Of a stretch of DNA of 64,000 nt, positions 1 through 64,000 are shown in pieces. The position numbers were made by a program, and so were the translations under genes. The stretch is from positions 1 through 64,000 of the forward strand of contig NZ_QREG01000006.1 of assembly GCF_003386095.1 (NCBI RefSeq). The letters are read 5' to 3'. The first letter of the stretch is position 1; the number at the start of each line of letters is the position of its first letter. The notes beneath the pieces are model-generated. The model worked only from the letters and a program-made list of their open reading frames with translations, was not told the DNA's origin and did no database searches. Source of the DNA: Marinoscillum furvescens DSM 4134 (GTDB lineage: Bacteria; Bacteroidota; Bacteroidia; Cytophagales; Cyclobacteriaceae).

Positions 1-88
1 TCGGCTTCCTTCATGCAGGTCTTCACAGACAATACACTTGCCGCTCAGCTAGTACTTCCCCTCATCGGGCGTACAGAGGACTTGTCCC

Positions 89-111
89 TTTTTTTAAAAA
101 AAAAAAAAAAA
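89..111. repeat. Homopolymer tract T7-A16
   Basis: Seven T are followed directly by sixteen A in an intergenic stretch between the window edge and the tRNA-Leu terminator. No gene is recognised in 1-150. Such a long A tract is prone to length variation and to sequencing error. Confidence 0.8.
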
Positions 112-150
112 CTCACCTCCAAGTATTTGCGCCCTGCCGGGCGCACGCAT

Positions 151-187
151 AAAAAAACCCTGACAATCTATAGATTGCCAGGGTTTT
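151..187 (-). terminator. Rho-independent terminator of tRNA-Leu
   Basis: An 11-bp stem (CCCTGGCAATC pairing with GATTGTCAGGG, one G-U pair when read on the minus strand) with a TATA loop is followed by a run of T on the minus strand. It lies 3 bases beyond the 3' end of the tRNA, so it should end that transcript. Confidence 0.85.
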
Positions 188-190
188 CAG

Positions 191-272
191 TACCTGAGGC
201 CGGAATCGAACCGGCACTCCTTGCGGAACACGAGTTTGAGTCGTGCGCGTCTACCAGTTCCGCCACTCAGGC
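191..272 (-). tRNA. tRNA-Leu (anticodon CAA)
   Basis: The minus strand reads GCCTGAG at the 5' acceptor arm and CTCAGGT plus discriminator A at the 3' end. The D-arm (GGCGGAACTGGTAGACGC) has the type-II leucine pattern, the anticodon loop is CTCAAAC (anticodon CAA), a short variable arm follows, and the T-loop is GGTTCGATTCC. The 3' CCA is not encoded, as is usual in Bacteroidota. The first acceptor pair is G-U. Confidence 0.95.
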
Positions 273-420
273 ATCCGTTCAGAGTAGTTTCACCCTACCC
301 TGCTGATAAACGGATGGCAAAAGTATTTAAAGCATTCTTTTAAAACAAGGCTTTACCTTAGAAAGCAAAAACAAAAAACAACACCCCTTCCGACATCAAT
401 AATCAGTAAGGTGTATACCA

Positions 421-450
421 AAAAAAAGGCGCCCACTGAGCGCCTCTTTT
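421..450 (-). terminator. Terminator of the secreted-protein gene at 476-1069
   Basis: GGCGC/GCGCC stem with a 7-base loop, followed on the minus strand by seven T. It lies about 26 bases beyond the stop codon of the minus-strand gene at 476-1069. Confidence 0.75.
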
Positions 451-475
451 CACCTATTAGTCACATTTACCTAAA

Positions 476-1069
476 CTAAAACTCGAATTTTTCTTCTTTG
501 ATCAACTGATCATCATGATACAGCAGAAATGTTACTGCACCACTTTTAAGGTTAGAAAAATTGTATTTCTTATGAACCTGATGCGTATCAGCAAAAGCCT
601 CTTTGTATACCTGGTTTCGGTCATCATCCAGGATTACCAACGTCATATCCTTACCGTCTTTGTGAGATCCTACTACAGAGATAGCCTTACCATCCCATGG
701 AGTGAGAATGAAGTTGAACCCACTGATGTCGCCAATAGTCAACTCTTCAATGTAAAGCTCTTCTGCAGTAGCTACCTGCATTTCGTATGTTCCTTTAGGA
801 AGATTGGAAAGATCAAATTTCTTCACAAAACCTGAAGACTTGAAATTTTCCTTATAAACAAGCTGATCAACTTCGTCAAAAATTTGAATCTTAACATTCT
901 CCTCTTTTGCAGCCTGATAAATCACTTTGTAAAGCTTGTCTTCTTCTTCCGCTACGATCTTGCATACCGTTGCAAGATAAGCAGTGTCTGCTGCGCTTAC
1001 CATCGTGGCACTCAAAACTATTAAAAGTGCCAGTACGTGTTTGATTGAATGTTTCATAGTATTATTCAT
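476..1069 (-). CDS. Secreted protein with two T9SS-sorting-like repeats, unknown function
   Basis: The 197-residue product starts with a signal peptide (cut near VSAAD, about residue 27). The mature part has two similar beta-rich units, about residues 50-120 and 125-197, each with a 'VYKE-F ... KKF/YDFSNLP/KSG' pattern. These resemble the beta-sandwich of C-terminal sorting domains or DUF3244-type repeats, but there is no enzyme domain in front. Translation could start at the first ATG or four codons later at MKHSIKH; the second gives a more typical signal peptide. The gene is alone, with its own terminator downstream. The function is unknown; the family resemblance is inferred from the repeat pattern only. 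Confidence 0.7.
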   Translation of the reverse strand: MNNTMKHSIKHVLALLIVLSATMVSAADTAYLATVCKIVAEEEDKLYKVIYQAAKEENVKIQIFDEVDQLVYKENFKSSGFVKKFDLSNLPKGTYEMQVATAEELYIEELTIGDISGFNFILTPWDGKAISVVGSHKDGKDMTLVILDDDRNQVYKEAFADTHQVHKKYNFSNLKSGAVTFLLYHDDQLIKEEKFEF

Positions 1070-1360
1070 TTGCGTTATGAATTATGATACAAAGGTCAAT
1101 CAAAACCGACCTAATTCGCAAGCTTTAAGGCATTTTATTAGATGAATTAATTGTTAAGTTCTAAATATTTATAATTTTCATAATTGGACTCACCCCGATT
1201 GCTTAGATCGCAATTTACCCCCCTGTTGCAATGGTTTTCATTGCATTTTTTATACCCCATTTGGTAATATTCCAATAATCACCATAATTATTCGGAAATA
1301 CACCCAATTAATCTATATAAATCGAAAGTATATTCTGACTGAAATAGTCAAAGCGAAATT

Positions 1361-2368
1361 TTATTCTACAGGATAGAAAACACGCGTGAGCCATTGGGTA
1401 GAATCCGCATAAGATTCAGGGCCAGATACGTACTGCTCCCATGGATTCCCGGCAGTTTCATAGTTATAGTACAGTGAAAACTTCATGAGTTCGTCGTAGG
1501 CTTTGGCCAATTCACTATGTGGTCCCGTAAAGTCTGCCTGAATGGCAAAACCAGGATTTAGCTCACTAACCTGAAAATCGGCCAACTCCATCTCCGGGCT
1601 GATCGCCACAGGTACTCCGCATTCGAAACTCACCAGCTCCCGGTCAAATCTACGAAACACCACCATACGAGGACCAAGTGGCTCGATGCCCTTCACTGCC
1701 AGATAAGCATATATATCACCGAAATGTTGAGCCATGCGTGTAGCCATGAGAGCTGGGTCATTTACTGTGGAATCAGGTACCGCCAGATAATGCTGTGTGG
1801 ATATTTCCGTGAGGTGTACATTATACTTAAACACCGGCGCACTTTCCACTCGCTCTTTTAGCTGCTGAAGGCCGCTTTCATAATCCGCCCCCAAAAAGCC
1901 ATCGATACCGAGCATGAAAATTTTAGAAAGCCCCTTTACCTGATTTTCGTTGTAGGTCCAGGTCACCTCTGTCCCTCCTGCAGTAGGCGCCAGGAGAAAA
2001 GAAGCCACAGGTTCACTGGGGTAACCCTCAAACCTCATTTTGCAAACCACTTTATGATTTTTCTCAACAGCCACTATCTCCATAGACCCATCGCCCACAT
2101 CAGGGTTCTGACTAGACCAGTGAAAAGCTGCCCCCTCTCCAAAGGAAGGACCTTCATAGGTAAACTTCGTTTTAGGGTCACGCTGGGCCCATGGCGACCA
2201 GGTATTGAAATTCCGAAAAGAGATCAACTCCTGATATACCTCCTGAGGTGAAGCCCTAATCACCACGCTGCGTTCCATATGAGCCTCGTCGGGCAAAAAA
2301 TAGACTGCTCCAAAAATTGTGACCACTAAAAGCAATAAAATCACCAATAAAACCTTTATCGCTTTCAT
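1361..2368 (-). CDS. SRPBCC-family protein fused to a GyrI-like effector-binding domain
   Basis: The 335-residue protein has an N-terminal membrane helix (residues 5-25), then a START/polyketide-cyclase-like SRPBCC domain (about 30-175) with the typical 'SVVIRASPQEVYQELISFRNFNTWSPW' style opening. A GyrI-like/AraC effector-binding domain follows (about 185-335). Both domains bind small hydrophobic ligands in known families. The combination is common in Bacteroidota, but its ligand is not known. The anchored N terminus suggests it works at the periplasmic face or in the periplasm. It is divergent from the RDD gene, with 57 bases between the starts. The 291 bases downstream (1070-1360) are AT-rich with no gene visible. 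Confidence 0.8.
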   Translation of the reverse strand: MKAIKVLLVILLLLVVTIFGAVYFLPDEAHMERSVVIRASPQEVYQELISFRNFNTWSPWAQRDPKTKFTYEGPSFGEGAAFHWSSQNPDVGDGSMEIVAVEKNHKVVCKMRFEGYPSEPVASFLLAPTAGGTEVTWTYNENQVKGLSKIFMLGIDGFLGADYESGLQQLKERVESAPVFKYNVHLTEISTQHYLAVPDSTVNDPALMATRMAQHFGDIYAYLAVKGIEPLGPRMVVFRRFDRELVSFECGVPVAISPEMELADFQVSELNPGFAIQADFTGPHSELAKAYDELMKFSLYYNYETAGNPWEQYVSGPESYADSTQWLTRVFYPVE

Positions 2369-2425
2369 CTCTAGGTATCTTGTTGTTGTTTTTCCAATTT
2401 AGCTCAAATAAACCTAAAATACGGA

Positions 2426-2812
2426 ATGACATACGCTGGCTTTTGGCCACGGCTAATGGCCCATAATATTGACCTGCTTATCCTCCTCCCCTGTTACTAC
2501 CTGTTGAGTTTTGGAATAGATTCCAACAGGTGGTTATTCGTTGCCTGCAGTGTCTTCACGCTGTTATATGAAATTCTATTTGTCAGTAGCAAATGGAATG
2601 CCACACCCGGTAAACGTTGGATGAAACTGAAAGTTGTAGACCAACATGGGCAACCTCCTTCACCCTGGAGGTGTGCAGCACGTACACTTATTAAAATAGT
2701 CTCGGCGCTCACCTTTTTCATTGGCTTTTTGGTGGTAGCCCTCCACCCTGCCAAACGCGGGCTTCACGACCTATTCTCAAATACTTTCGTCATATTTGTG
2801 AAGAATGATTGA
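2426..2812 (+). CDS. RDD-family integral membrane protein
   Basis: The 128-residue protein begins 'YAGFWPRLMAHNIDLLIL', the RDD-family signature of an R and a D in the first membrane helix. Three hydrophobic segments lie at about 10-30, 35-55 and 90-112. 'NATPGKRWMKLKVVDQHG' between the second and third helices is the second conserved block of the family. Some RDD proteins carry Na+/H+ antiport activity, but most are uncharacterised. There is no clear partner gene; the next gene on the same strand (YqhA-like) is 75 bases away. Confidence 0.85.
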   Translation: MTYAGFWPRLMAHNIDLLILLPCYYLLSFGIDSNRWLFVACSVFTLLYEILFVSSKWNATPGKRWMKLKVVDQHGQPPSPWRCAARTLIKIVSALTFFIGFLVVALHPAKRGLHDLFSNTFVIFVKND

Positions 2813-2887
2813 TTTTTCATTTTGATCATTCGCAATTCAAAATGATATTATCGTATATTTCGGCTTTCATAACTATAGATATTGAAA

Positions 2888-3481
2888 ATGGCACAAGATT
2901 CAGGCATCAAAAAGTTTGAGAATTTTTTCGAAGGATTCATGTTTTGGAGTAGATGGGTACAGGCCCCTCTCTATACCGGTCTTATTTTAGGATCATTCCT
3001 CTATCTGGTAAAGTTTTTTCAGGAACTCTACCACACTTTTCAGCAAACAACTACACTCCACGAAACTGAGATGATGCTTCGCATCCTCGGGCTGGTGGAC
3101 ATCTCCATGGTAATGAACCTGGTAGTAATGGTAACTATAGGTGGATATTCCATCTTTACCAGTAGAATAGATGTAGACTCGCATGAAGACAAGCCGCTCT
3201 GGCTGGAAGACCTTGATGCTGGTCAGCTAAAGATTAAACTTGCAACCTCACTGGCATCCATCTCCGGGGTACAGCTCCTCAAGACTTTTATAGATTATCG
3301 TGAGGCAGAGCAAAAAGCCGGAGCCGAAGGAATCATCATCGAGATTGTGATCCACATGGTATTCATCATCTCGGCACTTCTCCTCGCACAAACTGAGAAA
3401 ATTACGCACAGCTACAAGCACGGACATGCCGCCGCACTCAAGTTTGGTGATGGCACTAAAGAAGAGGAAGACGAACACTAA
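2888..3481 (+). CDS. UPF0114/YqhA-family membrane protein
   Basis: The product has the YqhA family pattern: 'FEGFMFWSRWVQAPLYTGLILGS' in the first membrane helix, then 'DISMVMNLVVMVTIGGYSIFTS' and a third long C-terminal helix 'IIIEIVIHMVFIISALLLAQTEK'. The family is a small inner-membrane protein of unknown function. The ATG at 2888 (MAQDSG) is preferred to the in-frame TTG two codons upstream. A strong terminator follows the stop codon. Confidence 0.85.
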   Translation: MAQDSGIKKFENFFEGFMFWSRWVQAPLYTGLILGSFLYLVKFFQELYHTFQQTTTLHETEMMLRILGLVDISMVMNLVVMVTIGGYSIFTSRIDVDSHEDKPLWLEDLDAGQLKIKLATSLASISGVQLLKTFIDYREAEQKAGAEGIIIEIVIHMVFIISALLLAQTEKITHSYKHGHAAALKFGDGTKEEEDEH

Positions 3482-3504
3482 AAGTCTTCTTTGACAGACT
3501 TAAG

Positions 3505-3547
3505 AAAAGCCCCTGCTAAGAACATTTAGCAGGGGCTTTATTTTTTG
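3505..3547 (+). terminator. Terminator after the YqhA-like gene
   Basis: Stem AAGCCCCTGCTA/TAGCAGGGGCTT with a 7-base loop, followed by TTATTTTTT. It closes the 2888-3481 transcript. Confidence 0.85.
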
Positions 3548-3614
3548 TGGTCAGCAGCGCAGTTTGGGAAGAAATAGTATCTTCGAGCGAAGTACAACAA
3601 CTACCCCAAACAAC

Positions 3615-4859
3615 ATGACCTACACCCCAAAACCCGAGAGTCTAATGATGACTCATGGCTACAAACCAGAGCTATCTGAGGGAGCCATCAAATGCCCAAT
3701 TTTCCAAACCTCCACATTTGTTTTTAAGACCGCCCAGGAAGGCAAAGCTTTTTTCGAAGTAGCCTATGGCAAACGTGAAAAGCTACCCAACGAAGAGCTG
3801 GGATTGATCTATAGCCGCATCAACAACCCCGATCTGGAGATCCTGGAAAACCGCCTGTGCCTGTGGGACCAGGCCGAGGACTGTGCGGTATTCGAAAGCG
3901 GCATGTCTGCCATCACTACAGTACTTCTGGAGTTTTTGAAGCCTGGAGACCTACTGCTATATAGTCGCCCGATATACGGTGGCACTGATCATTTTATTCA
4001 TCACTTCTTACCCAAAATGGGGATTGATGTTCTGGGATTTAAACCCGGCCAGAGTGAAGCAGAAATCCTACAGCTACTAGAAGCCTCCGGCAAAAAAAGC
4101 CAGCTAAAGATGATTTTCGTAGAAACACCGGCCAACCCTACCAATGACCTGATAGACCTCTCCTGCTGCCGACGTATAGCCGATCAGCTGGAGCAGGACG
4201 AGCGCATACTCATCGCCACTGACAATACATACATGGGACCGCTCTGGCAGCACCCCCTCCAGCACGGAGCAGACCTGGTGATGTACTCAGCCACCAAATA
4301 CATAGGAGGCCATAGCGACATCATTGCCGGTGCAGTGCTCGGCTCCAAGCCACTGCTACAGCGTGTAAAAACACTGCGCACCTTTCTGGGCAATATGGCT
4401 GGACCCTGGACCGGATGGCTCATGATGCGCTCCCTAGAGACACTCAAGGTACGCATGGAAGAACAACAGAAAAATGCCCAACAGGTAGCTAAACACCTTG
4501 CAGACCATCCTAAAGTAGCCAGTGTAAACTACCTCGGACTCTTACAGCCTGGCGATCGTGGCTATGACATCTTCAGCAGACAGTGCCTTGGAAGTGGGGC
4601 CATGGTTTCATTTGAAATCAAAGGTGGCGAATCGGAAGCATTCACTTTCCTGAACCACCTCAAGCTCATCAAACTTGCCGTAAGTCTCGGCAGCACCGAG
4701 AGCCTGGCCCAGCACCCCAAGTCCATGACGCATGCCGGAGTGGACGATGAAGACCTTAAAACCATGCAAATTACTGACGCAAAGATCAGACTCTCTATAG
4801 GTGTAGAACACCACCAGGATATTATATGGGATATCGATCAGGCTTTACATCACGTGTAA
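3615..4859 (+). CDS. Cystathionine gamma-synthase-family PLP-dependent enzyme
   Basis: A Cys/Met-metabolism PLP enzyme of 414 residues. It carries the PLP-lysine motif 'SATKYIGGHSD', the substrate/PLP block 'YSRINNPDLEILENRL', and 'ESGMSAITT' and 'IYGGTDHF' typical of the cystathionine gamma-synthase, cystathionine gamma-lyase and methionine gamma-lyase fold. The opening 'TLMTHGYKPELSEGAIKCPIFQTSTF'-like block is typical of the annotated 'cystathionine gamma-synthase family' branch; the exact reaction cannot be fixed from sequence. An upstream in-frame ATG (3564) would add 17 poorly conserved residues, so the start at 3615 (MTYTPKPE) is preferred. The DUF4260-like gene follows 5 bases after the stop and is probably cotranscribed. 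Confidence 0.85.
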   Translation: MTYTPKPESLMMTHGYKPELSEGAIKCPIFQTSTFVFKTAQEGKAFFEVAYGKREKLPNEELGLIYSRINNPDLEILENRLCLWDQAEDCAVFESGMSAITTVLLEFLKPGDLLLYSRPIYGGTDHFIHHFLPKMGIDVLGFKPGQSEAEILQLLEASGKKSQLKMIFVETPANPTNDLIDLSCCRRIADQLEQDERILIATDNTYMGPLWQHPLQHGADLVMYSATKYIGGHSDIIAGAVLGSKPLLQRVKTLRTFLGNMAGPWTGWLMMRSLETLKVRMEEQQKNAQQVAKHLADHPKVASVNYLGLLQPGDRGYDIFSRQCLGSGAMVSFEIKGGESEAFTFLNHLKLIKLAVSLGSTESLAQHPKSMTHAGVDDEDLKTMQITDAKIRLSIGVEHHQDIIWDIDQALHHV

Positions 4860-4864
4860 CAACC

Positions 4865-5239
4865 ATGAATCAACTCTTAAAACTAGAAGAACTGGGCATT
4901 TTCGTATTAGCGATAGTGGGATTTAACATACTTCCTTATACATGGTGGTATTTTCCAGCGCTGTTGCTTTTGCCAGATATCGGCATGCTAGGGTATCTGG
5001 CAGGCTCCCGGGTAGGAGCGATTTGCTACAATTTTTTCCACCACCGCTTGCTAGCCAGCACATTGCTACTTGCTGGTTGGTATTTCCAAATGGATCAGTT
5101 GTATTTGGCAGGGATCATCCTCATAGCCCACATTTCGCTAGACCGAATGTTAGGGTATGGATTAAAGTTTAGTGATTCCTTTGCTCATACCCATCTTGGT
5201 TGGCTAAAGAATACTGCATCGGAGCATGATCAAAAGTAA
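4865..5239 (+). CDS. DUF4260-family membrane protein
   Basis: The 124-residue protein has four hydrophobic stretches and the DUF4260 pattern: an early 'EELGIFVLAIVGF', 'PDIGMLGYLAGSRVGAICYNFFHH' and the end 'LDRMLGYGLKFSDSFAHTHLGWL'. The function is unknown. The start at 4865 follows the previous gene closely; a longer reading from 4826 would overlap that gene. Its last 71 bases overlap, in the opposite direction, the end of the minus-strand gene at 5169-5849. Confidence 0.85.
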   Translation: MNQLLKLEELGIFVLAIVGFNILPYTWWYFPALLLLPDIGMLGYLAGSRVGAICYNFFHHRLLASTLLLAGWYFQMDQLYLAGIILIAHISLDRMLGYGLKFSDSFAHTHLGWLKNTASEHDQK

Positions 5240-5849
5240 CCTCCAGGTCTCGAATCTCGTGCAAGATACCTGTCAGCGTTTTCTGCTGATAGGTATCTGA
5301 CAGATGCTTAGACTTCAGCACCTCGTACATAGAGGCGTATATATCTATTTCATAGTCCTTCTTAGTACCCTCCGAGAGAATCAGCGCCTTCTTGGTGATG
5401 TACATTGCTTTGCGCAAAGACTTATTGAGCTCGTCAGCTTTGTTTTCTTCTCCCACACAGGCGAGCGCATGCTCCACTTGCAGGTAAGCCATAGCCAACA
5501 GCGCCCTTACATAGCAGTCATTGACCATTTCTGTATCCGGCACTCTGCTGAGATAAGCATCACGCATTTTGACTAGCGAAGGCAGCACCTCGTCCACCAG
5601 TTCCTGTCCAGATTTATGGTTGAGCCTGTCGCGCAGCAAGTACATCTTTCGTATAGCTGTAGACAGCTCCTGCTGACTCCTGTCATAATCTTCTTCTTGC
5701 AGATAGAGCTTAGAGTTAAACAAACAAATCACAGGTTCAATCGCTGTTTGTGTGAGCGTAACAGGCTGTACAGCCTGCTGAAATGCATCGATCACAAACA
5801 GGATATTGAAAGCAAACAGAGCAAATGTGAGGTATCGCAGTGGCCTCAT
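5169..5849 (-). CDS. Helical protein with N-terminal signal/anchor, unknown function
   Basis: The 226-residue product is not recognised. It has a hydrophobic N terminus (residues 5-25, likely a signal or membrane anchor) and is otherwise alpha-helical and charged, with no catalytic motif visible. It lies 5 bases downstream of the minus-strand gene at 5855-6439, another exported helical protein, so the two form an operon and may act together in the envelope. Its 3' end overlaps the DUF4260 gene by 71 bases. Confidence 0.65.
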   Translation of the reverse strand: MRPLRYLTFALFAFNILFVIDAFQQAVQPVTLTQTAIEPVICLFNSKLYLQEEDYDRSQQELSTAIRKMYLLRDRLNHKSGQELVDEVLPSLVKMRDAYLSRVPDTEMVNDCYVRALLAMAYLQVEHALACVGEENKADELNKSLRKAMYITKKALILSEGTKKDYEIDIYASMYEVLKSKHLSDTYQQKTLTGILHEIRDLEVTFDHAPMQYSLANQDGYEQRNH

Positions 5850-5854
5850 AGGCT

Positions 5855-6439
5855 TTAGTTCGGGTGATTTTCTGAAAGCAACTTCACCTCCTTCACCTGA
5901 TCTGGGTGAATGTGATGGATGTGCTTATCTATACTTACTACCTTCTTATCGATGTGCTTCAAAAACTTTCCCAGCTTAGTTTCCAGGACGAGTCGTTGCC
6001 CATCATAAGAGTACATTCCAGAGGCTTTTTGCAACTCTTCCTTGTTGCGCTCCAGATCTCGACGCGACAGACAGCTTTCCTTGAGAAAGCTCACAAATGA
6101 CTTTACACCGTATTCAGCTTCAAACTGCTGCAACTCTTTCATGGTCTTGCGGTATTCATGACTACTAATCTCCAGCTCCACCGTAGGATCCTTCATTAGA
6201 TCTAGCAACACAGAATCGTAGTGATGAATCAGAGAAAGTATCTCCAGGGTATTGTTCCTGAATTTGGCATCATTGCAAAGTAGTCCGAGCCCATCATAGG
6301 TCTTGAGTACATCTGATGCTTCCAGCCAGTGCTCCGTGAGCAGATCATATTCCTCCTCGATACTCGTTTGAGCAAACAAAGTGCTGATCGTACTCAGACT
6401 TAAAAAAATCAATACCGCTGTTCTTTTCATATTGGTCAA
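5855..6439 (-). CDS. Secreted helical protein, unknown function
   Basis: The 194-residue product has a clean signal peptide (MKRTAVLIFLSLSTISTLFAQ, starting at the second methionine) and a mature part that is almost entirely helical and rich in charged residues, ending in a His-rich segment (DKHIHHIHPD). No family is recognised. It is the first gene of a two-gene minus-strand unit with 5169-5849. The neighbouring chemoreceptor gene is divergent, with about 210 bases between the starts. Confidence 0.65.
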   Translation of the reverse strand: MTNMKRTAVLIFLSLSTISTLFAQTSIEEEYDLLTEHWLEASDVLKTYDGLGLLCNDAKFRNNTLEILSLIHHYDSVLLDLMKDPTVELEISSHEYRKTMKELQQFEAEYGVKSFVSFLKESCLSRRDLERNKEELQKASGMYSYDGQRLVLETKLGKFLKHIDKKVVSIDKHIHHIHPDQVKEVKLLSENHPN

Positions 6440-6648
6440 AAAGTCTATTTTCTCAACATCAAAAGTACCGCAGTAAATCGCCAGTTTTTATCGGAGTAAT
6501 TCACCAAAAAAAGGTCATTATAAATGCCGATATCTGGCATCCGTAAAACCACGTACCCGCCAAAATTAACCCAAGCATAACTCCCCGAATTCACGGTTTC
6601 AGCCACTCATCATTAATCTTGCAGATACGTTCACCCATTAGTGAGTAA

Positions 6649-7809
6649 TTGATGCAGATATTTCGAGGGCTTTCAGGTAAATTCTTAATTCCATATGGTC
6701 TCACCTTGCTTTTTGGAGGCTGGACATATTTCACCGTTAGTAATATGCTGGAGTATGAAGCCTTGCAAAAAAGTTTTCTAGCGATAAAACTAGATGTGCT
6801 AGAACTACGCAAACACGAAAAAGACTTTTTGGCCCGAGCCTATAAAGACACTACTTTCATCAATACCGGGAACAATGAGTACCTTACAGCTCATCGCACG
6901 ATCAGCCACCACCTCACCTCCCACCTTGACAGTCTCTCTCAGCACGGGAAAGTGGACGCTGTGCGTGCCAATGAAGCAAAAAAACTACTTACCAACTATT
7001 CAAGCACGTTTAATGAGTTGGCTACTCAGATTCAAGTCAAAGGTTTTAAAGACCATGGGCTGGTAGGAAAGCTAAGAGGAGCGATTCATTCGATAGAAAA
7101 TGCCAATATCACTTACAACAGGGCGTATATGCTCATGCTTCGGCGCCACGAAAAAGACTTTTTCTTAAGAAATGACCTACAGTATCTGAAGAAGTTTGAC
7201 CAGGCTGTAACTGACTTTCGAAAGCACCTAAATCAGCGCGTGGTAAGCGGCTCTCAAAGAAAAGAGCTACTACAACTACTGGACACGTACCAACAGCACT
7301 TCCATGAAGTGGTAAGTATCCAACAGGCAATAGGTCTCACAGAAAACAAAGGATTACACGGTGAGCTTCGCCATGCCATTCATCAGCTAGTACCCTATCT
7401 GGATGAGTTTATTCGCATCAACCAGACAAGAATAGATCAACGACAACAAGTCAGTCTGATCTCCCTAATTGGCTTTTTTGTCGTGATTGTGAGTATTGGA
7501 ATCATCATACTCAGGGTTCATATCCGTAAAATCACCCGAAACATCAACCTCATCAACCACAACGCCCACCTCCTCTCCCAAGGTGAGTTCCCTGTAAAGA
7601 AGCGAGTAAACTCCCGTGATGAGCTCGGCCAGGCACACCATGCACTCAATCGCCTGACGGATGGACTGATTGCCAAAACACAATTTGCCAACGACATACG
7701 AAACGGCAAACTAGACACTCATGTGGAGCTTCTAAGTAACAATGATCTGCTCGGCGCCTCACTGATAGAAATGAGGGACAATCTGGCCACTGTAGTGAAA
7801 AAGCAATAG
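6649..7809 (+). CDS. Chemoreceptor, N-terminal part (sensor, membrane and HAMP), ends at a frame change
   Basis: This is the first half of a methyl-accepting chemotaxis protein. Residues 10-30 form a membrane helix. Residues 35-265 form a helical periplasmic sensor with two copies of an 'LR(K/R)HEKDFL' and 'GL-G-LR-AIH' pattern, as in helical bimodular (HBM) ligand-binding domains. A second membrane helix (about 268-292) and a HAMP domain (about 293-380) follow. The reading frame stops at TAG (7807-7809) right after GTG AAA AAG CAA. The -1 frame stays open through this point and continues into the second half (7905-9032 and its upstream extension from about 7797), so both parts belong to one gene. 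One missing A in the A5 tract at 7798-7802 would explain the break. Confidence 0.85.
7797..7809 (+). other. Frame-change site (A5 tract, AAA AAG CAA TAG) in the chemoreceptor gene
   Basis: Upstream coding is in the frame of GTG AAA AAG CAA TAG. Downstream coding is in the frame GAA AAA GCA ATA GAG GAA, which encodes '[16 protein letters not shown]' and runs on without a stop into the HAMP-like and signalling region. Adding one A would fuse them as VKKAIEEAG. AAA AAG can promote -1 ribosomal slippage, but the preceding base is G and not A, so the classical A-AAA-AAG heptamer is incomplete. Confidence 0.75.
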
Positions 7810-7904
7810 AGGAAGCTGGAATTAAAGGTAACCTTGGTGTACGCATAGATATCAGCAACCGCAGAGGAGCCTGGCTGGAGCTGAGCAAAGCCATCAACCA
7901 TCTA

Positions 7905-9032
7905 TTGGATTCTTTCTCGGAACCTTTCCAGCACATCAATAGCATCGCCAATGCACTGGCCAACGGCGACCTCACCCAGCGCTACGAGGCTAGCACTCAA
8001 GGTGATATTCAAAAAACTACCCAAAACATCAATCATGGCCTGGACAAAGTACAGTCACTTCTCAACCAAATTGCTTCCAGAGCAACTGAGATAGGTCAGT
8101 CCTCCGCTGAGCTCAACAGCTCCAGCCATGAGATGAAATACAACACAACAGAAATTGCCTCAGCAGTATCACAAATGAGCAATGGTTCAGCACATCAGCT
8201 AACCAAAGTGGATGAAGCCTCTGCTCTAATCGAGCATGCATTCAACTACAGCAACACGACAGACAAAATCTCCAAACAAATCTTTGAAACAGCTCAGCAG
8301 GGTAAAGCAACAAGCGAAGAGGGCGCTCAGATTGTCAACAATTTTATTGCTGCTATAGATACCATCGCCGAAACTTCCCAGTCTACACGCCTACTGATGG
8401 ACTCGCTCGTGGACCGCTCCAAAGAGATAGACCGGGTACTGAAAGTAATTGCCGAAATCTCCGCTCAAACCAACCTACTCGCACTAAATGCTGCAATAGA
8501 AGCCGCCCAGGCTGGCGACGCTGGACGCGGGTTTGCTGTGGTAGCAGATGAAATTCGCAAACTTGCCGAAAGCTCCAAAAACTCTACGCGAGAGATCGAA
8601 CAAATCGTAAAAGACATTCAGCGTGAAACGTCTGAAACTGAAAATGCCATCCAGCAGATGGATCGGCACGTAAAGGATGGACATAGCGCCTCCAAAAACG
8701 CCACCCGCGCCTTTGAAGACACTGCAAGTATGGCCGAAAAAACGGTAGCACTGTCGGAACAAATACTAGATGCTACAGGCAAACAAAAAGAAGACCTGGC
8801 CAATGTAGTGCGCATCACTGAGAGCGTAGTAGTGATAGCTGAGCAATCGGCCTCCGGCTCCGAAGAAATTGCCTCCTCTACTTCCCAATTATCACAAGGA
8901 ATGAGTCTTTTCAGTGAAAAATTTGACCGACTCGCTTATATTGCCACCTCTCTTGAAGAGGGGCTGACTCACTTCAAACTACATAAAGACTCAACTACCT
9001 ACACCAAAGACGCTGAATTGTCGCATGAGTGA
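7905..9032 (+). CDS. Chemoreceptor, C-terminal part (HAMP-like and MCP signalling domain)
   Basis: The ATG at 7905 is only the first methionine of this frame; the real coding sequence continues upstream to the frame-change site near 7797. The part before and after 7905 is a second HAMP-like unit ('[16 protein letters not shown]', '[17 protein letters not shown]'). It is followed by the long coiled-coil kinase-control domain with the hairpin tip '[19 protein letters not shown]' and '[16 protein letters not shown]', which bind CheA and CheW in known receptors. Translated alone, this piece would be a soluble signalling module with no sensor. The last 8 bases overlap the start of the pentapeptide-repeat gene. 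No che genes are in the window. Confidence 0.85.
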
Positions 9033-9585
9033 AATAGACCTGTTTGATCAATCCTTAGAAGGACTACAAACCCTACAGTCGGGAAAATACGAAAACTGCA
9101 CGTTTCGCAACTGTCACCTGGAAGGTACCAACCTATCAGAAAGTGAGTTTATAGATTGTGAGTTTATCTCCTGCGACCTGAGCAACACCACCTTGACCAA
9201 CACTGGACTAAAGGACGTCAGGTTTTCCAACTGCAAGTTATTAGGGCTTCATTTTGAAGACTGCAATCCTTTTTTGCTCGAAGTGCATTTTGAGAAATGT
9301 CAGCTGGACCTATCCACTTTTTATGGGTTGAAGCTCCCAAAAACAAGATTTCATCAGTGCTCCCTGCGGGAAGTAGATTTTACCGAAAGTGATCTCAGCC
9401 AAAGCAGCTTCGGAGGATGTGATCTCTCAGGGGCTACTTTTGAGCGCACCAACCTGACCAAAGCAGACCTCCGAGAAGCGGAGCATTTCAACATCAACCC
9501 GAATCTAAACACGCTGAAAAAAGCCAGGTTTAGCCGCATGGACCTGGCCGGGCTTCTCACTACGTTTGATCTGGACATTCGATAA
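9025..9585 (+). CDS. Pentapeptide-repeat protein, Qnr/McbG-like
   Basis: The 186-residue protein is built of A(D/N)LXX-type five-residue repeats (for example '[30 protein letters not shown]'), predicted to form a right-handed quadrilateral beta-helix. It also has the C-terminal block '[24 protein letters not shown]', which matches the end of Qnr and McbG proteins, where it forms the dimer interface. Those relatives mimic DNA and protect DNA gyrase from quinolones or microcin B17. A gyrase role here is inference. Rich Cys content (CXFXX) resembles Qnr more than generic pentapeptide proteins. Its start overlaps the chemoreceptor stop by 8 bases, which suggests translational coupling. Confidence 0.85.
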
Positions 9586-9624
9586 AAAAAATGCTTTGAC
9601 CAGAAACTCATCCTGATCAAAGCA
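9584..9624 (-). terminator. Terminator of the azurin gene
   Basis: Stem TGCTTTGA/TCAAAGCA with a 17-base loop, followed on the minus strand by eight T. It ends the minus-strand azurin transcript and sits against the stop codon of the plus-strand pentapeptide gene, which may also use it. Confidence 0.75.
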
Positions 9625-9651
9625 CTTTCTATAGATACTTTTTGATCGACC

Positions 9652-10176
9652 TTATTTGGGCTGCACTACAAAGTCACCCTGCATAACTCCCCAGTGACCT
9701 GGAAAACTACAGATAAACTTGTAATACCCAGCTGCTGGGGCTTCGAAGGTAATCGTAGCCTCTTCGCCTCCACCAATTACAGGCGTGTGAGCTATCACCC
9801 AGTCGAGCTTATCCTGAGGAATATAGTCGGTATCAGGAGCTGAAGTAGCCGCTGCTCCAAACACGGCAGGGTCAGCTTTGGCCGCCAGTAGCACCCAATT
9901 GTGTCCCATTGAGCCCTTTGGCATAGAGCCTACATGCTTCAGTGTGAGCGTCACCACCTGACCTTCGGTCACTTTCAGCTCGTCTTTGTTAAACTTCATA
10001 TTGTCGGTGCCCTCTATTACCAGCGCTACCGAATCAGGCACTGCAGTCGCACTTTCTGCTGCCGGGGCTTCCGCTACCTCTTTACTGGCCGCTTGTTCCT
10101 TAGTACCACCACCTCCACAGGCTGACATCAAGACCGCAACCAGTACTACAGCTAAATAATTTTTAAGTATGTTCAT
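9652..10176 (-). CDS. Azurin-type cupredoxin lipoprotein
   Basis: A 174-residue copper protein. Starting at MNILKNYL (10176), it has a lipoprotein signal peptide with the lipobox LMSAC (Cys20), a low-complexity Ala/Glu linker (about 25-50), then an azurin domain. The copper ligands are visible as His92 (MGHNW), Cys156 and His161 with Met165 (CSFPGHWGVM). Azurins carry single electrons between membrane-bound complexes and c-type cytochromes; here the lipid anchor would keep it in the periplasm. An in-frame ATG 10 codons upstream (10206) gives a poor signal peptide and is less likely. It has its own terminator. Confidence 0.92.
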   Translation of the reverse strand: MNILKNYLAVVLVAVLMSACGGGGTKEQAASKEVAEAPAAESATAVPDSVALVIEGTDNMKFNKDELKVTEGQVVTLTLKHVGSMPKGSMGHNWVLLAAKADPAVFGAAATSAPDTDYIPQDKLDWVIAHTPVIGGGEEATITFEAPAAGYYKFICSFPGHWGVMQGDFVVQPK

Positions 10177-10283
10177 GGTAAAAGTATTGGTTATTTTTTT
10201 GCGCAATATACATCAGATCAACCCAATATCCTGCGCACATTATAACTGTACCCTATGCATATTTTGACTACATTTTGTAAGCT

Positions 10284-10634
10284 TCATGATTGCAACTCAC
10301 CTATTGTAGCTTCTATCTCGTCGGCAATGGCTTCCAGGTCATTGTGTATGAGATTCCATGTATTTTGATGATGCAACTCTGCCTCCTGGTGGTATCGGGC
10401 ATTGCGCAGGTTGGAGAGCTGCGCCATCGATAGGCTATTTACCAGCTCGTCAGTAGCATGCTCTGAAACTTCATGAGCAATTTGACCTATCTCCTGTAGG
10501 TACTCATACACTGCCTCTTTAGTCTGTTCTTCTTTACGAAACTCTTCCAATGTCCGGCCAGATACAGCAGATTTTATCGCTGCTATATTGCTGACAATTT
10601 GATTTAAGTGTTGTGTAATCTCTTGCTTTTCCAT
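10284..10634 (-). CDS. HepT-like (DUF86-type) helical protein without a partner
   Basis: The 116-residue all-helical protein resembles HepT/DUF86 ribonuclease toxins: 'RTLEEFRKEEQTKEAVYEYLQEIGQIAHEVSE' matches the family's central helices. The segment LRNARYHQ contains an R-x4-H motif like the family's catalytic Arg/His pair (residues about 77-82). HepT normally pairs with the MntA nucleotidyltransferase antitoxin, but no such gene is next to it: upstream is a divergent TonB receptor and downstream the azurin gene. It could be a domesticated or solitary relative. The family assignment is moderately sure; toxin activity is not. Confidence 0.6.
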   Translation of the reverse strand: MEKQEITQHLNQIVSNIAAIKSAVSGRTLEEFRKEEQTKEAVYEYLQEIGQIAHEVSEHATDELVNSLSMAQLSNLRNARYHQEAELHHQNTWNLIHNDLEAIADEIEATIGELQS

Positions 10635-10697
10635 GTCCTTTTCCTTTTGATTTGTAACCTCATAACCTTTTGACCCCCAGTATTTGTTTTACTCTCT

Positions 10698-12965
10698 ATG
10701 ACACACCACTCCCTCACTTTTGCTTTTATCTGTATGCTGGCAGCCTGCGCTCACGGCCAAACTACTCTGTCTGGAAAAATCTCCGATGCAACTACTGGTG
10801 CCGAACTGGCCGGGGCACTCATCATTACACCTGATGACACCACGACATCCAATACTCAAGGGCAGTTTGAAATAACTGTAAAAACACTTCCTACAACGCT
10901 TACAGTGACCTACCTGGGCTACGAAACCTACCACACGTCCACTACTGACAAAAAGCTATACATCCCCCTGCAACCGACCAGCCTCACACTCAATGAAATA
11001 ATGGTAATTAGTGGGACCAACCCCAAACAACTCAACCACACACCAGCTAGTGTGCGCATCATCAGCCTTCAGATGCTCCGGCGAGATGATCCATTCACCA
11101 TTACCAATGCCATGAACAGAACGCCGGGAGTAATGGTCCACACCGGCACTTCCACCACTAATAGAATAACACTGCGAGGCATCGGATCGCGCACGCCTTA
11201 TGGCACCAGCAAGGTGAAAGCCTACTACGAAAACATCCCGCTAACAGATGGCAGTGGCAACTCCACGCTTGAAGATATCGATCAACAGCTCATTGGTCGC
11301 ATGACGATCACCAAAGGACCGGCATCCAGCACCTATGGAGCAGGCCTGGGAGGTGTCATTCGGCTAGATGCCCCTACCCCAGCACCCTACAGCACTAACC
11401 TCACGAGTAGCTACACACTAGGGGCATTCGGGACTAGTCGAACGCTGCTCAGCGCACAGCACCACCAACAAGACTTTGATATTACTGCTACATATTCAGA
11501 CTTACAGTCAGATGGCTTTCGCCAAAACAATCAACTGGACAAAAAGCAGTTCGGTATGACTGCACGCTGGAGAAAATCTGACCGCACATCATTCTCCTTT
11601 CTAGGTGTATTCACCAGGTTAAAAGCCTTTATACCTTCATCCATAAACGAGGGTGACTTTCAAAATGCGCCTAGAAAAGCTGCATTCACGTGGGCTAGCG
11701 CTAAAGGCTATGAAGCCTACGATAAGGGACTATTTGGGCTCACCTGGCACCAAAACCTCCCGCAAAAATGGAAATTAGAGAACTCCATTTTCGGTAGTTT
11801 TCGCGATGCGTATGAGCCACGACCATTCAACATACTGGATGAATCCACCCAATCGATAGGAAACCGAACCACAGCCACGCGCAAAACGGACAACTTATCT
11901 CTAACCATAGGTACAGAGCTATTCCATGACCATTATCAGTGGAAAACCTATGCCAATGAATATTCGGAAAACACCAATGGCAGTGTACAGGGTGACCAAC
12001 TTTCAGATTTTGATGAAAAAAGACAGTATGCCAACCTTTTCGTGGAGATGGACTGGAAACTTTCTAACCTACTTACCCTGACTGCCGGCTCCAACCTAAA
12101 CTACACCTACTATCAATTGGCAGACAACCTTCCTAATGAAGAAGACCTAAGTGGCACCTATGATTTTGGAGTAGTGCTATCACCTAAGCTAGGCATGCTC
12201 TATCAGATCAATGAACCAGTGACGCTCTTTGCGAATGTAAGTCACGGATTTTCACCCCCAACTTTGGAAGAAACCCTCCTACCTGACGGAGCCATTAATC
12301 CGGAAATCGCACCAGAAACCGGGTGGAATTTCGAAACAGGCACTCGCATCTCCACACCTCATTTTCAGCTGGATGCTGCTGCCTATTTTATGCCAATCAG
12401 AAACCTGCTGGTGGCTCAGCGAACGGCCGAAGATGCCTATGTGGGCGTCAATGCTGGTGTTAATCATCACTGGGGACTAGATCTGAGTACCAATTACCAT
12501 TGGCAGGCAGGCCCCAATTATACTGTAAACACTTTTCTGAACACCTCACTGATGCGCTATACTTTTCGAGAGTTTGAACACCAGGATACCGACTACTCTG
12601 GAAATCAACTCACAGGCAGCCCTGAAATCATAGTAAACCCGGGCATAGAGCTAATCTCCGCTTCAGGAGTATACGGCAACCTAAATGGCCGCTATGTAGG
12701 TGCCATGCCCATAACTGACGCCAATGATCTCTACACCGACTCATACTGGGTAAGCAACCTTAAAATTGGGTATAAACATTCCTGGAAAGCACTAACTGTG
12801 GATGTGCACGGCGGGATCAACAACCTGACTGACACGCACTATGCCGGCATGGTACTAATCAACGCCCAGGGTTTTGGGGGCAGGGCACCACGCTATTACT
12901 ACCCGGCAAACCCCAGAAACCTGTATGCAGGCTTACGGGTAAACTGGAAAATATTGGGCAACTAG
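10698..12965 (+). CDS. TonB-dependent outer-membrane receptor
   Basis: The 755-residue protein has a signal peptide (to AHGQ, residue about 21), a carboxypeptidase-regulatory-like beta domain (22-95), a TonB-dependent plug (about 105-225, 'PGVMVHTGTSTTNRITLRGIG', 'ITKGPASSTYGAGLGGVIRL') and a 22-strand barrel ending 'PRNLYAGLRVNWKI'. It has no SusD partner and no STN domain, unlike the SusC gene at 23451. It therefore looks like a receptor for iron chelates or a similar small nutrient and not for glycans; the substrate cannot be read from sequence. A terminator follows directly. Confidence 0.9.
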   Translation: MTHHSLTFAFICMLAACAHGQTTLSGKISDATTGAELAGALIITPDDTTTSNTQGQFEITVKTLPTTLTVTYLGYETYHTSTTDKKLYIPLQPTSLTLNEIMVISGTNPKQLNHTPASVRIISLQMLRRDDPFTITNAMNRTPGVMVHTGTSTTNRITLRGIGSRTPYGTSKVKAYYENIPLTDGSGNSTLEDIDQQLIGRMTITKGPASSTYGAGLGGVIRLDAPTPAPYSTNLTSSYTLGAFGTSRTLLSAQHHQQDFDITATYSDLQSDGFRQNNQLDKKQFGMTARWRKSDRTSFSFLGVFTRLKAFIPSSINEGDFQNAPRKAAFTWASAKGYEAYDKGLFGLTWHQNLPQKWKLENSIFGSFRDAYEPRPFNILDESTQSIGNRTTATRKTDNLSLTIGTELFHDHYQWKTYANEYSENTNGSVQGDQLSDFDEKRQYANLFVEMDWKLSNLLTLTAGSNLNYTYYQLADNLPNEEDLSGTYDFGVVLSPKLGMLYQINEPVTLFANVSHGFSPPTLEETLLPDGAINPEIAPETGWNFETGTRISTPHFQLDAAAYFMPIRNLLVAQRTAEDAYVGVNAGVNHHWGLDLSTNYHWQAGPNYTVNTFLNTSLMRYTFREFEHQDTDYSGNQLTGSPEIIVNPGIELISASGVYGNLNGRYVGAMPITDANDLYTDSYWVSNLKIGYKHSWKALTVDVHGGINNLTDTHYAGMVLINAQGFGGRAPRYYYPANPRNLYAGLRVNWKILGN

Positions 12966-12969
12966 AAAA

Positions 12970-13001
12970 ACAGAAAGCTCCGATTTTCGGAGCTTTCTAT
13001 G
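12970..13001 (+). terminator. Terminator of the TonB-dependent receptor gene
   Basis: Stem AGAAAGCTCCGA/TCGGAGCTTTCT with a short TTT loop, starting a few bases after the stop codon at 12965. The A run on the left and the T-rich right side are modest. Confidence 0.75.
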
Positions 13002-13046
13002 TTGTAAAACCAACGTTTGGCATTTGCCAAACATCCGCCGCAATGG

Positions 13047-13112
13047 TTAAGCGAAACCCAGAACGGATAACATCAGCAATATCAATGTCATTAGGATTGC
13101 TAGTCTTTTCAT
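13047..13112 (-). CDS. Possible 21-residue hydrophobic peptide
   Basis: The minus strand encodes MKRLAILMTLILLMLSVLGFA followed by TAA. It is a single predicted membrane helix with a basic N terminus. A longer reading from 13232 adds 40 residues that look non-coding. There is no clear ribosome site or terminator, so this is only a possibility. Confidence 0.25.
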   Translation of the reverse strand: MKRLAILMTLILLMLSVLGFA

Positions 13113-13392
13113 GTGCTTTTGGTTAGGGTTAATGTCTAGGCAAATTGGGGCTGCCCGCATTTTTTCGAAGACTAACAAAAGCGTTTTTGGATGGATAAAA
13201 AAGCTCTGAACGGGAAATTTGAGCTTTTTCAATGAAAAATACCCAAAAGTGGGTAGAGGAAATAGAGGGTTTTTTGAAAGAATTAGGTTTCGCTGAAAGC
13301 GATCATACTGATAGGAGTGAAATTAAACCGATAACCACAATTTTTAAGGGGATTGTGTGGCTTCCGCAATTTGAACACACATTTGATCAATC

Positions 13393-13420
13393 AAAAAAGG
13401 GCGACCCCTTGGGTCGCCCA
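13393..13420 (-). terminator. Terminator of the GlcG/BASS/GH105 operon
   Basis: Perfect stem GGGCGACCC/GGGTCGCCC followed on the minus strand by six T. It lies about 50 bases after the stop of the GlcG-like gene and ends the minus-strand operon that starts near 18430. Confidence 0.85.
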
Positions 13421-13467
13421 TGGATTCATCAGATGACTGACAAATCCTGCCTTAGTATTTTTCCCGT

Positions 13468-13878
13468 TTATAAGTCAGCAGTATCGACCAACAGTGCTTC
13501 GCTAGCAAGAGCCACTACTTCTTCATCTTCCTCTGGAGATAATCCACTCACTCCCATCCCCCCAATTACGAGTCCAGACTTTACAATGGGCAAACCTCCC
13601 CCCAAACAAGTCATCTGAGGGTCCACCCAGTTGGAAATATCCTTCTTATGCTCCTCGCTCCACTTTCCCAGCAGGTGCGTTGACTTACGCATGCGGGCGG
13701 CCGTATAGGCTTTGGCTCTTGCCAAAGGCCCAGTCTGCAGCCCTACGCCATTCATTCTGTAGAAAGCCACCAATTCACCGTGGGTATCGCACACAGCAAT
13801 AGAGAGGGCTACTTCACGCTCTTCAGCGATTTTGACGGCCTCCCGTACCAATCGATTCGCATCTATACTATCCATCAT
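13468..13878 (-). CDS. GlcG/HbpS-family (DUF336) protein
   Basis: The 136-residue protein matches the GlcG/HbpS fold: 'AVCDTHGELVAFYRMNGV', 'AKAYTAARMRKST' and the glycine-rich end 'GGGLPIVKSGLVIGGMGVSG'. Family members bind haem or cobalamin, or are linked to glycolate and diol metabolism; the exact role is often unknown. It is the last gene of a five-gene operon and overlaps the transporter gene by 4 bases (ATGA). Its place in a glycan operon suggests a role in sugar-acid or aldehyde metabolism, which is inference. Confidence 0.85.
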   Translation of the reverse strand: MMDSIDANRLVREAVKIAEEREVALSIAVCDTHGELVAFYRMNGVGLQTGPLARAKAYTAARMRKSTHLLGKWSEEHKKDISNWVDPQMTCLGGGLPIVKSGLVIGGMGVSGLSPEEDEEVVALASEALLVDTADL

Positions 13879-14990
13879 ACGGTTTCTAATTTTGATGTTG
13901 TTTCATGCTTTGCTTGTGGTGTCTTTTTGCTCCACCAGGTAGCCAGTGCCGAGCCGCTGATGTTCATCACTGGCCCATTTACCGCCGCAGCTAGTCCCAG
14001 TGTATTGATTTTACCCATAGAAGCGGCAATACCTGAAGCCAATCCTCCATTTTGCATACCCACCTCTATAGCTACCGTACGGCAGTCGTTTTCGGGCATA
14101 CCAAACAATCGTGCTCCCCAATAGCCCAGGAAAAAACCACACGTCATATGGATAAACATCGCCACAATAAGCAGCGCACCTACATTGAGCAAACTATCCC
14201 TACCAGCTGCTGTGATGATCACAATGATCAGGACAATACCGATCATTGATAGCTTAGGCATAAAGCGGTCTAGCCAGGCAAACTTCCCATGGAGGAAGTG
14301 GTTAAACACCAGGCCTAAACCTACGGGAAGAATTACCATTTTGACCACTCCCCACATCATCCCCAGCACATCTACCTGTACAAACTCTCCACCGAGCATA
14401 CTCATCAAAAATGGTGTAGCAATAGGTGCCAGTACTGTAGCCACGGAGGTGAGGGTGATTGATAGCGCCAGGTTTGCTTTAGCTATATGCGCCATCACAT
14501 TGGATGCCAGCCCGCTAGGTGACGACCCTACCAGCACGATACCAGCCGCAATTTCATTGGGAAAACCGAACAAATGAGCGATGGTAAAACCAACAACAGG
14601 CATAATGGTAAACTGGCACAACAAACCTACGCCTACACCTTTAGGCATCTTAAGCACTCCCTGAAAATCACGCAAACTCATGGCCGTACCCACCCCAAAC
14701 ATAATCACCTGCAAGAGGGGCACGATGAGCTCCTTGTACTCAAAAGAGCCAGCTCGAGTAAGTGCTTCTGGGAAAGCCAGCGCCAGAGTGACCGCCGCAA
14801 AAATGAATAGTGTAAATGTCAGCTGACTAAAGGATCTGAATCGCTGCACGCCGATGGCCAGCGACAGCCAAAAACCTGAGAACAACACATTACCTAAAGT
14901 AACCTGACCAATAGCATATGCAGCAATAGCCGACAACAGCACAACTACTGACAGATAGAAAAAAACAGTATAGGTTTGATTGCTTTTCAT
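13875..14990 (-). CDS. BASS-family (bile acid:sodium symporter-like) transporter
   Basis: The 371-residue membrane protein has about ten hydrophobic helices and the BASS hallmarks 'GVGTAMSLRDF', 'GSSPSGLASNVMAHIAKANLALSI' (with the PSG and SN residues of the cross-over and sodium site), and 'EVGMQNGGLASGIA'. BASS relatives carry organic acids such as pyruvate, pantothenate or ketopantoate with sodium. Its start overlaps the aldo/keto reductase stop and its end overlaps the GlcG-like gene, each by 4 bases. In this operon it probably imports the acidic sugar released by the GH88/105 enzyme, which would be an unusual substrate for the family. Confidence 0.9.
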   Translation of the reverse strand: MKSNQTYTVFFYLSVVVLLSAIAAYAIGQVTLGNVLFSGFWLSLAIGVQRFRSFSQLTFTLFIFAAVTLALAFPEALTRAGSFEYKELIVPLLQVIMFGVGTAMSLRDFQGVLKMPKGVGVGLLCQFTIMPVVGFTIAHLFGFPNEIAAGIVLVGSSPSGLASNVMAHIAKANLALSITLTSVATVLAPIATPFLMSMLGGEFVQVDVLGMMWGVVKMVILPVGLGLVFNHFLHGKFAWLDRFMPKLSMIGIVLIIVIITAAGRDSLLNVGALLIVAMFIHMTCGFFLGYWGARLFGMPENDCRTVAIEVGMQNGGLASGIAASMGKINTLGLAAAVNGPVMNISGSALATWWSKKTPQAKHETTSKLETV

Positions 14991-15991
14991 AACTCCAGTT
15001 TCAAGCCATCTAGCAGACCATCGATTAATTCGATATCTTCAGCGTCGAGTTTAAACTCCAGAGCCCGTGCATTGTCTTTCATTTGATGCTTATCACGAGC
15101 GCCCACCAGCACAGAGGTGATTCCGGGCTGTTGTATGGTCCAGTTGATCACCAGCTGACTCAGGGTACAGTTCCATTTTTCTTTCAAGGGATGCAGGGCA
15201 TCTAAAAACCCAACAATTTTCTCATGATTCCCTGCTTTAAACATCGGATTATTAGCTCGGTGGTCTCCTTCTCCAAACTGGTGGCCAGGACGTATTTTGC
15301 CAGTAAGCAGCCCTTTGTGCAAAATGGTATGAGCCAGTATGCCCACCTGATGGTCTTTGCAGTAAGGTACCAGCTCATCTTCTATGCTACGGTTTACCAT
15401 ACTGTAAGCCACCTGGTTGGTAGCGATGACGCCATTCGTATCTGCTTTGAGCAGGTCCACGCCAGAGTTGCACAGCCCCGCAGCACGGATCTTTCCTGCT
15501 TGTTTTAGCTCGCTTAGCGCCTCCAGTATTTCGTCCATAGGCGTCACAGACTCTGGCCAGTGCATCTGATAGAGGTCTATATAGTCCGTATTTAACCTGC
15601 GCAGGCTGGCCTCACACTCCGCTATGATACTGTCTCGTCCGTTGTATTTATAGATTTTTACCGGCGTACCGTCGTTTTGCTCTGAGTCGATAAAAAAATC
15701 ACCTTTGGCCAGGTCCCACCGCATGCCAAACTTGGTGAGGATCTGCACCTGATGGCGCTTGCCCTGAATTGCTTCTCCTACAATAGACTCACTGGCGCCC
15801 ATGCCATAGATAGGTGCGGTATCGATGGTAGTGATACCATTAGCAATAGCCGTATCGATGGCCTCCAGACCATCCGCTTTGCTGGCGCCACCCCAAAACC
15901 AGCCACCGATGGCAAATGCCCCATAGGTTATGGGTGAAACCTCAATATCCGTATTTGGGAGTATGACTCCCTGTTGTTCTAGTACATTCAT
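14987..15991 (-). CDS. Aldo/keto reductase
   Basis: A 334-residue (beta/alpha)8 NAD(P)H-dependent reductase. The catalytic tetrad is visible: Asp57 and Tyr62 (DTAPIYG), Lys87 (TKFGM) and His144 (QMHWP). The cofactor block near 'SVLVGARDKHQMKDNARALEF' is also typical. In the glycan operon it most likely reduces or oxidises a carbonyl sugar derived from the unsaturated uronate or a released aldose. The exact substrate is unknown. It lies 13 bases downstream of the GH88/105 gene and overlaps the transporter gene by 4 bases. Confidence 0.9.
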   Translation of the reverse strand: MNVLEQQGVILPNTDIEVSPITYGAFAIGGWFWGGASKADGLEAIDTAIANGITTIDTAPIYGMGASESIVGEAIQGKRHQVQILTKFGMRWDLAKGDFFIDSEQNDGTPVKIYKYNGRDSIIAECEASLRRLNTDYIDLYQMHWPESVTPMDEILEALSELKQAGKIRAAGLCNSGVDLLKADTNGVIATNQVAYSMVNRSIEDELVPYCKDHQVGILAHTILHKGLLTGKIRPGHQFGEGDHRANNPMFKAGNHEKIVGFLDALHPLKEKWNCTLSQLVINWTIQQPGITSVLVGARDKHQMKDNARALEFKLDAEDIELIDGLLDGLKLEL

Positions 15992-16004
15992 TTTATCTCT
16001 TTTT

Positions 16005-17201
16005 TTACTTGGTCATTTCATCTGCTGCTACCATGAGTATACCGGGTACAAAACCCCTAAAACGTTCATTCATCCGATTGACATCTCTGGCTTCCGCAGG
16101 CTTGGCCCATGCTGTATATACATTGGTGACGTTACCCTGCTCATCCACGCTTTTTTGAATGTAGTCCCACCCTTTTTCGAAGAACTCACTGTACTGACTT
16201 GTGATCCACCCTTCTCTAGAAGCTTCTTTCATGGCCGAAAGACACATGGCCATCCCGGTTACTTCTTCCGGAGAGTTAGGGTCATCTACCAACACATGCA
16301 ATCCGCCATTCTTACCCTGATGCTTTCTTACAGCTTTGGCGATAAGCTCTGCCTGCTCCGCGAAATATTCAAACCTGGGATGATCCGTAGGCAGGTTTCT
16401 GAGGAGCCCCACTATGGACCACAGCAACCACCCCTGAGACCTGCACCAATAAGTTTGGCCAATTTCGTCATTGAAAATACCTGTCCTGACCAGGCCAGTA
16501 TCCTTGTTGAGAAACACATCTATTCCCGTATCGAGCTGTATGATGGCCTGCTTGTAATACATCTCACTAAGCTCGCCAGTGGTCAGATTACCAGCTATGG
16601 CATTGGCTCGAGTAGCCCAGTAAGTGGTATCCGGAATAGCAAACCTCGTAAAGTTACCATCATCATGCGCTACCATTCCATATTTATCCCGAGCACATTC
16701 GTGCAAAATAGCATCTGCTACATCCAAACAAACCTGACGGGCTGTTGAATTGTGCGTAAGCTTATAGAGGTCATGCACCGGAAAAGCCACCCCTAAATTG
16801 GCAGAATAAATACTGAAGGTAAGTGGCCCACGCCTGTTGATCCGCGCTCTGGCCTTGGTGATGTACTGAGCAAAATACTCCTCATCGGTCATTTTGCTAT
16901 CGGTCTCCAGACGGTAATCAAACCACTCGGTAGCGTACTTATACGAAGCTGCATGTCCTCTTTTCGCAAAGCGGAGCAAGCCTTCGATTTGGATAGACCC
17001 GTCCCAGTTGGTGGTCATCTCACTGTAGGGCTTGTCCAATGCCTGCTCCACCATATTCTTGAGGTTTTCTGGCAGATTGTCTGGCAGATCACTCGTGAGT
17101 GACTCCAGCCAGTTGCCACTGGCAGATGCTATGCCCGGTGTGAGCATCATGTGTCCAATACCGGTGGCCATTAGTAGGTTCGTGAAAGTTCTTCTGTCCA
17201 T
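16005..17201 (-). CDS. GH88/GH105-type unsaturated uronyl hydrolase, secreted
   Basis: The 398-residue protein has a signal peptide with an Arg-Arg pair (MDRRTF, cut near SASG, residue 28; possibly Tat-like). The rest is an (alpha/alpha)6-barrel of the unsaturated glucuronyl/galacturonyl hydrolase type. The typical blocks are 'YGMVAHDDGNF' with an Asp pair near the active site and 'QTYWCRSQGWLLWSIVGLL', which matches the W-x-R-x2-GW family block. Such enzymes hydrate the 4,5-double bond left by polysaccharide lyases and free the uronate. That implies a lyase upstream, and the beta-helix proteins in this locus are the obvious candidates. The start codon shares one base (TAATG) with the stop of the DUF4861 gene. 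Confidence 0.85.
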   Translation of the reverse strand: MDRRTFTNLLMATGIGHMMLTPGIASASGNWLESLTSDLPDNLPENLKNMVEQALDKPYSEMTTNWDGSIQIEGLLRFAKRGHAASYKYATEWFDYRLETDSKMTDEEYFAQYITKARARINRRGPLTFSIYSANLGVAFPVHDLYKLTHNSTARQVCLDVADAILHECARDKYGMVAHDDGNFTRFAIPDTTYWATRANAIAGNLTTGELSEMYYKQAIIQLDTGIDVFLNKDTGLVRTGIFNDEIGQTYWCRSQGWLLWSIVGLLRNLPTDHPRFEYFAEQAELIAKAVRKHQGKNGGLHVLVDDPNSPEEVTGMAMCLSAMKEASREGWITSQYSEFFEKGWDYIQKSVDEQGNVTNVYTAWAKPAEARDVNRMNERFRGFVPGILMVAADEMTK

Positions 17202-18430
17202 TATATTCGGATGATTTCTATTTTATTTGATAGTTTATCGGCCTCCTGCTGTAGGTAGCGCTCAAAGTGCTCCTGAGTGGAGAAGTATTCATCGCTCATC
17301 TCCCAGCAAGCAAAAAACCAAATATCATTGTGCCCCTTACCACTTAGTTTCACATAGCTGGTATTGGCTATGGCTCCTCCGTCCCTGATAGCATCATGTC
17401 CTTGATACTGCTCATGAGCAAACATGATCGCCATGCCCAGGTGAGTAGCAGTACCGTCAGCTTGCGGTGCATACGTCCAGATAGAGGCCAACTTATCGTT
17501 GTGCCTGGTGTACAGGAGCGTATCGCTTTTAAAATTGGGCATGCCTACGGCTAGAGTGAGCGATGAATCACTAAGGCCTATTTCATTGTGATAGTAGTAG
17601 TTTCCTTTTTGAAGCGTCAGCTGCTCATAGCCGTTGATTTTTTTAGATCCAGCATCCCAGCCAGTAAATGTGATGCGGTGTGCGGCTGCCAGACTCCCTT
17701 CATAGCGCAGCTGGTACCTGCTCTTGTCTGCATCACCTAATCGGTAAAGCTGCCCCTCTTCGCTCACGGCCAGTCCACCCGCTCCCAGCGATTTACCCAC
17801 CTGCAAGATGTCCATCCCCCAGTCGGCTGGCTTGTGCCAGCTACTGGCTATTCCCGCACGCTTGAGCACTGGCTGCTCCGTCAGCTTCCCATAGATATCT
17901 TTCCCATTGCGTGGATCAAAAAAAGTACGAAAGGCCACTTTATCATTTTCTATGCCCGGGCCTTCCAGGTGAAAAAACGGATCCCCAGCAGCCTGTACCG
18001 CTCCGCGCTTTCTGTCCATTTCATGTATTTCCAATCCCGTATATACCCCCTCTTTTCTCACTGAAAACGTAATACTATTTGCAGCTGACTCTTCTGACTG
18101 ATGCTCTGCCTCCAGAAATGAAACTTCCTTTTGCTCAGCCGGACCAAAATCCAAAGCGATGAGCAACTGATCCCACAAACCATCCTGATCCAAATCTACA
18201 TGCTGAACAGGAAGACCAGCAAACGCATCAGACGAGGCAGTGTAGTGTTTGGACAAATTCATGCCTTTCACATTTATAGTGACCACCTCACCGTTGCGGT
18301 GCAGATCGATCGGATTGACTAGCTGAAACCTAAGGTCTTGAGGATGTTCTTCACAGCCGAAAGCCAATACACAGCTCAGAAAAATCAGCAAGTGATGAAG
18401 GGTGGTAAATATGGTTTTTGGTTGTCGCAC
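17201..18430 (-). CDS. DUF4861-family lipoprotein
   Basis: The 409-residue protein has a lipoprotein signal peptide (lipobox LAFGC, Cys about 26) and then a single large beta-rich domain of the DUF4861 type. Recognisable blocks are 'NPIDLHRNGEVVTI', 'DLDQDGLWDQLL', 'KRAGIASSWHKPADWGMDIL' and the C-terminal 'GHDAIRDGGAIANTSYVKL'. The family is frequent next to GH88/GH105 genes in PULs. Its activity is not firmly known to me; a lyase or hydrolase acting on uronate-containing fragments is plausible. It is the first gene of the operon DUF4861-GH105-AKR-BASS-GlcG, and the shared promoter motif lies 45 bases upstream. Confidence 0.75.
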   Translation of the reverse strand: MRQPKTIFTTLHHLLIFLSCVLAFGCEEHPQDLRFQLVNPIDLHRNGEVVTINVKGMNLSKHYTASSDAFAGLPVQHVDLDQDGLWDQLLIALDFGPAEQKEVSFLEAEHQSEESAANSITFSVRKEGVYTGLEIHEMDRKRGAVQAAGDPFFHLEGPGIENDKVAFRTFFDPRNGKDIYGKLTEQPVLKRAGIASSWHKPADWGMDILQVGKSLGAGGLAVSEEGQLYRLGDADKSRYQLRYEGSLAAAHRITFTGWDAGSKKINGYEQLTLQKGNYYYHNEIGLSDSSLTLAVGMPNFKSDTLLYTRHNDKLASIWTYAPQADGTATHLGMAIMFAHEQYQGHDAIRDGGAIANTSYVKLSGKGHNDIWFFACWEMSDEYFSTQEHFERYLQQEADKLSNKIEIIRI

Positions 18431-18474
18431 TATTCTTTTCGTCTCTACTAGTAAAGAGGTTTGAGCTCTTTGAT

Positions 18475-18503
18475 TCTACTCAAAAAATCAGCTTCTTTTT
18501 TCC
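18475..18503 (-). promoter_or_regulatory. Shared PUL promoter motif, copy A
   Basis: The minus strand reads GGAAAAAAG, six bases, then ATTTTTTGAGTAGAA. The same two-part motif occurs upstream of fecR (27969-27999), the beta-helix operon (36301-36326) and the largest beta-helix gene (40575-40607). Here it lies about 45 bases upstream of the DUF4861 start. It is a good candidate for recognition by the ECF sigma factor at 28099. Confidence 0.6.
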
Positions 18504-18510
18504 GAACACC

Positions 18511-20085
18511 TTAAAATTCTATGTACTCCTGGTCTTTTATATCCATGCGCTGAGCCCAGTTATAAAACATCGAGTCGAGCTCGGCTACTTTATCTGGTAG
18601 TTCACTGGCCAGGTTTATGTTTTCCAAGGGGTCTACAGACAGGTCATAGAGCTCCGTTTCATAGGCATCACCTTGCGAAACAAGCTTCCAGTCTCCTTTG
18701 CGCACTGCTCGGTGCTGCTGAGGGTTGCTCTGCCAGTAGAGCACTTCCTGCTGAGAGACGCCTGTGCCTTTGAGGATCGGCAGGAGGCTCTTTCCATCCA
18801 ATGGTGCTACGGGGTTACCCTTGTAGGCTTGTGGATAGGTGCCACCAGCCAACTCTAAAAATGTAGGCATAAAATCCATGATATGTCCGATTTCATCCGT
18901 AACACGCCCTTCTTTGATTTCTTGTGGCCAGTTGACGATCAGCGGTGTTTTGATGCCACCTTCGTGGTTCCATTTTTTAAACCGTCTGTAGGGCGTATTG
19001 CTGGCATTGGCCCACGGAGCATCTACCGAGCGGTAAGAGTCTACAGGCCCGGGAGGGATATTCGGGGTATAGTTGGCATCCTCGCCACAGCCGCCATTGT
19101 CTGACAAAAACAGAATAAGCGTGTTTTCTCTCTTCCCTAGTTCTTCCAGCTTTTGCACCAACCGCCCTACATTTTGATCAATGCGATCCACCATAGCCGC
19201 ATATACAGCCATGGTATGGGCCCATTCTTCCTTATTGCTCACGGTATCCCAGGCAGGTACGGTTTCATCGCGTGCACCCAGTGTTAGGTTTTTGCTGATC
19301 AGTCCTAGCTCTTGAAGTCTGGTAAAGCGCTGAGCACGTAGCGAATCCCACCCTATGTGGTAAGTGTCTTTGTATTTTTCAATATCTTCAGGCCAGGCAT
19401 GCAGGGGGTAGTGTGGGGCTGTATATGCCACATACAAAAAGAAAGGATTGTCCTCATTTTTGTATGTTTCCAGATAGTCCAATGCATAATCGGTGAAGGT
19501 ATCTGTGGAGTAAAAGTCCTTTTCCTGAGTTTCATAAGGCAAAAATTCCTTATCGTCTATCGCCCAGCGTCTAGGATATCCTCTGGGCACGGTAGACAGT
19601 TTTCTGCCCGGCTCGGGTTCGCCCACTCGCTGTGGTCCGGGGTTGAAATGATTGGCAGCACCATCTGTGAGGCCAAAATATCGATCAAAACCACGCTGAT
19701 AGGGTGTTTGATCGGCATGCCACTTACCTACCATCAGTGTACGATAGTCAGCGGTTTTCAATGCTTCTCCCAGGGTGACGCTATTGGTATATTGGGCAGG
19801 GCGATTGGTGTATATCCCCACTTTTTGTGGATACACACCGGTAAGTAAAGAGGCTCTGGAAGGCACACAAATGCCGTTGTTGTAAAAGTTGGTAAAACGT
19901 AATCCCGTGTATGCTAATTGATCTATGTTAGGCGTGTTAATTTCACCACCATAACAGCCGACATCTGAGTAGCCCATATCATCCGCCATAATCAATACGA
20001 TATTTGGGCGGTCATCCGTGACGGCCTTCTGAGCACAGCCACAGACAAAATATATGATGATCATTATCCAGGTCAATCTACACAT
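18511..20085 (-). CDS. Type I (formylglycine) sulfatase lipoprotein
   Basis: The 524-residue protein has a short lipoprotein signal (lipobox near FVCGC, residue 15-17) and a complete arylsulfatase-type domain. Metal-binding Asp35/Asp36 (MADDMGYSD) and the formylglycine signature C73-V-P-S-R-A-S-L-L-T-G are visible, so activation by a formylglycine-generating enzyme is expected. The later metal and sulfate site 'LFLSDNGG' and 'HEGGIKTPLIVNWP' are also present. It should remove sulfate esters from glycan fragments in the periplasm or at the outer membrane. Which sulfated sugar it attacks cannot be told. It is followed by the DUF4861 operon and preceded by the terminator of the CBM-type gene, so it may be a separate unit. 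Confidence 0.92.
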   Translation of the reverse strand: MCRLTWIMIIIYFVCGCAQKAVTDDRPNIVLIMADDMGYSDVGCYGGEINTPNIDQLAYTGLRFTNFYNNGICVPSRASLLTGVYPQKVGIYTNRPAQYTNSVTLGEALKTADYRTLMVGKWHADQTPYQRGFDRYFGLTDGAANHFNPGPQRVGEPEPGRKLSTVPRGYPRRWAIDDKEFLPYETQEKDFYSTDTFTDYALDYLETYKNEDNPFFLYVAYTAPHYPLHAWPEDIEKYKDTYHIGWDSLRAQRFTRLQELGLISKNLTLGARDETVPAWDTVSNKEEWAHTMAVYAAMVDRIDQNVGRLVQKLEELGKRENTLILFLSDNGGCGEDANYTPNIPPGPVDSYRSVDAPWANASNTPYRRFKKWNHEGGIKTPLIVNWPQEIKEGRVTDEIGHIMDFMPTFLELAGGTYPQAYKGNPVAPLDGKSLLPILKGTGVSQQEVLYWQSNPQQHRAVRKGDWKLVSQGDAYETELYDLSVDPLENINLASELPDKVAELDSMFYNWAQRMDIKDQEYIEF

Positions 20086-20106
20086 AACAGGTATTTTGGA
20101 ATTTCA

Positions 20107-20140
20107 AAAAAATGGTCTGCCACTGAGGTGACAGACCTTT
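20107..20140 (-). terminator. Terminator of the CBM96-like gene
   Basis: Stem GGTCTG/CAGACC with inner pairing, then seven T on the minus strand, 16 bases after the stop codon at 20156. It separates the CBM-type gene from the sulfatase. Confidence 0.75.
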
Positions 20141-20155
20141 AGTATCATCAGCTAC

Positions 20156-21817
20156 TTATTGCTTAATTATCCGGCCAGTCTTCACACCACCTTGCTTATC
20201 ATATGCACGGATCAAATAAGTGCCTTTAGCAAGATCTGCCAGTGATATGGTGATTTCTGGAAGCTCAGCATCTATCAGGTGAATACGCTCCATTTTTCCA
20301 GATACATTGTACACTACCACTTTGGTGATGGCTGCATTCATATTTGCAATTTGAATCCTATCAGTGGTAGGGTTCGGATAGATGTCCATATTGATCTGTG
20401 CATCCTTTACGGCCAATACATCACTCTGCTCGATAACCACTTCCAAATAAGCTCCACCAGTGGAGTGTTCTTTGGTGTGATAGTTCGCTTTGTAAGTGCC
20501 CGCCAGCAGACTGTTTTTCACCAAAAGTGAAAGCGTATTGTCAGTTTCTCTTTTTACGAGATCTGTGACATCTATGGTATGCACTGGCTCCAGAGTTTCA
20601 CCGCCACTAGAGGTAGTCACCACTGCGGCTACCGAATCCTCTGTAGGGGTAGGCCGGCCGGTATTGTAAGTGATTGTTGTCTCGCTCCAGGTATCATCCT
20701 GAATGTAAGACACCCACGTGGTACTACCTTCATCACCCCATTTCGTACCAAAAGGCACCAGGTTTAATGTAGCCGACTGCACGAGCTCCAGGTCAGCTAT
20801 TTCCTGAGACAAGTCGTACTTCAGATAGATCTCGTGGAGGTTGCTACCCTCACCAGAAGCGGCCTGCATGTAATCCCGATCACCAAAATTGGCATCTGAC
20901 TTAGAGCCCGATCTGGTAAAAGAATCTTCCGCAGGGTAGATTTTGACAGTAGTCACGCCCTCTGCATCTACCACGATATAGCCCGACTGAGTGACAGTAT
21001 TGGAACCACCTGCATTGGTAGCCTCCAGGGTAACGTCATATTTGCCTTCAGTGCTATAAGTCACTGTAGGGTTTTGCTCAGTACTCTCGGCTGGCGTACC
21101 CCCTGCAAAAGTCCATTTCCAGCTTGTAGGGGAATAAGTACTTTCGTCTGTAAAGCTCACTGTACCTCCAGCTTTGATGGATTGAGCACTGGCCGAGAAG
21201 GCCGTACCTGGTTTGTGTAGCTCTATTTCCAGGTAAGCTCCACCGTCTGTATATTCTTTAGTGTGGTAATTGGCTTTAAAAGTACCGGCCAGGAGACTGT
21301 TGTTTATCCTCATAGATAGCACTTTATCGGTTTCTCCTTTGAGCAAGTCTGTAATGTCTATGGTGTGTACCGACTCCTGGGTTTCTCCTCCAGAGGAAGT
21401 GGTGACCACAGCAGCTACAGAATCCTGAGTGGTAGACGGTCTGGTAGTGTAAGTAATGGTGGCTTCACTCCAGGTGTCGTCCTGGATATACGACACCCAG
21501 GTAGTACTCCCATCTTCTCCCCACTTGGTACCAAATGGAACCAGATTGAGCGTTGCACTTTTGATCATATCCAGATCGCTTATGTCGTTGGACACATCAT
21601 ATTTTAGATAGATTTCATGGAGGTTGCTACCCTCACCAGAAGCCGACTGCATAAAATCCCGGTCTCCGAAATTAGTGTCAGACTTGGAGCCAGCGCGCGT
21701 AAAAGAATCTTCCGTAGCCTGCAGGATCAACTGACCCTGGGCCTGCTGTACCTGCACGATGAGTACAAATACGAACAGCACACAAACGGACATGATACGT
21801 TGTATATTATTCTTCAT
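20156..21817 (-). CDS. Secreted protein with two CBM96/DNRLRE-like modules, a PKD domain and a T9SS sorting domain
   Basis: The 553-residue protein has a signal peptide (to AQG, residue about 28). Two closely similar modules of about 170 residues follow (about 30-205 and 290-460), each with the pattern 'EDSFTR-GSKSD-NFGDRD', 'IYLKYD', 'SATLNLVPFGTKW', 'DDTWSE-TITY'. This is the DNRLRE/CBM96 type, members of which bind alginate or other glycans. A PKD domain (about 210-285, 'SWKWTFAGGTP') lies between them. A type-A T9SS sorting domain (about 475-553, 'DIYPNPTTDRIQIAN') targets the protein to the outside of the cell. No catalytic domain is present, so it is probably a surface glycan-binding protein serving the SusCD system. 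The two modules are a recent tandem copy. Confidence 0.8.
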   Translation of the reverse strand: MKNNIQRIMSVCVLFVFVLIVQVQQAQGQLILQATEDSFTRAGSKSDTNFGDRDFMQSASGEGSNLHEIYLKYDVSNDISDLDMIKSATLNLVPFGTKWGEDGSTTWVSYIQDDTWSEATITYTTRPSTTQDSVAAVVTTSSGGETQESVHTIDITDLLKGETDKVLSMRINNSLLAGTFKANYHTKEYTDGGAYLEIELHKPGTAFSASAQSIKAGGTVSFTDESTYSPTSWKWTFAGGTPAESTEQNPTVTYSTEGKYDVTLEATNAGGSNTVTQSGYIVVDAEGVTTVKIYPAEDSFTRSGSKSDANFGDRDYMQAASGEGSNLHEIYLKYDLSQEIADLELVQSATLNLVPFGTKWGDEGSTTWVSYIQDDTWSETTITYNTGRPTPTEDSVAAVVTTSSGGETLEPVHTIDVTDLVKRETDNTLSLLVKNSLLAGTYKANYHTKEHSTGGAYLEVVIEQSDVLAVKDAQINMDIYPNPTTDRIQIANMNAAITKVVVYNVSGKMERIHLIDAELPEITISLADLAKGTYLIRAYDKQGGVKTGRIIKQ

Positions 21818-21926
21818 GATTTAATGAATTTGATTGAACAATTATTTAAAAAAGGGCAAAGCAATCCTGATCTCAAATGTGAATATTCAAGCTTTGCGTT
21901 ATGTATTAGGTTAAGATATTTCTCTG

Positions 21927-23426
21927 CTAGTAGCCTGTATTTTGAGGCAACAAGTTGGGGTTTCTGTCTAGCTCATCCTGAGGCAGCGGAAGGTAATAAT
22001 GTACCGCCGGATCAAAATTAGGCTGAGGCTCCAGTGCATCCGCACCAGTAAAGACTTCTACTCCCAAATTTCTTCGTTTGATGTCATACCATCGTTTAAA
22101 TTCAAAGGCGAGCTCGATTCGGCGCTCTTCCAAAACCGCATTTCGGAAAGACTCGGTATCGGCTGCTTCCACGGCACTTACATCTGCCGGCACGGCATTC
22201 CCATTGCGGGCTCTGGCTCGCACGGCATTTACATAGCCTTGAGCCTCGGCTGTAGGTCCGCTCAGTTCGTTGAGTGCCTCCGCGGCTATCAGCAACACCT
22301 CCGCGTATCTAAACATCGCATAGTTGTTATCGGTCTTACGTCCTTCATTTTGTGCATTTCCATAGTTTCTAAAATACTTTGCACAGTGAGGGCGCTGCTC
22401 AAAAGGATAGTCTTCGTAGTGAACCAAAGAATCATCGATGAGGGTTTCCACCTCGAATGTCACTGACTTGCGGTAATCATCATCAGAAAAAGATTCGAAG
22501 GCTTTCATAGACGGAACACTCACGCCCCATCCATTTTTATCTGCACCACGGATGCCGTTTAGGGCTCCCATAAAGTCATCGTTGATGCCAGCCTTGCCTA
22601 CCACTATTCCGAGGTAGTCTAGCGAAAACACTGTCTCTACCTGACCATCCTGAAGAGCAGAATTGAATAAATTCTGATAATCCGAAACCAGATCGTAGTT
22701 CAACTCGCCCTTGTTATCAATTACCCATTTGGCATTGTCGTAGGCATTTTGCCAGTCTTGGAGTGTGAGGTACACAGAAGCCAGAAGCGTATGAGCGCTT
22801 CCGCTGGTTGCCCTACTCCGGATGTTGCCCGGATAGGTCATGGGCAGGTGTTCTTTGGCGAATTCCAGGTCTGCAATGATATTTTGATATACCTCCGCTT
22901 CACTGGTTTTGCTCAGAGACTCCAGACTGTTGGCCGGTGTTTGGTCTGTAACATACGGTATATCGCCAAACAAACGAACGAGGTGGTAGTATACCAGGGC
23001 TCTTACAAGGCGCCCTTCTGCTTCCAACGCCAACTTAATCTCCTGATCAGCCTCTATTATTTGAGCGCCAAAAACGGCATTATTGGCAGCAGCTACAATT
23101 TTATACGAGGTAGGCCAAAAAGCTGAGACCATGCCATTGGCAGGATCCGCTCTAAATTCGTTGATCTCTACACGCCGGGCCGAGGTGGAAGGATTTCCGA
23201 TATCCGACATATCGCTCATGAGCTGTATGGTGAGCGATAGCTTTCGTCCCCAGAATGACTCCTTTGTCATCAGTCCGTAGGCCCCAAAAACGGCCATTTC
23301 TACATCTTCAGGACTTTTGAAAAAGCCATCAGGAGCAAGTGTGCCAATGGGATCTTCTTCCAGGTCAGCGCAGTTGAGTGCCGTGATGGAAAGCAGTACA
23401 ATGAGTAGTTTATTTATATTTTTCAT
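21927..23426 (-). CDS. SusD/RagB-family outer-membrane glycan-binding lipoprotein
   Basis: The protein of about 500 residues has a lipoprotein signal peptide (lipobox ITALNC) and the SusD fold: N-terminal 'DLEEDPIGTLAPDGFFKSPEDVEMAVFGAYGLM', TPR-like helices and the C-terminal 'FRNAVLEERRIELAFEFKRWYDIKR' with 'YYLPLPQDELDRNPNL' at the end. It forms the lid of the SusC channel and captures glycan fragments at the cell surface. The start is taken at MKNINKLL (23426), which gives the best signal peptide; ATG codons at 23429 and 23441 are alternatives. The gap to the SusC gene is only 9-24 bases, so they form an operon. Confidence 0.93.
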   Translation of the reverse strand: MKNINKLLIVLLSITALNCADLEEDPIGTLAPDGFFKSPEDVEMAVFGAYGLMTKESFWGRKLSLTIQLMSDMSDIGNPSTSARRVEINEFRADPANGMVSAFWPTSYKIVAAANNAVFGAQIIEADQEIKLALEAEGRLVRALVYYHLVRLFGDIPYVTDQTPANSLESLSKTSEAEVYQNIIADLEFAKEHLPMTYPGNIRSRATSGSAHTLLASVYLTLQDWQNAYDNAKWVIDNKGELNYDLVSDYQNLFNSALQDGQVETVFSLDYLGIVVGKAGINDDFMGALNGIRGADKNGWGVSVPSMKAFESFSDDDYRKSVTFEVETLIDDSLVHYEDYPFEQRPHCAKYFRNYGNAQNEGRKTDNNYAMFRYAEVLLIAAEALNELSGPTAEAQGYVNAVRARARNGNAVPADVSAVEAADTESFRNAVLEERRIELAFEFKRWYDIKRRNLGVEVFTGADALEPQPNFDPAVHYYLPLPQDELDRNPNLLPQNTGY

Positions 23427-23450
23427 CATGATTGAGGTCAATAATTACAA

Positions 23451-26400
23451 TTAAAATCCGACGCTTACACCTACGGTAAATGACTTGGCCATGGGGTAAC
23501 TGGCAAAATCAAGTCCCAGGTTTCGGTTAGACGCCTCTTTACCTGAACTTCTGAAGCTTACCTCAGGATCTACTCCTGTGTAATTGGTAGCGGTCCAAAG
23601 GTTTTGACCACTCACATAGACTCTAAAAGACCGTAGCTTCATGCGCTCCACCACTGAGGCAGGAAACTTATAACCCAGCGCTACAGACTTGAGACGCACA
23701 TAGCTACCGTCTTCTATCCATCTGGACGAAAATCGTGCAGGCCTGGATTTGATTGCCGGCACATCGGTATTGGTATTTTCAGGTGTCCAGCTGCGTTTCA
23801 TTGCTGCCGTGGCATTGCTCTTTCCTATCAGCCCGTCCAGTTCAAATCGTGTATAGTTAGCGATATCATTGCCCTGAGTTCCTTGAAAGAAGATGTTCAG
23901 GTCAAAGCCTTTGTAGGTGAACGTATTGTTGAAGCCCCAGATAAAATCAGGGTTCGGATTTCCCATGATGGTACGATCCTCAGCAGAAAGTTTACCATCG
24001 TTGTTGAGGTCTTTGAATTTCTCTCCACCTACTCCTTCGCCACCAGATATCACTTCTTCGCCTTCCTGCTGTACGCCTTCATACACAAAGCCATAAAACA
24101 TGCCTACAGGCTGCCCCACGCGTAAGATTTGGTTTTCACCTCCCAGCACAGCTCCTGGGGAGTTTTTATACAGAACATCTACCGTGTCGCTCAATTCCAG
24201 GATTTTATTTCTATTTACTGAGAAGTTTATATCCATATCCCACCTAAAAGCCCCTACAAGATTGCGTGCATTGATCCCCAACTCGAAACCTCGATTTTCT
24301 ACCTTGCCTGCATTTTTCAGGACTGTGCTAAACCCAGAGTACTCTGGAAGTGGTACTGAGAACAGCAAATCTCTAGTGATCATTTTGTAATAATCCGTGG
24401 TGATTAGAATGCGATCTTCGAACAATCCAATATCAGCCCCAATATCCACCTGACTGGTACTTTCCCAGGTAAGGTCATTATTAGCAATGGTGGCAGGAGC
24501 TATCGCATTAACAATATTGCCCTGCTGGGTTGTGAGCACTTCCTCTATCGTAGCGAGTGTTTGATAAGGATCTATGGCCTGGTTTCCGGTGACTCCATAG
24601 CTCGCTCTTAGTTTCAGCTCGCTTATCACAGACAGATCGTTCATAAATGACTCGTTGTGTACATTCCAGCCAAGCGCTGCGGATGGGAAGTAGGCCCATT
24701 TATTATTCTTGGCAAAGTTGGAAGCTCCATCATACCGGTTGGTGATCGTGAGAAGGTACTTGCTTTTGTAGCCGTAGTTTAGACGGCCGTAGTAAGAACT
24801 CAACACAGATCGCTGTAGTGATGAACCAGGGATCACAAGGTTGGTACCTCCACCCATGTTCCAGTAGATGCCTGCATCATTCACAAACGTTTGGTTGCTT
24901 GAAAAACTGTATTCGTTATCAAAAGACTGGAAAGAGTATCCAGCTACTACAGAAAGGTTGTGATTCCCAAAATCTTTGGAATACGTAAAGTAGTTTTCGT
25001 TTAGAAGCGTGGTTTTTCTTCGAAAGGTTAGTTCAGCTACTCCATTTAGACTTTCACCCTGAATGAGGCTTCTTGGCACGTAGTATCCCCGGCGTTCGTT
25101 AGAGATCACGGCCCCTACGTTGCTTCGAAATTTAAGGTCTTCGAGTAGTTTCACTTCTGCATAGATATTGGGCTGTACCCGATCCTGCTCGGTATTGCTC
25201 TGACGCTCTGTAGCTAATGCATAGGGGTTGTCACTAGGATCTCCAATGATGCTGCGGGTAAAGTCACCATTCTCATCGTAGATATCCAGTGTAGGTGAAA
25301 ACTTATAGGCTGCACCTACTACTCCCTGATTGTGAGCACTGCTACTCGTTTCCTGAGTCTTGATAGCTCCCTGCTCGGATCTGCGCACAAACAGGTTCAA
25401 TCCAAGATTGACTCTTTCAGATGCTTTTACGTCCAGGTTACTGGTGACCGAGTAGCGTTTAAAATCCGAGTTATGAATAATCCCTTTGTGATCGTAGTAA
25501 ATGCCTGATATGTAATACTTCACATTGTCGTTTCCTCCCGAAATAGAAAGGCTATGGTTTTGGATAGCTCCAGGTCTCAAAATCTCCTCTTGCCAGTCGG
25601 TGCCCTCACCCAGTGACGCGGGATCATCAAACATCGGGTCTCTGCCGGCACTTGCTTCCACAGCATTCATATATTCGGCAAATTCCGAGGCATTGAGCAG
25701 GTCCAACTTATTGATTTCAGACTGCACAGAGTAAGAGGACCTAAAATCGATCTTCGCTTTGCCGTCTTTGCCACGCTTTGTGGTAATCATTATCACCCCG
25801 TTGGCTCCCCGGGAACCATAAATAGCTGTTGCTGAGGCATCTTTGAGTATCTCTACGGATTCGATATCTTCTGCAGGAGGAGCAGAACCTGTAGGGAATC
25901 CATCTACTACATAGAGCGGATCACTGCTCGCATTGATGGAAGTACCTCCACGTATACGCACTTTGAAATTGCCCCCTGGATCACCGTTGTTGGACTGTAC
26001 CGACAAGCCTGGAGCTCTTCCTTGCAGGGCCTGAGTGACACCAGATGCTGGAAAAGCGGTCAGCTCTTCGCTGCCTACCGAGGCGACAGAACCAGTCATG
26101 TCGCTTTTGAGTGTGGTACCATAGCCGATCACTACCACTTCCTGAAGTTCGCTCAGGTCCATTTCCAGATCTATATCCAACATCGTCTGGTCAGTAATCT
26201 GAATCTCACGAGGGCTATAGCCGATATAAGAGATCGTGAGCACATCGCCTCTGGAAACTTCCAAGACATAGTTGCCATAGACATCTGTGACCGTACCCCT
26301 ACCCGTACCTTTTATAGCTACCGTAGCACCTGGTATGCCATCAGGGCTATCTTCGGCTGTCACTCGGCCTTTTAGTTTCCAGGAGTCTTGTACCTCGGGC

Positions 26401-26792
26401 ACTTGTGGCCTGGCCTGCGGCTCTTCGTCTTTTACACTTACGTAGACGTCATTATTGACTCTTCTAAAGGTAAGCCCCGACTCCTTAGACAAATCTCTCA
26501 GCACCGACCCTACGGGCTGACTGGTAGCTGCTATCGAAACAGACTCATTGATATCCAGCAGACCTTCATTATACAGGAATTGGAACCCTGTTTGTGATTC
26601 AATATTATTTAATACCGTAATGAGCTGGGTATTACTATCGTTGAGGGTTACAAAAACCTCATCCATGGTTTTGGATTGCCCCATTGCTGAACTAAGGGAG
26701 CAATACATCAATATGATCATCGGAAGAATGCTTCCAAATCGCCTGTATAAAATAACAGCCGCCTTCCAGGGTTCACTTCTCATCATTCTCAT
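23451..26792 (-). CDS. SusC/RagA-family TonB-dependent transporter with STN domain
   Basis: The 1113-residue outer-membrane channel has a long signal peptide (cut near AMGQ, residue 38), then an STN domain (about 45-120, 'VLNNIESQTGFQFLYNEGLL'). A carboxypeptidase-regulatory beta domain (about 140-215), a TonB box (EVVVIGYGT), a plug ('GRAPGLSVQSNNGDPGG', 'ESVEILKDASATAIYGSRGANGVIMI') and a C-terminal barrel follow. The STN domain is present in receptors that signal through a FecR anti-sigma factor to an ECF sigma factor, and both are encoded just upstream (26868 and 28099). So the imported oligosaccharide probably also induces the locus. SusD follows immediately. Confidence 0.95.
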   Translation of the reverse strand: MRMMRSEPWKAAVILYRRFGSILPMIILMYCSLSSAMGQSKTMDEVFVTLNDSNTQLITVLNNIESQTGFQFLYNEGLLDINESVSIAATSQPVGSVLRDLSKESGLTFRRVNNDVYVSVKDEEPQARPQVPEVQDSWKLKGRVTAEDSPDGIPGATVAIKGTGRGTVTDVYGNYVLEVSRGDVLTISYIGYSPREIQITDQTMLDIDLEMDLSELQEVVVIGYGTTLKSDMTGSVASVGSEELTAFPASGVTQALQGRAPGLSVQSNNGDPGGNFKVRIRGGTSINASSDPLYVVDGFPTGSAPPAEDIESVEILKDASATAIYGSRGANGVIMITTKRGKDGKAKIDFRSSYSVQSEINKLDLLNASEFAEYMNAVEASAGRDPMFDDPASLGEGTDWQEEILRPGAIQNHSLSISGGNDNVKYYISGIYYDHKGIIHNSDFKRYSVTSNLDVKASERVNLGLNLFVRRSEQGAIKTQETSSSAHNQGVVGAAYKFSPTLDIYDENGDFTRSIIGDPSDNPYALATERQSNTEQDRVQPNIYAEVKLLEDLKFRSNVGAVISNERRGYYVPRSLIQGESLNGVAELTFRRKTTLLNENYFTYSKDFGNHNLSVVAGYSFQSFDNEYSFSSNQTFVNDAGIYWNMGGGTNLVIPGSSLQRSVLSSYYGRLNYGYKSKYLLTITNRYDGASNFAKNNKWAYFPSAALGWNVHNESFMNDLSVISELKLRASYGVTGNQAIDPYQTLATIEEVLTTQQGNIVNAIAPATIANNDLTWESTSQVDIGADIGLFEDRILITTDYYKMITRDLLFSVPLPEYSGFSTVLKNAGKVENRGFELGINARNLVGAFRWDMDINFSVNRNKILELSDTVDVLYKNSPGAVLGGENQILRVGQPVGMFYGFVYEGVQQEGEEVISGGEGVGGEKFKDLNNDGKLSAEDRTIMGNPNPDFIWGFNNTFTYKGFDLNIFFQGTQGNDIANYTRFELDGLIGKSNATAAMKRSWTPENTNTDVPAIKSRPARFSSRWIEDGSYVRLKSVALGYKFPASVVERMKLRSFRVYVSGQNLWTATNYTGVDPEVSFRSSGKEASNRNLGLDFASYPMAKSFTVGVSVGF

Positions 26793-26867
26793 AGGTTATT
26801 TGGTAATTCGTTTTAAGTAATGTTAACAAGTCGTAAGGGGGTGAAACGCCTTGTTATTCTATTCATA

Positions 26868-27929
26868 CTACTGCTTCATTATCTTCACTTTTTTTCCTTC
26901 AATCTCGAAATCAAATTTTGAAGTATAACTTATTCCTTCCAGTACTCTTCTGAGAGATTTGTTATCAAACCTCCCCGTGAAGCCATCTGGTATCGAAATG
27001 GATTCTTCCATTTCGAACTCTACTCCATACCACCGCTCCAGACGTGTGACGATCTCATCAAATGGTGCCTTTTTAAACACGAGTACGCCAGACTTCCAGG
27101 CCAATATCTCATCAGTATCTACCGTTTGGATTTCAGAAAACTCATCTACTTCTTTGTCATAGCTCACCAGTTCGGAAGGGTTGAGCACCACTCCGGAGAT
27201 GTTGTCCCACTGCAGGTCATCTGACTGGCTTTTGTCATAGCGCGAAACAGACACCAGACCAGATGCCACTGTGACATCTACTTTACCTTCACCTTCATAT
27301 GACTTGATGTTGAAAGAAGTACCCAAAACCTGGGTGCGAATATTTCCTGAAATGATGACGAACGGCTTATCTGGATTGCGCTTGACATCAAAAAATGCCT
27401 CTCCTTGCAGCCAAACAGACCGTACATCTCTCTCGAAATCCTGATAGTAACTAATGGTACTTCCAGAGTTTAGTTTTACGGTGCTGCCATCGGGCAGGGT
27501 AACGATCATTTTTCTACCATATAGGCACTCTTTGGAGATCATTACTTCACTCAACTGTTCTACTGGATCATCAGCTTGAAACTGATCTATCAGCCACAGT
27601 GAAGCCATGACTATAGGTATAAGCGCTGCGGCTATTTTTAACCATTTCCATGAAGCTCCGCTCTTCTCTATCTCTGTAGTACTCGAATCTACGGTGCGTG
27701 CCGCTATTTTATCCCAAAGCTGATCCTCCTCAGCTTTGCTAAAGCTCAAATCCTGATAGTTTAGTGAATCCACTACCGCCCGGGCTTCTGCCACCTCTCC
27801 AGCCAACTCTTCATTATCGGCTATTCGGTTTTTCCACTCCATACCCTCCGGAGACTCAGCGTCCATCAAAAAAGCGATGAAGGAGTCATCATTAAGTAAT
27901 TCTTCGACGGTATATTTTTTATTATCCAT
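26868..27929 (-). CDS. FecR-family anti-sigma factor
   Basis: The 353-residue protein has a cytoplasmic N-terminal anti-sigma segment (1-95), one membrane helix (about 97-118, 'AAALIPIVMASLWLI'), a FecR domain (about 140-255, 'VTLPDGSTVKLNSGSTISY', 'GEAFFDVKRNPDKPF', 'VLGTSFNIKSY') and a C-terminal DUF4974/STN-like domain (about 285-353). It should hold the ECF sigma factor at 28099 inactive until the SusC STN domain signals substrate. It is 75 bases upstream of the SusC gene, and copy B of the shared promoter motif lies 40 bases ahead of its start. Confidence 0.93.
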   Translation of the reverse strand: MDNKKYTVEELLNDDSFIAFLMDAESPEGMEWKNRIADNEELAGEVAEARAVVDSLNYQDLSFSKAEEDQLWDKIAARTVDSSTTEIEKSGASWKWLKIAAALIPIVMASLWLIDQFQADDPVEQLSEVMISKECLYGRKMIVTLPDGSTVKLNSGSTISYYQDFERDVRSVWLQGEAFFDVKRNPDKPFVIISGNIRTQVLGTSFNIKSYEGEGKVDVTVASGLVSVSRYDKSQSDDLQWDNISGVVLNPSELVSYDKEVDEFSEIQTVDTDEILAWKSGVLVFKKAPFDEIVTRLERWYGVEFEMEESISIPDGFTGRFDNKSLRRVLEGISYTSKFDFEIEGKKVKIMKQ

Positions 27930-27968
27930 TTTAATCCTTGTTAATAGTAAGAGGCTTATCGGAATGTT

Positions 27969-27999
27969 TTCTACTCAAAAAATTTTAACTTTTTTCAAG
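27969..27999 (-). promoter_or_regulatory. Shared PUL promoter motif, copy B
   Basis: The minus strand reads CTTGAAAAAA, six bases, then ATTTTTTGAGTAGAA. It lies about 40 bases upstream of fecR, and the gap between the sigma stop (28099) and fecR contains no other gene. This is the best copy together with D. It would place fecR-susC-susD under the control of the sigma factor that FecR restrains. Confidence 0.6.
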
Positions 28000-28098
28000 C
28001 ACCAGTTCATACACTCCTAAAACCCCGATTTGGCTAGCTCTTATTGGTTTTGTTTATATAAAATACGAAAGGTTTCTATCCCGATCAATCTACCGGGT

Positions 28099-28746
28099 CT
28101 AATAGCCAAAAGGCTCACATACCTCTAGTAGATACCACGGCACAAATACGTGCATCTTGTCACGAAGTACTTCCAGTGCCCGGTAGATGTTATTGTACAC
28201 AGATTGCACATTGATTTCCAGGATCTCTGCAATCTCATTATTCGTCAGGTTAGAAAAATACTTTAGGTAGAGCACTTCCTTCTGCCTGGGCGTGAGCTGC
28301 TCAATCATGGCTTTCATCTTGAGGATTTTCTCCGAGGACTCTTCGTCTTTTACCTTCATCATCTCATAGGACGGCTGAAATTCAGTAACCGACCTGCGAA
28401 ACAAATCCATGGGAGTATTTTTATCCTGTTTGATTTTTTTGCGAATGAGATCTCGACGCACGGCTTTCATCAGGTAAAACCGAATCGAGTTTACTTTGCC
28501 CAGGTTTTCTCTTTTGTTCCAAAGCTCCACAAAGATGTCCTGTATAGCATCCTGTACCAGTTGCTTATCAGAAACTACACGCATGGCATAGTTGGTAAGA
28601 AATCCTATGGTGGTACTGTAAATCTGTTCGAATGCAGCCCGATCTCCGGCCTGAAAGGCCATCCACAATTGGGCTTCTGTAGTCTCTTGGGGTGTTCCGA
28701 TCATATTACAGTCCCTACTTTGGCTGATGATTGGGGAAAGTTGCAT
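28099..28746 (-). CDS. ECF-type RNA polymerase sigma factor (FecI-like)
   Basis: The protein of about 201-215 residues has region 2 ('AFEQIYSTTIGFLTNYAMRVV', 'QDAIQDIFVELW', 'IRFYLMKAVRRDLIRKK') and region 4 ('LTPRQKEVLYLKYFSNLTNNEIAEIL' and the helix-turn-helix 'INVQSVYNNIYRALEVLR'). It belongs to the Bacteroidota PUL-linked ECF group. The start could be at 28746 or at MIGTPQ (28704), 14 codons on. It sits between the GH2 gene and fecR. Its partner anti-sigma factor is the FecR protein at 26868. Confidence 0.92.
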   Translation of the reverse strand: MQLSPIISQSRDCNMIGTPQETTEAQLWMAFQAGDRAAFEQIYSTTIGFLTNYAMRVVSDKQLVQDAIQDIFVELWNKRENLGKVNSIRFYLMKAVRRDLIRKKIKQDKNTPMDLFRRSVTEFQPSYEMMKVKDEESSEKILKMKAMIEQLTPRQKEVLYLKYFSNLTNNEIAEILEINVQSVYNNIYRALEVLRDKMHVFVPWYLLEVCEPFGY

Positions 28747-28808
28747 ATTCTAAAACGTTTTAAATTAAAGGAATTCATACTAACATCAAAGGCGCTTTTT
28801 CACTTAGA

Positions 28809-31800
28809 TTATTTCACATCTGCCTCCCCGTTATTCAACCCGTAAGCTGCCATATTAAGCACAAACTGAAGTGCCACCGGGTCATACCGATAGCCATAAA
28901 GCTCTGGTGAATCCTGAGAAGATGTCAGCCTCCCTGCAGTAAAAAGATTGGATACCATGAGCTGTGCCCCGTGATCAAACTCCACCATGATTACAGGCGT
29001 TTTGTTGAGCCCGTATCCGGCAATTACCATTGGTACGATTTTTTCAGACTTTCCTTGCAAGCTTTGGTATACGGCCGATATATCTTGAATTTTGGCATCA
29101 CTGTCTGGATTGAGGAGTCCTTTGAGCGAGACCAGGTCCTCTACTACAAAATGCACTCGCTTGTACAAATCCTGTAGCACATACAAATCGTCATTGGTAG
29201 ACGAAAACCCAAAGTAGCCCTCCAACTCATAGGCGTAGTATGGGCCTGATTTGATCAGTGTGGTATCTGCCCCGCGCTTGGCCCAAAAATCCAGGAAGCT
29301 GGCCTGATCCAGATCGTTGATAAACAGGTTGACCGCTGGGACGGTAAGTCCTCCACGTAAGCCGTTCCACAGCCAGGTTTGCTGCAGGCTACCCAGATGC
29401 TGCCACAGCGCTTCACCATTGGCACTGGGGTGGAAATGACTCTCAGGTTCGAAAGCATATTTCATACTCAACCCAATACCTCCAGGAAAATCACCTGTCC
29501 AGATATCTTGTTTGCGCTGAGCTTCAAATTCATCCGAAAACTGCCTACTAGCAATCAGCAGGGTGTTTTTAGAGGTATCTGCTTTGGCTATGGTATGTGC
29601 GGGATAGGTGCGACCATCCAGCCCTTCTATGGCTGCCGGCTCTGGGCATTTCTCACCATGAAACTTTGGCCCCACATCTAGCATCACCACCTTTTTACCT
29701 TTAGTTATGGCTTTATCGAGCTCCTGCATCAATGCCTCGTCTCCAGCACTGATAGCGTTCCAGGAATGGAAAGAAGTCACCACCACATCCACAGATCTGC
29801 TAGCGATCGGATAGGTATCGAGTCCTACCTGATCTAGCGCCTGCTTGAGTTCATGATCTACCGGACTTACTCCTATTTTAGCGTTTTTGAGTTCTGCTGG
29901 AACTACCAGCTGATGTACATTCACATCCCAGCGCGATACCACAGGCACAGTCACCCCGCCTACGGGGTTCATCATTTCGGCCTCCAGCACATATGAACCA
30001 TGTGCTGAGGGCATGGTGACTGAAGATAAAGTCTCTACTGTGCTATAGGCTTCAGCCCACACCTTGAACTGCCTACGGGAAATCACCTGATTTTCCAGAT
30101 CTTTCAGGCGAATTTCAATCGCCAAGCTATCAGATTCATGGTATTCATTAAATACATAGAGCGGGAGGTTTACCTCTTGCCCCGGACTAAAATTTCGATC
30201 CCAAAGCTCAATACTCACGGCACGCGGCGAAAATACGGGAGCCAGAGCATCCCAAAGTGGCTTCAGGTTAGCCTCTTCCAGTGGGCCTACGTACCAGTTG
30301 CCTCCATCTTCATAGGGTCCCAATGTACAAAAAGGTGCTACACCCTGGATGCCTATTCTTCTCCAATACTCACCTATTTTACCGTAGGACCATTCTTGCA
30401 TTTTCTGACGCATGGCTGGCGTATGGCCTTTATTTAAAAACCGATCAAAACCAGGAGCCGCCCGAGGATAGCTACTCACTTCCCAGTATTCGTTCATGTA
30501 GTTGGCACCAAACTCATCTATAATCGTAGGTCGATCATAATCTTTCCAGGAGTTGGCATAGAGTGCAACATTTTCGGACATGCTCCACCAGTAGCGATGG
30601 AGATTGTAGGTGTCGTGATTGGCGATAACATAGGAAGGAAAATCATCGCTAATCTCCAGGTAAGAATGATACATCTGGCGTTCTAGCTCTTCCTCTGTTT
30701 CATTGTATAGCTGTATGATCGCTGTGGACGGATGCTGAGCAGCCATGGTCATCAGCTTGGCATAGTAGGGCGGCAGTGTCTCATCTGACCCACCTCGCCC
30801 ATGAAAGTATTGGGCCTCCAGCTGAGTGAGCAAACCATACTCATCACACATATCCAGCATCCACTCTGGTGGTGGGTAGAGGTGAAACCGAAGAAGGTTA
30901 GCTCCGTGATCCTTAAAGGGCTTGATCACTGCTCGGTAGAACCACTCTCGGTCATCGATGAGGTTTTTGGCGGCAGCCTCCCGGGCAAATCTGTTCCAAA
31001 CAATACTGCCACCGCGCAGGGTACATGTATTGCCATTGAGTAAAAAGCGACTTTTGTCCGCCGACACTTCAAATGTTTTAGGGGCGTAGTTGATCGTTTT
31101 CTCGTGTGCAATGCCTTCGCCATGCATTACCCGCATGCGGATTTTATAAACATTGGGATCCAGCGGAGACCACAGTTTCATCTCTTCAGGTAAAGGCAGG
31201 ACCAACGTACCTTTCAGGTTTTCTGGTGATTCTACTTTGCTGGCAAGCACTTTTCCTTCGGCACTAAGCAGGTCTACCTCAATACTCCGAGGCAAGTCCT
31301 CTACTCGTGCAGCCAGGCCCCACTCCAGGCGTACGTTGTTTTGCTCCAGATCTGTAAAAGGGATAAGCCTGTCTACCCGCCAGTGGTTATAAAGAATCAG
31401 CGACAAGTCATCACGCACCCACGAGGCCTGTGACGACCGCCACAGATCTGCTGGTGATGGCTTTGCAGGATCGTCATCTGGCACATTACTCAAAGAAGCC
31501 AGCTCTATTTCCAGAGTGACTTCATTACCAGGACGCACCTGCTGGCTTTTCAAATCGAAATAAATGGGCATCATGCCTCCAATTGCTTCACCGACCTTTT
31601 GGCCGTCTATATAGACTTTGGGTCTGTATAGCGCACTTTTTACCAGCAGCGTAGCATGAGACCACTTGCCCGATGGCAGCTGCACTTTGCGCTTGAACCA
31701 CACATTCCCCGGAGCGGGATTGTGGGTGTCAGTGGTAGGAATTCCCGGTAGTGTGAGTGTTTCGGTATAGTTTCGGTTGATTCCTGTCTCCCACGGACCA

Positions 31801-31895
31801 TTGAGCGAAACCACCTGCCCGATGGATGAGCCCCCAAAACTCAACAGGCACCATAAAAAAAGATACGTCCGAATTTTAAAAAATTGCTTTTCCAT
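28809..31895 (-). CDS. GH2-type glycoside hydrolase, secreted, with long C-terminal extension
   Basis: The 1028-residue protein has a signal peptide (to SSIGQ, about residue 27), a GH2 sugar-binding jelly-roll (about 30-170, 'GNVWFKRKVQLPSG'), an Ig-like domain (about 185-275) and a TIM barrel (about 280-540). A probable acid/base Glu lies in LYNETEE (about 398) and a probable nucleophile in IIDEFGANY (about 461). The segment after residue 560 includes Ig-like beta domains and a region (about 690-780) resembling a glutamine-amidotransferase-like fold ('DVVVTSFHSWNAIS', 'KGKKVVMLDVGPKFHG'). It should cleave a beta-linked hexose or uronate from the glycan; the specificity is unknown. Its start overlaps the upstream beta-helix gene stop by one base. 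Confidence 0.8.
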   Translation of the reverse strand: MEKQFFKIRTYLFLWCLLSFGGSSIGQVVSLNGPWETGINRNYTETLTLPGIPTTDTHNPAPGNVWFKRKVQLPSGKWSHATLLVKSALYRPKVYIDGQKVGEAIGGMMPIYFDLKSQQVRPGNEVTLEIELASLSNVPDDDPAKPSPADLWRSSQASWVRDDLSLILYNHWRVDRLIPFTDLEQNNVRLEWGLAARVEDLPRSIEVDLLSAEGKVLASKVESPENLKGTLVLPLPEEMKLWSPLDPNVYKIRMRVMHGEGIAHEKTINYAPKTFEVSADKSRFLLNGNTCTLRGGSIVWNRFAREAAAKNLIDDREWFYRAVIKPFKDHGANLLRFHLYPPPEWMLDMCDEYGLLTQLEAQYFHGRGGSDETLPPYYAKLMTMAAQHPSTAIIQLYNETEEELERQMYHSYLEISDDFPSYVIANHDTYNLHRYWWSMSENVALYANSWKDYDRPTIIDEFGANYMNEYWEVSSYPRAAPGFDRFLNKGHTPAMRQKMQEWSYGKIGEYWRRIGIQGVAPFCTLGPYEDGGNWYVGPLEEANLKPLWDALAPVFSPRAVSIELWDRNFSPGQEVNLPLYVFNEYHESDSLAIEIRLKDLENQVISRRQFKVWAEAYSTVETLSSVTMPSAHGSYVLEAEMMNPVGGVTVPVVSRWDVNVHQLVVPAELKNAKIGVSPVDHELKQALDQVGLDTYPIASRSVDVVVTSFHSWNAISAGDEALMQELDKAITKGKKVVMLDVGPKFHGEKCPEPAAIEGLDGRTYPAHTIAKADTSKNTLLIASRQFSDEFEAQRKQDIWTGDFPGGIGLSMKYAFEPESHFHPSANGEALWQHLGSLQQTWLWNGLRGGLTVPAVNLFINDLDQASFLDFWAKRGADTTLIKSGPYYAYELEGYFGFSSTNDDLYVLQDLYKRVHFVVEDLVSLKGLLNPDSDAKIQDISAVYQSLQGKSEKIVPMVIAGYGLNKTPVIMVEFDHGAQLMVSNLFTAGRLTSSQDSPELYGYRYDPVALQFVLNMAAYGLNNGEADVK

Positions 31896-33457
31896 TAGTT
31901 AATGTCTTTTGTGATTGGAGATAAAGCCCCTGCCCAGGGTTGATGTAGGATTTGATCGTCTACGCCTCGGTCTTTGTTGAGTCCTACTACCGCATTTTCA
32001 AAGAGCCGTACGTGCTGTGCTTTTTCTGTAGGCACAATATTTTTTATGCACAGATTGATCGGATCGGTGAGCCTGGCAAACTCAAAGCAGTAGTCTTCCA
32101 GCCATTGCAAATCAGAGACGTCATAGGCACAACTGCCGCCCCCTTCTAGTGGAAGCAGTTCGGTGTTGTAAAAAACATTTAGGTCTGCATGTACGCCTTT
32201 GTTCGGCTCTATTGCCGCATTTTGACCATTGATAATCAGATTGCCCATGATATCGCTGTTCCACACTTCTGACTCTATCCACAGGCCGGGTTCTTCTACA
32301 TCCACGATGGTATTGAAATAATACTCATGCGAAAACTGCTTTTGTGTTACAGGACGGATGGCTGCAATGGCAGCCTTGTAAAAAATATTTCGAACTACCG
32401 AGAGGTGATTGGACGACCCTCCACCAGTACCTGTAGCTGTGGTGAAAGGCAGGTCACACTCGTAAAACACATTGTCGCTAAATTTGATATAGGCCTTGTG
32501 CCCGGAAGCATTGCTAAAATCTATTGCCCCTGGCGATCCCCCAGTACCTCCGTCAGAAGACCCTATCCAGGCAAATCGATTACCTTGCACACGTATCCAG
32601 TCCCCAGGATCGGCTGCCCCTCCATCTTTAAAGTCCACGCCATTTTCGTGTGGAAAAAAATCCAGTTTTTCGAAATACCTGGAAGCGTCTACATAGATAT
32701 CATTGTCTTGAATGACACATCCACGATGTGCATCATCTGATGGGTGTACCTGGATGGCATCTCCAGCACAATTGTATATCTCGCAGCCCATCACGGTAGA
32801 ATAGTCGGACTTGTTTGCAAAAACGATCCCATGATTGTCTCTACCTGGCGTGATCATGGTATTGCGCAGCACACTGTTTTTCACCACATTGTAAGCTCCA
32901 TGCAGCTCGATCTGTCCTCCACCGTGGCTGCCATACTCGGTCAGCACAGCGTTCACTTCATTGTAATCCCCATTTAGCCTAATGATATGAGTCCGGTGCT
33001 GGTTTTTATAGCCTTCTCCGTACAGACCTACGATACGCCAGTGGTTGCCATCTACAGTGAGCTGTCTCACAGTGGCGCGCTCTTCTTTGGTGAGTTTTAC
33101 CGGATGCTCCGGATATACACGCTCAGTCTCGGGATCATAAAAGACCACCCATCGAGGGTCCTCTGCCGTACCACTGGCTGACAATACAATCTCACCGAGG
33201 CTCGTATAATCTCCAGGTGCAACAAAAAAGAAGCGTGCATTTTCATCATTGATGCGTTTCCAATCTGCGTTATTCCTGATCAACACCGATGAGGGGCCAG
33301 CGGAGTAATCAGGCACATACCCCACCAGGTTGGCGGTCCGACTAATCTTTTCTGGAGCGCTCGCTGGATCATTTTCTCCTGACGAACACCCTCCTACCCA
33401 GATGCTTAGCATCAAAAGCATCGCTACCATTTGTTTACTATTTCTATATATTTTCAT
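31895..33457 (-). CDS. Right-handed beta-helix lipoprotein, candidate polysaccharide-active enzyme (paralogue 1)
   Basis: The 520-residue lipoprotein (lipobox WVGGC, about residue 24) is a single right-handed parallel beta-helix. It shares with the genes at 33477 and 36500 the opening 'NDENARFFFVAPGDYTSLG', 'PRWVVFYDP', 'DGNHWRIVGLYG', and the core blocks 'GSHGGGQIEL', 'NHGIVF', 'CEIYNCAGDAIQV', 'PHENGVDFKD' and 'GAIDFSN'. The clustered Asn, His, Glu and Asp of these blocks, on successive coils, could form a metal or active site. Relatives by fold are pectate, alginate and chondroitin lyases, but none of their signature motifs is seen. It is the only one of the three without Ig or sorting domains, so it probably acts in the periplasm or on the outer membrane. 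Confidence 0.75.
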   Translation of the reverse strand: MKIYRNSKQMVAMLLMLSIWVGGCSSGENDPASAPEKISRTANLVGYVPDYSAGPSSVLIRNNADWKRINDENARFFFVAPGDYTSLGEIVLSASGTAEDPRWVVFYDPETERVYPEHPVKLTKEERATVRQLTVDGNHWRIVGLYGEGYKNQHRTHIIRLNGDYNEVNAVLTEYGSHGGGQIELHGAYNVVKNSVLRNTMITPGRDNHGIVFANKSDYSTVMGCEIYNCAGDAIQVHPSDDAHRGCVIQDNDIYVDASRYFEKLDFFPHENGVDFKDGGAADPGDWIRVQGNRFAWIGSSDGGTGGSPGAIDFSNASGHKAYIKFSDNVFYECDLPFTTATGTGGGSSNHLSVVRNIFYKAAIAAIRPVTQKQFSHEYYFNTIVDVEEPGLWIESEVWNSDIMGNLIINGQNAAIEPNKGVHADLNVFYNTELLPLEGGGSCAYDVSDLQWLEDYCFEFARLTDPINLCIKNIVPTEKAQHVRLFENAVVGLNKDRGVDDQILHQPWAGALSPITKDIN

Positions 33458-33476
33458 GCTGTATTAAGTCGCGTTC

Positions 33477-36083
33477 CTAATCAATTTTCAATACTCTCAC
33501 TGTGTGGCGTATCCCATTTTGGGTTTTTAGATCCAATAGATATAGCCCAGCGCCTACCCTCCTCATGTCTATAGGCTGCAGTAAGTCATGTTTACCTTTT
33601 TGAATAATCTGTCCGGAAGGGGTGTAAAGCGTATACCAAACTGGACTGTTTGAATCCTTGATGTGTAGTATAAATGAATTGCGCACTGGGTTGGGCACAA
33701 TAGATATATCTGCCACCCAACCATTAGGACGGAGAATGATTTCATTGTACACAGTTACATAGAACGCCCTGGAGGGCACCTGGTTACCATCTGCATCGGT
33801 GGCTACAGCTATGAGTTTATACTCGCCATTTGGAAACAGCGCCGTATCCCACTGCCAACTATAAGGTGGCTCATAGGCGGTACCTATGGTATCATCTCCA
33901 GCAATAAATGAAACGCTCACCAGGTCATTGTCTTTATCGTAGGTATCCGCCTCCAGCGTTACTTTGCCCGTAAGCACGGAATCATTTTGAATGCTGGAAA
34001 GATTTACTTGTGGAGGGTAAGAGTTGTCCACAACGACCTCTATTTCTTCTGTTTTCACCAGATTACCTGCCATATCACGGGCTTCAGCCCACAGAGTGTA
34101 CGCTCCATCGGTTACCGTGTGGGTGTACCAAATCCGCTCAAAAGGCTCAACGAACCTTTCCATCCCTAGCGGCTTACCAGCCACAAAAAATCGAACTCCT
34201 ACCAGATTGTCATCTGTGTCTGTAGCGCTGGCTACAAGTGTAACGTCATTTGCCAAAGTGTCGCCTGAGTTTGGATAATCCAGTGTGATTGTCGGAGCGG
34301 CCTCAGGCACATTGTCTACAAAGACCTTAACCGTTTGGGTATAGCTACTATTACCTTTTTGATCCAGAGCTTTGGCTTTCAGGTGGTACCAGCCATCATT
34401 CAGCTCCTGGGTGTCCCAGTCGTAGGTATAGGGAAAACCAAGTTCGGCACCTAGCTCCTCACCATTCAGGTATAGCTGTATGGATTGCAGGTCGTCATCA
34501 GCATCCTCTGCAGTCAATGCCAGGGATACCATACCACTCACAGTGTCGTTTGGAGCTACACTTGTAAATCCCACCTGTGGGAACCCCGTCACCGGGGCTG
34601 GATATAGTGCTCCGCACCAATCCTGATTGTACGGTTGATCGCTAACGCCAATACCCTGATTGGCACCGAAATATACCCCTGCTGGTAGATAACAAAATGC
34701 AGCAGTCTGCTTGGGACATGCCTGAGGTATGCAAAGCGTATCAGTGCTTGTATGCATTTTGAACGTATAACAGAAGTCCTCAAAGTCTTTTGCATCGTAA
34801 CTGTCTAAGAGCACTGAATGGGTGCCTTCTTCGGGTGTGGCAGTGGTATTGTAATACACGTTGTAATCAGCTTCATAGCCTCCTGCAGGCAGGGCATTGC
34901 CACCGCCATTCACTACCAGGTTGCCATATAGCTCTAGTTCAGTACTTTCTGTCTCTATCCACTTTCTATCGCCGTTAAATGCACTGACACCGATGATGGT
35001 ATTGTAGGTGACTTCATGCCCAGACACCTCTCCGGTAAGCCAAACCCCAAATCGTGTAGCATTGTATACCAGGTTTTTGGTAAAAGTGAAATTGCTCATG
35101 GCTCCTCCACCTTTGGTATCAAAAGGAATCTTACAATTATAGAAGACGTTGCCCTCTACCAGCACATGAGTTTTGAGTTCGTTTTTATTGCTAAAATCGA
35201 TGGTGCCCTGATCAGGATTGGGGCTGGTACCACCTGGAGTATGTGCTATGTTTCTAAAACGGTTGTTTTTGATCAGCACATAGTTGTGCTCTGTACCCGG
35301 TACTCCCGCTTGCTTGATATCTATTGCATTTTCATGAGGGATTTCTTCTACCTCTTCAGGGTACAAAGCTGGATCGATATAGAAATCATTATTATAGATA
35401 ACCATCCCCTTAAATGTTTCTGTTTTATCTCCCAGCTGTACGCCATCTCCTGCAAAATTGTAAATCTCATTGTTGACAATACGAACGTCTACTCCCTCGC
35501 TTGCTTTGATGGAGTGAATGTCGTTGTTGGGGATTATTTGTGTGTTTCGCAACACGCTGTTTTGAATCACAATTTCAGAACCCTGGATAGCCACCTGACC
35601 GGCACCTCCACCCCCTCCTTCACAAAGGACTCTATTGATCACTATATTTGACTGAATTAGCTCCAATGTAGGGTTTTTGGACCCTTCTGTAGCCGTACCA
35701 TAGAGTCGATCCACGATCCAGTGGCTACCGTCAATTTTGATTCTCTCAAACTCTGCACGCTTTTCGCGCTCCATAGCTACTGGATGTGTAGTGGTATCCG
35801 AAGGGTTTTCAGGATTATAATACACCAGCCATTTGGGGTTGCTGGCACTTCCGGAAGTTGTAATCTTGATCATCCCGAGAGCGGTATAATCACCGGGAGC
35901 TACAAAAAAATACGACTTGTTTTCATCGTTGATGGTGCTCCAGTCCTCATTCGATTGTATCAACACCATGGTGGTATCACTGGGGTCATACTGCGGAATA
36001 TCGCAAAGGTATTCGTAAGGGTTTTGCCCATGAGCAGAAAGTGCAATTACCAGAAGAGTCACTATGCTGTACCAATTCTTCAT
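33477..36083 (-). CDS. Secreted right-handed beta-helix protein with Ig-like repeats and T9SS sorting domain (paralogue 2)
   Basis: Starting at MKNWYS (36083) the protein has 868 residues; a longer reading to 36173 adds 30 non-coding-like residues. It has a signal peptide (to AHGQ), the beta-helix (about 20-495) with 'ENKSYFFVAPGDYTALG', 'CEGGGGGAGQVAIQG', 'NEIYNFAGDGVQLG', 'PHENAIDIKQAG', and 'DQGTIDFSN'. Three Ig-like Big-type repeats follow (about 500-590, 595-690 and 695-785), then a T9SS type-A sorting domain (about 790-868, 'SIVPNPVRNSFILHI'). It is therefore exported to the cell surface or medium. It is the first gene of an operon with the lipoprotein paralogue (19 bases) and the GH2 gene. 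A polysaccharide lyase or hydrolase role is inferred from fold and context. Confidence 0.75.
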   Translation of the reverse strand: MKNWYSIVTLLVIALSAHGQNPYEYLCDIPQYDPSDTTMVLIQSNEDWSTINDENKSYFFVAPGDYTALGMIKITTSGSASNPKWLVYYNPENPSDTTTHPVAMEREKRAEFERIKIDGSHWIVDRLYGTATEGSKNPTLELIQSNIVINRVLCEGGGGGAGQVAIQGSEIVIQNSVLRNTQIIPNNDIHSIKASEGVDVRIVNNEIYNFAGDGVQLGDKTETFKGMVIYNNDFYIDPALYPEEVEEIPHENAIDIKQAGVPGTEHNYVLIKNNRFRNIAHTPGGTSPNPDQGTIDFSNKNELKTHVLVEGNVFYNCKIPFDTKGGGAMSNFTFTKNLVYNATRFGVWLTGEVSGHEVTYNTIIGVSAFNGDRKWIETESTELELYGNLVVNGGGNALPAGGYEADYNVYYNTTATPEEGTHSVLLDSYDAKDFEDFCYTFKMHTSTDTLCIPQACPKQTAAFCYLPAGVYFGANQGIGVSDQPYNQDWCGALYPAPVTGFPQVGFTSVAPNDTVSGMVSLALTAEDADDDLQSIQLYLNGEELGAELGFPYTYDWDTQELNDGWYHLKAKALDQKGNSSYTQTVKVFVDNVPEAAPTITLDYPNSGDTLANDVTLVASATDTDDNLVGVRFFVAGKPLGMERFVEPFERIWYTHTVTDGAYTLWAEARDMAGNLVKTEEIEVVVDNSYPPQVNLSSIQNDSVLTGKVTLEADTYDKDNDLVSVSFIAGDDTIGTAYEPPYSWQWDTALFPNGEYKLIAVATDADGNQVPSRAFYVTVYNEIILRPNGWVADISIVPNPVRNSFILHIKDSNSPVWYTLYTPSGQIIQKGKHDLLQPIDMRRVGAGLYLLDLKTQNGIRHTVRVLKID

Positions 36084-36300
36084 TTGTGTTTCTTTAAGGG
36101 TCACCTTCGATTTACAGCAGGACGATGAACAAACAACGACGATTGATCCCCGCATAGAGAAGCCGGGAGCCAAGAGAAAAGCAACATTAGGCAGGTTACT
36201 TGCCTATTAGTTTGCAGTGTCTATCCGAGTTAAATCGTTGATGACTCGTGATGCAATCAGGTTTGAAGCCCAATACACTTATAAGAGGAATGGCCAGCTG

Positions 36301-36326
36301 ATTTTTACTCAAAAAAATGCAGGAAA
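36301..36326 (-). promoter_or_regulatory. Shared PUL promoter motif, copy C
   Basis: The minus strand reads ATTTTTTTGAGTAAAAA, matching the 3' half of the other copies at all but one base (GAGTAAAA in place of GAGTAGAA). The upstream A-rich half is weak (TTTTCCTGC). It lies about 220 bases upstream of the beta-helix gene start at 36083. Confidence 0.5.
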
Positions 36327-36446
36327 ATATTTCTGAATCTAACCAAGGGGCGCTTCACGCACCTATATCAACTAAAAGTCAAGGGTTTAAGTATTTCAAT
36401 ACGTTCTTTAACCCACACTATTTGGGGGAACCCAATTGTTGAGATA

Positions 36447-36480
36447 AAAAAATCTCCCCCATAAAGTATGAAGGAGATTC
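36447..36480 (-). terminator. Terminator of the largest beta-helix gene
   Basis: Stem AATCTCC/GGAGATT with a 13-16 base loop and seven T on the minus strand, 20 bases after the stop at 36500. The large gene is therefore probably transcribed alone. Confidence 0.75.
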
Positions 36481-36499
36481 ATTTTGGTAGTAGTAGAAT

Positions 36500-39400
36500 C
36501 TAATCTTTAATAATTCTAAATATTTGAGAGGTATCATCCTGAAGTCTAATGTCCAGGAGGTAAACTCCTGCTGGCAGGTGTTCGGTGATGATCTGGTGTT
36601 GTTTCCCAAAAAGCACTCCCTCGGACATTATCGCCCCGCTGATCGAGCGAATGCTAAACTGCCCGCTGAGGTCATCGCCTCCCTGACTAATCTTGAGTAG
36701 GTTAGTGACTGGATTAGGGAAGACATTTACAGTTGTCTGCACATTTTTATCCTTAACCAAATCTAGACTCCCCTGACGGCTAGAGCTATTCACAGAGATA
36801 TTGCAAACATCCACTTCATAGCCAGAGTTCGTACTCTTCAAAATAGCAGGTAACTTATCGATTTGAGTGATCGATGAAGAATTGCTATGAAAATCATTGT
36901 CATTGGCAATTTGAGAAGGTGAATCTCCCGTTTTATTGGCAAAGACATCATACGTATGATTCGTAAGGTCTACTACCATTTTGATATGGTAAGTATCACC
37001 AGCACTGAACGGTATGTTCGTTGAAGGCCAACCTTGATTATCTCTTGCATGAATCTTTCCACTTTTGAAGCGAACTACTGCAGCTACGTCATTTTCATGA
37101 CTCACGCTCCCATCAGACAAACCGATTTCAGTATGTAGATTATGACTTGGAGTCACATCAAATTCTATAGTGAAATTGGACGTTTGGGTAGCTATACTGG
37201 TATTTACGTAGCTATTATTATTCGGCAAGGTCTCACAGCTTCCACCGGAGTTTGAGACATTTACAGTAATGCTCGATGAAGTAGTCGAATTGCCTGCTGC
37301 ATCGGTAGCTAAGGCAGTGATCGTGTGAGACCCATTAGAAACTCCGTTGGAATCCCAGCTCAGTGAAAACGGTGCAGACGTATCCTGTGAGCCCAGGTTG
37401 CTACCGTTTAGCTTAAACTGCACCCCCACCAAATCACTATCCGGATCAGAAGCTGAGGCACTGATGGTCACAGTATTGGACACCGTGGCATTGTGACTCG
37501 GAGCTGTCACAGATACTGTAGGAGCGCTCCCTCCGGAGGCATTGGACACTGTCACGGTGATACTCGACGAAGTAGTGGTATTACCAGCTGCATCGGAAGC
37601 TTCCGCTGTAAGTGTATATACACCATTGGACACTCCGGTGGTATTCCAGCTATAGCTATATGGCGAAGAGGTATCCTGGGACCCCAGGTTGCTTCCATTC
37701 AACTTAAACTGAACTCCCGATAGATCACCATCTACATCAGAGGCTGAAGCATCTATGGAAATTGTACCAGAAACCGTAGAATTATTTGATGGAGACGTAA
37801 TGGAGACTGTAGGTGCTGAGGAGCTAGACCCGTTTCCGTCCACCTGAATGTTACACACATCTACCTGATAGCCAGTGCTTGTACTTTTGAGTATGGCAGC
37901 CAATTTATCAAAACTCGTAATAGATGATGAGTTGCTATGAAAAGCATTGTCTGTGCCTATCTGCGTAGGAGTATCTCCATCGGCATTGGCATATACGTCG
38001 TAGGTATGGTTGCTCACGTCGATGACCATTTTGATATGGTAGGTCTCATCTTCGATATAGGTAATATGTGTTGACGGATAGCCCTGATTATCTCTGGCAT
38101 GAATTTTACCACTTTGAAAACGAATCATTGCAGCTACATCGTTTGCGGAGCTAGCATTACCATCCGAAACACCAATTTCACTGTTTACATTAGACTGATA
38201 AGGAATCACATCAAATTCTACCACCACGGTTCCCGATTGACTACCCAGATCAGTATTGGTCCAGGTATTTGTATTGGGCAATACCACGCACGTAGGCAAA
38301 GGATTGTCTACTGTGACGGATATGGCTGAAGAGGTAGTGGTCATGCCCGTGGCATCTCGAGCTACCGCCGTAAGACTATAAGTGCCATTTGATACGGATT
38401 TGGTATCCCAGCATGCCGAATATGGATAAGAGGTATCTTCATCTCCCAGGTTTTCACCATCGAGTTTAAACTGCACGCCTACCAAATCACCATTACTATC
38501 GCTTGCTGAAGCCGTCACAGTAATTTTATCTTCTACGGTGGAGCTGTTGGATGGAGAGGTGATAGACACTGTAGGGGCCACATCTGTTTGGTTGTCTACG
38601 ATCACAGTAATTGTGGCAGAATATCCCAGGTTTCCGTTATCATCACGGCCTACTGCTTGCAGGGTATGTTCACCTTCGCTGGCGGTAGTAGTATTCCAAC
38701 TAATCGAATAAGGTGATCCGGTATCTTCTGCTCCCAAATCACTCCCATCCAGTTTAAATTGTACTCCGGCCAGGTCATTATCAGGATCTGAAGCGGATGC
38801 AGTAAGCGTAATGGTCCCATCCACAGTTTGGTTATTGCTGTGGCTTGTAATGGACACCACCGGATTGGCCCCGTTGCCATTAGGAGATAGTGCTCCTGCC
38901 CAACTTTGAGTATAAGTATCGCTGTTGTCATAGCCAATGCCACTGTTATTGCCAAAGGTTATGCCGTTGGTCAGGTTATAGTGTGGCGAGCTGGTGGTAG
39001 GTACCGCATTGGGTATTGTAAGGGATACGGTGCCGGTAAACATTCCCATCGTAAACGAGTAGTCTGTCTGATCGGCATCAGCAGCGGTAGAATAGCTAAT
39101 GGAGTTGGTTCCTTCGAAACTATGCCCCGAGCTATTGTAAAATGCATTGTAATCTGACACCGTACCACTAGGAGAGTCACTCAAAGTGCCACCACCATCT
39201 ATGATTACATTACCTACGATGCGAGTACTGGTAGCCCTGGACTCCATCCACTCCTGATCACCATTTAGAGCTTCTACTTCCACCACCGTGTTGAGGTAGA
39301 TATCATGGTTGTGCTCTGTGTTTTTTGGCATCCAGATAGCAAATCTTTCTGCTTTATACATGAGATTTCTTCGGATGGTATAATGATCAGTAAGCTTGCC

Positions 39401-40405
39401 TCCTTTAGTATTGATAGGCACTCTACATTCGTAAAAGATATTGTCTTCGATAAGAATGTAGCTCTTATCTGTACCATCATTACTATGATCTATGGCCCCC
39501 TGGTCTGTATTTGGGCTCGTGCCCCCTGGGGTTTTACCGAGATTTCTAAACCTGTTGTTCTTTATCAGCACATGTTCTCCACTTCCAGTGCCACCAGCGT
39601 TTTTGATGTCTATCCCGTTTTCATGAGGAATTTCTGAAACACTGGAGCTGTATTTGGCAGGATCTATGTAAATATCATTGTCGTAGATGACCGTTCCTTT
39701 GAAAGGCTGATTTGGCCCGAGCTGAATTCCATCTCCTGCAAAATTGTAGATTTCATTATGCACAATTCGGTTGTATTCTCCCACATCAAACTTGATTCCG
39801 TGATTGTCATCTCCTGTGGATATTTGGGTATTTCGAATCACACAATGCTGTACCACGCAATAATCCGCGGGACCTTTACCAGAACCAGTTCCTCCCATAC
39901 TAATCTGGCCGGCACCTCCGCCACCATGCTCCAACAAACAACGGTTGAGCACAATGTGGTCATCTACCAAATAGATATTGGGATTTCGAGTAGGTTCGTC
40001 ACCTATGGCTCTGATTCTGTCCAATCGCCAATAGGCGCCTTCCACATTTAGCCTACCGAAGGTGACATAGTCTGAAGGATCCATGTCCACCGGATGAGTT
40101 GTATAGTCTGTGGGGTTGTTGGGATCATAGTAAATCAGCCAGCGGGGGTTGCTAGAGGTCCCATCACCAGTTAGCGCTGTGGTCCCCAGACTCGTATAAT
40201 CTCCGGGTTGAATAAAAAAGATCCGCTTGTTGGTATCACTTATAACCGAGCTAAAATTGGCTGGCGAAGTGATCATCCCCATCTCGCTGTTGTTGGGGTC
40301 GTAGACAGGTATTGTAAGAGACTCTTCGTAGGGGCCTTGGGCTCTCACTAGTCCAAAACATAAAAGTATACTAAGGCATGACAGTATTACTTTCTTCATC
40401 ATCAT
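36500..40405 (-). CDS. Very large secreted beta-helix protein with four Ig-like and two LamG-like modules and T9SS sorting domain (paralogue 3)
   Basis: The 1301-residue protein has a signal peptide (to VRAQ, about 23), the beta-helix (about 25-510) with 'NKRIFFIQPGDYTSLG', 'GGGGAGQISMG', 'NEIYNFAGDGIQLG', 'PHENGIDIKNAG' and 'DQGAIDHSN'. Ig-like repeats 1 and 2 (about 515-705), a concanavalin/LamG-like module (about 705-855), Ig repeats 3 and 4 (about 855-1045), a second LamG-like module (about 1050-1195) and a T9SS type-A sorting domain (about 1220-1301) follow. The LamG-like copies share 'SGKIHARDNQG' and 'DKL-AILKST'. The second half looks like a duplicated Ig-Ig-LamG block, probably glycan-binding. 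It has its own promoter motif (D) and terminator. Its enzyme activity is inferred only. Confidence 0.78.
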   Translation of the reverse strand: MMMKKVILSCLSILLCFGLVRAQGPYEESLTIPVYDPNNSEMGMITSPANFSSVISDTNKRIFFIQPGDYTSLGTTALTGDGTSSNPRWLIYYDPNNPTDYTTHPVDMDPSDYVTFGRLNVEGAYWRLDRIRAIGDEPTRNPNIYLVDDHIVLNRCLLEHGGGGAGQISMGGTGSGKGPADYCVVQHCVIRNTQISTGDDNHGIKFDVGEYNRIVHNEIYNFAGDGIQLGPNQPFKGTVIYDNDIYIDPAKYSSSVSEIPHENGIDIKNAGGTGSGEHVLIKNNRFRNLGKTPGGTSPNTDQGAIDHSNDGTDKSYILIEDNIFYECRVPINTKGGKLTDHYTIRRNLMYKAERFAIWMPKNTEHNHDIYLNTVVEVEALNGDQEWMESRATSTRIVGNVIIDGGGTLSDSPSGTVSDYNAFYNSSGHSFEGTNSISYSTAADADQTDYSFTMGMFTGTVSLTIPNAVPTTSSPHYNLTNGITFGNNSGIGYDNSDTYTQSWAGALSPNGNGANPVVSITSHSNNQTVDGTITLTASASDPDNDLAGVQFKLDGSDLGAEDTGSPYSISWNTTTASEGEHTLQAVGRDDNGNLGYSATITVIVDNQTDVAPTVSITSPSNSSTVEDKITVTASASDSNGDLVGVQFKLDGENLGDEDTSYPYSACWDTKSVSNGTYSLTAVARDATGMTTTSSAISVTVDNPLPTCVVLPNTNTWTNTDLGSQSGTVVVEFDVIPYQSNVNSEIGVSDGNASSANDVAAMIRFQSGKIHARDNQGYPSTHITYIEDETYHIKMVIDVSNHTYDVYANADGDTPTQIGTDNAFHSNSSSITSFDKLAAILKSTSTGYQVDVCNIQVDGNGSSSSAPTVSITSPSNNSTVSGTISIDASASDVDGDLSGVQFKLNGSNLGSQDTSSPYSYSWNTTGVSNGVYTLTAEASDAAGNTTTSSSITVTVSNASGGSAPTVSVTAPSHNATVSNTVTISASASDPDSDLVGVQFKLNGSNLGSQDTSAPFSLSWDSNGVSNGSHTITALATDAAGNSTTSSSITVNVSNSGGSCETLPNNNSYVNTSIATQTSNFTIEFDVTPSHNLHTEIGLSDGSVSHENDVAAVVRFKSGKIHARDNQGWPSTNIPFSAGDTYHIKMVVDLTNHTYDVFANKTGDSPSQIANDNDFHSNSSSITQIDKLPAILKSTNSGYEVDVCNISVNSSSRQGSLDLVKDKNVQTTVNVFPNPVTNLLKISQGGDDLSGQFSIRSISGAIMSEGVLFGKQHQIITEHLPAGVYLLDIRLQDDTSQIFRIIKD

Positions 40406-40723
40406 AGGTTTGGTTTAAAATTCTACATCATTAGATCTGATAGTCTATTCATCATGAGCGTGAGCTTTTTTGAGTTTACAATTAGTGCATAGAAGTGGCC
40501 ACTCCATACTAGATGCAATCAAACACAACAAAGCCTTCTAAGGCTTACAGACAGAAGAGAAGGAAGAATTCAACTTCTACTCAAAAAAATTTTCTTTTTT
40601 TCAAGAAACAGAAAAATGCCTCGCTCTTTAAGGCCTGTTTTTACAATTTCCTCAACACCCTCATGAATAGGGAGGCGAAATTGGACGAGATGAAAAATGG
40701 AGGTTAAGAACAAGGTTAGCGCC
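40406..40723. other. Intergenic region upstream of the largest beta-helix gene
   Basis: About 320 bases with no confident gene. It holds copy D of the shared promoter motif. The plus-strand open frame at 40513-40707 is Lys- and Asn-rich, overlaps the motif and has no recognisable domain, so it is not called. Confidence 0.5.
40575..40607 (-). promoter_or_regulatory. Shared PUL promoter motif, copy D
   Basis: The minus strand reads TTTCTTGAAAAAAAG, three bases, then ATTTTTTTGAGTAGAAG. It is nearly identical to copy B upstream of fecR. It lies about 170 bases upstream of the 36500-40405 gene start. Confidence 0.6.
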
Positions 40724-41443
40724 TCAAATCGTTTTGATGAGCTTCATAAAGCTTTCCTTCTGAGAGGCGCTTATTGGTATTTCCTGCATGCCTATGTATA
40801 TCACATTTCCTTCGAAAGAATCGATGGCGTCTACATTCACCAGATAGGATCGGTGCACCCGAATGAATTTGGGGTGGTTGAGACGTGACATGAAATGTTT
40901 AAGGTTTAGGGTAAGGGTGATTTTCTTGTCTGAAGTGTAGATATCGCAATAGCTTCCGAGTGCTTCTACATAAGCAATATCGCTTATCAAAAGCTTGTTG
41001 AACCGATGCCCCTCACGAATAAAAATGCGATCATTGACAAAGTAAGCACCATCAGGTTCTTCTTGCTGCTGATCCAGTTTTTTGAAGGCAAGCTTGATGG
41101 CCACCACAAGGTTACGGGCCTCGAAGGGCTTCACAATGTAGGCTGCAGGTTCAACGCTGGAGGCACGCTCCAAATATTCTGAATCATCAAAAGCGGTGAG
41201 GAATATGACCGCAACATTGGAAATCTGCTTGAGCTCTGCAGCCAGCTGTATTCCATCTTTATCACCATTGATGTTGATATCACAAAGCGCAATATCTGGC
41301 TCCATGAGACGCGCCAGCGTAAGTGCCTCCTCGGCATTTGCAGCTTTACCTACCACTTCGAACTCATGCTGATCGAGAACCTGAGCGATTTCTTCGGCCA
41401 CAATAAATTCGTCTTCAACAACCAGCACTTTTACTCTATGCAT
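40724..41443 (-). CDS. LytTR-type response regulator
   Basis: The 239-residue protein has a receiver domain (1-125; acidic Glu10/Asp11, phospho-acceptor Asp55 in ALCDININGDKDG, and 'YIVKPFEARNL' with the conserved Lys) and a C-terminal LytTR DNA-binding domain (about 140-239, 'HRFNKLLISDIAYVEALGSYCDIYT', 'HPKFIRVHRSYLVNVDAI'). Its usual partner is a LytS-type or 7TMR histidine kinase, but none is adjacent. It lies next to the PUL, on the same strand, but whether it controls it is unknown. The start is at MHRVKVL. Confidence 0.93.
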   Translation of the reverse strand: MHRVKVLVVEDEFIVAEEIAQVLDQHEFEVVGKAANAEEALTLARLMEPDIALCDININGDKDGIQLAAELKQISNVAVIFLTAFDDSEYLERASSVEPAAYIVKPFEARNLVVAIKLAFKKLDQQQEEPDGAYFVNDRIFIREGHRFNKLLISDIAYVEALGSYCDIYTSDKKITLTLNLKHFMSRLNHPKFIRVHRSYLVNVDAIDSFEGNVIYIGMQEIPISASQKESFMKLIKTI

Positions 41444-41550
41444 AGTATACTTCCTCTTGTATCAGGGGAGAATATCCTCCCAGGTCAGTCTCACAGCGGT
41501 AAGTAAATCTATCGAATTTTATTAGATCAATGAAATCTCAGGCTAACTAG

Positions 41551-41709
41551 CTAATAACCATCGTTGTAGCCATCAGCATCACCATCAGCATACCCTGAGT
41601 TATAGGCTCCAGTAGTTTCAGATTTTACAGGTTGAATGTCTTCGGATTGGTCAGTACAGCCACTAAGGATAAGTAGCAGTACCACTGCAAGGGGTGATAA
41701 GGTTTTCAT
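41551..41709 (-). CDS. Small lipoprotein, 52 residues
   Basis: The minus strand encodes a complete 52-residue lipoprotein: a signal peptide MKTLSPLAVVLLLILSGC with a lipobox (LSGC, Cys18), then a short acidic, Tyr/Gly/Asp-rich tail (GAYNSGYADGDADGYNDGY). The tail repeat (Y-A/N-D-G) could bind calcium, as in similar short repeats. The stop TAG is directly behind it. It was read from the sequence itself because it is short. The function is unknown. It lies between the LytTR gene and a gene of unknown function on the same strand. Confidence 0.7.
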   Translation of the reverse strand: MKTLSPLAVVLLLILSGCTDQSEDIQPVKSETTGAYNSGYADGDADGYNDGY

Positions 41710-41809
41710 TGTTTTGGGCGGTTAGTAAAAATTAGGACAGAGAATTTAATCACAAATCCAATGAATTACAAAATAGATTCGATGAACAACTACAGCATCC
41801 TCCTACTTC

Positions 41810-42502
41810 TCAATCCACCGTTAAATCCTCTACCTGCAAGGTAAAACCTAAAGGCCCTAAATGGTGATCAGCAAACCACACTTCACCATACTGCTGCCAA
41901 TTTTCCCATGAAAACTCCACCCCTCCGACAGGAATGATGCTTACCCACATTTGCCAGGCAACAGGGCGATAGGTATGTTTATCTAGCACCCACAAGTATG
42001 AATCACCAGGAGTTACACCCCCACTACTGTATGTCACCAACAATCCATGTCCACGGTCGGTCTCTACATAACTTCTAGACGTCCCCGGATCCCGCACTTT
42101 AAAAGGTGCCACTAACCAAAACGAATCATTAGCAAAATATTCCCAGGCCTTCCACAACACTTTGTCTAACTGTTCTCCACTCAATGGGCGCTCTCCCCGA
42201 TAGGCGTAACCACGAATTGATTCTGTAGACAGCATTACTGTAAATTCATCCCAACTTACCTGTACACTATCCTGCTGCTTATCCCAAACATAATGATGGC
42301 CTGGCGGATAACTCCAACGTATCGTTTCCAGGTTTTGATATCCATCATAACCCACTGCTGAAAGCAAACTATCTGCGAGACGTTCAGCACGCAATCCTGG
42401 CTGACCTTGAGGAAGGCTTTCGTGAACTGAAACACCTAAAAATGTAAAGCTCAAAAAGAGTACAAGTACCAGTAGCCCCAGTATTTTAAATAGTTTAGTC
42501 AT
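41810..42502 (-). CDS. Membrane-anchored beta-rich protein, unknown function
   Basis: The 230-residue protein has an N-terminal membrane helix or signal (residues 4-26) followed by a beta-rich region. The pattern 'ADSLLSAVGYDGYQNLETIRWSY' then 'YVWDKQQDSVQVSWDE', 'KVLWKAWEYFANDSFWLVAPFKVRDPG', and 'DSYLWVLDKHTYRPVAWQMW' resembles LolA/DUF6503-like lipoprotein carriers common in Bacteroidota. That resemblance is loose. It lies upstream of the small lipoprotein on the same strand, and the thioesterase gene is 35 bases upstream. No catalytic motif is visible. Confidence 0.65.
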   Translation of the reverse strand: MTKLFKILGLLVLVLFLSFTFLGVSVHESLPQGQPGLRAERLADSLLSAVGYDGYQNLETIRWSYPPGHHYVWDKQQDSVQVSWDEFTVMLSTESIRGYAYRGERPLSGEQLDKVLWKAWEYFANDSFWLVAPFKVRDPGTSRSYVETDRGHGLLVTYSSGGVTPGDSYLWVLDKHTYRPVAWQMWVSIIPVGGVEFSWENWQQYGEVWFADHHLGPLGFTLQVEDLTVD

Positions 42503-42537
42503 GGTGAGCGATGAAGTTTGTCATGAACAACAGGCTA

Positions 42538-42957
42538 TCAATCATTCTGTTTGATTTCGTCTGAAGATGGAGCAAATAAATGCTTAATTTCATCAGGAAT
42601 ACGTGTGGGACGCCTTCGTTTAGTATCAATCATACACCATTCTGTTTCTGCCTCTACCAGAAGAGTCTCATTTTTAAAGACCTCCACGCGCCGAACAGAT
42701 CTCACCCCCTCTGTATCTTTAACGAATGTAACCAGTCGTAATTCATCGCCGGGCAAACCAGGCTTGTGATAACGAATGTGATGACTGAGCACTACCCACA
42801 AATAAGCACTTTTAAGCTCATCTGATGCCAATCGCTCCCAATGAGCCCTCGCTATGTCCTGAATCCATTGCAGGTACACTACATTATTGACATGGCCTAG
42901 CTCATCCAGATGCTCGTTACTTACGGTTAGTCTTTCCTCGTATACTCTAGCTTTCAT
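42538..42957 (-). CDS. 4-hydroxybenzoyl-CoA-thioesterase-type acyl-CoA thioesterase
   Basis: The 139-residue hotdog-fold protein has the family's start 'SNEHLDELGHVNNVVYLQWIQDIARAHW' with the Asp and the 'GHVNN-Y' block, then 'LSHHIRYHKPGLPGDELRLVT' and 'SVRRVEVFKNETLLVEAETEWCMID'. This is the pattern of YbgC/FadM-type acyl-CoA thioesterases, which hydrolyse small or long acyl-CoA thioesters. The substrate cannot be told. It precedes the 41810 gene by 35 bases on the same strand. Confidence 0.88.
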   Translation of the reverse strand: MKARVYEERLTVSNEHLDELGHVNNVVYLQWIQDIARAHWERLASDELKSAYLWVVLSHHIRYHKPGLPGDELRLVTFVKDTEGVRSVRRVEVFKNETLLVEAETEWCMIDTKRRRPTRIPDEIKHLFAPSSDEIKQND

Positions 42958-42964
42958 AGCTCAA

Positions 42965-42996
42965 CCATAAAAAACCCCCTCACTGAAGGAGGGGGC
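42965..42996 (-). terminator. Terminator of the zinc-ribbon gene
   Basis: Stem CCCCCTC/GAGGGGG with a 7-base loop, followed on the minus strand by TTTTTT. It lies between the zinc-ribbon gene (stop at 43079) and the thioesterase gene and should end the first. Confidence 0.8.
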
Positions 42997-43078
42997 GTTA
43001 ATGAATTAATTACTAATGCGGGTATGAATTAATTCAGTAACTAAAGATACATTTTTTTAACATTCGTCCAAAGCAATG

Positions 43079-43435
43079 TCAGTCGCGTGGATCACGACGC
43101 ACCAGCAACACAAACCCCTTATCTAATTCTAAATAGCCCTGCTCATAGCAAAACCGATAGGTACGCCCATCTTTCGTGGTATATGTATTGGTCACATACT
43201 CCATATCGAAACCACCCTTCAGGAGCTGTTCACGATGTAGGGTCGTTTTTCCCTCGGGGTTGAGGCGAGAAAGTATCTCACGATTTTTTCGTAGCTTTCG
43301 GTTCACAGAGCGTACGAGCTTGTCGGTGCCTCCAGTCAGCTTGTTGTTATAAGCACTGCGGCACGCGTCTCCACAGAAGCGCTTATCAGCTCGCCCGTAA
43401 ATCTCACGACCACACTCCATACATTCTTTGGTCAT
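43079..43435 (-). CDS. Small zinc-ribbon protein (DUF2116-like)
   Basis: The 118-residue protein begins MTKECMECGREIYGRADKRFCGDACRSAY: two Cys-x2-Cys/Cys-x3-Cys pairs (Cys5, Cys8, Cys21, Cys25) that would hold one zinc. A basic helical segment follows (about 30-60, 'RSVNRKLRKNREIL'), then a beta-rich C terminus ('TYTTKDGRTYRFCYEQGYLEL'). The family is common in Bacteroidota; nucleic-acid binding is plausible but not known. It is a single-gene unit with its own terminator. Confidence 0.8.
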   Translation of the reverse strand: MTKECMECGREIYGRADKRFCGDACRSAYNNKLTGGTDKLVRSVNRKLRKNREILSRLNPEGKTTLHREQLLKGGFDMEYVTNTYTTKDGRTYRFCYEQGYLELDKGFVLLVRRDPRD

Positions 43436-43608
43436 AATGTTCTTTTAGCAAATGATTACGACTGAAATTAGCCAATTAATTAATTTTATACAACACACCA
43501 CTTGCACTGCTCACTTTCATTTTTTTCCGGTTCGCCGAATTTTTTTTGTATTCCACCATGTTATATAAATAAATTTATAGAAGGTGAATAAGATAAAAAG
43601 CCAGTGTC

Positions 43609-43734
43609 ATGAAAAAGCCAAATCACATAGCAAATCTCACAAACATCCTCCACTACGCGTTTTATGACTTATTCCAGAGCATCTGGAAGTTCATCAACAA
43701 GCGTCAGAGCCGATTCAAACTCTTTACCAGCTAA
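43609..43734 (+). CDS. Small basic protein, 41 residues, between a promoter-like region and a terminator
   Basis: ATG at 43609 opens a 41-codon frame ending in TAA (43732-43734); the product starts MKKPNHIANLTNILHYAFYDL and ends with a Lys/Arg-rich tail. It has no membrane helix or known motif. The gene is set off by an AT-rich, promoter-like region upstream (TTTTTTTTGTATT about 65 bases ahead, then TTATATAAAT near 43561) and a good terminator just behind. It could equally be a small regulatory RNA that happens to carry a frame. It is isolated from its neighbours. Confidence 0.5.
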   Translation: MKKPNHIANLTNILHYAFYDLFQSIWKFINKRQSRFKLFTS

Positions 43735-43742
43735 AGACATCA

Positions 43743-43775
43743 GAAGCCATGATCACCGAGATTTTGGCTTTTTTT
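43743..43775 (+). terminator. Terminator after the small gene at 43609
   Basis: Stem AAGCCA/TGGCTT with a 17-base loop, then TTTTTTATTTC. It lies 8 bases after the TAA and supports the existence of a short transcript from about 43570. Confidence 0.65.
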
Positions 43776-43938
43776 ATTTCTTAATAATAGCGAGGAAACC
43801 CTTATCCGTTGACAAACGTCAGCTGAGAGAATCAACTATGCTGTTCCTAAAAAGGTACTTTCCATCCGGTAATTCGACCATTATCTCCCAAATCCACAGG
43901 ATAACGACTAACTTTACGTAATTACAAACAGGATGGTC

Positions 43939-44379
43939 ATGAAACAATTTTTATCGCTATTGATACTCACCACTCTCTTATTTGCCTGCAAAGAAGATGA
44001 CGCTACTGAAGAGGTACTGGCAACTATCCAGGGGGAATGGAAGGTAGTCAACATTCAACGATCCGGATGTACCGACGAAGCTGACAATGGCAGCTTTTCT
44101 CCACAATGTACAGAAGGCAACTGTATTCGGTACTTTTTCGAAACCGACACCACTGGACTGCAATACCGCATAGAAAACACAGGTACCACAGATCAGGAAA
44201 ACGAACTCGGCACCTATACAGTGGATGATACCACGCTAGAACTGTGCGTGGATGAAGAGGGTGAATTATTTTGCCGCGAAGCACAGGTTGTCATCACCTT
44301 AAACAAACTTCAAATCACTGAAACAGAGGAAAACACAGGATGCTCTGTACTCCGTACTTTAGCACGTGTAGACAAGTAA
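43939..44379 (+). CDS. Lipocalin-like lipoprotein
   Basis: The protein of about 146 residues has a lipoprotein signal (MKQFLSLLILTTLLFAC, Cys17) and a beta-rich domain with 'IQGEWKVVNIQRSGC' near the start and 'LGTYTVDDTTLELCVDEEG', the pattern of lipocalin-like domains of Bacteroidota. Cysteines in the second half suggest two disulfides. Ligand and role are unknown. The ATG at 43939 (MKQ) is preferred to the one two codons earlier. It lies about 135 bases upstream of the ion-channel gene on the same strand. Confidence 0.72.
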   Translation: MKQFLSLLILTTLLFACKEDDATEEVLATIQGEWKVVNIQRSGCTDEADNGSFSPQCTEGNCIRYFFETDTTGLQYRIENTGTTDQENELGTYTVDDTTLELCVDEEGELFCREAQVVITLNKLQITETEENTGCSVLRTLARVDK

Positions 44380-44512
44380 ATCATCCACCGCTTTTTCTTC
44401 GTATTTCTCTATCCGTTAAAACACGGAATTGGCTGTAAACCAACGCTATCACCACGTCCTTAAACAATGTTGTGGGCTATTTTGGTTATCATTGTACTAT
44501 CAACAGATAAAG

Positions 44513-45397
44513 ATGGAAGGGCAGACAAAAAATCCTCTAAGTGTAATTATGGATAGAGTGTGGAGGCTCAATGACCTCAGAGAGTTTCTTGAAAGCAAAG
44601 GATTTCAGTATACGATCATTGGCTTGATCATACTCAATGCGATTACAATCGGGCTGGAAACATCTCCTGCCATAAGAGGCGCCATAGGCGAGTGGCTTAC
44701 CGAAATTGATAAATATATCCTGGTGGTTTTCACCCTGGAAATTGCCCTGAAAATCGTCACCTACAAGCATCGGTTTTTTGCCAGTCCATGGAATATCTTC
44801 GACTTCCTAATCGTAGCAATAGCCCTGGTACCTGCAGCTGGGCCATTACATATTCTGCGTACACTGAGGATACTTCGTACTGCACGACTTATTAAAAATG
44901 TTCCGAAGCTTCGATTGATCATCGAATCCTTACTCAAATCCATTCCTAGCATAGGTTGGATAGCGGTATTGCTGTTTATGATCTTTTACATCTTTGCCGT
45001 GATAGGCACAGACCTCTATCAAGATCGGTTCCCAGAATACTTTGGTGATATGGGCAAAACTTTCTTTACGCTCTTTCAGGTCATGACACTTGAGAGCTGG
45101 TCATCGGGCATTGCACGTCCTATGATGCAGGAAGTACCGTTCGCTTATTTCTTCTTTGTACCCTTCATACTGCTAGCTACCTACACTACACTCAATGTGT
45201 TCATCGCCATTGTGGTAAACACCATGAACGAAATCAACCGGGAGGAAATGAAAGGCGAAGAACAGCGGGTAAAAGACTTTGTCCATATGGAACATGAGCA
45301 AATGCTCTCCTACCTGGAAGACATCCAGAAGAAAGTAACTCAGCTCGAATCAAGACTGGAAAACGAAGATAAAATCAAAGAAAAGGTGGAAAACTAG
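44513..45397 (+). CDS. Bacterial voltage-gated sodium channel (BacNav/NaChBac type)
   Basis: The 294-residue protein (start MEGQTKN, 44513) is a single six-helix ion-channel subunit. S1-S4 lie at about 32-130, with the voltage-sensor S4 'RTLRILRTARLIKN' carrying four Arg every third residue (116, 119, 122, 125). S5 is at about 145-167, the pore loop has the selectivity filter T192-L193-E194-S195-W196-S197, and S6 is at about 210-235. TLESWS is the sodium-selective filter of NaChBac and NavAb. A C-terminal cytoplasmic coiled coil (about 245-290) should hold the homotetramer together. It is inner-membrane. The longer reading from 44429 adds 28 unlikely residues. Its stop overlaps the converging MORN gene by 4 bases. 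Confidence 0.95.
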   Translation: MEGQTKNPLSVIMDRVWRLNDLREFLESKGFQYTIIGLIILNAITIGLETSPAIRGAIGEWLTEIDKYILVVFTLEIALKIVTYKHRFFASPWNIFDFLIVAIALVPAAGPLHILRTLRILRTARLIKNVPKLRLIIESLLKSIPSIGWIAVLLFMIFYIFAVIGTDLYQDRFPEYFGDMGKTFFTLFQVMTLESWSSGIARPMMQEVPFAYFFFVPFILLATYTTLNVFIAIVVNTMNEINREEMKGEEQRVKDFVHMEHEQMLSYLEDIQKKVTQLESRLENEDKIKEKVEN

Positions 45398-45993
45398 TCC
45401 ACCTCAGCTTCCTTATCAACCAACTCTCCCTGATCGTATTCATAAGCAAGTTTTAGGTTCCCCTCCTGATCAAACCACTTGGCAACACCATGCAAGTTGC
45501 CCTGATCATAGGGAGCTTCTTCTTTAAGTCGGCCATTGTCATAGTACTTACGCACCGTGCCATTGAGCTCCCCTGCCGAATACAGGCGTGATTCCATCAA
45601 CTTGTTGCGCTTGTAGACCAGGTATGGACCATCAAATTCGCCCTGGACATAAAACTTCTTATTTTTCAAGTACCCTTGTTTATCAAAATCCAGCACCACT
45701 CCCTGCTGGACACCACGGTGATAGGTAACCAGTGCTGATGGCTTCCCATCAGGGGTAAATTCCATCCAGGCTCCATGGCGTAAACCATCAATACTCTCAC
45801 CTACCGAGCGGAGACTTTCTCCATCCCATACTTCCGCACGGGCTACCCCAGAACCATCCTCATATGGTGTGACAACAGCCACCTCTGGCACTTTTTCTAA
45901 CTGCTGCTCCCCAACAGCCGATTCTGATTGCGTTTCAGTAGAACACGCATACCCCACAACAACCAATAAAATTAATGCTATGATTCTTTTCAT
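45394..45993 (-). CDS. MORN-repeat lipoprotein (YwqK-like)
   Basis: The 199-residue lipoprotein (lipobox VVGYAC, Cys17) has at least five MORN-like repeats of 'G--HG-W--F---G--' type ('DGLRHGAWMEFTPDGK', 'RGVQQGVVLDFDKQG', 'QGEFDGPYLVYKRN', 'AGELNGTVRKYYDNGRLKEE', 'QGNLHGVAKWFDQEGNLKL'). The same repeats occur in YwqK proteins. The function is unknown; surface binding is plausible. It converges with the sodium-channel gene. Confidence 0.85.
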   Translation of the reverse strand: MKRIIALILLVVVGYACSTETQSESAVGEQQLEKVPEVAVVTPYEDGSGVARAEVWDGESLRSVGESIDGLRHGAWMEFTPDGKPSALVTYHRGVQQGVVLDFDKQGYLKNKKFYVQGEFDGPYLVYKRNKLMESRLYSAGELNGTVRKYYDNGRLKEEAPYDQGNLHGVAKWFDQEGNLKLAYEYDQGELVDKEAEVD

Positions 45994-46115
45994 TTTAAAG
46001 TTGATTTTGAGTGTGTAAAAAGTGCCTCAAAAATAACAGGCCAAAACATTTTTCACTAATATCGACTCCCTGATCCACGCCAACAATATCATCATTTAAA
46101 CGTTGATATTACACT

Positions 46116-46676
46116 ATGAAAAATGAATACCTGGAAGAATGGATCCAAAATGCTGCCCTGATACATCACGAGATCAACGAGCTATTTGATGGACTGAGTG
46201 AAGACCAATTGAATAACAAGCCTTCTCCTCAAAAGTGGAGCATTGGAGAACAACTAGAGCACCTTATGGTCAGCAACACATTGTATTTTCCAAAACTAAA
46301 AGCAATAGCTGCCGGAAAACACAAAAACCCAAGCGCTGCCCGGTTTACCTACCTGCCACAGTTTTTTGGCAAGTCCATTCTTAAAGCCGTGCAACCGGAC
46401 AATGAAAAAAAGCTGAAAACATCTAGAAAGTTTCTACCAGATCAAAAGCATCACACCTTACAGTTGAAAGACAAATTTAGCAGGCACCAAGATGAGCTAA
46501 TAGAGCTGGTAAAAAACACCAACCACATCGATCATAAAAAGGCAATCATCACCTCTCCTGCAAATCGCCTTATATTTTACTACCTGGAAGACGCTATTAA
46601 AATCATACTCGCTCACGAGCGCAGGCACATACATCAAGCCCAGCAACTTTTGGATAAAAAACAAGCCGTTGCTTAA
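46116..46676 (+). CDS. DinB-family protein
   Basis: The 186-residue four-helix protein has the DinB/YfiT pattern: 'SPQKWSIGEQLEHLMVSN' with a metal-binding His (about 48), and 'IKIILAHERRHIHQAQQLL' with two His (about 168 and 172) that complete the metal site. DinB relatives include thiol-dependent transferases and DNA-damage-induced proteins; the reaction here is unknown. It is convergent to argJ, with a shared hairpin between. Confidence 0.85.
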   Translation: MKNEYLEEWIQNAALIHHEINELFDGLSEDQLNNKPSPQKWSIGEQLEHLMVSNTLYFPKLKAIAAGKHKNPSAARFTYLPQFFGKSILKAVQPDNEKKLKTSRKFLPDQKHHTLQLKDKFSRHQDELIELVKNTNHIDHKKAIITSPANRLIFYYLEDAIKIILAHERRHIHQAQQLLDKKQAVA

Positions 46677-46694
46677 AGGCGAACGGCTTGTTTG
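46656..46694. terminator. Hairpin between DinB and argJ
   Basis: Stem ACAAGCCGTT/AACGGCTTGT with a 12-base loop, overlapping the end of the DinB gene and ending about 30 bases from argJ's stop. It could end transcription in both directions. Confidence 0.65.
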
Positions 46695-46721
46695 ATGTAA
46701 AGGTAAACGTTTATCTTAAGG

Positions 46722-47939
46722 CTATGTGGTGTACATGGAGTTGAACATCACATAATCTGTGGTGAGGTCTGTACCCCATCCCACGGCAGTTGCTCTGCCT
46801 TCTCGTAATTTCATTTTGATGATAATCTCCGACTGCTTGAGGATTCGCTTCACCAGGTTCATGTCAAACTCCAGCGGCCTGCCTTGTTCCAGCATTTTCA
46901 CTTCCTCATTTTCATTACCTAGCCAGAGGTCTACTTTATCTGTATCAAATTCTACGCCAGACCTGCCCATGGCGGCTAAAACCCTACCCCAGTTGGGATC
47001 TCGGCCAAACATAGCCGTTTTCACCAGTGAAGAGTCCGAAACCACTCTTACGATTTTCCGAGCATCCTCCTGAGTACGTGCACCAGAGAGGTGGTATTCG
47101 ATAAACTTACTGGCGCCTTCACCATCAGAGATAATCAGCTTGGCAAGGTGTACCATCAGCTCTTTAAGTTTTTCTTTGAAAGTGATGTAATGCGGATCAC
47201 TAGCGGAGGTAATCATATCATTATCCGCCAGTCCATTTGCCATGATGCTCGCCATATCGTTGGTAGAAGTATCACCATCTACTGTGATCATGTTAAAAGA
47301 CTCGTCCACAGCCTCTCTAAAAGCCTTATCGAGCAGCTTTTGATCGATGTTGATATCAGTAAAAGCAAACGCCAGCATGGTAGCCATATTTGGATGAATC
47401 ATTCCAGATCCTTTGGCTATTCCTCCGATATTGATGGTATTGCCATCTATATCAAACTCCACATACCCTTCCTTGGCGAAAGTATCGGTGGTAAGGATTG
47501 CATTGGCTGCAAAACTACCCGCACGACTATTCTCAGAGATTTTCTTTACATTTTCTTTGATACCAGCCACTACATCCTCGGTAGGAAAAGCTTTTCCGAT
47601 GATTCCTGTAGAGGCGATCAACACCTGATTGGTATCCAGTTTCAGTTCCTCAGCAGCAGCTTTGGCCATAGCCAATGCACCTTCTTCGCCCTGCTTGCCG
47701 GTCACAGCATTGGCATTACCCGAGTTTACCACAATCGCCTGCGCGGTATTATTGGTTTCCTCCAGGTGCTTCTTAGTGAGCTTGATAGGCTCAGCTATCA
47801 CAAGGTTTTGGGTAAACACTGAAGCAACTTTGGCAGGCACTTCTGAATACATGATGGCCAGGTCTCTTCGCATGGATTTTACACCCGTATGAGCTCCCCA
47901 GCATTTTATTCCACGTACGTTGGTTATATTCCTGATCAT
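46722..47939 (-). CDS. argJ: Bifunctional ornithine acetyltransferase/N-acetylglutamate synthase
   Basis: The 405-residue ArgJ carries the self-cleavage and active-site block KGSGMIHPNMATML; cleavage before the Thr of MATML gives alpha and beta chains and makes the Thr the nucleophile. 'TDTFAKEGYVEF', 'VDGDTSTNDM' and the C-terminal 'GWGTDLTTDYV' are also family blocks. It moves the acetyl group from N-acetylornithine to glutamate, closing the acetyl cycle and giving ornithine. Some members also use acetyl-CoA; which type this is cannot be decided. It is the last gene of the minus-strand operon, 18 bases after argC. Confidence 0.95.
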   Translation of the reverse strand: MIRNITNVRGIKCWGAHTGVKSMRRDLAIMYSEVPAKVASVFTQNLVIAEPIKLTKKHLEETNNTAQAIVVNSGNANAVTGKQGEEGALAMAKAAAEELKLDTNQVLIASTGIIGKAFPTEDVVAGIKENVKKISENSRAGSFAANAILTTDTFAKEGYVEFDIDGNTINIGGIAKGSGMIHPNMATMLAFAFTDINIDQKLLDKAFREAVDESFNMITVDGDTSTNDMASIMANGLADNDMITSASDPHYITFKEKLKELMVHLAKLIISDGEGASKFIEYHLSGARTQEDARKIVRVVSDSSLVKTAMFGRDPNWGRVLAAMGRSGVEFDTDKVDLWLGNENEEVKMLEQGRPLEFDMNLVKRILKQSEIIIKMKLREGRATAVGWGTDLTTDYVMFNSMYTT

Positions 47940-47957
47940 TTCTTTACTATGTAGTTT

Positions 47958-48995
47958 TTACGGTTGTATTGGTGCGATACTCAGCCCATCTGTTTCATTG
48001 AGCCCGAGCATCAGATTCATGTTTTGTACGGCCTGGCCCGCTGCGCCCTTCATCAGGTTATCGATCACCCCAATGGTGATGATGGAGTTGGTACGTCCAT
48101 CATAGGTGACATAGATATCGCAGTAGTTTGTACCTCTCACTTGCTTGAGGCTCGGCAAACTGTTGCGTAACCTTACAAATGGTTCGTTTGCATAATATTC
48201 CTCAAATACTTTTTCCAACTCCTCGGTGGAGACGCTCTTCACCGGAGTGGAATAGCAAGTAGAAAGTATGCCCCTATCTACCGGTAGTAAGTGGGGGGTA
48301 AACAGCACCGTAACCTCATCATTAGCATATTTGCTGATGATTTCTTGAATTTCTATCGTATGACGATGTGACTTGATACCATATGCGGTGAAATTGTCAT
48401 TGACCATAGGGTAATGCGTGTTGGGCTTTGCTTTGATCCCCGCTCCGGTCACCCCTGTTTTTGAGTCTATGACTATTCTGCTTTTGTCTATCAGCCCCTC
48501 TTTGAGTAATGGTGCCAATGCCAATATAGAAGACGTTGGAAAACACCCTGGGTTTGCTACCAGTCTGGCATCCTTGATACGCTCTCTAAACAACTCTGGA
48601 GCACCAAAAACCGCTTGCTCAAAGCCGGCTTCAAAATTATGCTCTTTCTTGTACCAGGCTTCGTACACTTCCTTGTTTGAAAGTCTAAAGTCACCACTCA
48701 AATCAACGATTTTAAACGCCTTATCATGGTTGGCTTTTACGAAATCCATGGATACACCATGAGGCAGTGCCAAAAACACCAAATCAAGGTCCATCTCAGA
48801 TATATCATCGATACCTACCAGCTCTGGCTCAAAAAGCCCTTGAAACTGCGGGTGTACGTCTGAAAACTTCTCTCCTTTTCTGCTCTCTGAGGTAATGGCC
48901 GCAATATTCACCCCAGGGTGATTGATCAATACCCTTACCAGCTCGCTCCCGGTATATCCGGTAGCCCCTACTATTGCTATATTTTTCTTCGCCAT
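47958..48995 (-). CDS. argC: N-acetyl-gamma-glutamyl-phosphate reductase
   Basis: The 345-residue protein has the Rossmann start 'IAIVGATGYTGSELVRVL', the catalytic Cys in VANPGCFPTS, and the His in 'KSHRHTIEIQEI'. It reduces N-acetylglutamyl phosphate to the semialdehyde with NADPH. Its start shares one base with the end of argD, and argJ follows in 18 bases. Confidence 0.95.
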   Translation of the reverse strand: MAKKNIAIVGATGYTGSELVRVLINHPGVNIAAITSESRKGEKFSDVHPQFQGLFEPELVGIDDISEMDLDLVFLALPHGVSMDFVKANHDKAFKIVDLSGDFRLSNKEVYEAWYKKEHNFEAGFEQAVFGAPELFRERIKDARLVANPGCFPTSSILALAPLLKEGLIDKSRIVIDSKTGVTGAGIKAKPNTHYPMVNDNFTAYGIKSHRHTIEIQEIISKYANDEVTVLFTPHLLPVDRGILSTCYSTPVKSVSTEELEKVFEEYYANEPFVRLRNSLPSLKQVRGTNYCDIYVTYDGRTNSIITIGVIDNLMKGAAGQAVQNMNLMLGLNETDGLSIAPIQP

Positions 48996-50188
48996 TATCT
49001 AAGTTCTTTTATGGATTGTAGCAGTACTTCAAAAACGGTTTTCCAGTCTTCCATAGGAATGTTCAAAGGGGGCACGAGTCGGACCACATTACCAGCCGTA
49101 GCATTGGCCAGCACTTTGTGATTCATCATGGCCACCACTATTGGCTTTGCCTCCACGGTAAGCTCTATCCCCAACATCAATCCATAGCCGCGTACTTCTT
49201 TGATCTCTGGATAGTCTGGCTTCACCTTTTCGATTTGATCTTTCAGCCAGGCTCCTTTTTCTACTGCCTGGTGCATCAGATCTTCTTCTTCTGTCACCTC
49301 TATGCAAGCCAAAGCTGCTGAACACACAAGTGGATTACCGCCGTAGGTAGTACCGTGATCTCCCCAGTCTATCGCTGATCCCACGCGCTCTGAGGCCAGC
49401 ACCGCCCCGATAGGCACACCGCCACCTAGTGCTTTGGCCAGCGTCATTACGTCTGGCTTTACATCAAAATGCTCATGAGCAAACCAGTGCCCAGTACGGC
49501 CCATACCGCACTGCACTTCATCAAAGATCAGCACGATGTTTTGCTCATCACAGTACTGGCGCAGTTCTTTCAAAAACACGGGATCAACTGGATTGACACC
49601 CCCTTCGCCCTGAATGGGCTCCAGCATAATACCCGCTACATCATCATTTACCTTTTCTTTGAGCAGGTCCATATCATTGAATGGCACATGGCAAAAGCCC
49701 TCTGGAATAGGTGCAAAGCCCTGCATCATGGCTTCCTTGCCTGTGGCAGCCAGAGCAGCAAGAGTTCTACCGTGAAAGGCATTTTTCATGGCAATGATGG
49801 TACCACCACGTCCATTCTTACTCGCATATTTTCGAGCGATTTTAATGGCTCCCTCTGCAGCTTCTGCTCCGCTGTTGCCAAAAAATACGCGCTGAAGACC
49901 GGAGAGGTCTGCCAGCTTCTTTGCGAGCTTGATCTGTGGCTCACTCACATAAAAGTTGGAAATATGAATCAGTTCATTTGCTTGCTTGCTGATAGCTTCA
50001 GCCAATTTGGGATGTGCATGACCGAGGTTGTTTACAGCAATGCCCGCTAATGCATCGATGTACTCATTACCTTCCATATCCCATAGCCTGGATCCCTTGC
50101 CTTTTTTGAACGCCAAAGGATAGCGGCGAAAAGTAGGCAAGTAATACTGTTTGTCTAATTTGTGTAATTCTTCTGTTGAATAACTCAT
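48995..50188 (-). CDS. argD: Acetylornithine aminotransferase
   Basis: The 397-residue class-III aminotransferase has 'GNEYIDALAGIAVNNLGHAHP', 'LIFDEVQCGMGRTGHWFAHE' and the PLP-lysine block TLAKALGGGVPIGA. It converts N-acetylglutamate semialdehyde to N-acetylornithine. The related ornithine aminotransferase is possible, but the operon places it in arginine biosynthesis. It lies 3 bases downstream of argB. Confidence 0.9.
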   Translation of the reverse strand: MSYSTEELHKLDKQYYLPTFRRYPLAFKKGKGSRLWDMEGNEYIDALAGIAVNNLGHAHPKLAEAISKQANELIHISNFYVSEPQIKLAKKLADLSGLQRVFFGNSGAEAAEGAIKIARKYASKNGRGGTIIAMKNAFHGRTLAALAATGKEAMMQGFAPIPEGFCHVPFNDMDLLKEKVNDDVAGIMLEPIQGEGGVNPVDPVFLKELRQYCDEQNIVLIFDEVQCGMGRTGHWFAHEHFDVKPDVMTLAKALGGGVPIGAVLASERVGSAIDWGDHGTTYGGNPLVCSAALACIEVTEEEDLMHQAVEKGAWLKDQIEKVKPDYPEIKEVRGYGLMLGIELTVEAKPIVVAMMNHKVLANATAGNVVRLVPPLNIPMEDWKTVFEVLLQSIKELR

Positions 50189-50191
50189 TGG

Positions 50192-51010
50192 TTATTTGGA
50201 AATTATTGTACCTATTGGTTTATGTTCTAAAATAGCGTCTGTAAGGGTTTTGAGCCTGGTGCCATTGACAATTCGCGCCGACTGTGCGCCATTATCGATC
50301 GCAATCTGGCAAGATTCGATTTTGGGGATCATGCCGCCTACAATGACTTTTTGAAAGAGCGGCTGCAGCTCATGCACTTGCAACTGCTGAATCAGTGAAG
50401 AAGCATCATCCTTGTCCATCATCAGTCCGTCAACATCCGTGAGAACGCAATAGTGATCTGCCGAAATGGCGCCTGCCACGGCACCAGCCATCATGTCTGC
50501 GTTAATGTTGTAGGTATTGCCTTGCTCGTCAGGGGCTACACAGGCAACTACGGGAATGTAATTTTTGTCCAGCAGATCAAAAAGTATCGTTGGGTCTATC
50601 TGATCGATATTGCCAACTTGCCCCAAATCTACAGGATTTTCAGCTTCTTCTTGATGAAATCGCTTAGAAGCTCGTGCGAGTCCTCCATCTTTACCACTGA
50701 GACCTACTGCTCGCTGGCCCAAATGATTGATCAGCGTAACCAATCCGGAATTGACCTCACCTAGCAAAGTCATCTCTATATATTTCATCGCCTCTGGGGT
50801 GGTTTTTCGGTGTCCACCGATAAACTCCGAGGTGATTTGGACTTTCTCTAAAATGGAATTGATAAAAGGTCCTCCGCCATGGACGACCACTACGCGATGG
50901 CCTGCGGCATGCAGCTCACAGATATTTAGCATTACGGAGCGCTTGATCTCATCATTGACCATAGCGTTGCCTCCATACTTGATGACAATCGTTTCTTTCT
51001 GGTTGATAAT
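50192..51010 (-). CDS. argB: N-acetylglutamate kinase, non-standard start codon
   Basis: The first ATG (50962) would give a 256-residue protein starting MVNDEIKRS, which lacks the essential 'IVIKYGGNA' motif with the ATP-binding Lys. The minus strand directly upstream encodes exactly that motif in frame (IINQKETIVIKYGGNAM). It has no ATG, GTG or TTG back to the stop codon (TAA) about 75 bases upstream. The most likely start is ATT at 51010 (then ATC AAC CAG AAA), or another ATT or ATC nearby. The other blocks are intact: 'VVVHGGGPFINSILEK', 'NINADMMAGAVAGA', 'GGMIPKIESC'. It phosphorylates N-acetylglutamate. It follows the coiled-coil gene by about 45 bases. Confidence 0.85.
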   Translation of the reverse strand: MINQKETIVIKYGGNAMVNDEIKRSVMLNICELHAAGHRVVVVHGGGPFINSILEKVQITSEFIGGHRKTTPEAMKYIEMTLLGEVNSGLVTLINHLGQRAVGLSGKDGGLARASKRFHQEEAENPVDLGQVGNIDQIDPTILFDLLDKNYIPVVACVAPDEQGNTYNINADMMAGAVAGAISADHYCVLTDVDGLMMDKDDASSLIQQLQVHELQPLFQKVIVGGMIPKIESCQIAIDNGAQSARIVNGTRLKTLTDAILEHKPIGTIISK

Positions 51011-51053
51011 TGTGTGGGTTTGTAAAATTGATTGAGAATTTTCGCTGAAAAGC

Positions 51054-51896
51054 TTACTTTATTAACCGCTCTCGTTGCATTTTGTTCAGCAAACTATCTG
51101 ATTTTTTCAAAATTTGGGCGTTTTCGACCACCATCGTCCTCAACCTCCAATGAAAATGCTTCAGGCTTTTCATCTGCCCCATCTGCTCTCCCAATCCTAT
51201 AGACAGCTCATCCAGCGCTTCGGTATTGCGTGCGGAGTTGCGCATTAGCGCCAGAATTTTTTCAGACTGCCATTGTAGTGAGTCTGCCACCTGCTCCCAT
51301 TGGATATTTTGAGCGGCTACTTCCTCATGAAGTGCGTTGAGCATACGCTCCTGCCTCTGAGCTGACTGCACTTGCGCACGATGTGTGACCTGCAAAGAAG
51401 CCAGCAGACATAGTATCACCAGCACAAACCCCGCCACTACAGCGTTGAACATCTGGCGGGAGCGCTTTTCTGATAGTGTCTTAAAGTTGCGTTTCGCCAG
51501 AAGTTCCAGGCGATGACTGAGCGTATACCGCCTATTGGCGAGGGTGAGAAGCTTAGAAGCCAGCGCCAGGTCTGGCAAGTAGGCAGGCTCTGCTGAGTTT
51601 TCCTCCCCACACCTTACCGTATTGTCCTGCATCGGAAAAGCCTCCCAACTATGGATGTATCCGTGCTTTTCCAGAAAGGCCACAAAATCCAGTGTAACCA
51701 TGAGGTGAATCATCACTGAGTCCATGCCCTCATCCTCCTCGAGGTACACAAACAGCTTTTGCTGATAACTGCTTAGCTCCAGCATGCCTTTGGGCCAACC
51801 CACACGCACAAAATCCATAATGGAGTAGGTAGCCTGCTGTCTACCGACCAGGTCTTGTATCACGCGTTTTTCATGCTCACTAAAGCTATGCATCAT
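51054..51896 (-). CDS. Membrane coiled-coil protein, unknown function
   Basis: The 280-residue protein is not recognised. It has an alpha/beta N-terminal region (1-150), one membrane helix (about 155-175, 'FNAVVAGFVLVILCLLASL') and a long coiled coil outside or inside the membrane (about 180-280, 'EERMLNALHEEVAAQ', 'LNKMQRERLIK'). No enzyme motif is seen. It lies in the middle of the eight-gene operon, overlapping the racemase gene by 4 bases and preceding argB. A scaffold or export helper is possible but pure inference. Confidence 0.65.
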   Translation of the reverse strand: MMHSFSEHEKRVIQDLVGRQQATYSIMDFVRVGWPKGMLELSSYQQKLFVYLEEDEGMDSVMIHLMVTLDFVAFLEKHGYIHSWEAFPMQDNTVRCGEENSAEPAYLPDLALASKLLTLANRRYTLSHRLELLAKRNFKTLSEKRSRQMFNAVVAGFVLVILCLLASLQVTHRAQVQSAQRQERMLNALHEEVAAQNIQWEQVADSLQWQSEKILALMRNSARNTEALDELSIGLGEQMGQMKSLKHFHWRLRTMVVENAQILKKSDSLLNKMQRERLIK

Positions 51897-53053
51897 TTCA
51901 CGATTTTGCGAGGAATGGCGGCCGGCAGACGGCTCAGCATTTCATTGTTCATCAGCTGGGTGACTTGGGTAAAAGAGCTAATATTGATGGTATTGTTTTT
52001 TTGCTTGCCTACCAGCACCACTTCTTCGCCAACCTCCACATCAGGGATATGGGAGACATCTACCATGAAAAGGTTCATATTAATCAAGCCCACCACTGGT
52101 GCTTTCTTTCCCTTGATGAGTACGTATCCACGATTGGACTGCCCACGGGGATAGCCATTGGAGTAGCCCAGCGGCAGCACTGCCACGCGCATGTCTTGTG
52201 TAGCCTGATAGGCAGTGCCATAGCCTATAAACTCACCTGCCCTGACGTCCCGTACGTCCATCACATCGGTCTTCCAGGTAAAAATTCGCTTGAGTGGTGA
52301 TACATTGTTGCGTCCGCCCTGCTCCTGCATGTGTAGGTAGTAGATGTCTGGGCTGGGCCAAAAGCCATACTGTGACACCCCCATCCGCACCATATCATAC
52401 ACCGTGTCTTTGTAAGCCAAAGCTGCCGCCGAACATGCTATATGCCGGATTTCCGGGAGCATCTTACGTTTTTCACACTGCTTTAAAAATTCTTTGTACC
52501 GCTCATGCTGCGAAGTGATTTTAAACTGATTGGAAAAACTCTCCGCACCGCCAAAATGAGTACACAAGCCCTTAAAGTGGATGTCCTTGGCATGCTTTTT
52601 TAGAAACTTGAGGGTGTCTGGAAATTCCGAGGCCTGCATACCGGTGCGGTTGGCTCCGGTCTCTACTTCTATATGTACTTTGGCGGGAATCCCTAATGCC
52701 TGAGCTCGCTCCAGCACATACGGAAGCCGCTCATAGTTGAAGACATAAAACTCTATTCCATTGCTAATGGCCCAGTCAATATCCTCCTTGTACAAAATAC
52801 CCATGATCATAATGTCTGACCCGGCTGACCTGGCCTCCAGCACCTCCTCGGCTTCAAAAGCCGATGCGGCCGCAAAGTGATCGACTCCTGCCTTTTCGGC
52901 CATTTTCACAAACTGATGAATGCCATGGCCATACGCATTGGCTTTTACTACAGAAGAAATACGTACCCCAGGACCTATTTTTTTGCGGATAAAATTGATA
53001 TTCTTGGTTAGCGAAGATTGACTCAGCTCTATTCTTGACGAGTGTCTTACCAT
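51893..53053 (-). CDS. Alanine-racemase-family PLP enzyme
   Basis: The 386-residue fold-type III enzyme has the PLP Lys37 (VVKANAYGHG), Arg136 (GANRTG), Arg223 and the catalytic Tyr278 (GYGTAY), plus the 'LPLGYSNGYPRGQSNRG' block. This is the alanine-racemase family. The usual 'GRVCMDQ' substrate-pocket block is changed to 'GLINMNLF' (residues 322-329), so Asp is Asn and Gln is Leu. A different or broader amino acid substrate, such as ornithine or another diamino acid, is possible. It overlaps the neighbouring genes by 7 and 4 bases in the operon. A housekeeping alanine racemase would usually not sit here. Confidence 0.85.
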   Translation of the reverse strand: MVRHSSRIELSQSSLTKNINFIRKKIGPGVRISSVVKANAYGHGIHQFVKMAEKAGVDHFAAASAFEAEEVLEARSAGSDIMIMGILYKEDIDWAISNGIEFYVFNYERLPYVLERAQALGIPAKVHIEVETGANRTGMQASEFPDTLKFLKKHAKDIHFKGLCTHFGGAESFSNQFKITSQHERYKEFLKQCEKRKMLPEIRHIACSAAALAYKDTVYDMVRMGVSQYGFWPSPDIYYLHMQEQGGRNNVSPLKRIFTWKTDVMDVRDVRAGEFIGYGTAYQATQDMRVAVLPLGYSNGYPRGQSNRGYVLIKGKKAPVVGLINMNLFMVDVSHIPDVEVGEEVVLVGKQKNNTINISSFTQVTQLMNNEMLSRLPAAIPRKIVK

Positions 53054-55035
53054 AGTTTTATTTGTTGGTTCCAGACATATGATTTCCCCCAGCTGGCACG
53101 TGCCAGCTGCTCTACTTGATGGAGTTCTTTTTCAGGCACTTTGGGTACCAGCTCTTTGATATCTAGCGGATTGTAATGAAAGGCATACAACCTCGCCGTA
53201 AACTGATGAATGGGCAATGACGACTCGCCAAACTTCTCCCCATGACCATAAACCGAAGGCTCTATCCCTTGCCCCCAGTCTTGTCTACCTTCATTGTTGG
53301 GATTGAGAAAATAAGCCCGCACTTGCCCTTGGTCATCCTCTGCTACTCGCAAAAGCGAAACCGCATGAAAACCGACCATATCTCCTTTAGAGCTGGTGAT
53401 AAAGATGCCCACGGGATTGGGGTATGCCATCTCCCGTCCACCATTATAATGTGGGTGAAATGACGCGTAAAAGATGCGCACAAAGCCTTCAAAATCCAGG
53501 ATACTATTGCTCAGGTAGTCGTAGCATGAGGCAAACCCCAGCTGAATCCACTGACCATACATGGAGGGGTTTACCCATTTGTGGGGATCTTCACCACGCC
53601 CGGAAGAACGCTTCATCATCTCGTTGTACAGCTTATCGAGATGAGGCACCAATATCACCGAAACCGGATCCAGGTTATAGTCTAGCTTTTCCAGCAACCC
53701 CTTTCCAAGCTGATTAGAGGTGAGGTCATGGTTTTCATAGCGCATCACCAGATTATTTTGAGTAGCCACCGTGATGATCATGTCGATCAGCTTAGCAGGA
53801 GCATGCTGACTCCACATACTAATCCCTCTGGCTGACTGGCAAGTAGGGTTGTTGCCCTGACCTACCCCCAGCGGCTGGCCCAACACTTTGATGACTCCTC
53901 CCAACAGGTACTGTAAGGCAGTTACCTCCTCGGCAGGATGAGCTACTGACTTTAAGATGCGCTTTTCTACCTGGGAGTTCAGCTTGATTCGGCGTAGGTT
54001 TTCGAGCCCTACTCGAACGGGCCTTCGGCTAAACAGGTTTTGACCTAACATACGTGCCAGACCGTAGATGCACTGCGCATTGGATGGACTCACCACTTCC
54101 AAAATGATGGTAGTCACAAACTCATGAAATTTTTCCCATTCGGCTATTCCCCGATCATTCAGATCCAAACAATTGGGAACAAGCTCTGGATGCTTTTGGG
54201 CCAAAAACTTCAACAATGCGGCATGGTGCTTACTGACCAGTCCTGTGCTGCTCATGCTGTGCCCCATGGCATCTGCCTCTGCTTCGAGCGTGGAGGGGTT
54301 GCAACTTTCTAAAAAGCGCGTGTAAGCCTCTGTAGACTCATACTCCCGGCAGTGGACCGTAGGAGCACTCACCGCATGAATGTAATGACGCACCTGGCGA
54401 TCAATTTCGCTATCCCCAGAGGTATCAAACCGCTGATCTACCAGCCTAATCAATTCACGCGCTTTGCGAGTGACAATGGGTCGCTGCTCACAGATTAGTT
54501 TGATCTCCTGCGCCAACTTGCTGTACACCCCGTGCAAATCAATTTCTGAGACGATAAAGCCAAACAGGTTGTATGCCTTTTTGAGCTCACGCTCAGACAT
54601 CACACTGCGGGTTTCTTCGGTAGGCTCTTTGAGAGCAAACTCCAGGTTGTGCACCACCACCTCTTCCAGAAAATCCTGAGCTTCCCTGGCCGATATGAAC
54701 GAAGACTCAGCATCGGCCCGTGCATAAGCCAGCAGCCTCAGCTCCGATAGTATCTCGAAGCTAGAGGTAGGATGCCCCGCCTTCAGTGTTCCCTTGACTA
54801 GCGTGGCTACCAGCTTGTCTGGTTCATTCCATGCCGTACCCTCAAAAATCCCCGCCTCATCCAGCAAAGAGCTTTTTTGGTACAAGTAAGTAAGTCCATC
54901 TCTGGTGAGACTAAGCACATCTATTTGGCTCGACAGCTTGGTGGCCTTGTCTCTACGCGTGAGATCTGTTGCTTCAGCAAAATCTTTGAAGCTCTGCTCG
55001 AAATTTTGAAATATCCTCTCGGATGCTTCCTGCAT
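53047..55035 (-). CDS. 662-residue protein with a papain-like catalytic arrangement
   Basis: The family is not one I can name. The first 380 residues are helical. The C-terminal part has a Cys399 in 'GQGNNPTCQSARGISMW', with Gln393 exactly six residues ahead, the spacing of the oxyanion Gln and nucleophile Cys of papain. His557 follows in 'GFHAVSLLRV' and Asn578 in 'YFLNPNNEG', in the papain order Cys-His-Asn. 'DWGQG' after the Asn resembles the papain 'NSWG-GWG'. A peptidase, transglutaminase-like or amidase/ligase role is thus likely. There is no signal peptide, so it is cytoplasmic. It lies 11 bases from the ATP-grasp gene and overlaps the racemase gene. Confidence 0.75.
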   Translation of the reverse strand: MQEASERIFQNFEQSFKDFAEATDLTRRDKATKLSSQIDVLSLTRDGLTYLYQKSSLLDEAGIFEGTAWNEPDKLVATLVKGTLKAGHPTSSFEILSELRLLAYARADAESSFISAREAQDFLEEVVVHNLEFALKEPTEETRSVMSERELKKAYNLFGFIVSEIDLHGVYSKLAQEIKLICEQRPIVTRKARELIRLVDQRFDTSGDSEIDRQVRHYIHAVSAPTVHCREYESTEAYTRFLESCNPSTLEAEADAMGHSMSSTGLVSKHHAALLKFLAQKHPELVPNCLDLNDRGIAEWEKFHEFVTTIILEVVSPSNAQCIYGLARMLGQNLFSRRPVRVGLENLRRIKLNSQVEKRILKSVAHPAEEVTALQYLLGGVIKVLGQPLGVGQGNNPTCQSARGISMWSQHAPAKLIDMIITVATQNNLVMRYENHDLTSNQLGKGLLEKLDYNLDPVSVILVPHLDKLYNEMMKRSSGRGEDPHKWVNPSMYGQWIQLGFASCYDYLSNSILDFEGFVRIFYASFHPHYNGGREMAYPNPVGIFITSSKGDMVGFHAVSLLRVAEDDQGQVRAYFLNPNNEGRQDWGQGIEPSVYGHGEKFGESSLPIHQFTARLYAFHYNPLDIKELVPKVPEKELHQVEQLARASWGKSYVWNQQIKLW

Positions 55036-55046
55036 GTTTACTTGTT

Positions 55047-56270
55047 TTAGACGTAAAAATCCACTTTTTCATAGTGTAAGAGGAGCTCCGTCATGCGGTC
55101 AGGATCTTCGCCTTTGAAATTGATGGTGCCGAAGTGGTTGCCAAACCCTTCGCGATCGTCGCTGATCTTTTGAGTGCTCAACGGCGGCACGAGCGTATGG
55201 TCCACAAAGTACGGCTCATTGTTGAGCTCTTCGGGGATTTCCAACTTCGAAAACTGACGCTTTTGTGGATAGATCATCACATTGCCGTGATAGTTTTTAG
55301 GCTTGAAATCTTTGGGAGGGAAAATCGCATCGAGTTCTTCTTCGGTAGCATTGGGATCATGACAAACCACAAATGCTGCCAGGGCATCAAACTCCCAGGA
55401 TTTGCTAGCCAACTCCAGTATGTGTCCGCCAGGTATTCTACAAGCCGTTTCACCGAAATTGAGCTCGTCATTTTCTGTAAGGAACCACTCGGGGTGTACC
55501 ATACCATATTCTATCCCGAAGATATCGACTAGCTTTTGCACGTGATCGTGGATGAGCTGACGCTTGCTTTCCAGGTAATGGCCTTCAGGGATGAAATTAG
55601 AATAGCCCAGGTGTACATACTCTGTGATGTTAAGAAAGCGGATTTTTCCTTTATGGATAAATGCCTCACAGCTAAACTCTCTACCCGGCAGGTGGCTTTC
55701 GGCCAGGCATGGAAAATCTCCATCCTCGCATTTTTCATCGATATCACTCATCGACCTCAACAAGCGATGCCCTACTGTACCAGCAGATGCAAATGGCTTG
55801 ATATGTACCCAGCTGTCCTCTTCACCTTCCAGCTGCAGGTTCGCCTCATTGAGTCGCTTCATAAAAGCCTTCACGCCCTCTTTGTTGTGCACCTCTTCGA
55901 AAAGCCCCACACGTAAGCCTCCAATAAGTGCCTTTCGCTTCATCATGGCTTTGTTTCGAAAAAGAAAGGCCCGGTTGAGCACACGTGGGTCTCCTCTGTA
56001 GATGGAGTTGAGCGCACCGGCCCACTCTACAGTTTCTTCAAAAAGCGGTACAGCTACGTCCACTCCATAAGGTTGCAATTTTTCAAACAAGTCCAGCGAG
56101 TTGCTAGTATCACTCCATTCGTCTAGCTGATATGGCACAAACGGAATGTTATTTTCTTTAGCATATGGTTCAAAATCTGGAAAGGAAACCACTACGTAAG
56201 GTTTTCCCAGCTTCTCCATACTCTCTATTACGGGCAGACTCCAGCCCATCAATGCAAAACATTTAGCCAT
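55047..56270 (-). CDS. ATP-grasp ligase
   Basis: The 407-residue protein is an ATP-grasp enzyme of the carboxylate-amine ligase type: the N-terminal pre-ATP-grasp fold ('MAKCFALMGWSLPVIESMEKLGKPYVVVSF'), the ATP-binding 'WVHIKPFASAGTVGHRLL', the ATP/Mg block 'LPGREFSCEAFIHKGKIRFLNITEY', and 'LNFGETACRIPGGHI' with the metal-binding Glu and Arg. It resembles the ligases that join amino acids (BacD-like) more than purine or carbamoyl-phosphate enzymes. It would activate a carboxylate as acyl phosphate and join it to an amine. It is the first gene of the operon, so it sits next to the papain-like protein and upstream of the racemase and arg genes. Confidence 0.85.
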   Translation of the reverse strand: MAKCFALMGWSLPVIESMEKLGKPYVVVSFPDFEPYAKENNIPFVPYQLDEWSDTSNSLDLFEKLQPYGVDVAVPLFEETVEWAGALNSIYRGDPRVLNRAFLFRNKAMMKRKALIGGLRVGLFEEVHNKEGVKAFMKRLNEANLQLEGEEDSWVHIKPFASAGTVGHRLLRSMSDIDEKCEDGDFPCLAESHLPGREFSCEAFIHKGKIRFLNITEYVHLGYSNFIPEGHYLESKRQLIHDHVQKLVDIFGIEYGMVHPEWFLTENDELNFGETACRIPGGHILELASKSWEFDALAAFVVCHDPNATEEELDAIFPPKDFKPKNYHGNVMIYPQKRQFSKLEIPEELNNEPYFVDHTLVPPLSTQKISDDREGFGNHFGTINFKGEDPDRMTELLLHYEKVDFYV

Positions 56271-56493
56271 GGTTGTATTGTGATTTTGGTTCGGAATTCG
56301 ATTTAAAAGAACAGATGAACCCCTTCTGTTGGCTATTAGGCATATTATTTCCCTCTTCAGATGGAATCATCTAGTAAGACAATGAATAGCACAGGCTAAT
56401 GTTCCTAATAATTTCAATTGATTGGCTGAGTACAGTGATTTCTTAGAAAAAGACAAATAAAAACTTAAACTGTATGCCTGTCGGTCTGAAAAT

Positions 56494-56539
56494 GAAAAAG
56501 GGCTGTTCATCTGAAAATACAGATAAACAGCCCTTTTTT
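56494..56539 (-). terminator. Terminator of the lipoprotein gene at 56560
   Basis: Stem AAAAGGGCTGTT/AACAGCCCTTTT with an 18-base AT-rich loop, 20 bases after the stop codon. It separates this gene from the operon at 46722-56270. The bases 56271-56493 hold no gene and probably contain that operon's promoter. Confidence 0.8.
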
Positions 56540-56559
56540 GGCAATTCCTTCGCTTCGTA

Positions 56560-57129
56560 TTACTCCACTGTAATAGACAAAGGAAGCTCGTAAGTACCTT
56601 TCACTTCCAGTGTTTCTTCAGTAGAAGCATTTACGAGAGTCACGTCAAAATCTCCGGTCAGTTCAAAGTCATAATATCCATCATTCTCTCCCAGACTTTT
56701 TACTGTAGTTACGTTTGCTACATTGGTAGCAGTAGTATCCATCACCAGTTCGGCACTTCCCACTTCACCTGATAGTTCTACATAAACATCTGACTCACGG
56801 TCAAAAGAAAGTGACTGACCTGCAAGAGATTCTAGTTTGGAGGCCTCAACCGCCGAAGCGATCTTAAAGGTCAGCTCGTCAAAAGGAGCACCATTGCCCT
56901 CCACTGAGTAACTGTTGTAACATGTAGGCTCAAAACAAATCGTGGTGCTAATCACCAAATTGTCTTCTCCATAATCGTCAAAAGTCTCCGGCACAATGTA
57001 CGTATAGGTGGATCCCCCTACTTCTACCGTGAAGTCACTACTCGCTGTAGTTTCTTCTTCTTTACAAGCTGTGAATGCCAAAGCAATCACGATCATCATG
57101 GCAAATGATTCTACAAAATTCATGTTCAT
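56560..57129 (-). CDS. Lipoprotein, unknown function
   Basis: The product of about 189 residues has a lipoprotein signal (lipobox LAFTAC) and an acidic beta-rich mature part with two Cys-containing hairpins ('CFEPTCYNSYSVEG'). No family is recognised, and the Glu/Thr-rich start (EEETTASSDF) is typical of Bacteroidota surface lipoproteins. ATG codons at 57150, 57129 and 57123 are possible; 57129 gives a typical signal peptide. It is a single gene with its own terminator, between the ATP-grasp operon and proA. Confidence 0.65.
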   Translation of the reverse strand: MNMNFVESFAMMIVIALAFTACKEEETTASSDFTVEVGGSTYTYIVPETFDDYGEDNLVISTTICFEPTCYNSYSVEGNGAPFDELTFKIASAVEASKLESLAGQSLSFDRESDVYVELSGEVGSAELVMDTTATNVANVTTVKSLGENDGYYDFELTGDFDVTLVNASTEETLEVKGTYELPLSITVE

Positions 57130-57239
57130 TAATTGGTTAGAGTTAAACATTACGCAATTCTAACCAACGAAACAGTTAACAACCAAATCAAACTAACAAT
57201 TAACTGTTTAATTTGAAGAATTATTAAAAAACCCCCTGT

Positions 57240-58493
57240 TTAATTTCTAATTTGACCGTCACCTATCACCACCCACTTGTAGCTGGTCATTTCTCGCAAC
57301 GCCATTGGCCCTCTTGCATGGAGCTTTTGTGTGCTGATGCCTATCTCTGCACCCAGCCCAAACTGAGCGCCATCGCTAAACGCAGTGGAAGCATTGGCAT
57401 AGACACAGGCAGCATCTACATGCATCAAAAACTGATCAACAACTGCCTGATCCTGGGCCACTATCGCTTCGCTGTGTTTGGAGCTATACCGTGCTATATG
57501 ATCCAGTGCCTCCTCAAAGCTTTCTACTACTTTGATCGACATTTTATGGCTGAGCCACTCCACACCAAAATCTTCAGCTGAAGCTTCCACCAGTAAATTC
57601 TCCTGATACCGCCCTTTGAGCACTGCATGGGCCTGCTCATCAGCAAAGATTTGTACCTCATGAGCCTTATCCATGCCCTCCACCAGCTCTGGCAGGGCAT
57701 CTAGTAGCTCCTCATGAAGTACCAGACAGTCTAGAGCGTTGCAGACACTTACTCTGCGGGTTTTAGCATTTTGCACGATGGCTTTGGCTTTAGCCAAATC
57801 TGCAGACCGGTCCACATAGGTATGCACAATGCCAGCTCCGGTTTCTATCACCGGTATAGATGCATTTTGGCGCACAAAATCGATGAGCCCCTGACTACCA
57901 CGTGGAATAGCACAGTCTATCAGCCCTTCTGCTGTGAGAATATGAGGCAGGGCATCCCGCTCCGGTGGAGCCAGGTAGACTATATCTTGTAGACCATACC
58001 TGGACAGTACTTCCTGAATCACCTTCACAATAGCCAGGTTGGAATCTTTGGCATCTCTGCTGCCCTTAAGCACTGAGGCATTGCCTGTTTTGAGACACAG
58101 CGCAAACACATCAAATGTCACATTGGGTCTGGACTCATAGATCACTGCTATCACCCCGATTGGTACCGAGCGACGTGAGAGCTGAAGGCCATTGTCCAGC
58201 GTGCGCTTTTCCAACTCCTTACCTAATGGTGAGGGCAAGTCAGCGACATTGCGCAGATCATCGGTAATTCCCTTTAGGCGCTCCGGATTGAGTAGCAACC
58301 GATCGTATTTAGGGTCCTGAGGATCCATCCGTTCCAGGTCTTGCTGATTAGCTGCCAGGATTTCACTTTCACGGCTCAAGGCCAGATCTGCAACTTCGTT
58401 GAGAATCTGATGTATTTTTTGATCAGACAAGCCTATAAGCTTACGGCTGGCCTGCTGAGTTCGCTCTAGTGCGGCTAAAATTTGCTCTTTCAT
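57240..58493 (-). CDS. proA: Gamma-glutamyl phosphate reductase
   Basis: The 417-residue protein has the ProA blocks '[24 protein letters not shown]', '[15 protein letters not shown]' with the catalytic Cys, and the end '[23 protein letters not shown]'. It reduces glutamyl phosphate to glutamate-5-semialdehyde in proline synthesis. It overlaps proB by 4 bases (ATGA). Confidence 0.96.
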
Positions 58494-59260
58494 TTTGCTA
58501 ATTCTTCGGTTAGAAATCTGGTACCTATAGCTTTACCAGACAGAATATCTAAGATGATGTTGTCATGCTTGCCATTGGCAATGATGGTCTCTATCCCCTG
58601 AGCAGCAGTAGCAGTGGCAATCTCAAACTTGGATAGCATACCACCTCTTCCCATGCCACTCTTCTCTGTGGAGATGTGAGCACGAACAGAATGGTCGTTC
58701 TGAGGTACATGATGCACCACATCGCCTCCCGGACCGTAGACTCCATCCACATTGCTTAGCAGGATCAATCGCTCAGCACCAATCATGGTAGCGGTAAGCC
58801 CGGCCAGTTCATCATTATCCGTAAACATCAGTTCGGTAAGGGACACCACGTCGTTTTCATTGACGATAGGTACAATACCCTGACCAAGAAGGCCTTCGAA
58901 ACAGTTTACCATATTTTGATAGTGTTCCCCTTCCGAAAAGTCCTCTTTGGTAGCGAGCACCTGCGCACACACTATATCGTATTCGATAAAAAGCTCGAAA
59001 TAGCTTTTCATTAATGAAGTTTGACCTACCGCTGACAATACCTGCCTGCGGATGGCTTCATCTGCAATCTCACTATCTCCAATGATACTACGACCAGCGC
59101 CTACTGCTCCTGAAGAAACCAGCACAGGACTATATCCTGCACGAATAAGCTTCACGAGCTGTACTACTACTTGCCGGAAGATCAATTTATCCAGCGTGCG
59201 ATCTTCACGGGTGAGCACATTGGTACCTACCTTTACTACGATTCTCTTGTTACTCGCCAT
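58490..59260 (-). CDS. proB: Glutamate 5-kinase (no PUA domain)
   Basis: The 256-residue amino-acid kinase has '[15 protein letters not shown]' with the ATP Lys, '[12 protein letters not shown]', '[21 protein letters not shown]', and '[27 protein letters not shown]'. It phosphorylates glutamate for proline synthesis. It lacks the C-terminal PUA domain, as is usual in Bacteroidota. proA follows with a 4-base overlap. Confidence 0.95.
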
Positions 59261-59441
59261 TGTGTTTTCCGGGGTTTGAAGCCTGATATTATAATGCCGG
59301 GGTGCATATCGGCTCGGGATGTTGGCGGAAAATTAAAGGGATTTTGAGACAATGCGAAGAATAGCCCACCAAACAGTGTCCGAGTTTGAGATTTTAAAAC
59401 TTTCTTTGGCAAATTTCCAATTCATAAAGTTAAAATCTCAC

Positions 59442-60350
59442 ATGAATCATTTTTTTCGAATCACCTGCATTGCAGCGTTCGCAGTACTTACATTTAGCAG
59501 TCACGCACAAGACACGTTTAGACTTTTTTACCTCGGCGGTCAGTCCAACATGGACGGCTATGGCTATGTAAAAGACCTGCCAGACTCACTAAATAGGCAA
59601 TTCGAAAACGTATACATCTTTCATGGCAACACTGCAGCAGATGGAGCTACGGATGGTGGTCTGGGCATCTGGGAAAAGCTAGAGCCGGGACATGGTGTAG
59701 GTGCCAAAGCTACTAATAAAAAAAACCTGCTTTCAGAGCGCTTTGGTCTGGAGCTATCACTAGGCGCAAAACTAGCGACGCTTTATCCCGATGATAAAAT
59801 AGCCCTGATCAAATACAGCAAAGGGGGCACTTCGATAGACAGCCTGGCAGCGGATACATTTGGCTGCTGGGAGCCTGACTTTCGCAGCAAAGGTGGCATC
59901 AACCAGTATGACCACTTTCTGGCCACAGTAAACAATGCCCTGAGTACTCAAGACATAAATGGTGATGGCAAAGCTGACCAGATCATCCCAAGCGGAATTT
60001 TCTGGATGCAGGGGGAAAGCGACGCTCACGTACTGGAAATCGCCCAGCGTTACGAGTACAACCTCACACGGCTGATGAACCTCGTACGAGCGGCATTCAG
60101 AACAGACGATCTACCCGTAGTTATCGGCAAAATTTCTGACTCCAATGATCCCTCTCGCAACTATAAAGTATGGAAATATGGAGAGCTGGTGCAGCATGCT
60201 CAGGAGCAATTTGTGCGTAAAGATGCACAAGCAGCGATTGTGCGCAGCACCAAACATTATGGCCACTCCGACCCCTGGCACTACCGCAGTGAGGATTATA
60301 TAGATCTGGGCGTGGAGTTTGGGAAGGTTTTTGAAAGACTTTCAAAATAG
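59442..60350 (+). CDS. Secreted SGNH/SASA-type carbohydrate esterase
   Basis: The 302-residue protein (start MNHFFRI, 59442) has a signal peptide (to SHAQ) and a sialate-O-acetylesterase/SGNH-type domain. The nucleophile Ser is in LGGQSNMDGYG, the Gly/Asn blocks are 'KYSKGGTS' and 'FWMQGESDA', and the Asp-x2-His pair is in 'DPWHYRSED'. It should remove acetyl groups from glycans. The longer reading from 59352 is unlikely. It lies divergent from proB, about 180 bases away. It may act with the GH16 enzyme at the right end of the window, but it is not in a clear operon. Confidence 0.88.
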   Translation: MNHFFRITCIAAFAVLTFSSHAQDTFRLFYLGGQSNMDGYGYVKDLPDSLNRQFENVYIFHGNTAADGATDGGLGIWEKLEPGHGVGAKATNKKNLLSERFGLELSLGAKLATLYPDDKIALIKYSKGGTSIDSLAADTFGCWEPDFRSKGGINQYDHFLATVNNALSTQDINGDGKADQIIPSGIFWMQGESDAHVLEIAQRYEYNLTRLMNLVRAAFRTDDLPVVIGKISDSNDPSRNYKVWKYGELVQHAQEQFVRKDAQAAIVRSTKHYGHSDPWHYRSEDYIDLGVEFGKVFERLSK

Positions 60351-60354
60351 GTAT

Positions 60355-60393
60355 GCAAGACCAAGTGCAGCAAAATAATGTTGCATTTGGTCT
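60355..60393. terminator. Hairpin after the esterase gene
   Basis: Stem AGACCAAGTGCA/TTGCATTTGGTCT (one G-U) with a short loop, just after the stop. There is no long T run, so it is a weaker terminator candidate. Confidence 0.5.
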
Positions 60394-60477
60394 GCTTGAT
60401 CAATTACCCACTTAAACACCGGACTTGCAAGCTATTTAGGATTTTAGTAATTTTCATTAAACCTAACTTCCCTAACC

Positions 60478-61473
60478 ATGAAAATTCTAAAAATCCTTGG
60501 TATTCTGGCACTCACTGTTCTATTACTTATCGCCGGAGCCACTCTTTATGTGTCCTATGCCCTACCCAACGTAGGCGAGCCGAAAGAACTTACTGTTACA
60601 CCTACTCCAGAACTCATCCAACGAGGCGCCTACCTGGCCAACAGCGTGGCTGTATGTATGGACTGCCATTCCAAGCGCGATTTTTCCAAATTTTCCGGGC
60701 CTATCACTGCTGCGTCTTTTGGTACAGGTGGCGATGTATTTGATCACAACCTCGGGTTTCCGGGTGTGTTTACAGCCAAAAACATAACACCGGCAGGCAT
60801 TGGCGACTGGACTGATGGAGAACTATACCGACTGATTACCACGGGTGTCACGCGTGAAGGGAAACCCATTTTTCCAGTGATGCCCTACACCAGCTATGGC
60901 AAAATGGCTGATGAGGACGTGCAAGCCATCATAGCCTACTTACGTACACTCCCGGCTAAGAGCAGCGAAATACCGCCCTCCAAGGCGGACTTTCCTATGA
61001 ACCTAATCATGAAAACCATACCCAAACCCGCAGACCCACAACCTCTTCCTGACCGCAGTGATGTACTCGCCTATGGTAAATACTTAACTACAATTGCAGC
61101 GTGCGCTGACTGTCATACGCCACAAGACAAAGGTGCTCCCATCGAAGGCATGCACCTGGCAGGAGGGTTTGAATTTAAGCTCCCCGGATTTGGTGTGGTG
61201 CGCTCAGCAAACATAACCCCTGACACCAGGTACGGTATCGGCAGCTGGACCGAAGACTTTTTCGTGCAGCGATTCAAACAATACGCTGACAGCACCTATC
61301 AACCACATCAAATAGCAGCAAATGAATTCCAGACCGTCATGCCCTGGCTGATGTATGCCACCATGGAGGAAGAAGACCTAAAAGCCATCTACCAGTACCT
61401 CAAAAGTGTTGACCCTGTAGGACAAGAGGTAGTCCGATTCACTCCAGAGTCTGAGCTTTTAGCGATGGAATAA
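60478..61473 (+). CDS. Diheme c-type cytochrome
   Basis: The 331-residue protein has an N-terminal membrane anchor (residues 5-27) and two c-type haem sites, CMDCH (about 61-65) and CADCH (about 211-215). Each sits in a 'RGAYLANSVAVCMDCH' or 'YGKYLTTIAACADCH' block, followed by Met-containing loops that may give the sixth ligands. The two halves are duplicated cytochrome c domains. This type often serves as the electron-transfer subunit of periplasmic sugar, alcohol or aldehyde dehydrogenases, but no dehydrogenase is adjacent. The azurin lipoprotein at 9652 could be a partner; that is inference. Confidence 0.9.
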   Translation: MKILKILGILALTVLLLIAGATLYVSYALPNVGEPKELTVTPTPELIQRGAYLANSVAVCMDCHSKRDFSKFSGPITAASFGTGGDVFDHNLGFPGVFTAKNITPAGIGDWTDGELYRLITTGVTREGKPIFPVMPYTSYGKMADEDVQAIIAYLRTLPAKSSEIPPSKADFPMNLIMKTIPKPADPQPLPDRSDVLAYGKYLTTIAACADCHTPQDKGAPIEGMHLAGGFEFKLPGFGVVRSANITPDTRYGIGSWTEDFFVQRFKQYADSTYQPHQIAANEFQTVMPWLMYATMEEEDLKAIYQYLKSVDPVGQEVVRFTPESELLAME

Positions 61474-61783
61474 CATTTGGCTCAAAACCTACTGCCGTAC
61501 TCTCATTGAGTACCGCACCACCCTATACCCCTCCTATCAGGCTGCCTATTCAACAATACATTGATTAGGCAGCCCAAATCCTCTCCGTCACCCCATCTAA
61601 CACCCCCTCATAAACTATTGATTTACAATGCTATAATCATCATTACTGATGATTTCTTTTTATTTAACGCCATTACTTACTATTTTAACAAAACCATTAA
61701 GTAACAATCATTAAAAAACAGCTATGGAGGATGCCGAAAATCCACTTAAAAGAGTAGGCAATAACACAACTATCTTTTTCATT
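61474..61783. other. Intergenic region after the cytochrome gene
   Basis: About 310 bases with no gene visible. It contains a hairpin (GGCTGCCTA/TAGGCAGCC, 61540-61574) and an AT-rich promoter-like tract near 61620-61710. The apparent reading from 61724 is an extension of the next gene and is not used. Confidence 0.5.
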
Positions 61784-62890
61784 ATGAAAAACCAATTAAC
61801 AACCACAGTTTTCATGGTGGCCTTAGCCCTGCTATGGCTAGCAAGCTGCCAGCAGCCCGAACCATCTTCTCCATTTGAAGAAGTTTCGGCAAATGCCAAC
61901 TCTCCACAGGAAGCCAGCGGACTTCTATTGGACCTTTCGGGAGCGCCAGTGCCTGATGCATCGGTGCTTCACCAATCTCAGGTCATTGCTACGACTGATG
62001 CCGATGGAGCCTTTCAAATTCCGGCAGTCCTTTTAGATCAAAATGCCATCCTTACGTTTTCGCATCCGCAGTACGTCACCGTAATTCGTCGTGTGCAGCC
62101 TAATTCCAAATTGATTTTCTACCTAAATGAAGCTGCCAGAGCCATTCGTCTACCAGCTAATGAAGGAGGGACGATTCCTTTAGGTGATGCAGGTAGGGCC
62201 AGCATACCACCACAAGCATTTGTGCAGCCTGATGGCTCTCCGGCTGTTGGTGATGTAAACGTGATAGCGTCTTTCGTAGATGTTTCGGATAGCCGTCAGG
62301 TTCGGGGTGCTCCGGGTACATTCATTGCTGACAACAATGGCGAGCTCATCCCATTGGAGTCCTTCGGTATGCTAGAACTAACAGCCACCACGAATGAAGG
62401 TACCGAACTATCCCTTGCTCAGGGGGCAGCCATCAATGTAGAGCTCCCACTGATCATGGAAAACACACCTGACAGGGTAAACCTCTACAGTCTGAATGAA
62501 GAAACCGGCCTTTGGGAATTAGACGGTGAGCTTTCGAATACAGGCAACAGCCTTCAGGGAGAAATCACAAACACAGGCATCTGGAATGCCGATGAGCCAT
62601 GTGCCGACTCGTTGGTATGTGTAAAAGTGAAAATTGATGACCCAAATAACCTGGGCTGTGGTGTAGCAGCAGAGGGACTATCCTATGCCGGGTGGGACGG
62701 ACTCTATACGCCCGATGCAGATGGATATGTGTATTTCAATGTTTGCCCTAACAGTGTGATCGAACTGCAAGCATGTTTTCCGTTGTGTATCCCGTGCCCT
62801 GGTCCGGTATATACAGCTACTATAGATCTCAACACGGTCACGATGAACCCGAATGGGTGCACAGACCTTGGAGTCTTTGTTTTAAATTAA
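61784..62890 (+). CDS. Carboxypeptidase-regulatory-like (FAM171-type) lipoprotein
   Basis: The 368-residue lipoprotein (start 61784; lipobox LLWLASC, Cys22) has an N-terminal carboxypeptidase-regulatory-like beta domain (about 45-125, 'SGAPVPDASVLHQSQVIATTDADGAFQIP'). A long beta-rich region resembling FAM171-type domains follows (about 130-270, 'GRASIPPQAFVQPDGSP', 'ESFGMLELTATTNEGTELSLAQGA'). The C-terminal part (about 280-368) is Cys-rich with at least eight Cys ('CADSLVCVKVK', 'ACFPLCIPCPG'), probably disulfide-bonded. The role is unknown; surface binding or stability is likely. The start at MKNQLTT follows a typical signal peptide; the reading from 61724 is too long. A terminator is just behind. 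Confidence 0.75.
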   Translation: MKNQLTTTVFMVALALLWLASCQQPEPSSPFEEVSANANSPQEASGLLLDLSGAPVPDASVLHQSQVIATTDADGAFQIPAVLLDQNAILTFSHPQYVTVIRRVQPNSKLIFYLNEAARAIRLPANEGGTIPLGDAGRASIPPQAFVQPDGSPAVGDVNVIASFVDVSDSRQVRGAPGTFIADNNGELIPLESFGMLELTATTNEGTELSLAQGAAINVELPLIMENTPDRVNLYSLNEETGLWELDGELSNTGNSLQGEITNTGIWNADEPCADSLVCVKVKIDDPNNLGCGVAAEGLSYAGWDGLYTPDADGYVYFNVCPNSVIELQACFPLCIPCPGPVYTATIDLNTVTMNPNGCTDLGVFVLN

Positions 62891-62901
62891 TTCATAACTA
62901 A

Positions 62902-62946
62902 TTGCTGCTCTGTACGTCGAAATAAACCCTGGCGTATAGAGCAGCA
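62902..62946 (+). terminator. Terminator of the FAM171-like gene
   Basis: Stem TGCTGCTCTGTACG/CGTATAGAGCAGCA with mild mismatch and a 15-base loop, 11 bases after the stop at 62890. Its T run is short. Confidence 0.6.
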
Positions 62947-63019
62947 TTATACTTTTCAAACACCTCATTTCATCGATAAACAAAAAAACATCATCCAGTC
63001 ATCAACCCCCTCAACCCCA

Positions 63020-63337
63020 ACTAATTGGGGGTATATCACCATCATTATCAGGGGTATATTATTTTCCTACCAATGGCATTTGCTATCTAAAAGCAAAGCA
63101 TATACCTTCATTTTTAACCGCCAGCAGTAACCAACCGAGCATGCCTTCGGTTTTTCGCAGAAGTCCCCCCATTGCGATCAGCTATTCCTCGTGAGTGTAG
63201 TCTGATTGGCTTTCTTCTTTAATGGTTAATAATTCGGCAGAGTAAAGGACAAAGAATGGAATCCTCCATTCTTAAACTGGTGCTCCATGCGTGAGCAACA
63301 GCAGCTTTCTATGCCCTTATATTTTGAATACAAAATA
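63020..63337. promoter_or_regulatory. Candidate control region of the GH16 gene
   Basis: The 62891-63384 gap has no gene. It contains a direct repeat GGGGTATAT at 63028-63036 and 63051-63059 (start to start 23 bases, about two turns of the helix) and an inverted repeat TATTTTG-AATA-CAAAATA at 63320-63337, about 50 bases before the GH16 start codon. Both could be operators, but neither matches a regulator I can name. Confidence 0.4.
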
Positions 63338-63384
63338 CATAAAGACGAATTATTAATTATACCTAACACATAACCAAACTACAG

Positions 63385-64000
63385 ATGAAAAAACCAAGCT
63401 ACACATTACTATTGTTGCTATTTCTGGCAACTACTATCACATTTGCTCAACCCACACCCCCAACGGGTAAAAAGTGGGAGAAAATAGAAAACATGTCGGA
63501 TGAATTTAATGGTACGTCACTTGATCTTTCGAAATGGGCCAAATCTGATCCTCAATGGGCTGGAAGAAAACCAGCTCGATTTGAAACGTCGGCAATCTCC
63601 GTTGGTGGAGGTAATCTCCGAATTACTGGAGACGTACTTTCTAACCCAGGTGGCGGATGGACCCATCAGGGCGGACTGGTACGTAGCCTTGCAAAAGCTA
63701 CTTACGGGTATTATGAAACCCGCATGAAGGCTAACAAAACGTTTCTATCGTCAACTTTTTGGTTGTTTAACAAGCGTAACGAACACACTGGCTGTGATGT
63801 GCGCACCACAGAACTGGACGTAACCGAAACCATCGGATGGAATACGGGAGGACATACCTGGATCGAAAATAACATGAAGCGTATGAACTCCAACACTCAT
63901 AGTAGAGGAACTACCTGTAGCAGCACACCGGTAGGTCAGCAAGGTGGTCATGCCGAACTTGGAGAGTATGCTTATCAAAACTATCATACTTATGGGGTCT
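63385..64000 (+). CDS. Secreted GH16-family glycanase, N-terminal part (cut by window edge)
   Basis: The frame is open from ATG (63385) to the edge with 205 codons and no stop. It has a signal peptide (to FAQ, residue 22) and a GH16 beta-jelly-roll with 'EIENMSDEFNGTSLDLSKW'-like opening and 'GLVRSLAKATYGYYETRMKA'. The catalytic signature E143-L-D145-V-T-E148 is visible, with the Glu nucleophile, Asp and acid/base Glu. The 'DEFNG-LD-SKW---P-W-GR-PA-F' start resembles beta-agarases and porphyranases more than laminarinases, but the specificity is uncertain. It is probably an endo-acting enzyme for a red-algal galactan. The end and any CBM or sorting domain lie beyond the window. Confidence 0.85.
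   Translation, partial: MKKPSYTLLLLLFLATTITFAQPTPPTGKKWEKIENMSDEFNGTSLDLSKWAKSDPQWAGRKPARFETSAISVGGGNLRITGDVLSNPGGGWTHQGGLVRSLAKATYGYYETRMKANKTFLSSTFWLFNKRNEHTGCDVRTTELDVTETIGWNTGGHTWIENNMKRMNSNTHSRGTTCSSTPVGQQGGHAELGEYAYQNYHTYGV

Follow-up and report, generated by a model that had tools for sequence, protein, structure and literature searches.

We found that three neighbouring genes of Marinoscillum furvescens DSM 4134, encoding an ATP-grasp carboxylate-amine ligase (ATPg), a protein that belongs to no known family (PAP) and an alanine-racemase-family PLP enzyme (RAC1), form one unit among Bacteroidota, and that the glutamate N-acetyltransferase ArgJ and, in the tested panel, a third racemase accompany this trio. 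In the analysed window, the whole stretch of 64,000 nucleotides at the start of contig NZ_QREG01000006.1, the trio lies near argB, argD, argC and argJ, and the window's genome (G000) holds a separate, nearly complete arginine operon. Our reading, to which we give a probability of roughly one half, is that argBDCJ feeds ornithine to the trio, which would form a product (amide or dipeptide) that may contain a D-residue.

All eight open reading frames of the region lie on the minus strand between 46722 and 56270, and their coordinates bear out the short gaps and overlaps described in an earlier, sequence-only reading. ATPg (55047..56270, 407 aa) is separated by 11 nucleotides from PAP (53047..55035, 662 aa), which overlaps RAC1 (51893..53053, 386 aa) by 7; RAC1 in turn overlaps by 4 a gene for a coiled-coil/membrane protein of 280 aa (51054..51896). 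About 25-43 nucleotides, a range that reflects the argB start codon, lead from there to argB (N-acetylglutamate kinase, 50192..51028), and argD (acetylornithine-type aminotransferase, 48995..50188), argC (N-acetyl-gamma-glutamyl-phosphate reductase, 47958..48995) and argJ (46722..47939), whose product yields free L-ornithine, follow with a gap of 3, an overlap of 1 and a gap of 18. Each of the four exceeds a curated NCBIfam cut-off (argB, TIGR00761; argD, TIGR00707, 497 bits; argC, TIGR01850, 431 bits; argJ, NF003802, 465 bits). The window's argB shows no ATG, GTG or TTG before KYGGNAM; the argB reading frames of genomes G645 and G403 run from an accepted start codon. A terminator-like hairpin on the minus strand (56495..56538; 19 pairs, then a run of U; -29.4 kcal/mol, z -9.74) forms the upstream border and sits between a lipoprotein gene and ATPg, so the block probably has its own transcript start. 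The pattern scan of the region did not have this hairpin among its listed sites and found no excess of promoter- or terminator-like sites over shuffles. The coiled-coil gene is probably an insertion between the trio and the arg block; it has no relative in the clustered neighbourhoods of 45 other loci, and in G403 argB directly follows RAC1.

PAP was found in 30 genomes, and 26 loci, the window's own included, were examined; G719, G743 and G706 (split over contigs) and G235 (a 57-aa fragment), available only as short match loci, were left out. The sensitive searches covered Bacteroidota genomes, and a wider scan with the window's PAP sequence alone found one locus; Marinoscillum sp. MHG1-6 has the trio. 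The order ATPg-PAP-RAC1 is complete in 23 of the 26 loci, in four of which an outer gene is truncated by the contig end. Two of the remaining three are cut by contig ends, and one is split, with PAP on one contig and a full-length ATPg (697 bits) on another contig of the same genome, G475. Full-length ATPg occurred in 7 of 8 PAP-positive and 0 of 50 PAP-negative genomes of a hand-chosen, not random, set of 58, the PAP-positive exception being G235 with its PAP fragment. By comparison, argBDCJ adjoins the trio in 3 of the 26 loci (several of which lie on short contigs), after the trio in G000 and G403 and before it in G227; in G645 argBDCJ stands beside the cluster of Orr-like and RAC2 genes described below. 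The eight genes, which the sequence-only reading had taken as one operon, are thus not one conserved unit: the fixed part is the trio.

ATPg appears, from its domain and catalytic motif, to be an ATP-grasp amide ligase, with dipeptide formation as a putative activity. The window's protein scores under the Pfam gathering score for PF13535 (22.7 versus 27); at E<=0.01, however, this family is matched by all 22 aligned members, among them the window's. Identity to 21 relatives is 63-90%. The closest PDB match is the L-amino acid ligase 4wd3, which we take to be RizA (E 9.1e-7 with the single sequence, 2.6e-8 with the profile); the alignment spans profile positions 183-313, with the GE-x-A-x-RI-x-GG stretch inside it. 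ATPg shares an ATP-grasp domain and a length of about 400 aa with the L-amino acid ligases BacD and RizA; unlike them, it has PAP and a racemase as constant partners, and against the closest solved structure it scores no more than 36 bits. RizA makes Arg-X dipeptides, according to the excerpted text of PMC9321006.

PAP represents a conserved protein family without annotation, now named. Cys399, His557, Asn578 and Asn580, in its C-terminal part, are the same in all 25 aligned sequences and offer Cys-His-Asn/Asp residues in papain-like order, which may have a catalytic role. The protein gave no usable Pfam match (best E 0.046), no match in NCBIfam or PHROGs, E 0.022 at best in PADLOC and E 0.99 at best against the PDB as a single sequence, and a Pfam scan of 25 members found no family common to more than two of them. 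Because PAP has no usable family match, 'papain-like', the label given in the sequence-only reading, holds as a statement about the motif and not about the family. The 25-sequence profile retrieved ribosomal protein L5 and one antibody chain from the PDB at E 0.28 and worse, which we rejected as not usable. AlphaFold models, built from the window and L005 sequences only, reached a mean pLDDT of 38 for the full length and 33 for residues 375-662, values too low to support a fold search. The invariant residues suggest a cysteine amidase-, peptidase- or transacylase-like protein with putative chemistry.

RAC1 exceeds the NCBIfam alr cut-off (TIGR00492, 281.6 versus 168 bits) and carries both Alr domains (PF01168 and PF00842). 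Across 22 RAC1 sequences the motifs VVKANAYGHG and GYSNGYPR, presumably those of the PLP lysine and the tyrosine, are conserved. Membership in the alanine racemase family is thereby indicated, and substrate specificity is putative.

The arg block does separate from the trio physically, but not in its occurrence across genomes, and the ornithine link of the trio is well supported by its co-occurrence with ArgJ, a second argB and an Orr-like gene. PAP is present in 10 of 291 genomes drawn from the order, ArgJ in 13 and both in 10 (Fisher 2.8e-16 if the genomes were independent; they are related, and Fisher values therefore overstate). The three ArgJ-carrying genomes among the 281 without PAP are G585, G612 and G642. 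These counts and those of the Orr-like gene are taken as one set of 291 genomes, as size and handles agree. ArgJ, argB, racemase copies and carbamoyltransferase were counted in a panel of 24 genomes (15 PAP-positive, 9 PAP-negative) that was hand-chosen, not random. ArgJ occurred there in 15/15 PAP-positive genomes, although G104 contributes only a 40-residue piece where a contig ends, and in 0/9 PAP-negative ones; a second argB was found in 10/15 versus 0/9 (over the cut-off, or in pieces in G660), and Ala_racemase_C copies numbered three in 15/15 versus one or two in 9/9. That the ligase, the Cys-protein and the racemase are joined and tied to ornithine, as the sequence-only reading proposed, gains support from these counts, and its interpretation as a whole is partly supported.

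A third gene set lies, usually, elsewhere in PAP-positive genomes and comprises a Na+/solute symporter, a GNAT acetyltransferase, an Orr-like racemase, an M23-family gene, an M20 hydrolase and a second Alr-type racemase, RAC2. The context of the clostridial ornithine racemase Orr is aminomutase genes. The Orr-like protein of 356 aa resembles Orr over nearly its full length (NF040742, 327 bits), and its gene sits not with aminomutase genes but with those for the symporter, GNAT, M20 and RAC2; since the score is under the curated cut-off of 480, we call the protein Orr-like only. Its gene occurs in 27 of the 30 PAP genomes, the exceptions, where no match was found, being G699, G705 and G720 (94, 74 and 88% complete). 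In the order it is present in 10/10 PAP-positive genomes and in 45/291 overall, and in the class of G227 (244 genomes) in 17/20 PAP-positive genomes and 78/244 overall (Fisher 4.8e-7 under the same assumption of independence). PAP is absent from 35 of the 45 Orr-positive genomes of the order and from 61 of the 78 of that class.

The proposed system would work in two modules, which in the window are probably on one transcript. The first, argB-argD-argC-argJ, would convert glutamate to free L-ornithine through N-acetyl intermediates, and the second, ATPg with PAP and RAC1, would consume it. ATPg might use ATP to activate a carboxylate as acyl phosphate and join it to an amine, with ornithine as one of the partners, while RAC1 would set a D-configured residue and the Cys-His-Asn site of PAP could then hydrolyse, trim or transfer the new amide. 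The third gene set may take up and recycle the product, or interconvert L- and D-ornithine. Ornithine as the substrate, the D-configuration, the dipeptide or amide product, the chemistry of PAP and the role of the third set are all inferred.

A wider version of this proposal, which we put forward tentatively, is a laterally spread small-molecule system of Bacteroidota. Producers with argBDCJ and the trio would make an ornithine D-residue compound, possibly a dipeptide, an amide or a compatible-solute-like molecule, and a larger set of genomes with only symporter-GNAT-Orr, at times with M20-RAC2, would import and recycle it; PAP would then be a new cysteine-dependent amidase/transacylase family. 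In support of our main reading, the ArgJ, ArgD and ArgB proteins of G000 have closer counterparts in G403, a member of another family (81, 75 and 59%), than in the six same-family genomes compared; the housekeeping marker of G403 is the least alike at 41%, in a marker row of only 638 aa that carries a flag for unusual make-up. Against that reading, ArgC is nearly tied (65.8 versus 64.9%), and the closest relatives of ATPg, PAP and RAC1 of G000 are those of G645, not G403. In G627, PAP and ATPg group with G000, G645 and G403, and ArgJ groups with G605, G660 and others. The MurF-Alr marker row of G273, with an extremely long branch and probably a wrong reading frame, was left out.

Such differing histories of PAP and ArgJ in G627 would also fit a trio that makes a D-amino-acid amide or dipeptide unrelated to ornithine, for example with D-Ala or D-Ser, where ArgJ and Orr co-occur with it through a common habitat and lateral gene pools. 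RAC1 and RAC2 both score as alanine racemases (for RAC1 this is the best family), the arg genes adjoin the trio in so few loci, and arginine synthesis can account for ArgJ in G211, G104 and G699. We nevertheless regard this explanation as rather unlikely: ArgJ is found in every PAP genome of the order and in 3/281 without PAP, and argBDCJ and the trio meet in opposite arrangements in distant families. Moreover G403 (98% complete, one contig) keeps argBDCJ by the trio, with the cassette's own argB as its single copy; neither argG nor an arginine-type (acetyl)ornithine carbamoyltransferase was detected there, and its one PF00185 match resembles in size and score the aspartate carbamoyltransferase of its relatives.

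It is less probable still, and ranked low, that argBDCJ is an ordinary arginine, proline or polyamine supply with the trio merely on its promoter. The sequence-only reading is borne out in that argF/argF' and argG are not in the window, the genome's matches lying on other contigs; an argH was found on contig C26, and a second, nearly complete arginine set, which that reading had proposed to look for, does exist. The separate operon of G000 holds argG, argC, proC, argF', argB, an argE-like gene and argH, which speaks against a mere supply role, and G645 also has a separate operon (argG, argC, argF', argB and argH among the genes scanned). Neither operon contains argD, and arginine synthesis may therefore draw on the window's ArgD as well. 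proA and proB, identified by scanning, lie just upstream of the block on the same strand, which favours ordinary supply, but the hairpin separates them from it. In G211, G104 and G699 the sole over-cut-off argB is accompanied by argG (450-458 bits) and by a carbamoyltransferase that scores strongly (161-163 bits); ordinary synthesis may thus explain ArgJ there, with arginine as the probable purpose of the one argB/argJ set. The argG test comprised 23 genomes, likewise hand-chosen and not random. As a sole role of argBDCJ, arginine synthesis is at odds with the separate operons of G000 and G645 and with G403, where no argG or arginine-type carbamoyltransferase match was found. The window's ArgJ is the single ArgJ match in its genome, and no match was found in 278 of the 291 genomes of the order. 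The ArgJ locus of G671 has argD, argC and argJ with no argB reading frame in front, which speaks against our main reading. As stated by GapMind's authors in the excerpted text of PMC7311316, most Bacteroidetes appear to make arginine via succinylated intermediates, and no ArgA or ArgJ candidate was found for B. thetaiotaomicron.

A role in the cell wall, in which peptidoglycan precursors would receive a D-residue or ornithine bridge from ligase and racemase and PAP would act as wall amidase, is very doubtful and likewise ranked low. ATP-grasp D-amino-acid ligases are known for wall bridges, and the M23-family gene recurs adjoining M20-RAC2, yet the M23 protein of G227 has no obvious signal peptide (judged by eye, from the start of the reading frame only) and in NCBIfam comes closest to a region of PRK06148, and the patchy presence of PAP within genus g3 (in G627, not in G076 and G111) is a poor fit to a core wall change. 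An antiphage role found no PADLOC support and also ranks low.

Some known systems resemble the trio in part. ATP-grasp ligases with peptidase- and racemase-like partners reportedly occur in predicted metabolite clusters (Iyer, Aravind and colleagues, 2009), the same theme as here. In glutathionylspermidine and trypanothione synthetase/amidase, a ligase domain that forms amides with ATP is likewise paired with a papain-like (CHAP) amidase domain, which acts on an amine-rich substrate; there this is one fused protein, whereas here the genes are separate and accompanied by a racemase, and PAP has no Pfam match. Both enzymes are counted among CHAP proteins in the excerpted text of PMC10318531. Among the titles retrieved on ornithine racemase, on ATP-grasp with racemase, argJ or D-ornithine, and on Marinoscillum, we recognised none as the trio system.

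If true, our reading would explain why some Bacteroidota, in which arginine is usually made by way of succinylated ornithine, have in addition an acetyl-based route with free ornithine as its end point. A fixed partnership of ligase and racemase has been identified, and its product could be traced. The distribution in the sampled order is nested, with the cassette within ArgJ and ArgJ within the Orr-like gene, which makes the idea of producers and recyclers among these bacteria testable.

The ORF listing agrees with the sequence-only reading of eight minus-strand genes at 46722-56270, with at most some tens of bases, or a short overlap, between neighbours. A family profile scan of the window placed argB, argD, argC and argJ (46722-51028) each above curated cut-offs and assigned RAC1 (386 aa) to the alanine-racemase family. 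The first gene, ATPg (407 aa), gave a weak yet consistent ATP-grasp match, with PF13535 found in 22 of 22 aligned members, and its nearest solved structure in a PDB search was the L-amino acid ligase 4wd3. For PAP (662 residues, 53047..55035), searches of Pfam, NCBIfam, PHROGs, PADLOC and the PDB gave nothing usable; its Cys399, His557 and Asn578/580 are invariant in all 25 aligned sequences. The block is probably transcribed on its own, because a 19-pair hairpin ending in a U run (56538-56495; absent from the list of a separate pattern scan) separates it from upstream lipoprotein, proA and proB genes. The latter two (57240-59260, also minus strand, both over NCBIfam cut-offs) are close upstream neighbours of the block, yet behind this strong terminator-like hairpin. 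At the 5' end of argB (50962-51028, minus strand), no in-frame ATG, GTG or TTG occurs upstream of the conserved KYGGNAM motif, whose final codon is the first ATG (50962); argB is thus without a usual start codon, which implies an ATT-type start or a sequence error.

ATPg, PAP and RAC1 very probably form a unit, since they are adjacent in this order in 23 of 26 loci examined (4 of the 23 have an end gene running off the contig) and ATPg is confined to PAP-positive genomes among those tested: it is full-length in 7/8 PAP-positive versus 0/50 PAP-negative genomes, 4 of the 50 giving weak partial matches of 76-91 bits. Two further loci reach a contig end before the trio is complete, and one, in genome G475, holds PAP alone (L049:5871-7853). 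This PAP diverges the most, at 42%, and the full-length ATPg of the genome lies on a different contig (L127:8651-9922); no argG match above noise was found in G475. None of the 45 other loci in the clustering held a relative of the block's 280-residue coiled-coil gene, and in genome G403 argB directly follows RAC1, with no coiled-coil gene between. PAP was found in 4 of 395 genomes drawn across the phylum, in 10 of 291 order members and, for the class to which genome G227 belongs, in 20 of 244 (one of these, G235, a 57-residue fragment), 30 PAP-positive Bacteroidota genomes in the three samples together.

We consider it likely (roughly 0.7) that the trio is functionally linked to ornithine, which ArgJ releases in free form. 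Co-occurrence of PAP and ArgJ is tight in the order, where ArgJ was found in 13 of 291 genomes, including 10/10 with PAP; G585, G612 and G642 carry ArgJ without PAP. In a panel of 24 genomes of our own choice, ArgJ was present in 15/15 PAP-positive versus 0/9 PAP-negative genomes, and a second argB in 10/15 (in pieces in G660) versus 0/9. Fisher values for co-occurrence in the order and class samples overstate significance, because the genomes are related. Physical linkage is loose, as argBDCJ adjoins the trio in only 3 of 26 loci, several of the 26 being short contigs, and lies apart from it in G645, where the trio is at another place and argBDCJ comes after the Orr/RAC2 cluster. The trio precedes argBDCJ in M. 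furvescens and G403 and follows it in G227.

A less likely alternative is that the block serves ordinary arginine synthesis. The succinylated arginine route is not known to release free ornithine. Most Bacteroidetes appear to use succinylated intermediates for arginine, according to the GapMind authors (PMC7311316). A different contig of M. furvescens (C26; L119:3978-11697) carries an operon of this type, comprising GNAT, argG, argC, proC, argF', argB, argE-like and argH genes, in which argF' scored as N-acetylornithine carbamoyltransferase (288.6 versus a cut-off of 288). The window ArgD may serve both routes, because argD is missing from this operon; it is likewise missing from that of G645 (L121), and the G660 operon (L120) includes an ArgD-family aminotransferase below cut-off. 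proC is carried in the operons of M. furvescens and G645, the latter identified by eye. On the single contig of G403, a genome that is 98% complete, the sole argB is the copy beside the trio, the sole PF00185 match looks like the aspartate carbamoyltransferases of relatives, and a genome search found argG absent; judged from this gene content, its argBDCJ fits no known route to arginine. Neither argG nor an (acetyl)ornithine carbamoyltransferase was detected in this genome, which retains the trio with its argBDCJ as well as the Orr/RAC2 cluster (L044, L080). Arginine synthesis probably does account for the ArgJ of G211, G104 and G699, because each combines a single argB with argG and a carbamoyltransferase that scores strongly. 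The ArgJ locus of G671 (L072:3969-6826) shows no argB ORF: about 790 bases between a 289-aa ORF and argD, argB's place in relatives, hold no ORF of at least 200 aa, and the one argB of this genome that exceeds the cut-off lies on a different contig.

Lateral transfer between the M. furvescens and G403 lineages, which belong to different families, is the simple reading of the sequence comparisons. Their MurF-Alr housekeeping marker is 41% identical, the lowest of seven comparisons and a soft figure, the G403 row being short and flagged. G403 holds the copies closest to those of M. furvescens for ArgJ (81%), ArgD (75%) and ArgB (59%), with ArgC a near tie between G403 and G645 (65.8 versus 64.9%); its ATPg, PAP and RAC1 are nearer to those of M. 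furvescens than are the copies of four same-family genomes, and those of G645 are nearer still. A single co-transferred unit is disfavoured, because in G627 PAP and ATPg cluster with M. furvescens, G645 and G403, and ArgJ with a group that includes G605 and G660. Two genomes from the genus of G627, G612 and G642, have ArgJ and lack PAP; in the lineage of G627, ArgJ seems to have come first and the trio to have entered later.

Three Alr-type C-terminal domains per genome were found in all 15 PAP-positive panel genomes, versus one in 7/9 and two in 2/9 PAP-negative genomes. In many loci, the extra Alr-type racemase, RAC2, lies with genes for an M20 amidohydrolase, a Na+/solute symporter, a GNAT acetyltransferase and an Orr-like racemase, often with an M23 protein nearby; in other genomes this third gene set is divided between two places. 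A short M23-family protein recurs beside M20 and RAC2 (L123, L124, L126; L081:5275-5877); the G227 copy shows no signal peptide by eye and gives a match to part of PRK06148, which is an unusual setting for a wall-peptidase domain. Of the 291 genomes of the order, 45 have the Orr-like gene, among them 10/10 with PAP and 13/13 with ArgJ; in the class sample the figure is 78 of 244, with 17/20 of the PAP-positive genomes among them (the exceptions are G699, G705 and G720).

For the link between trio and ornithine, we propose that free ornithine made by ArgJ would be one substrate of the ATP-grasp ligase, that RAC1 would supply or invert a D-residue, that PAP would cleave or transfer the amide via Cys399, His557 and Asn578/580, and that the third gene set may perform import or recycling. 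The chances are about even that the product is an ornithine amide or dipeptide. Involvement of D-ornithine is a more tentative idea, and a lead rather than a result, because the Orr-like protein scores 327 bits against the 480-bit cut-off for ornithine racemase. If culturable, G403 would be a good test organism.
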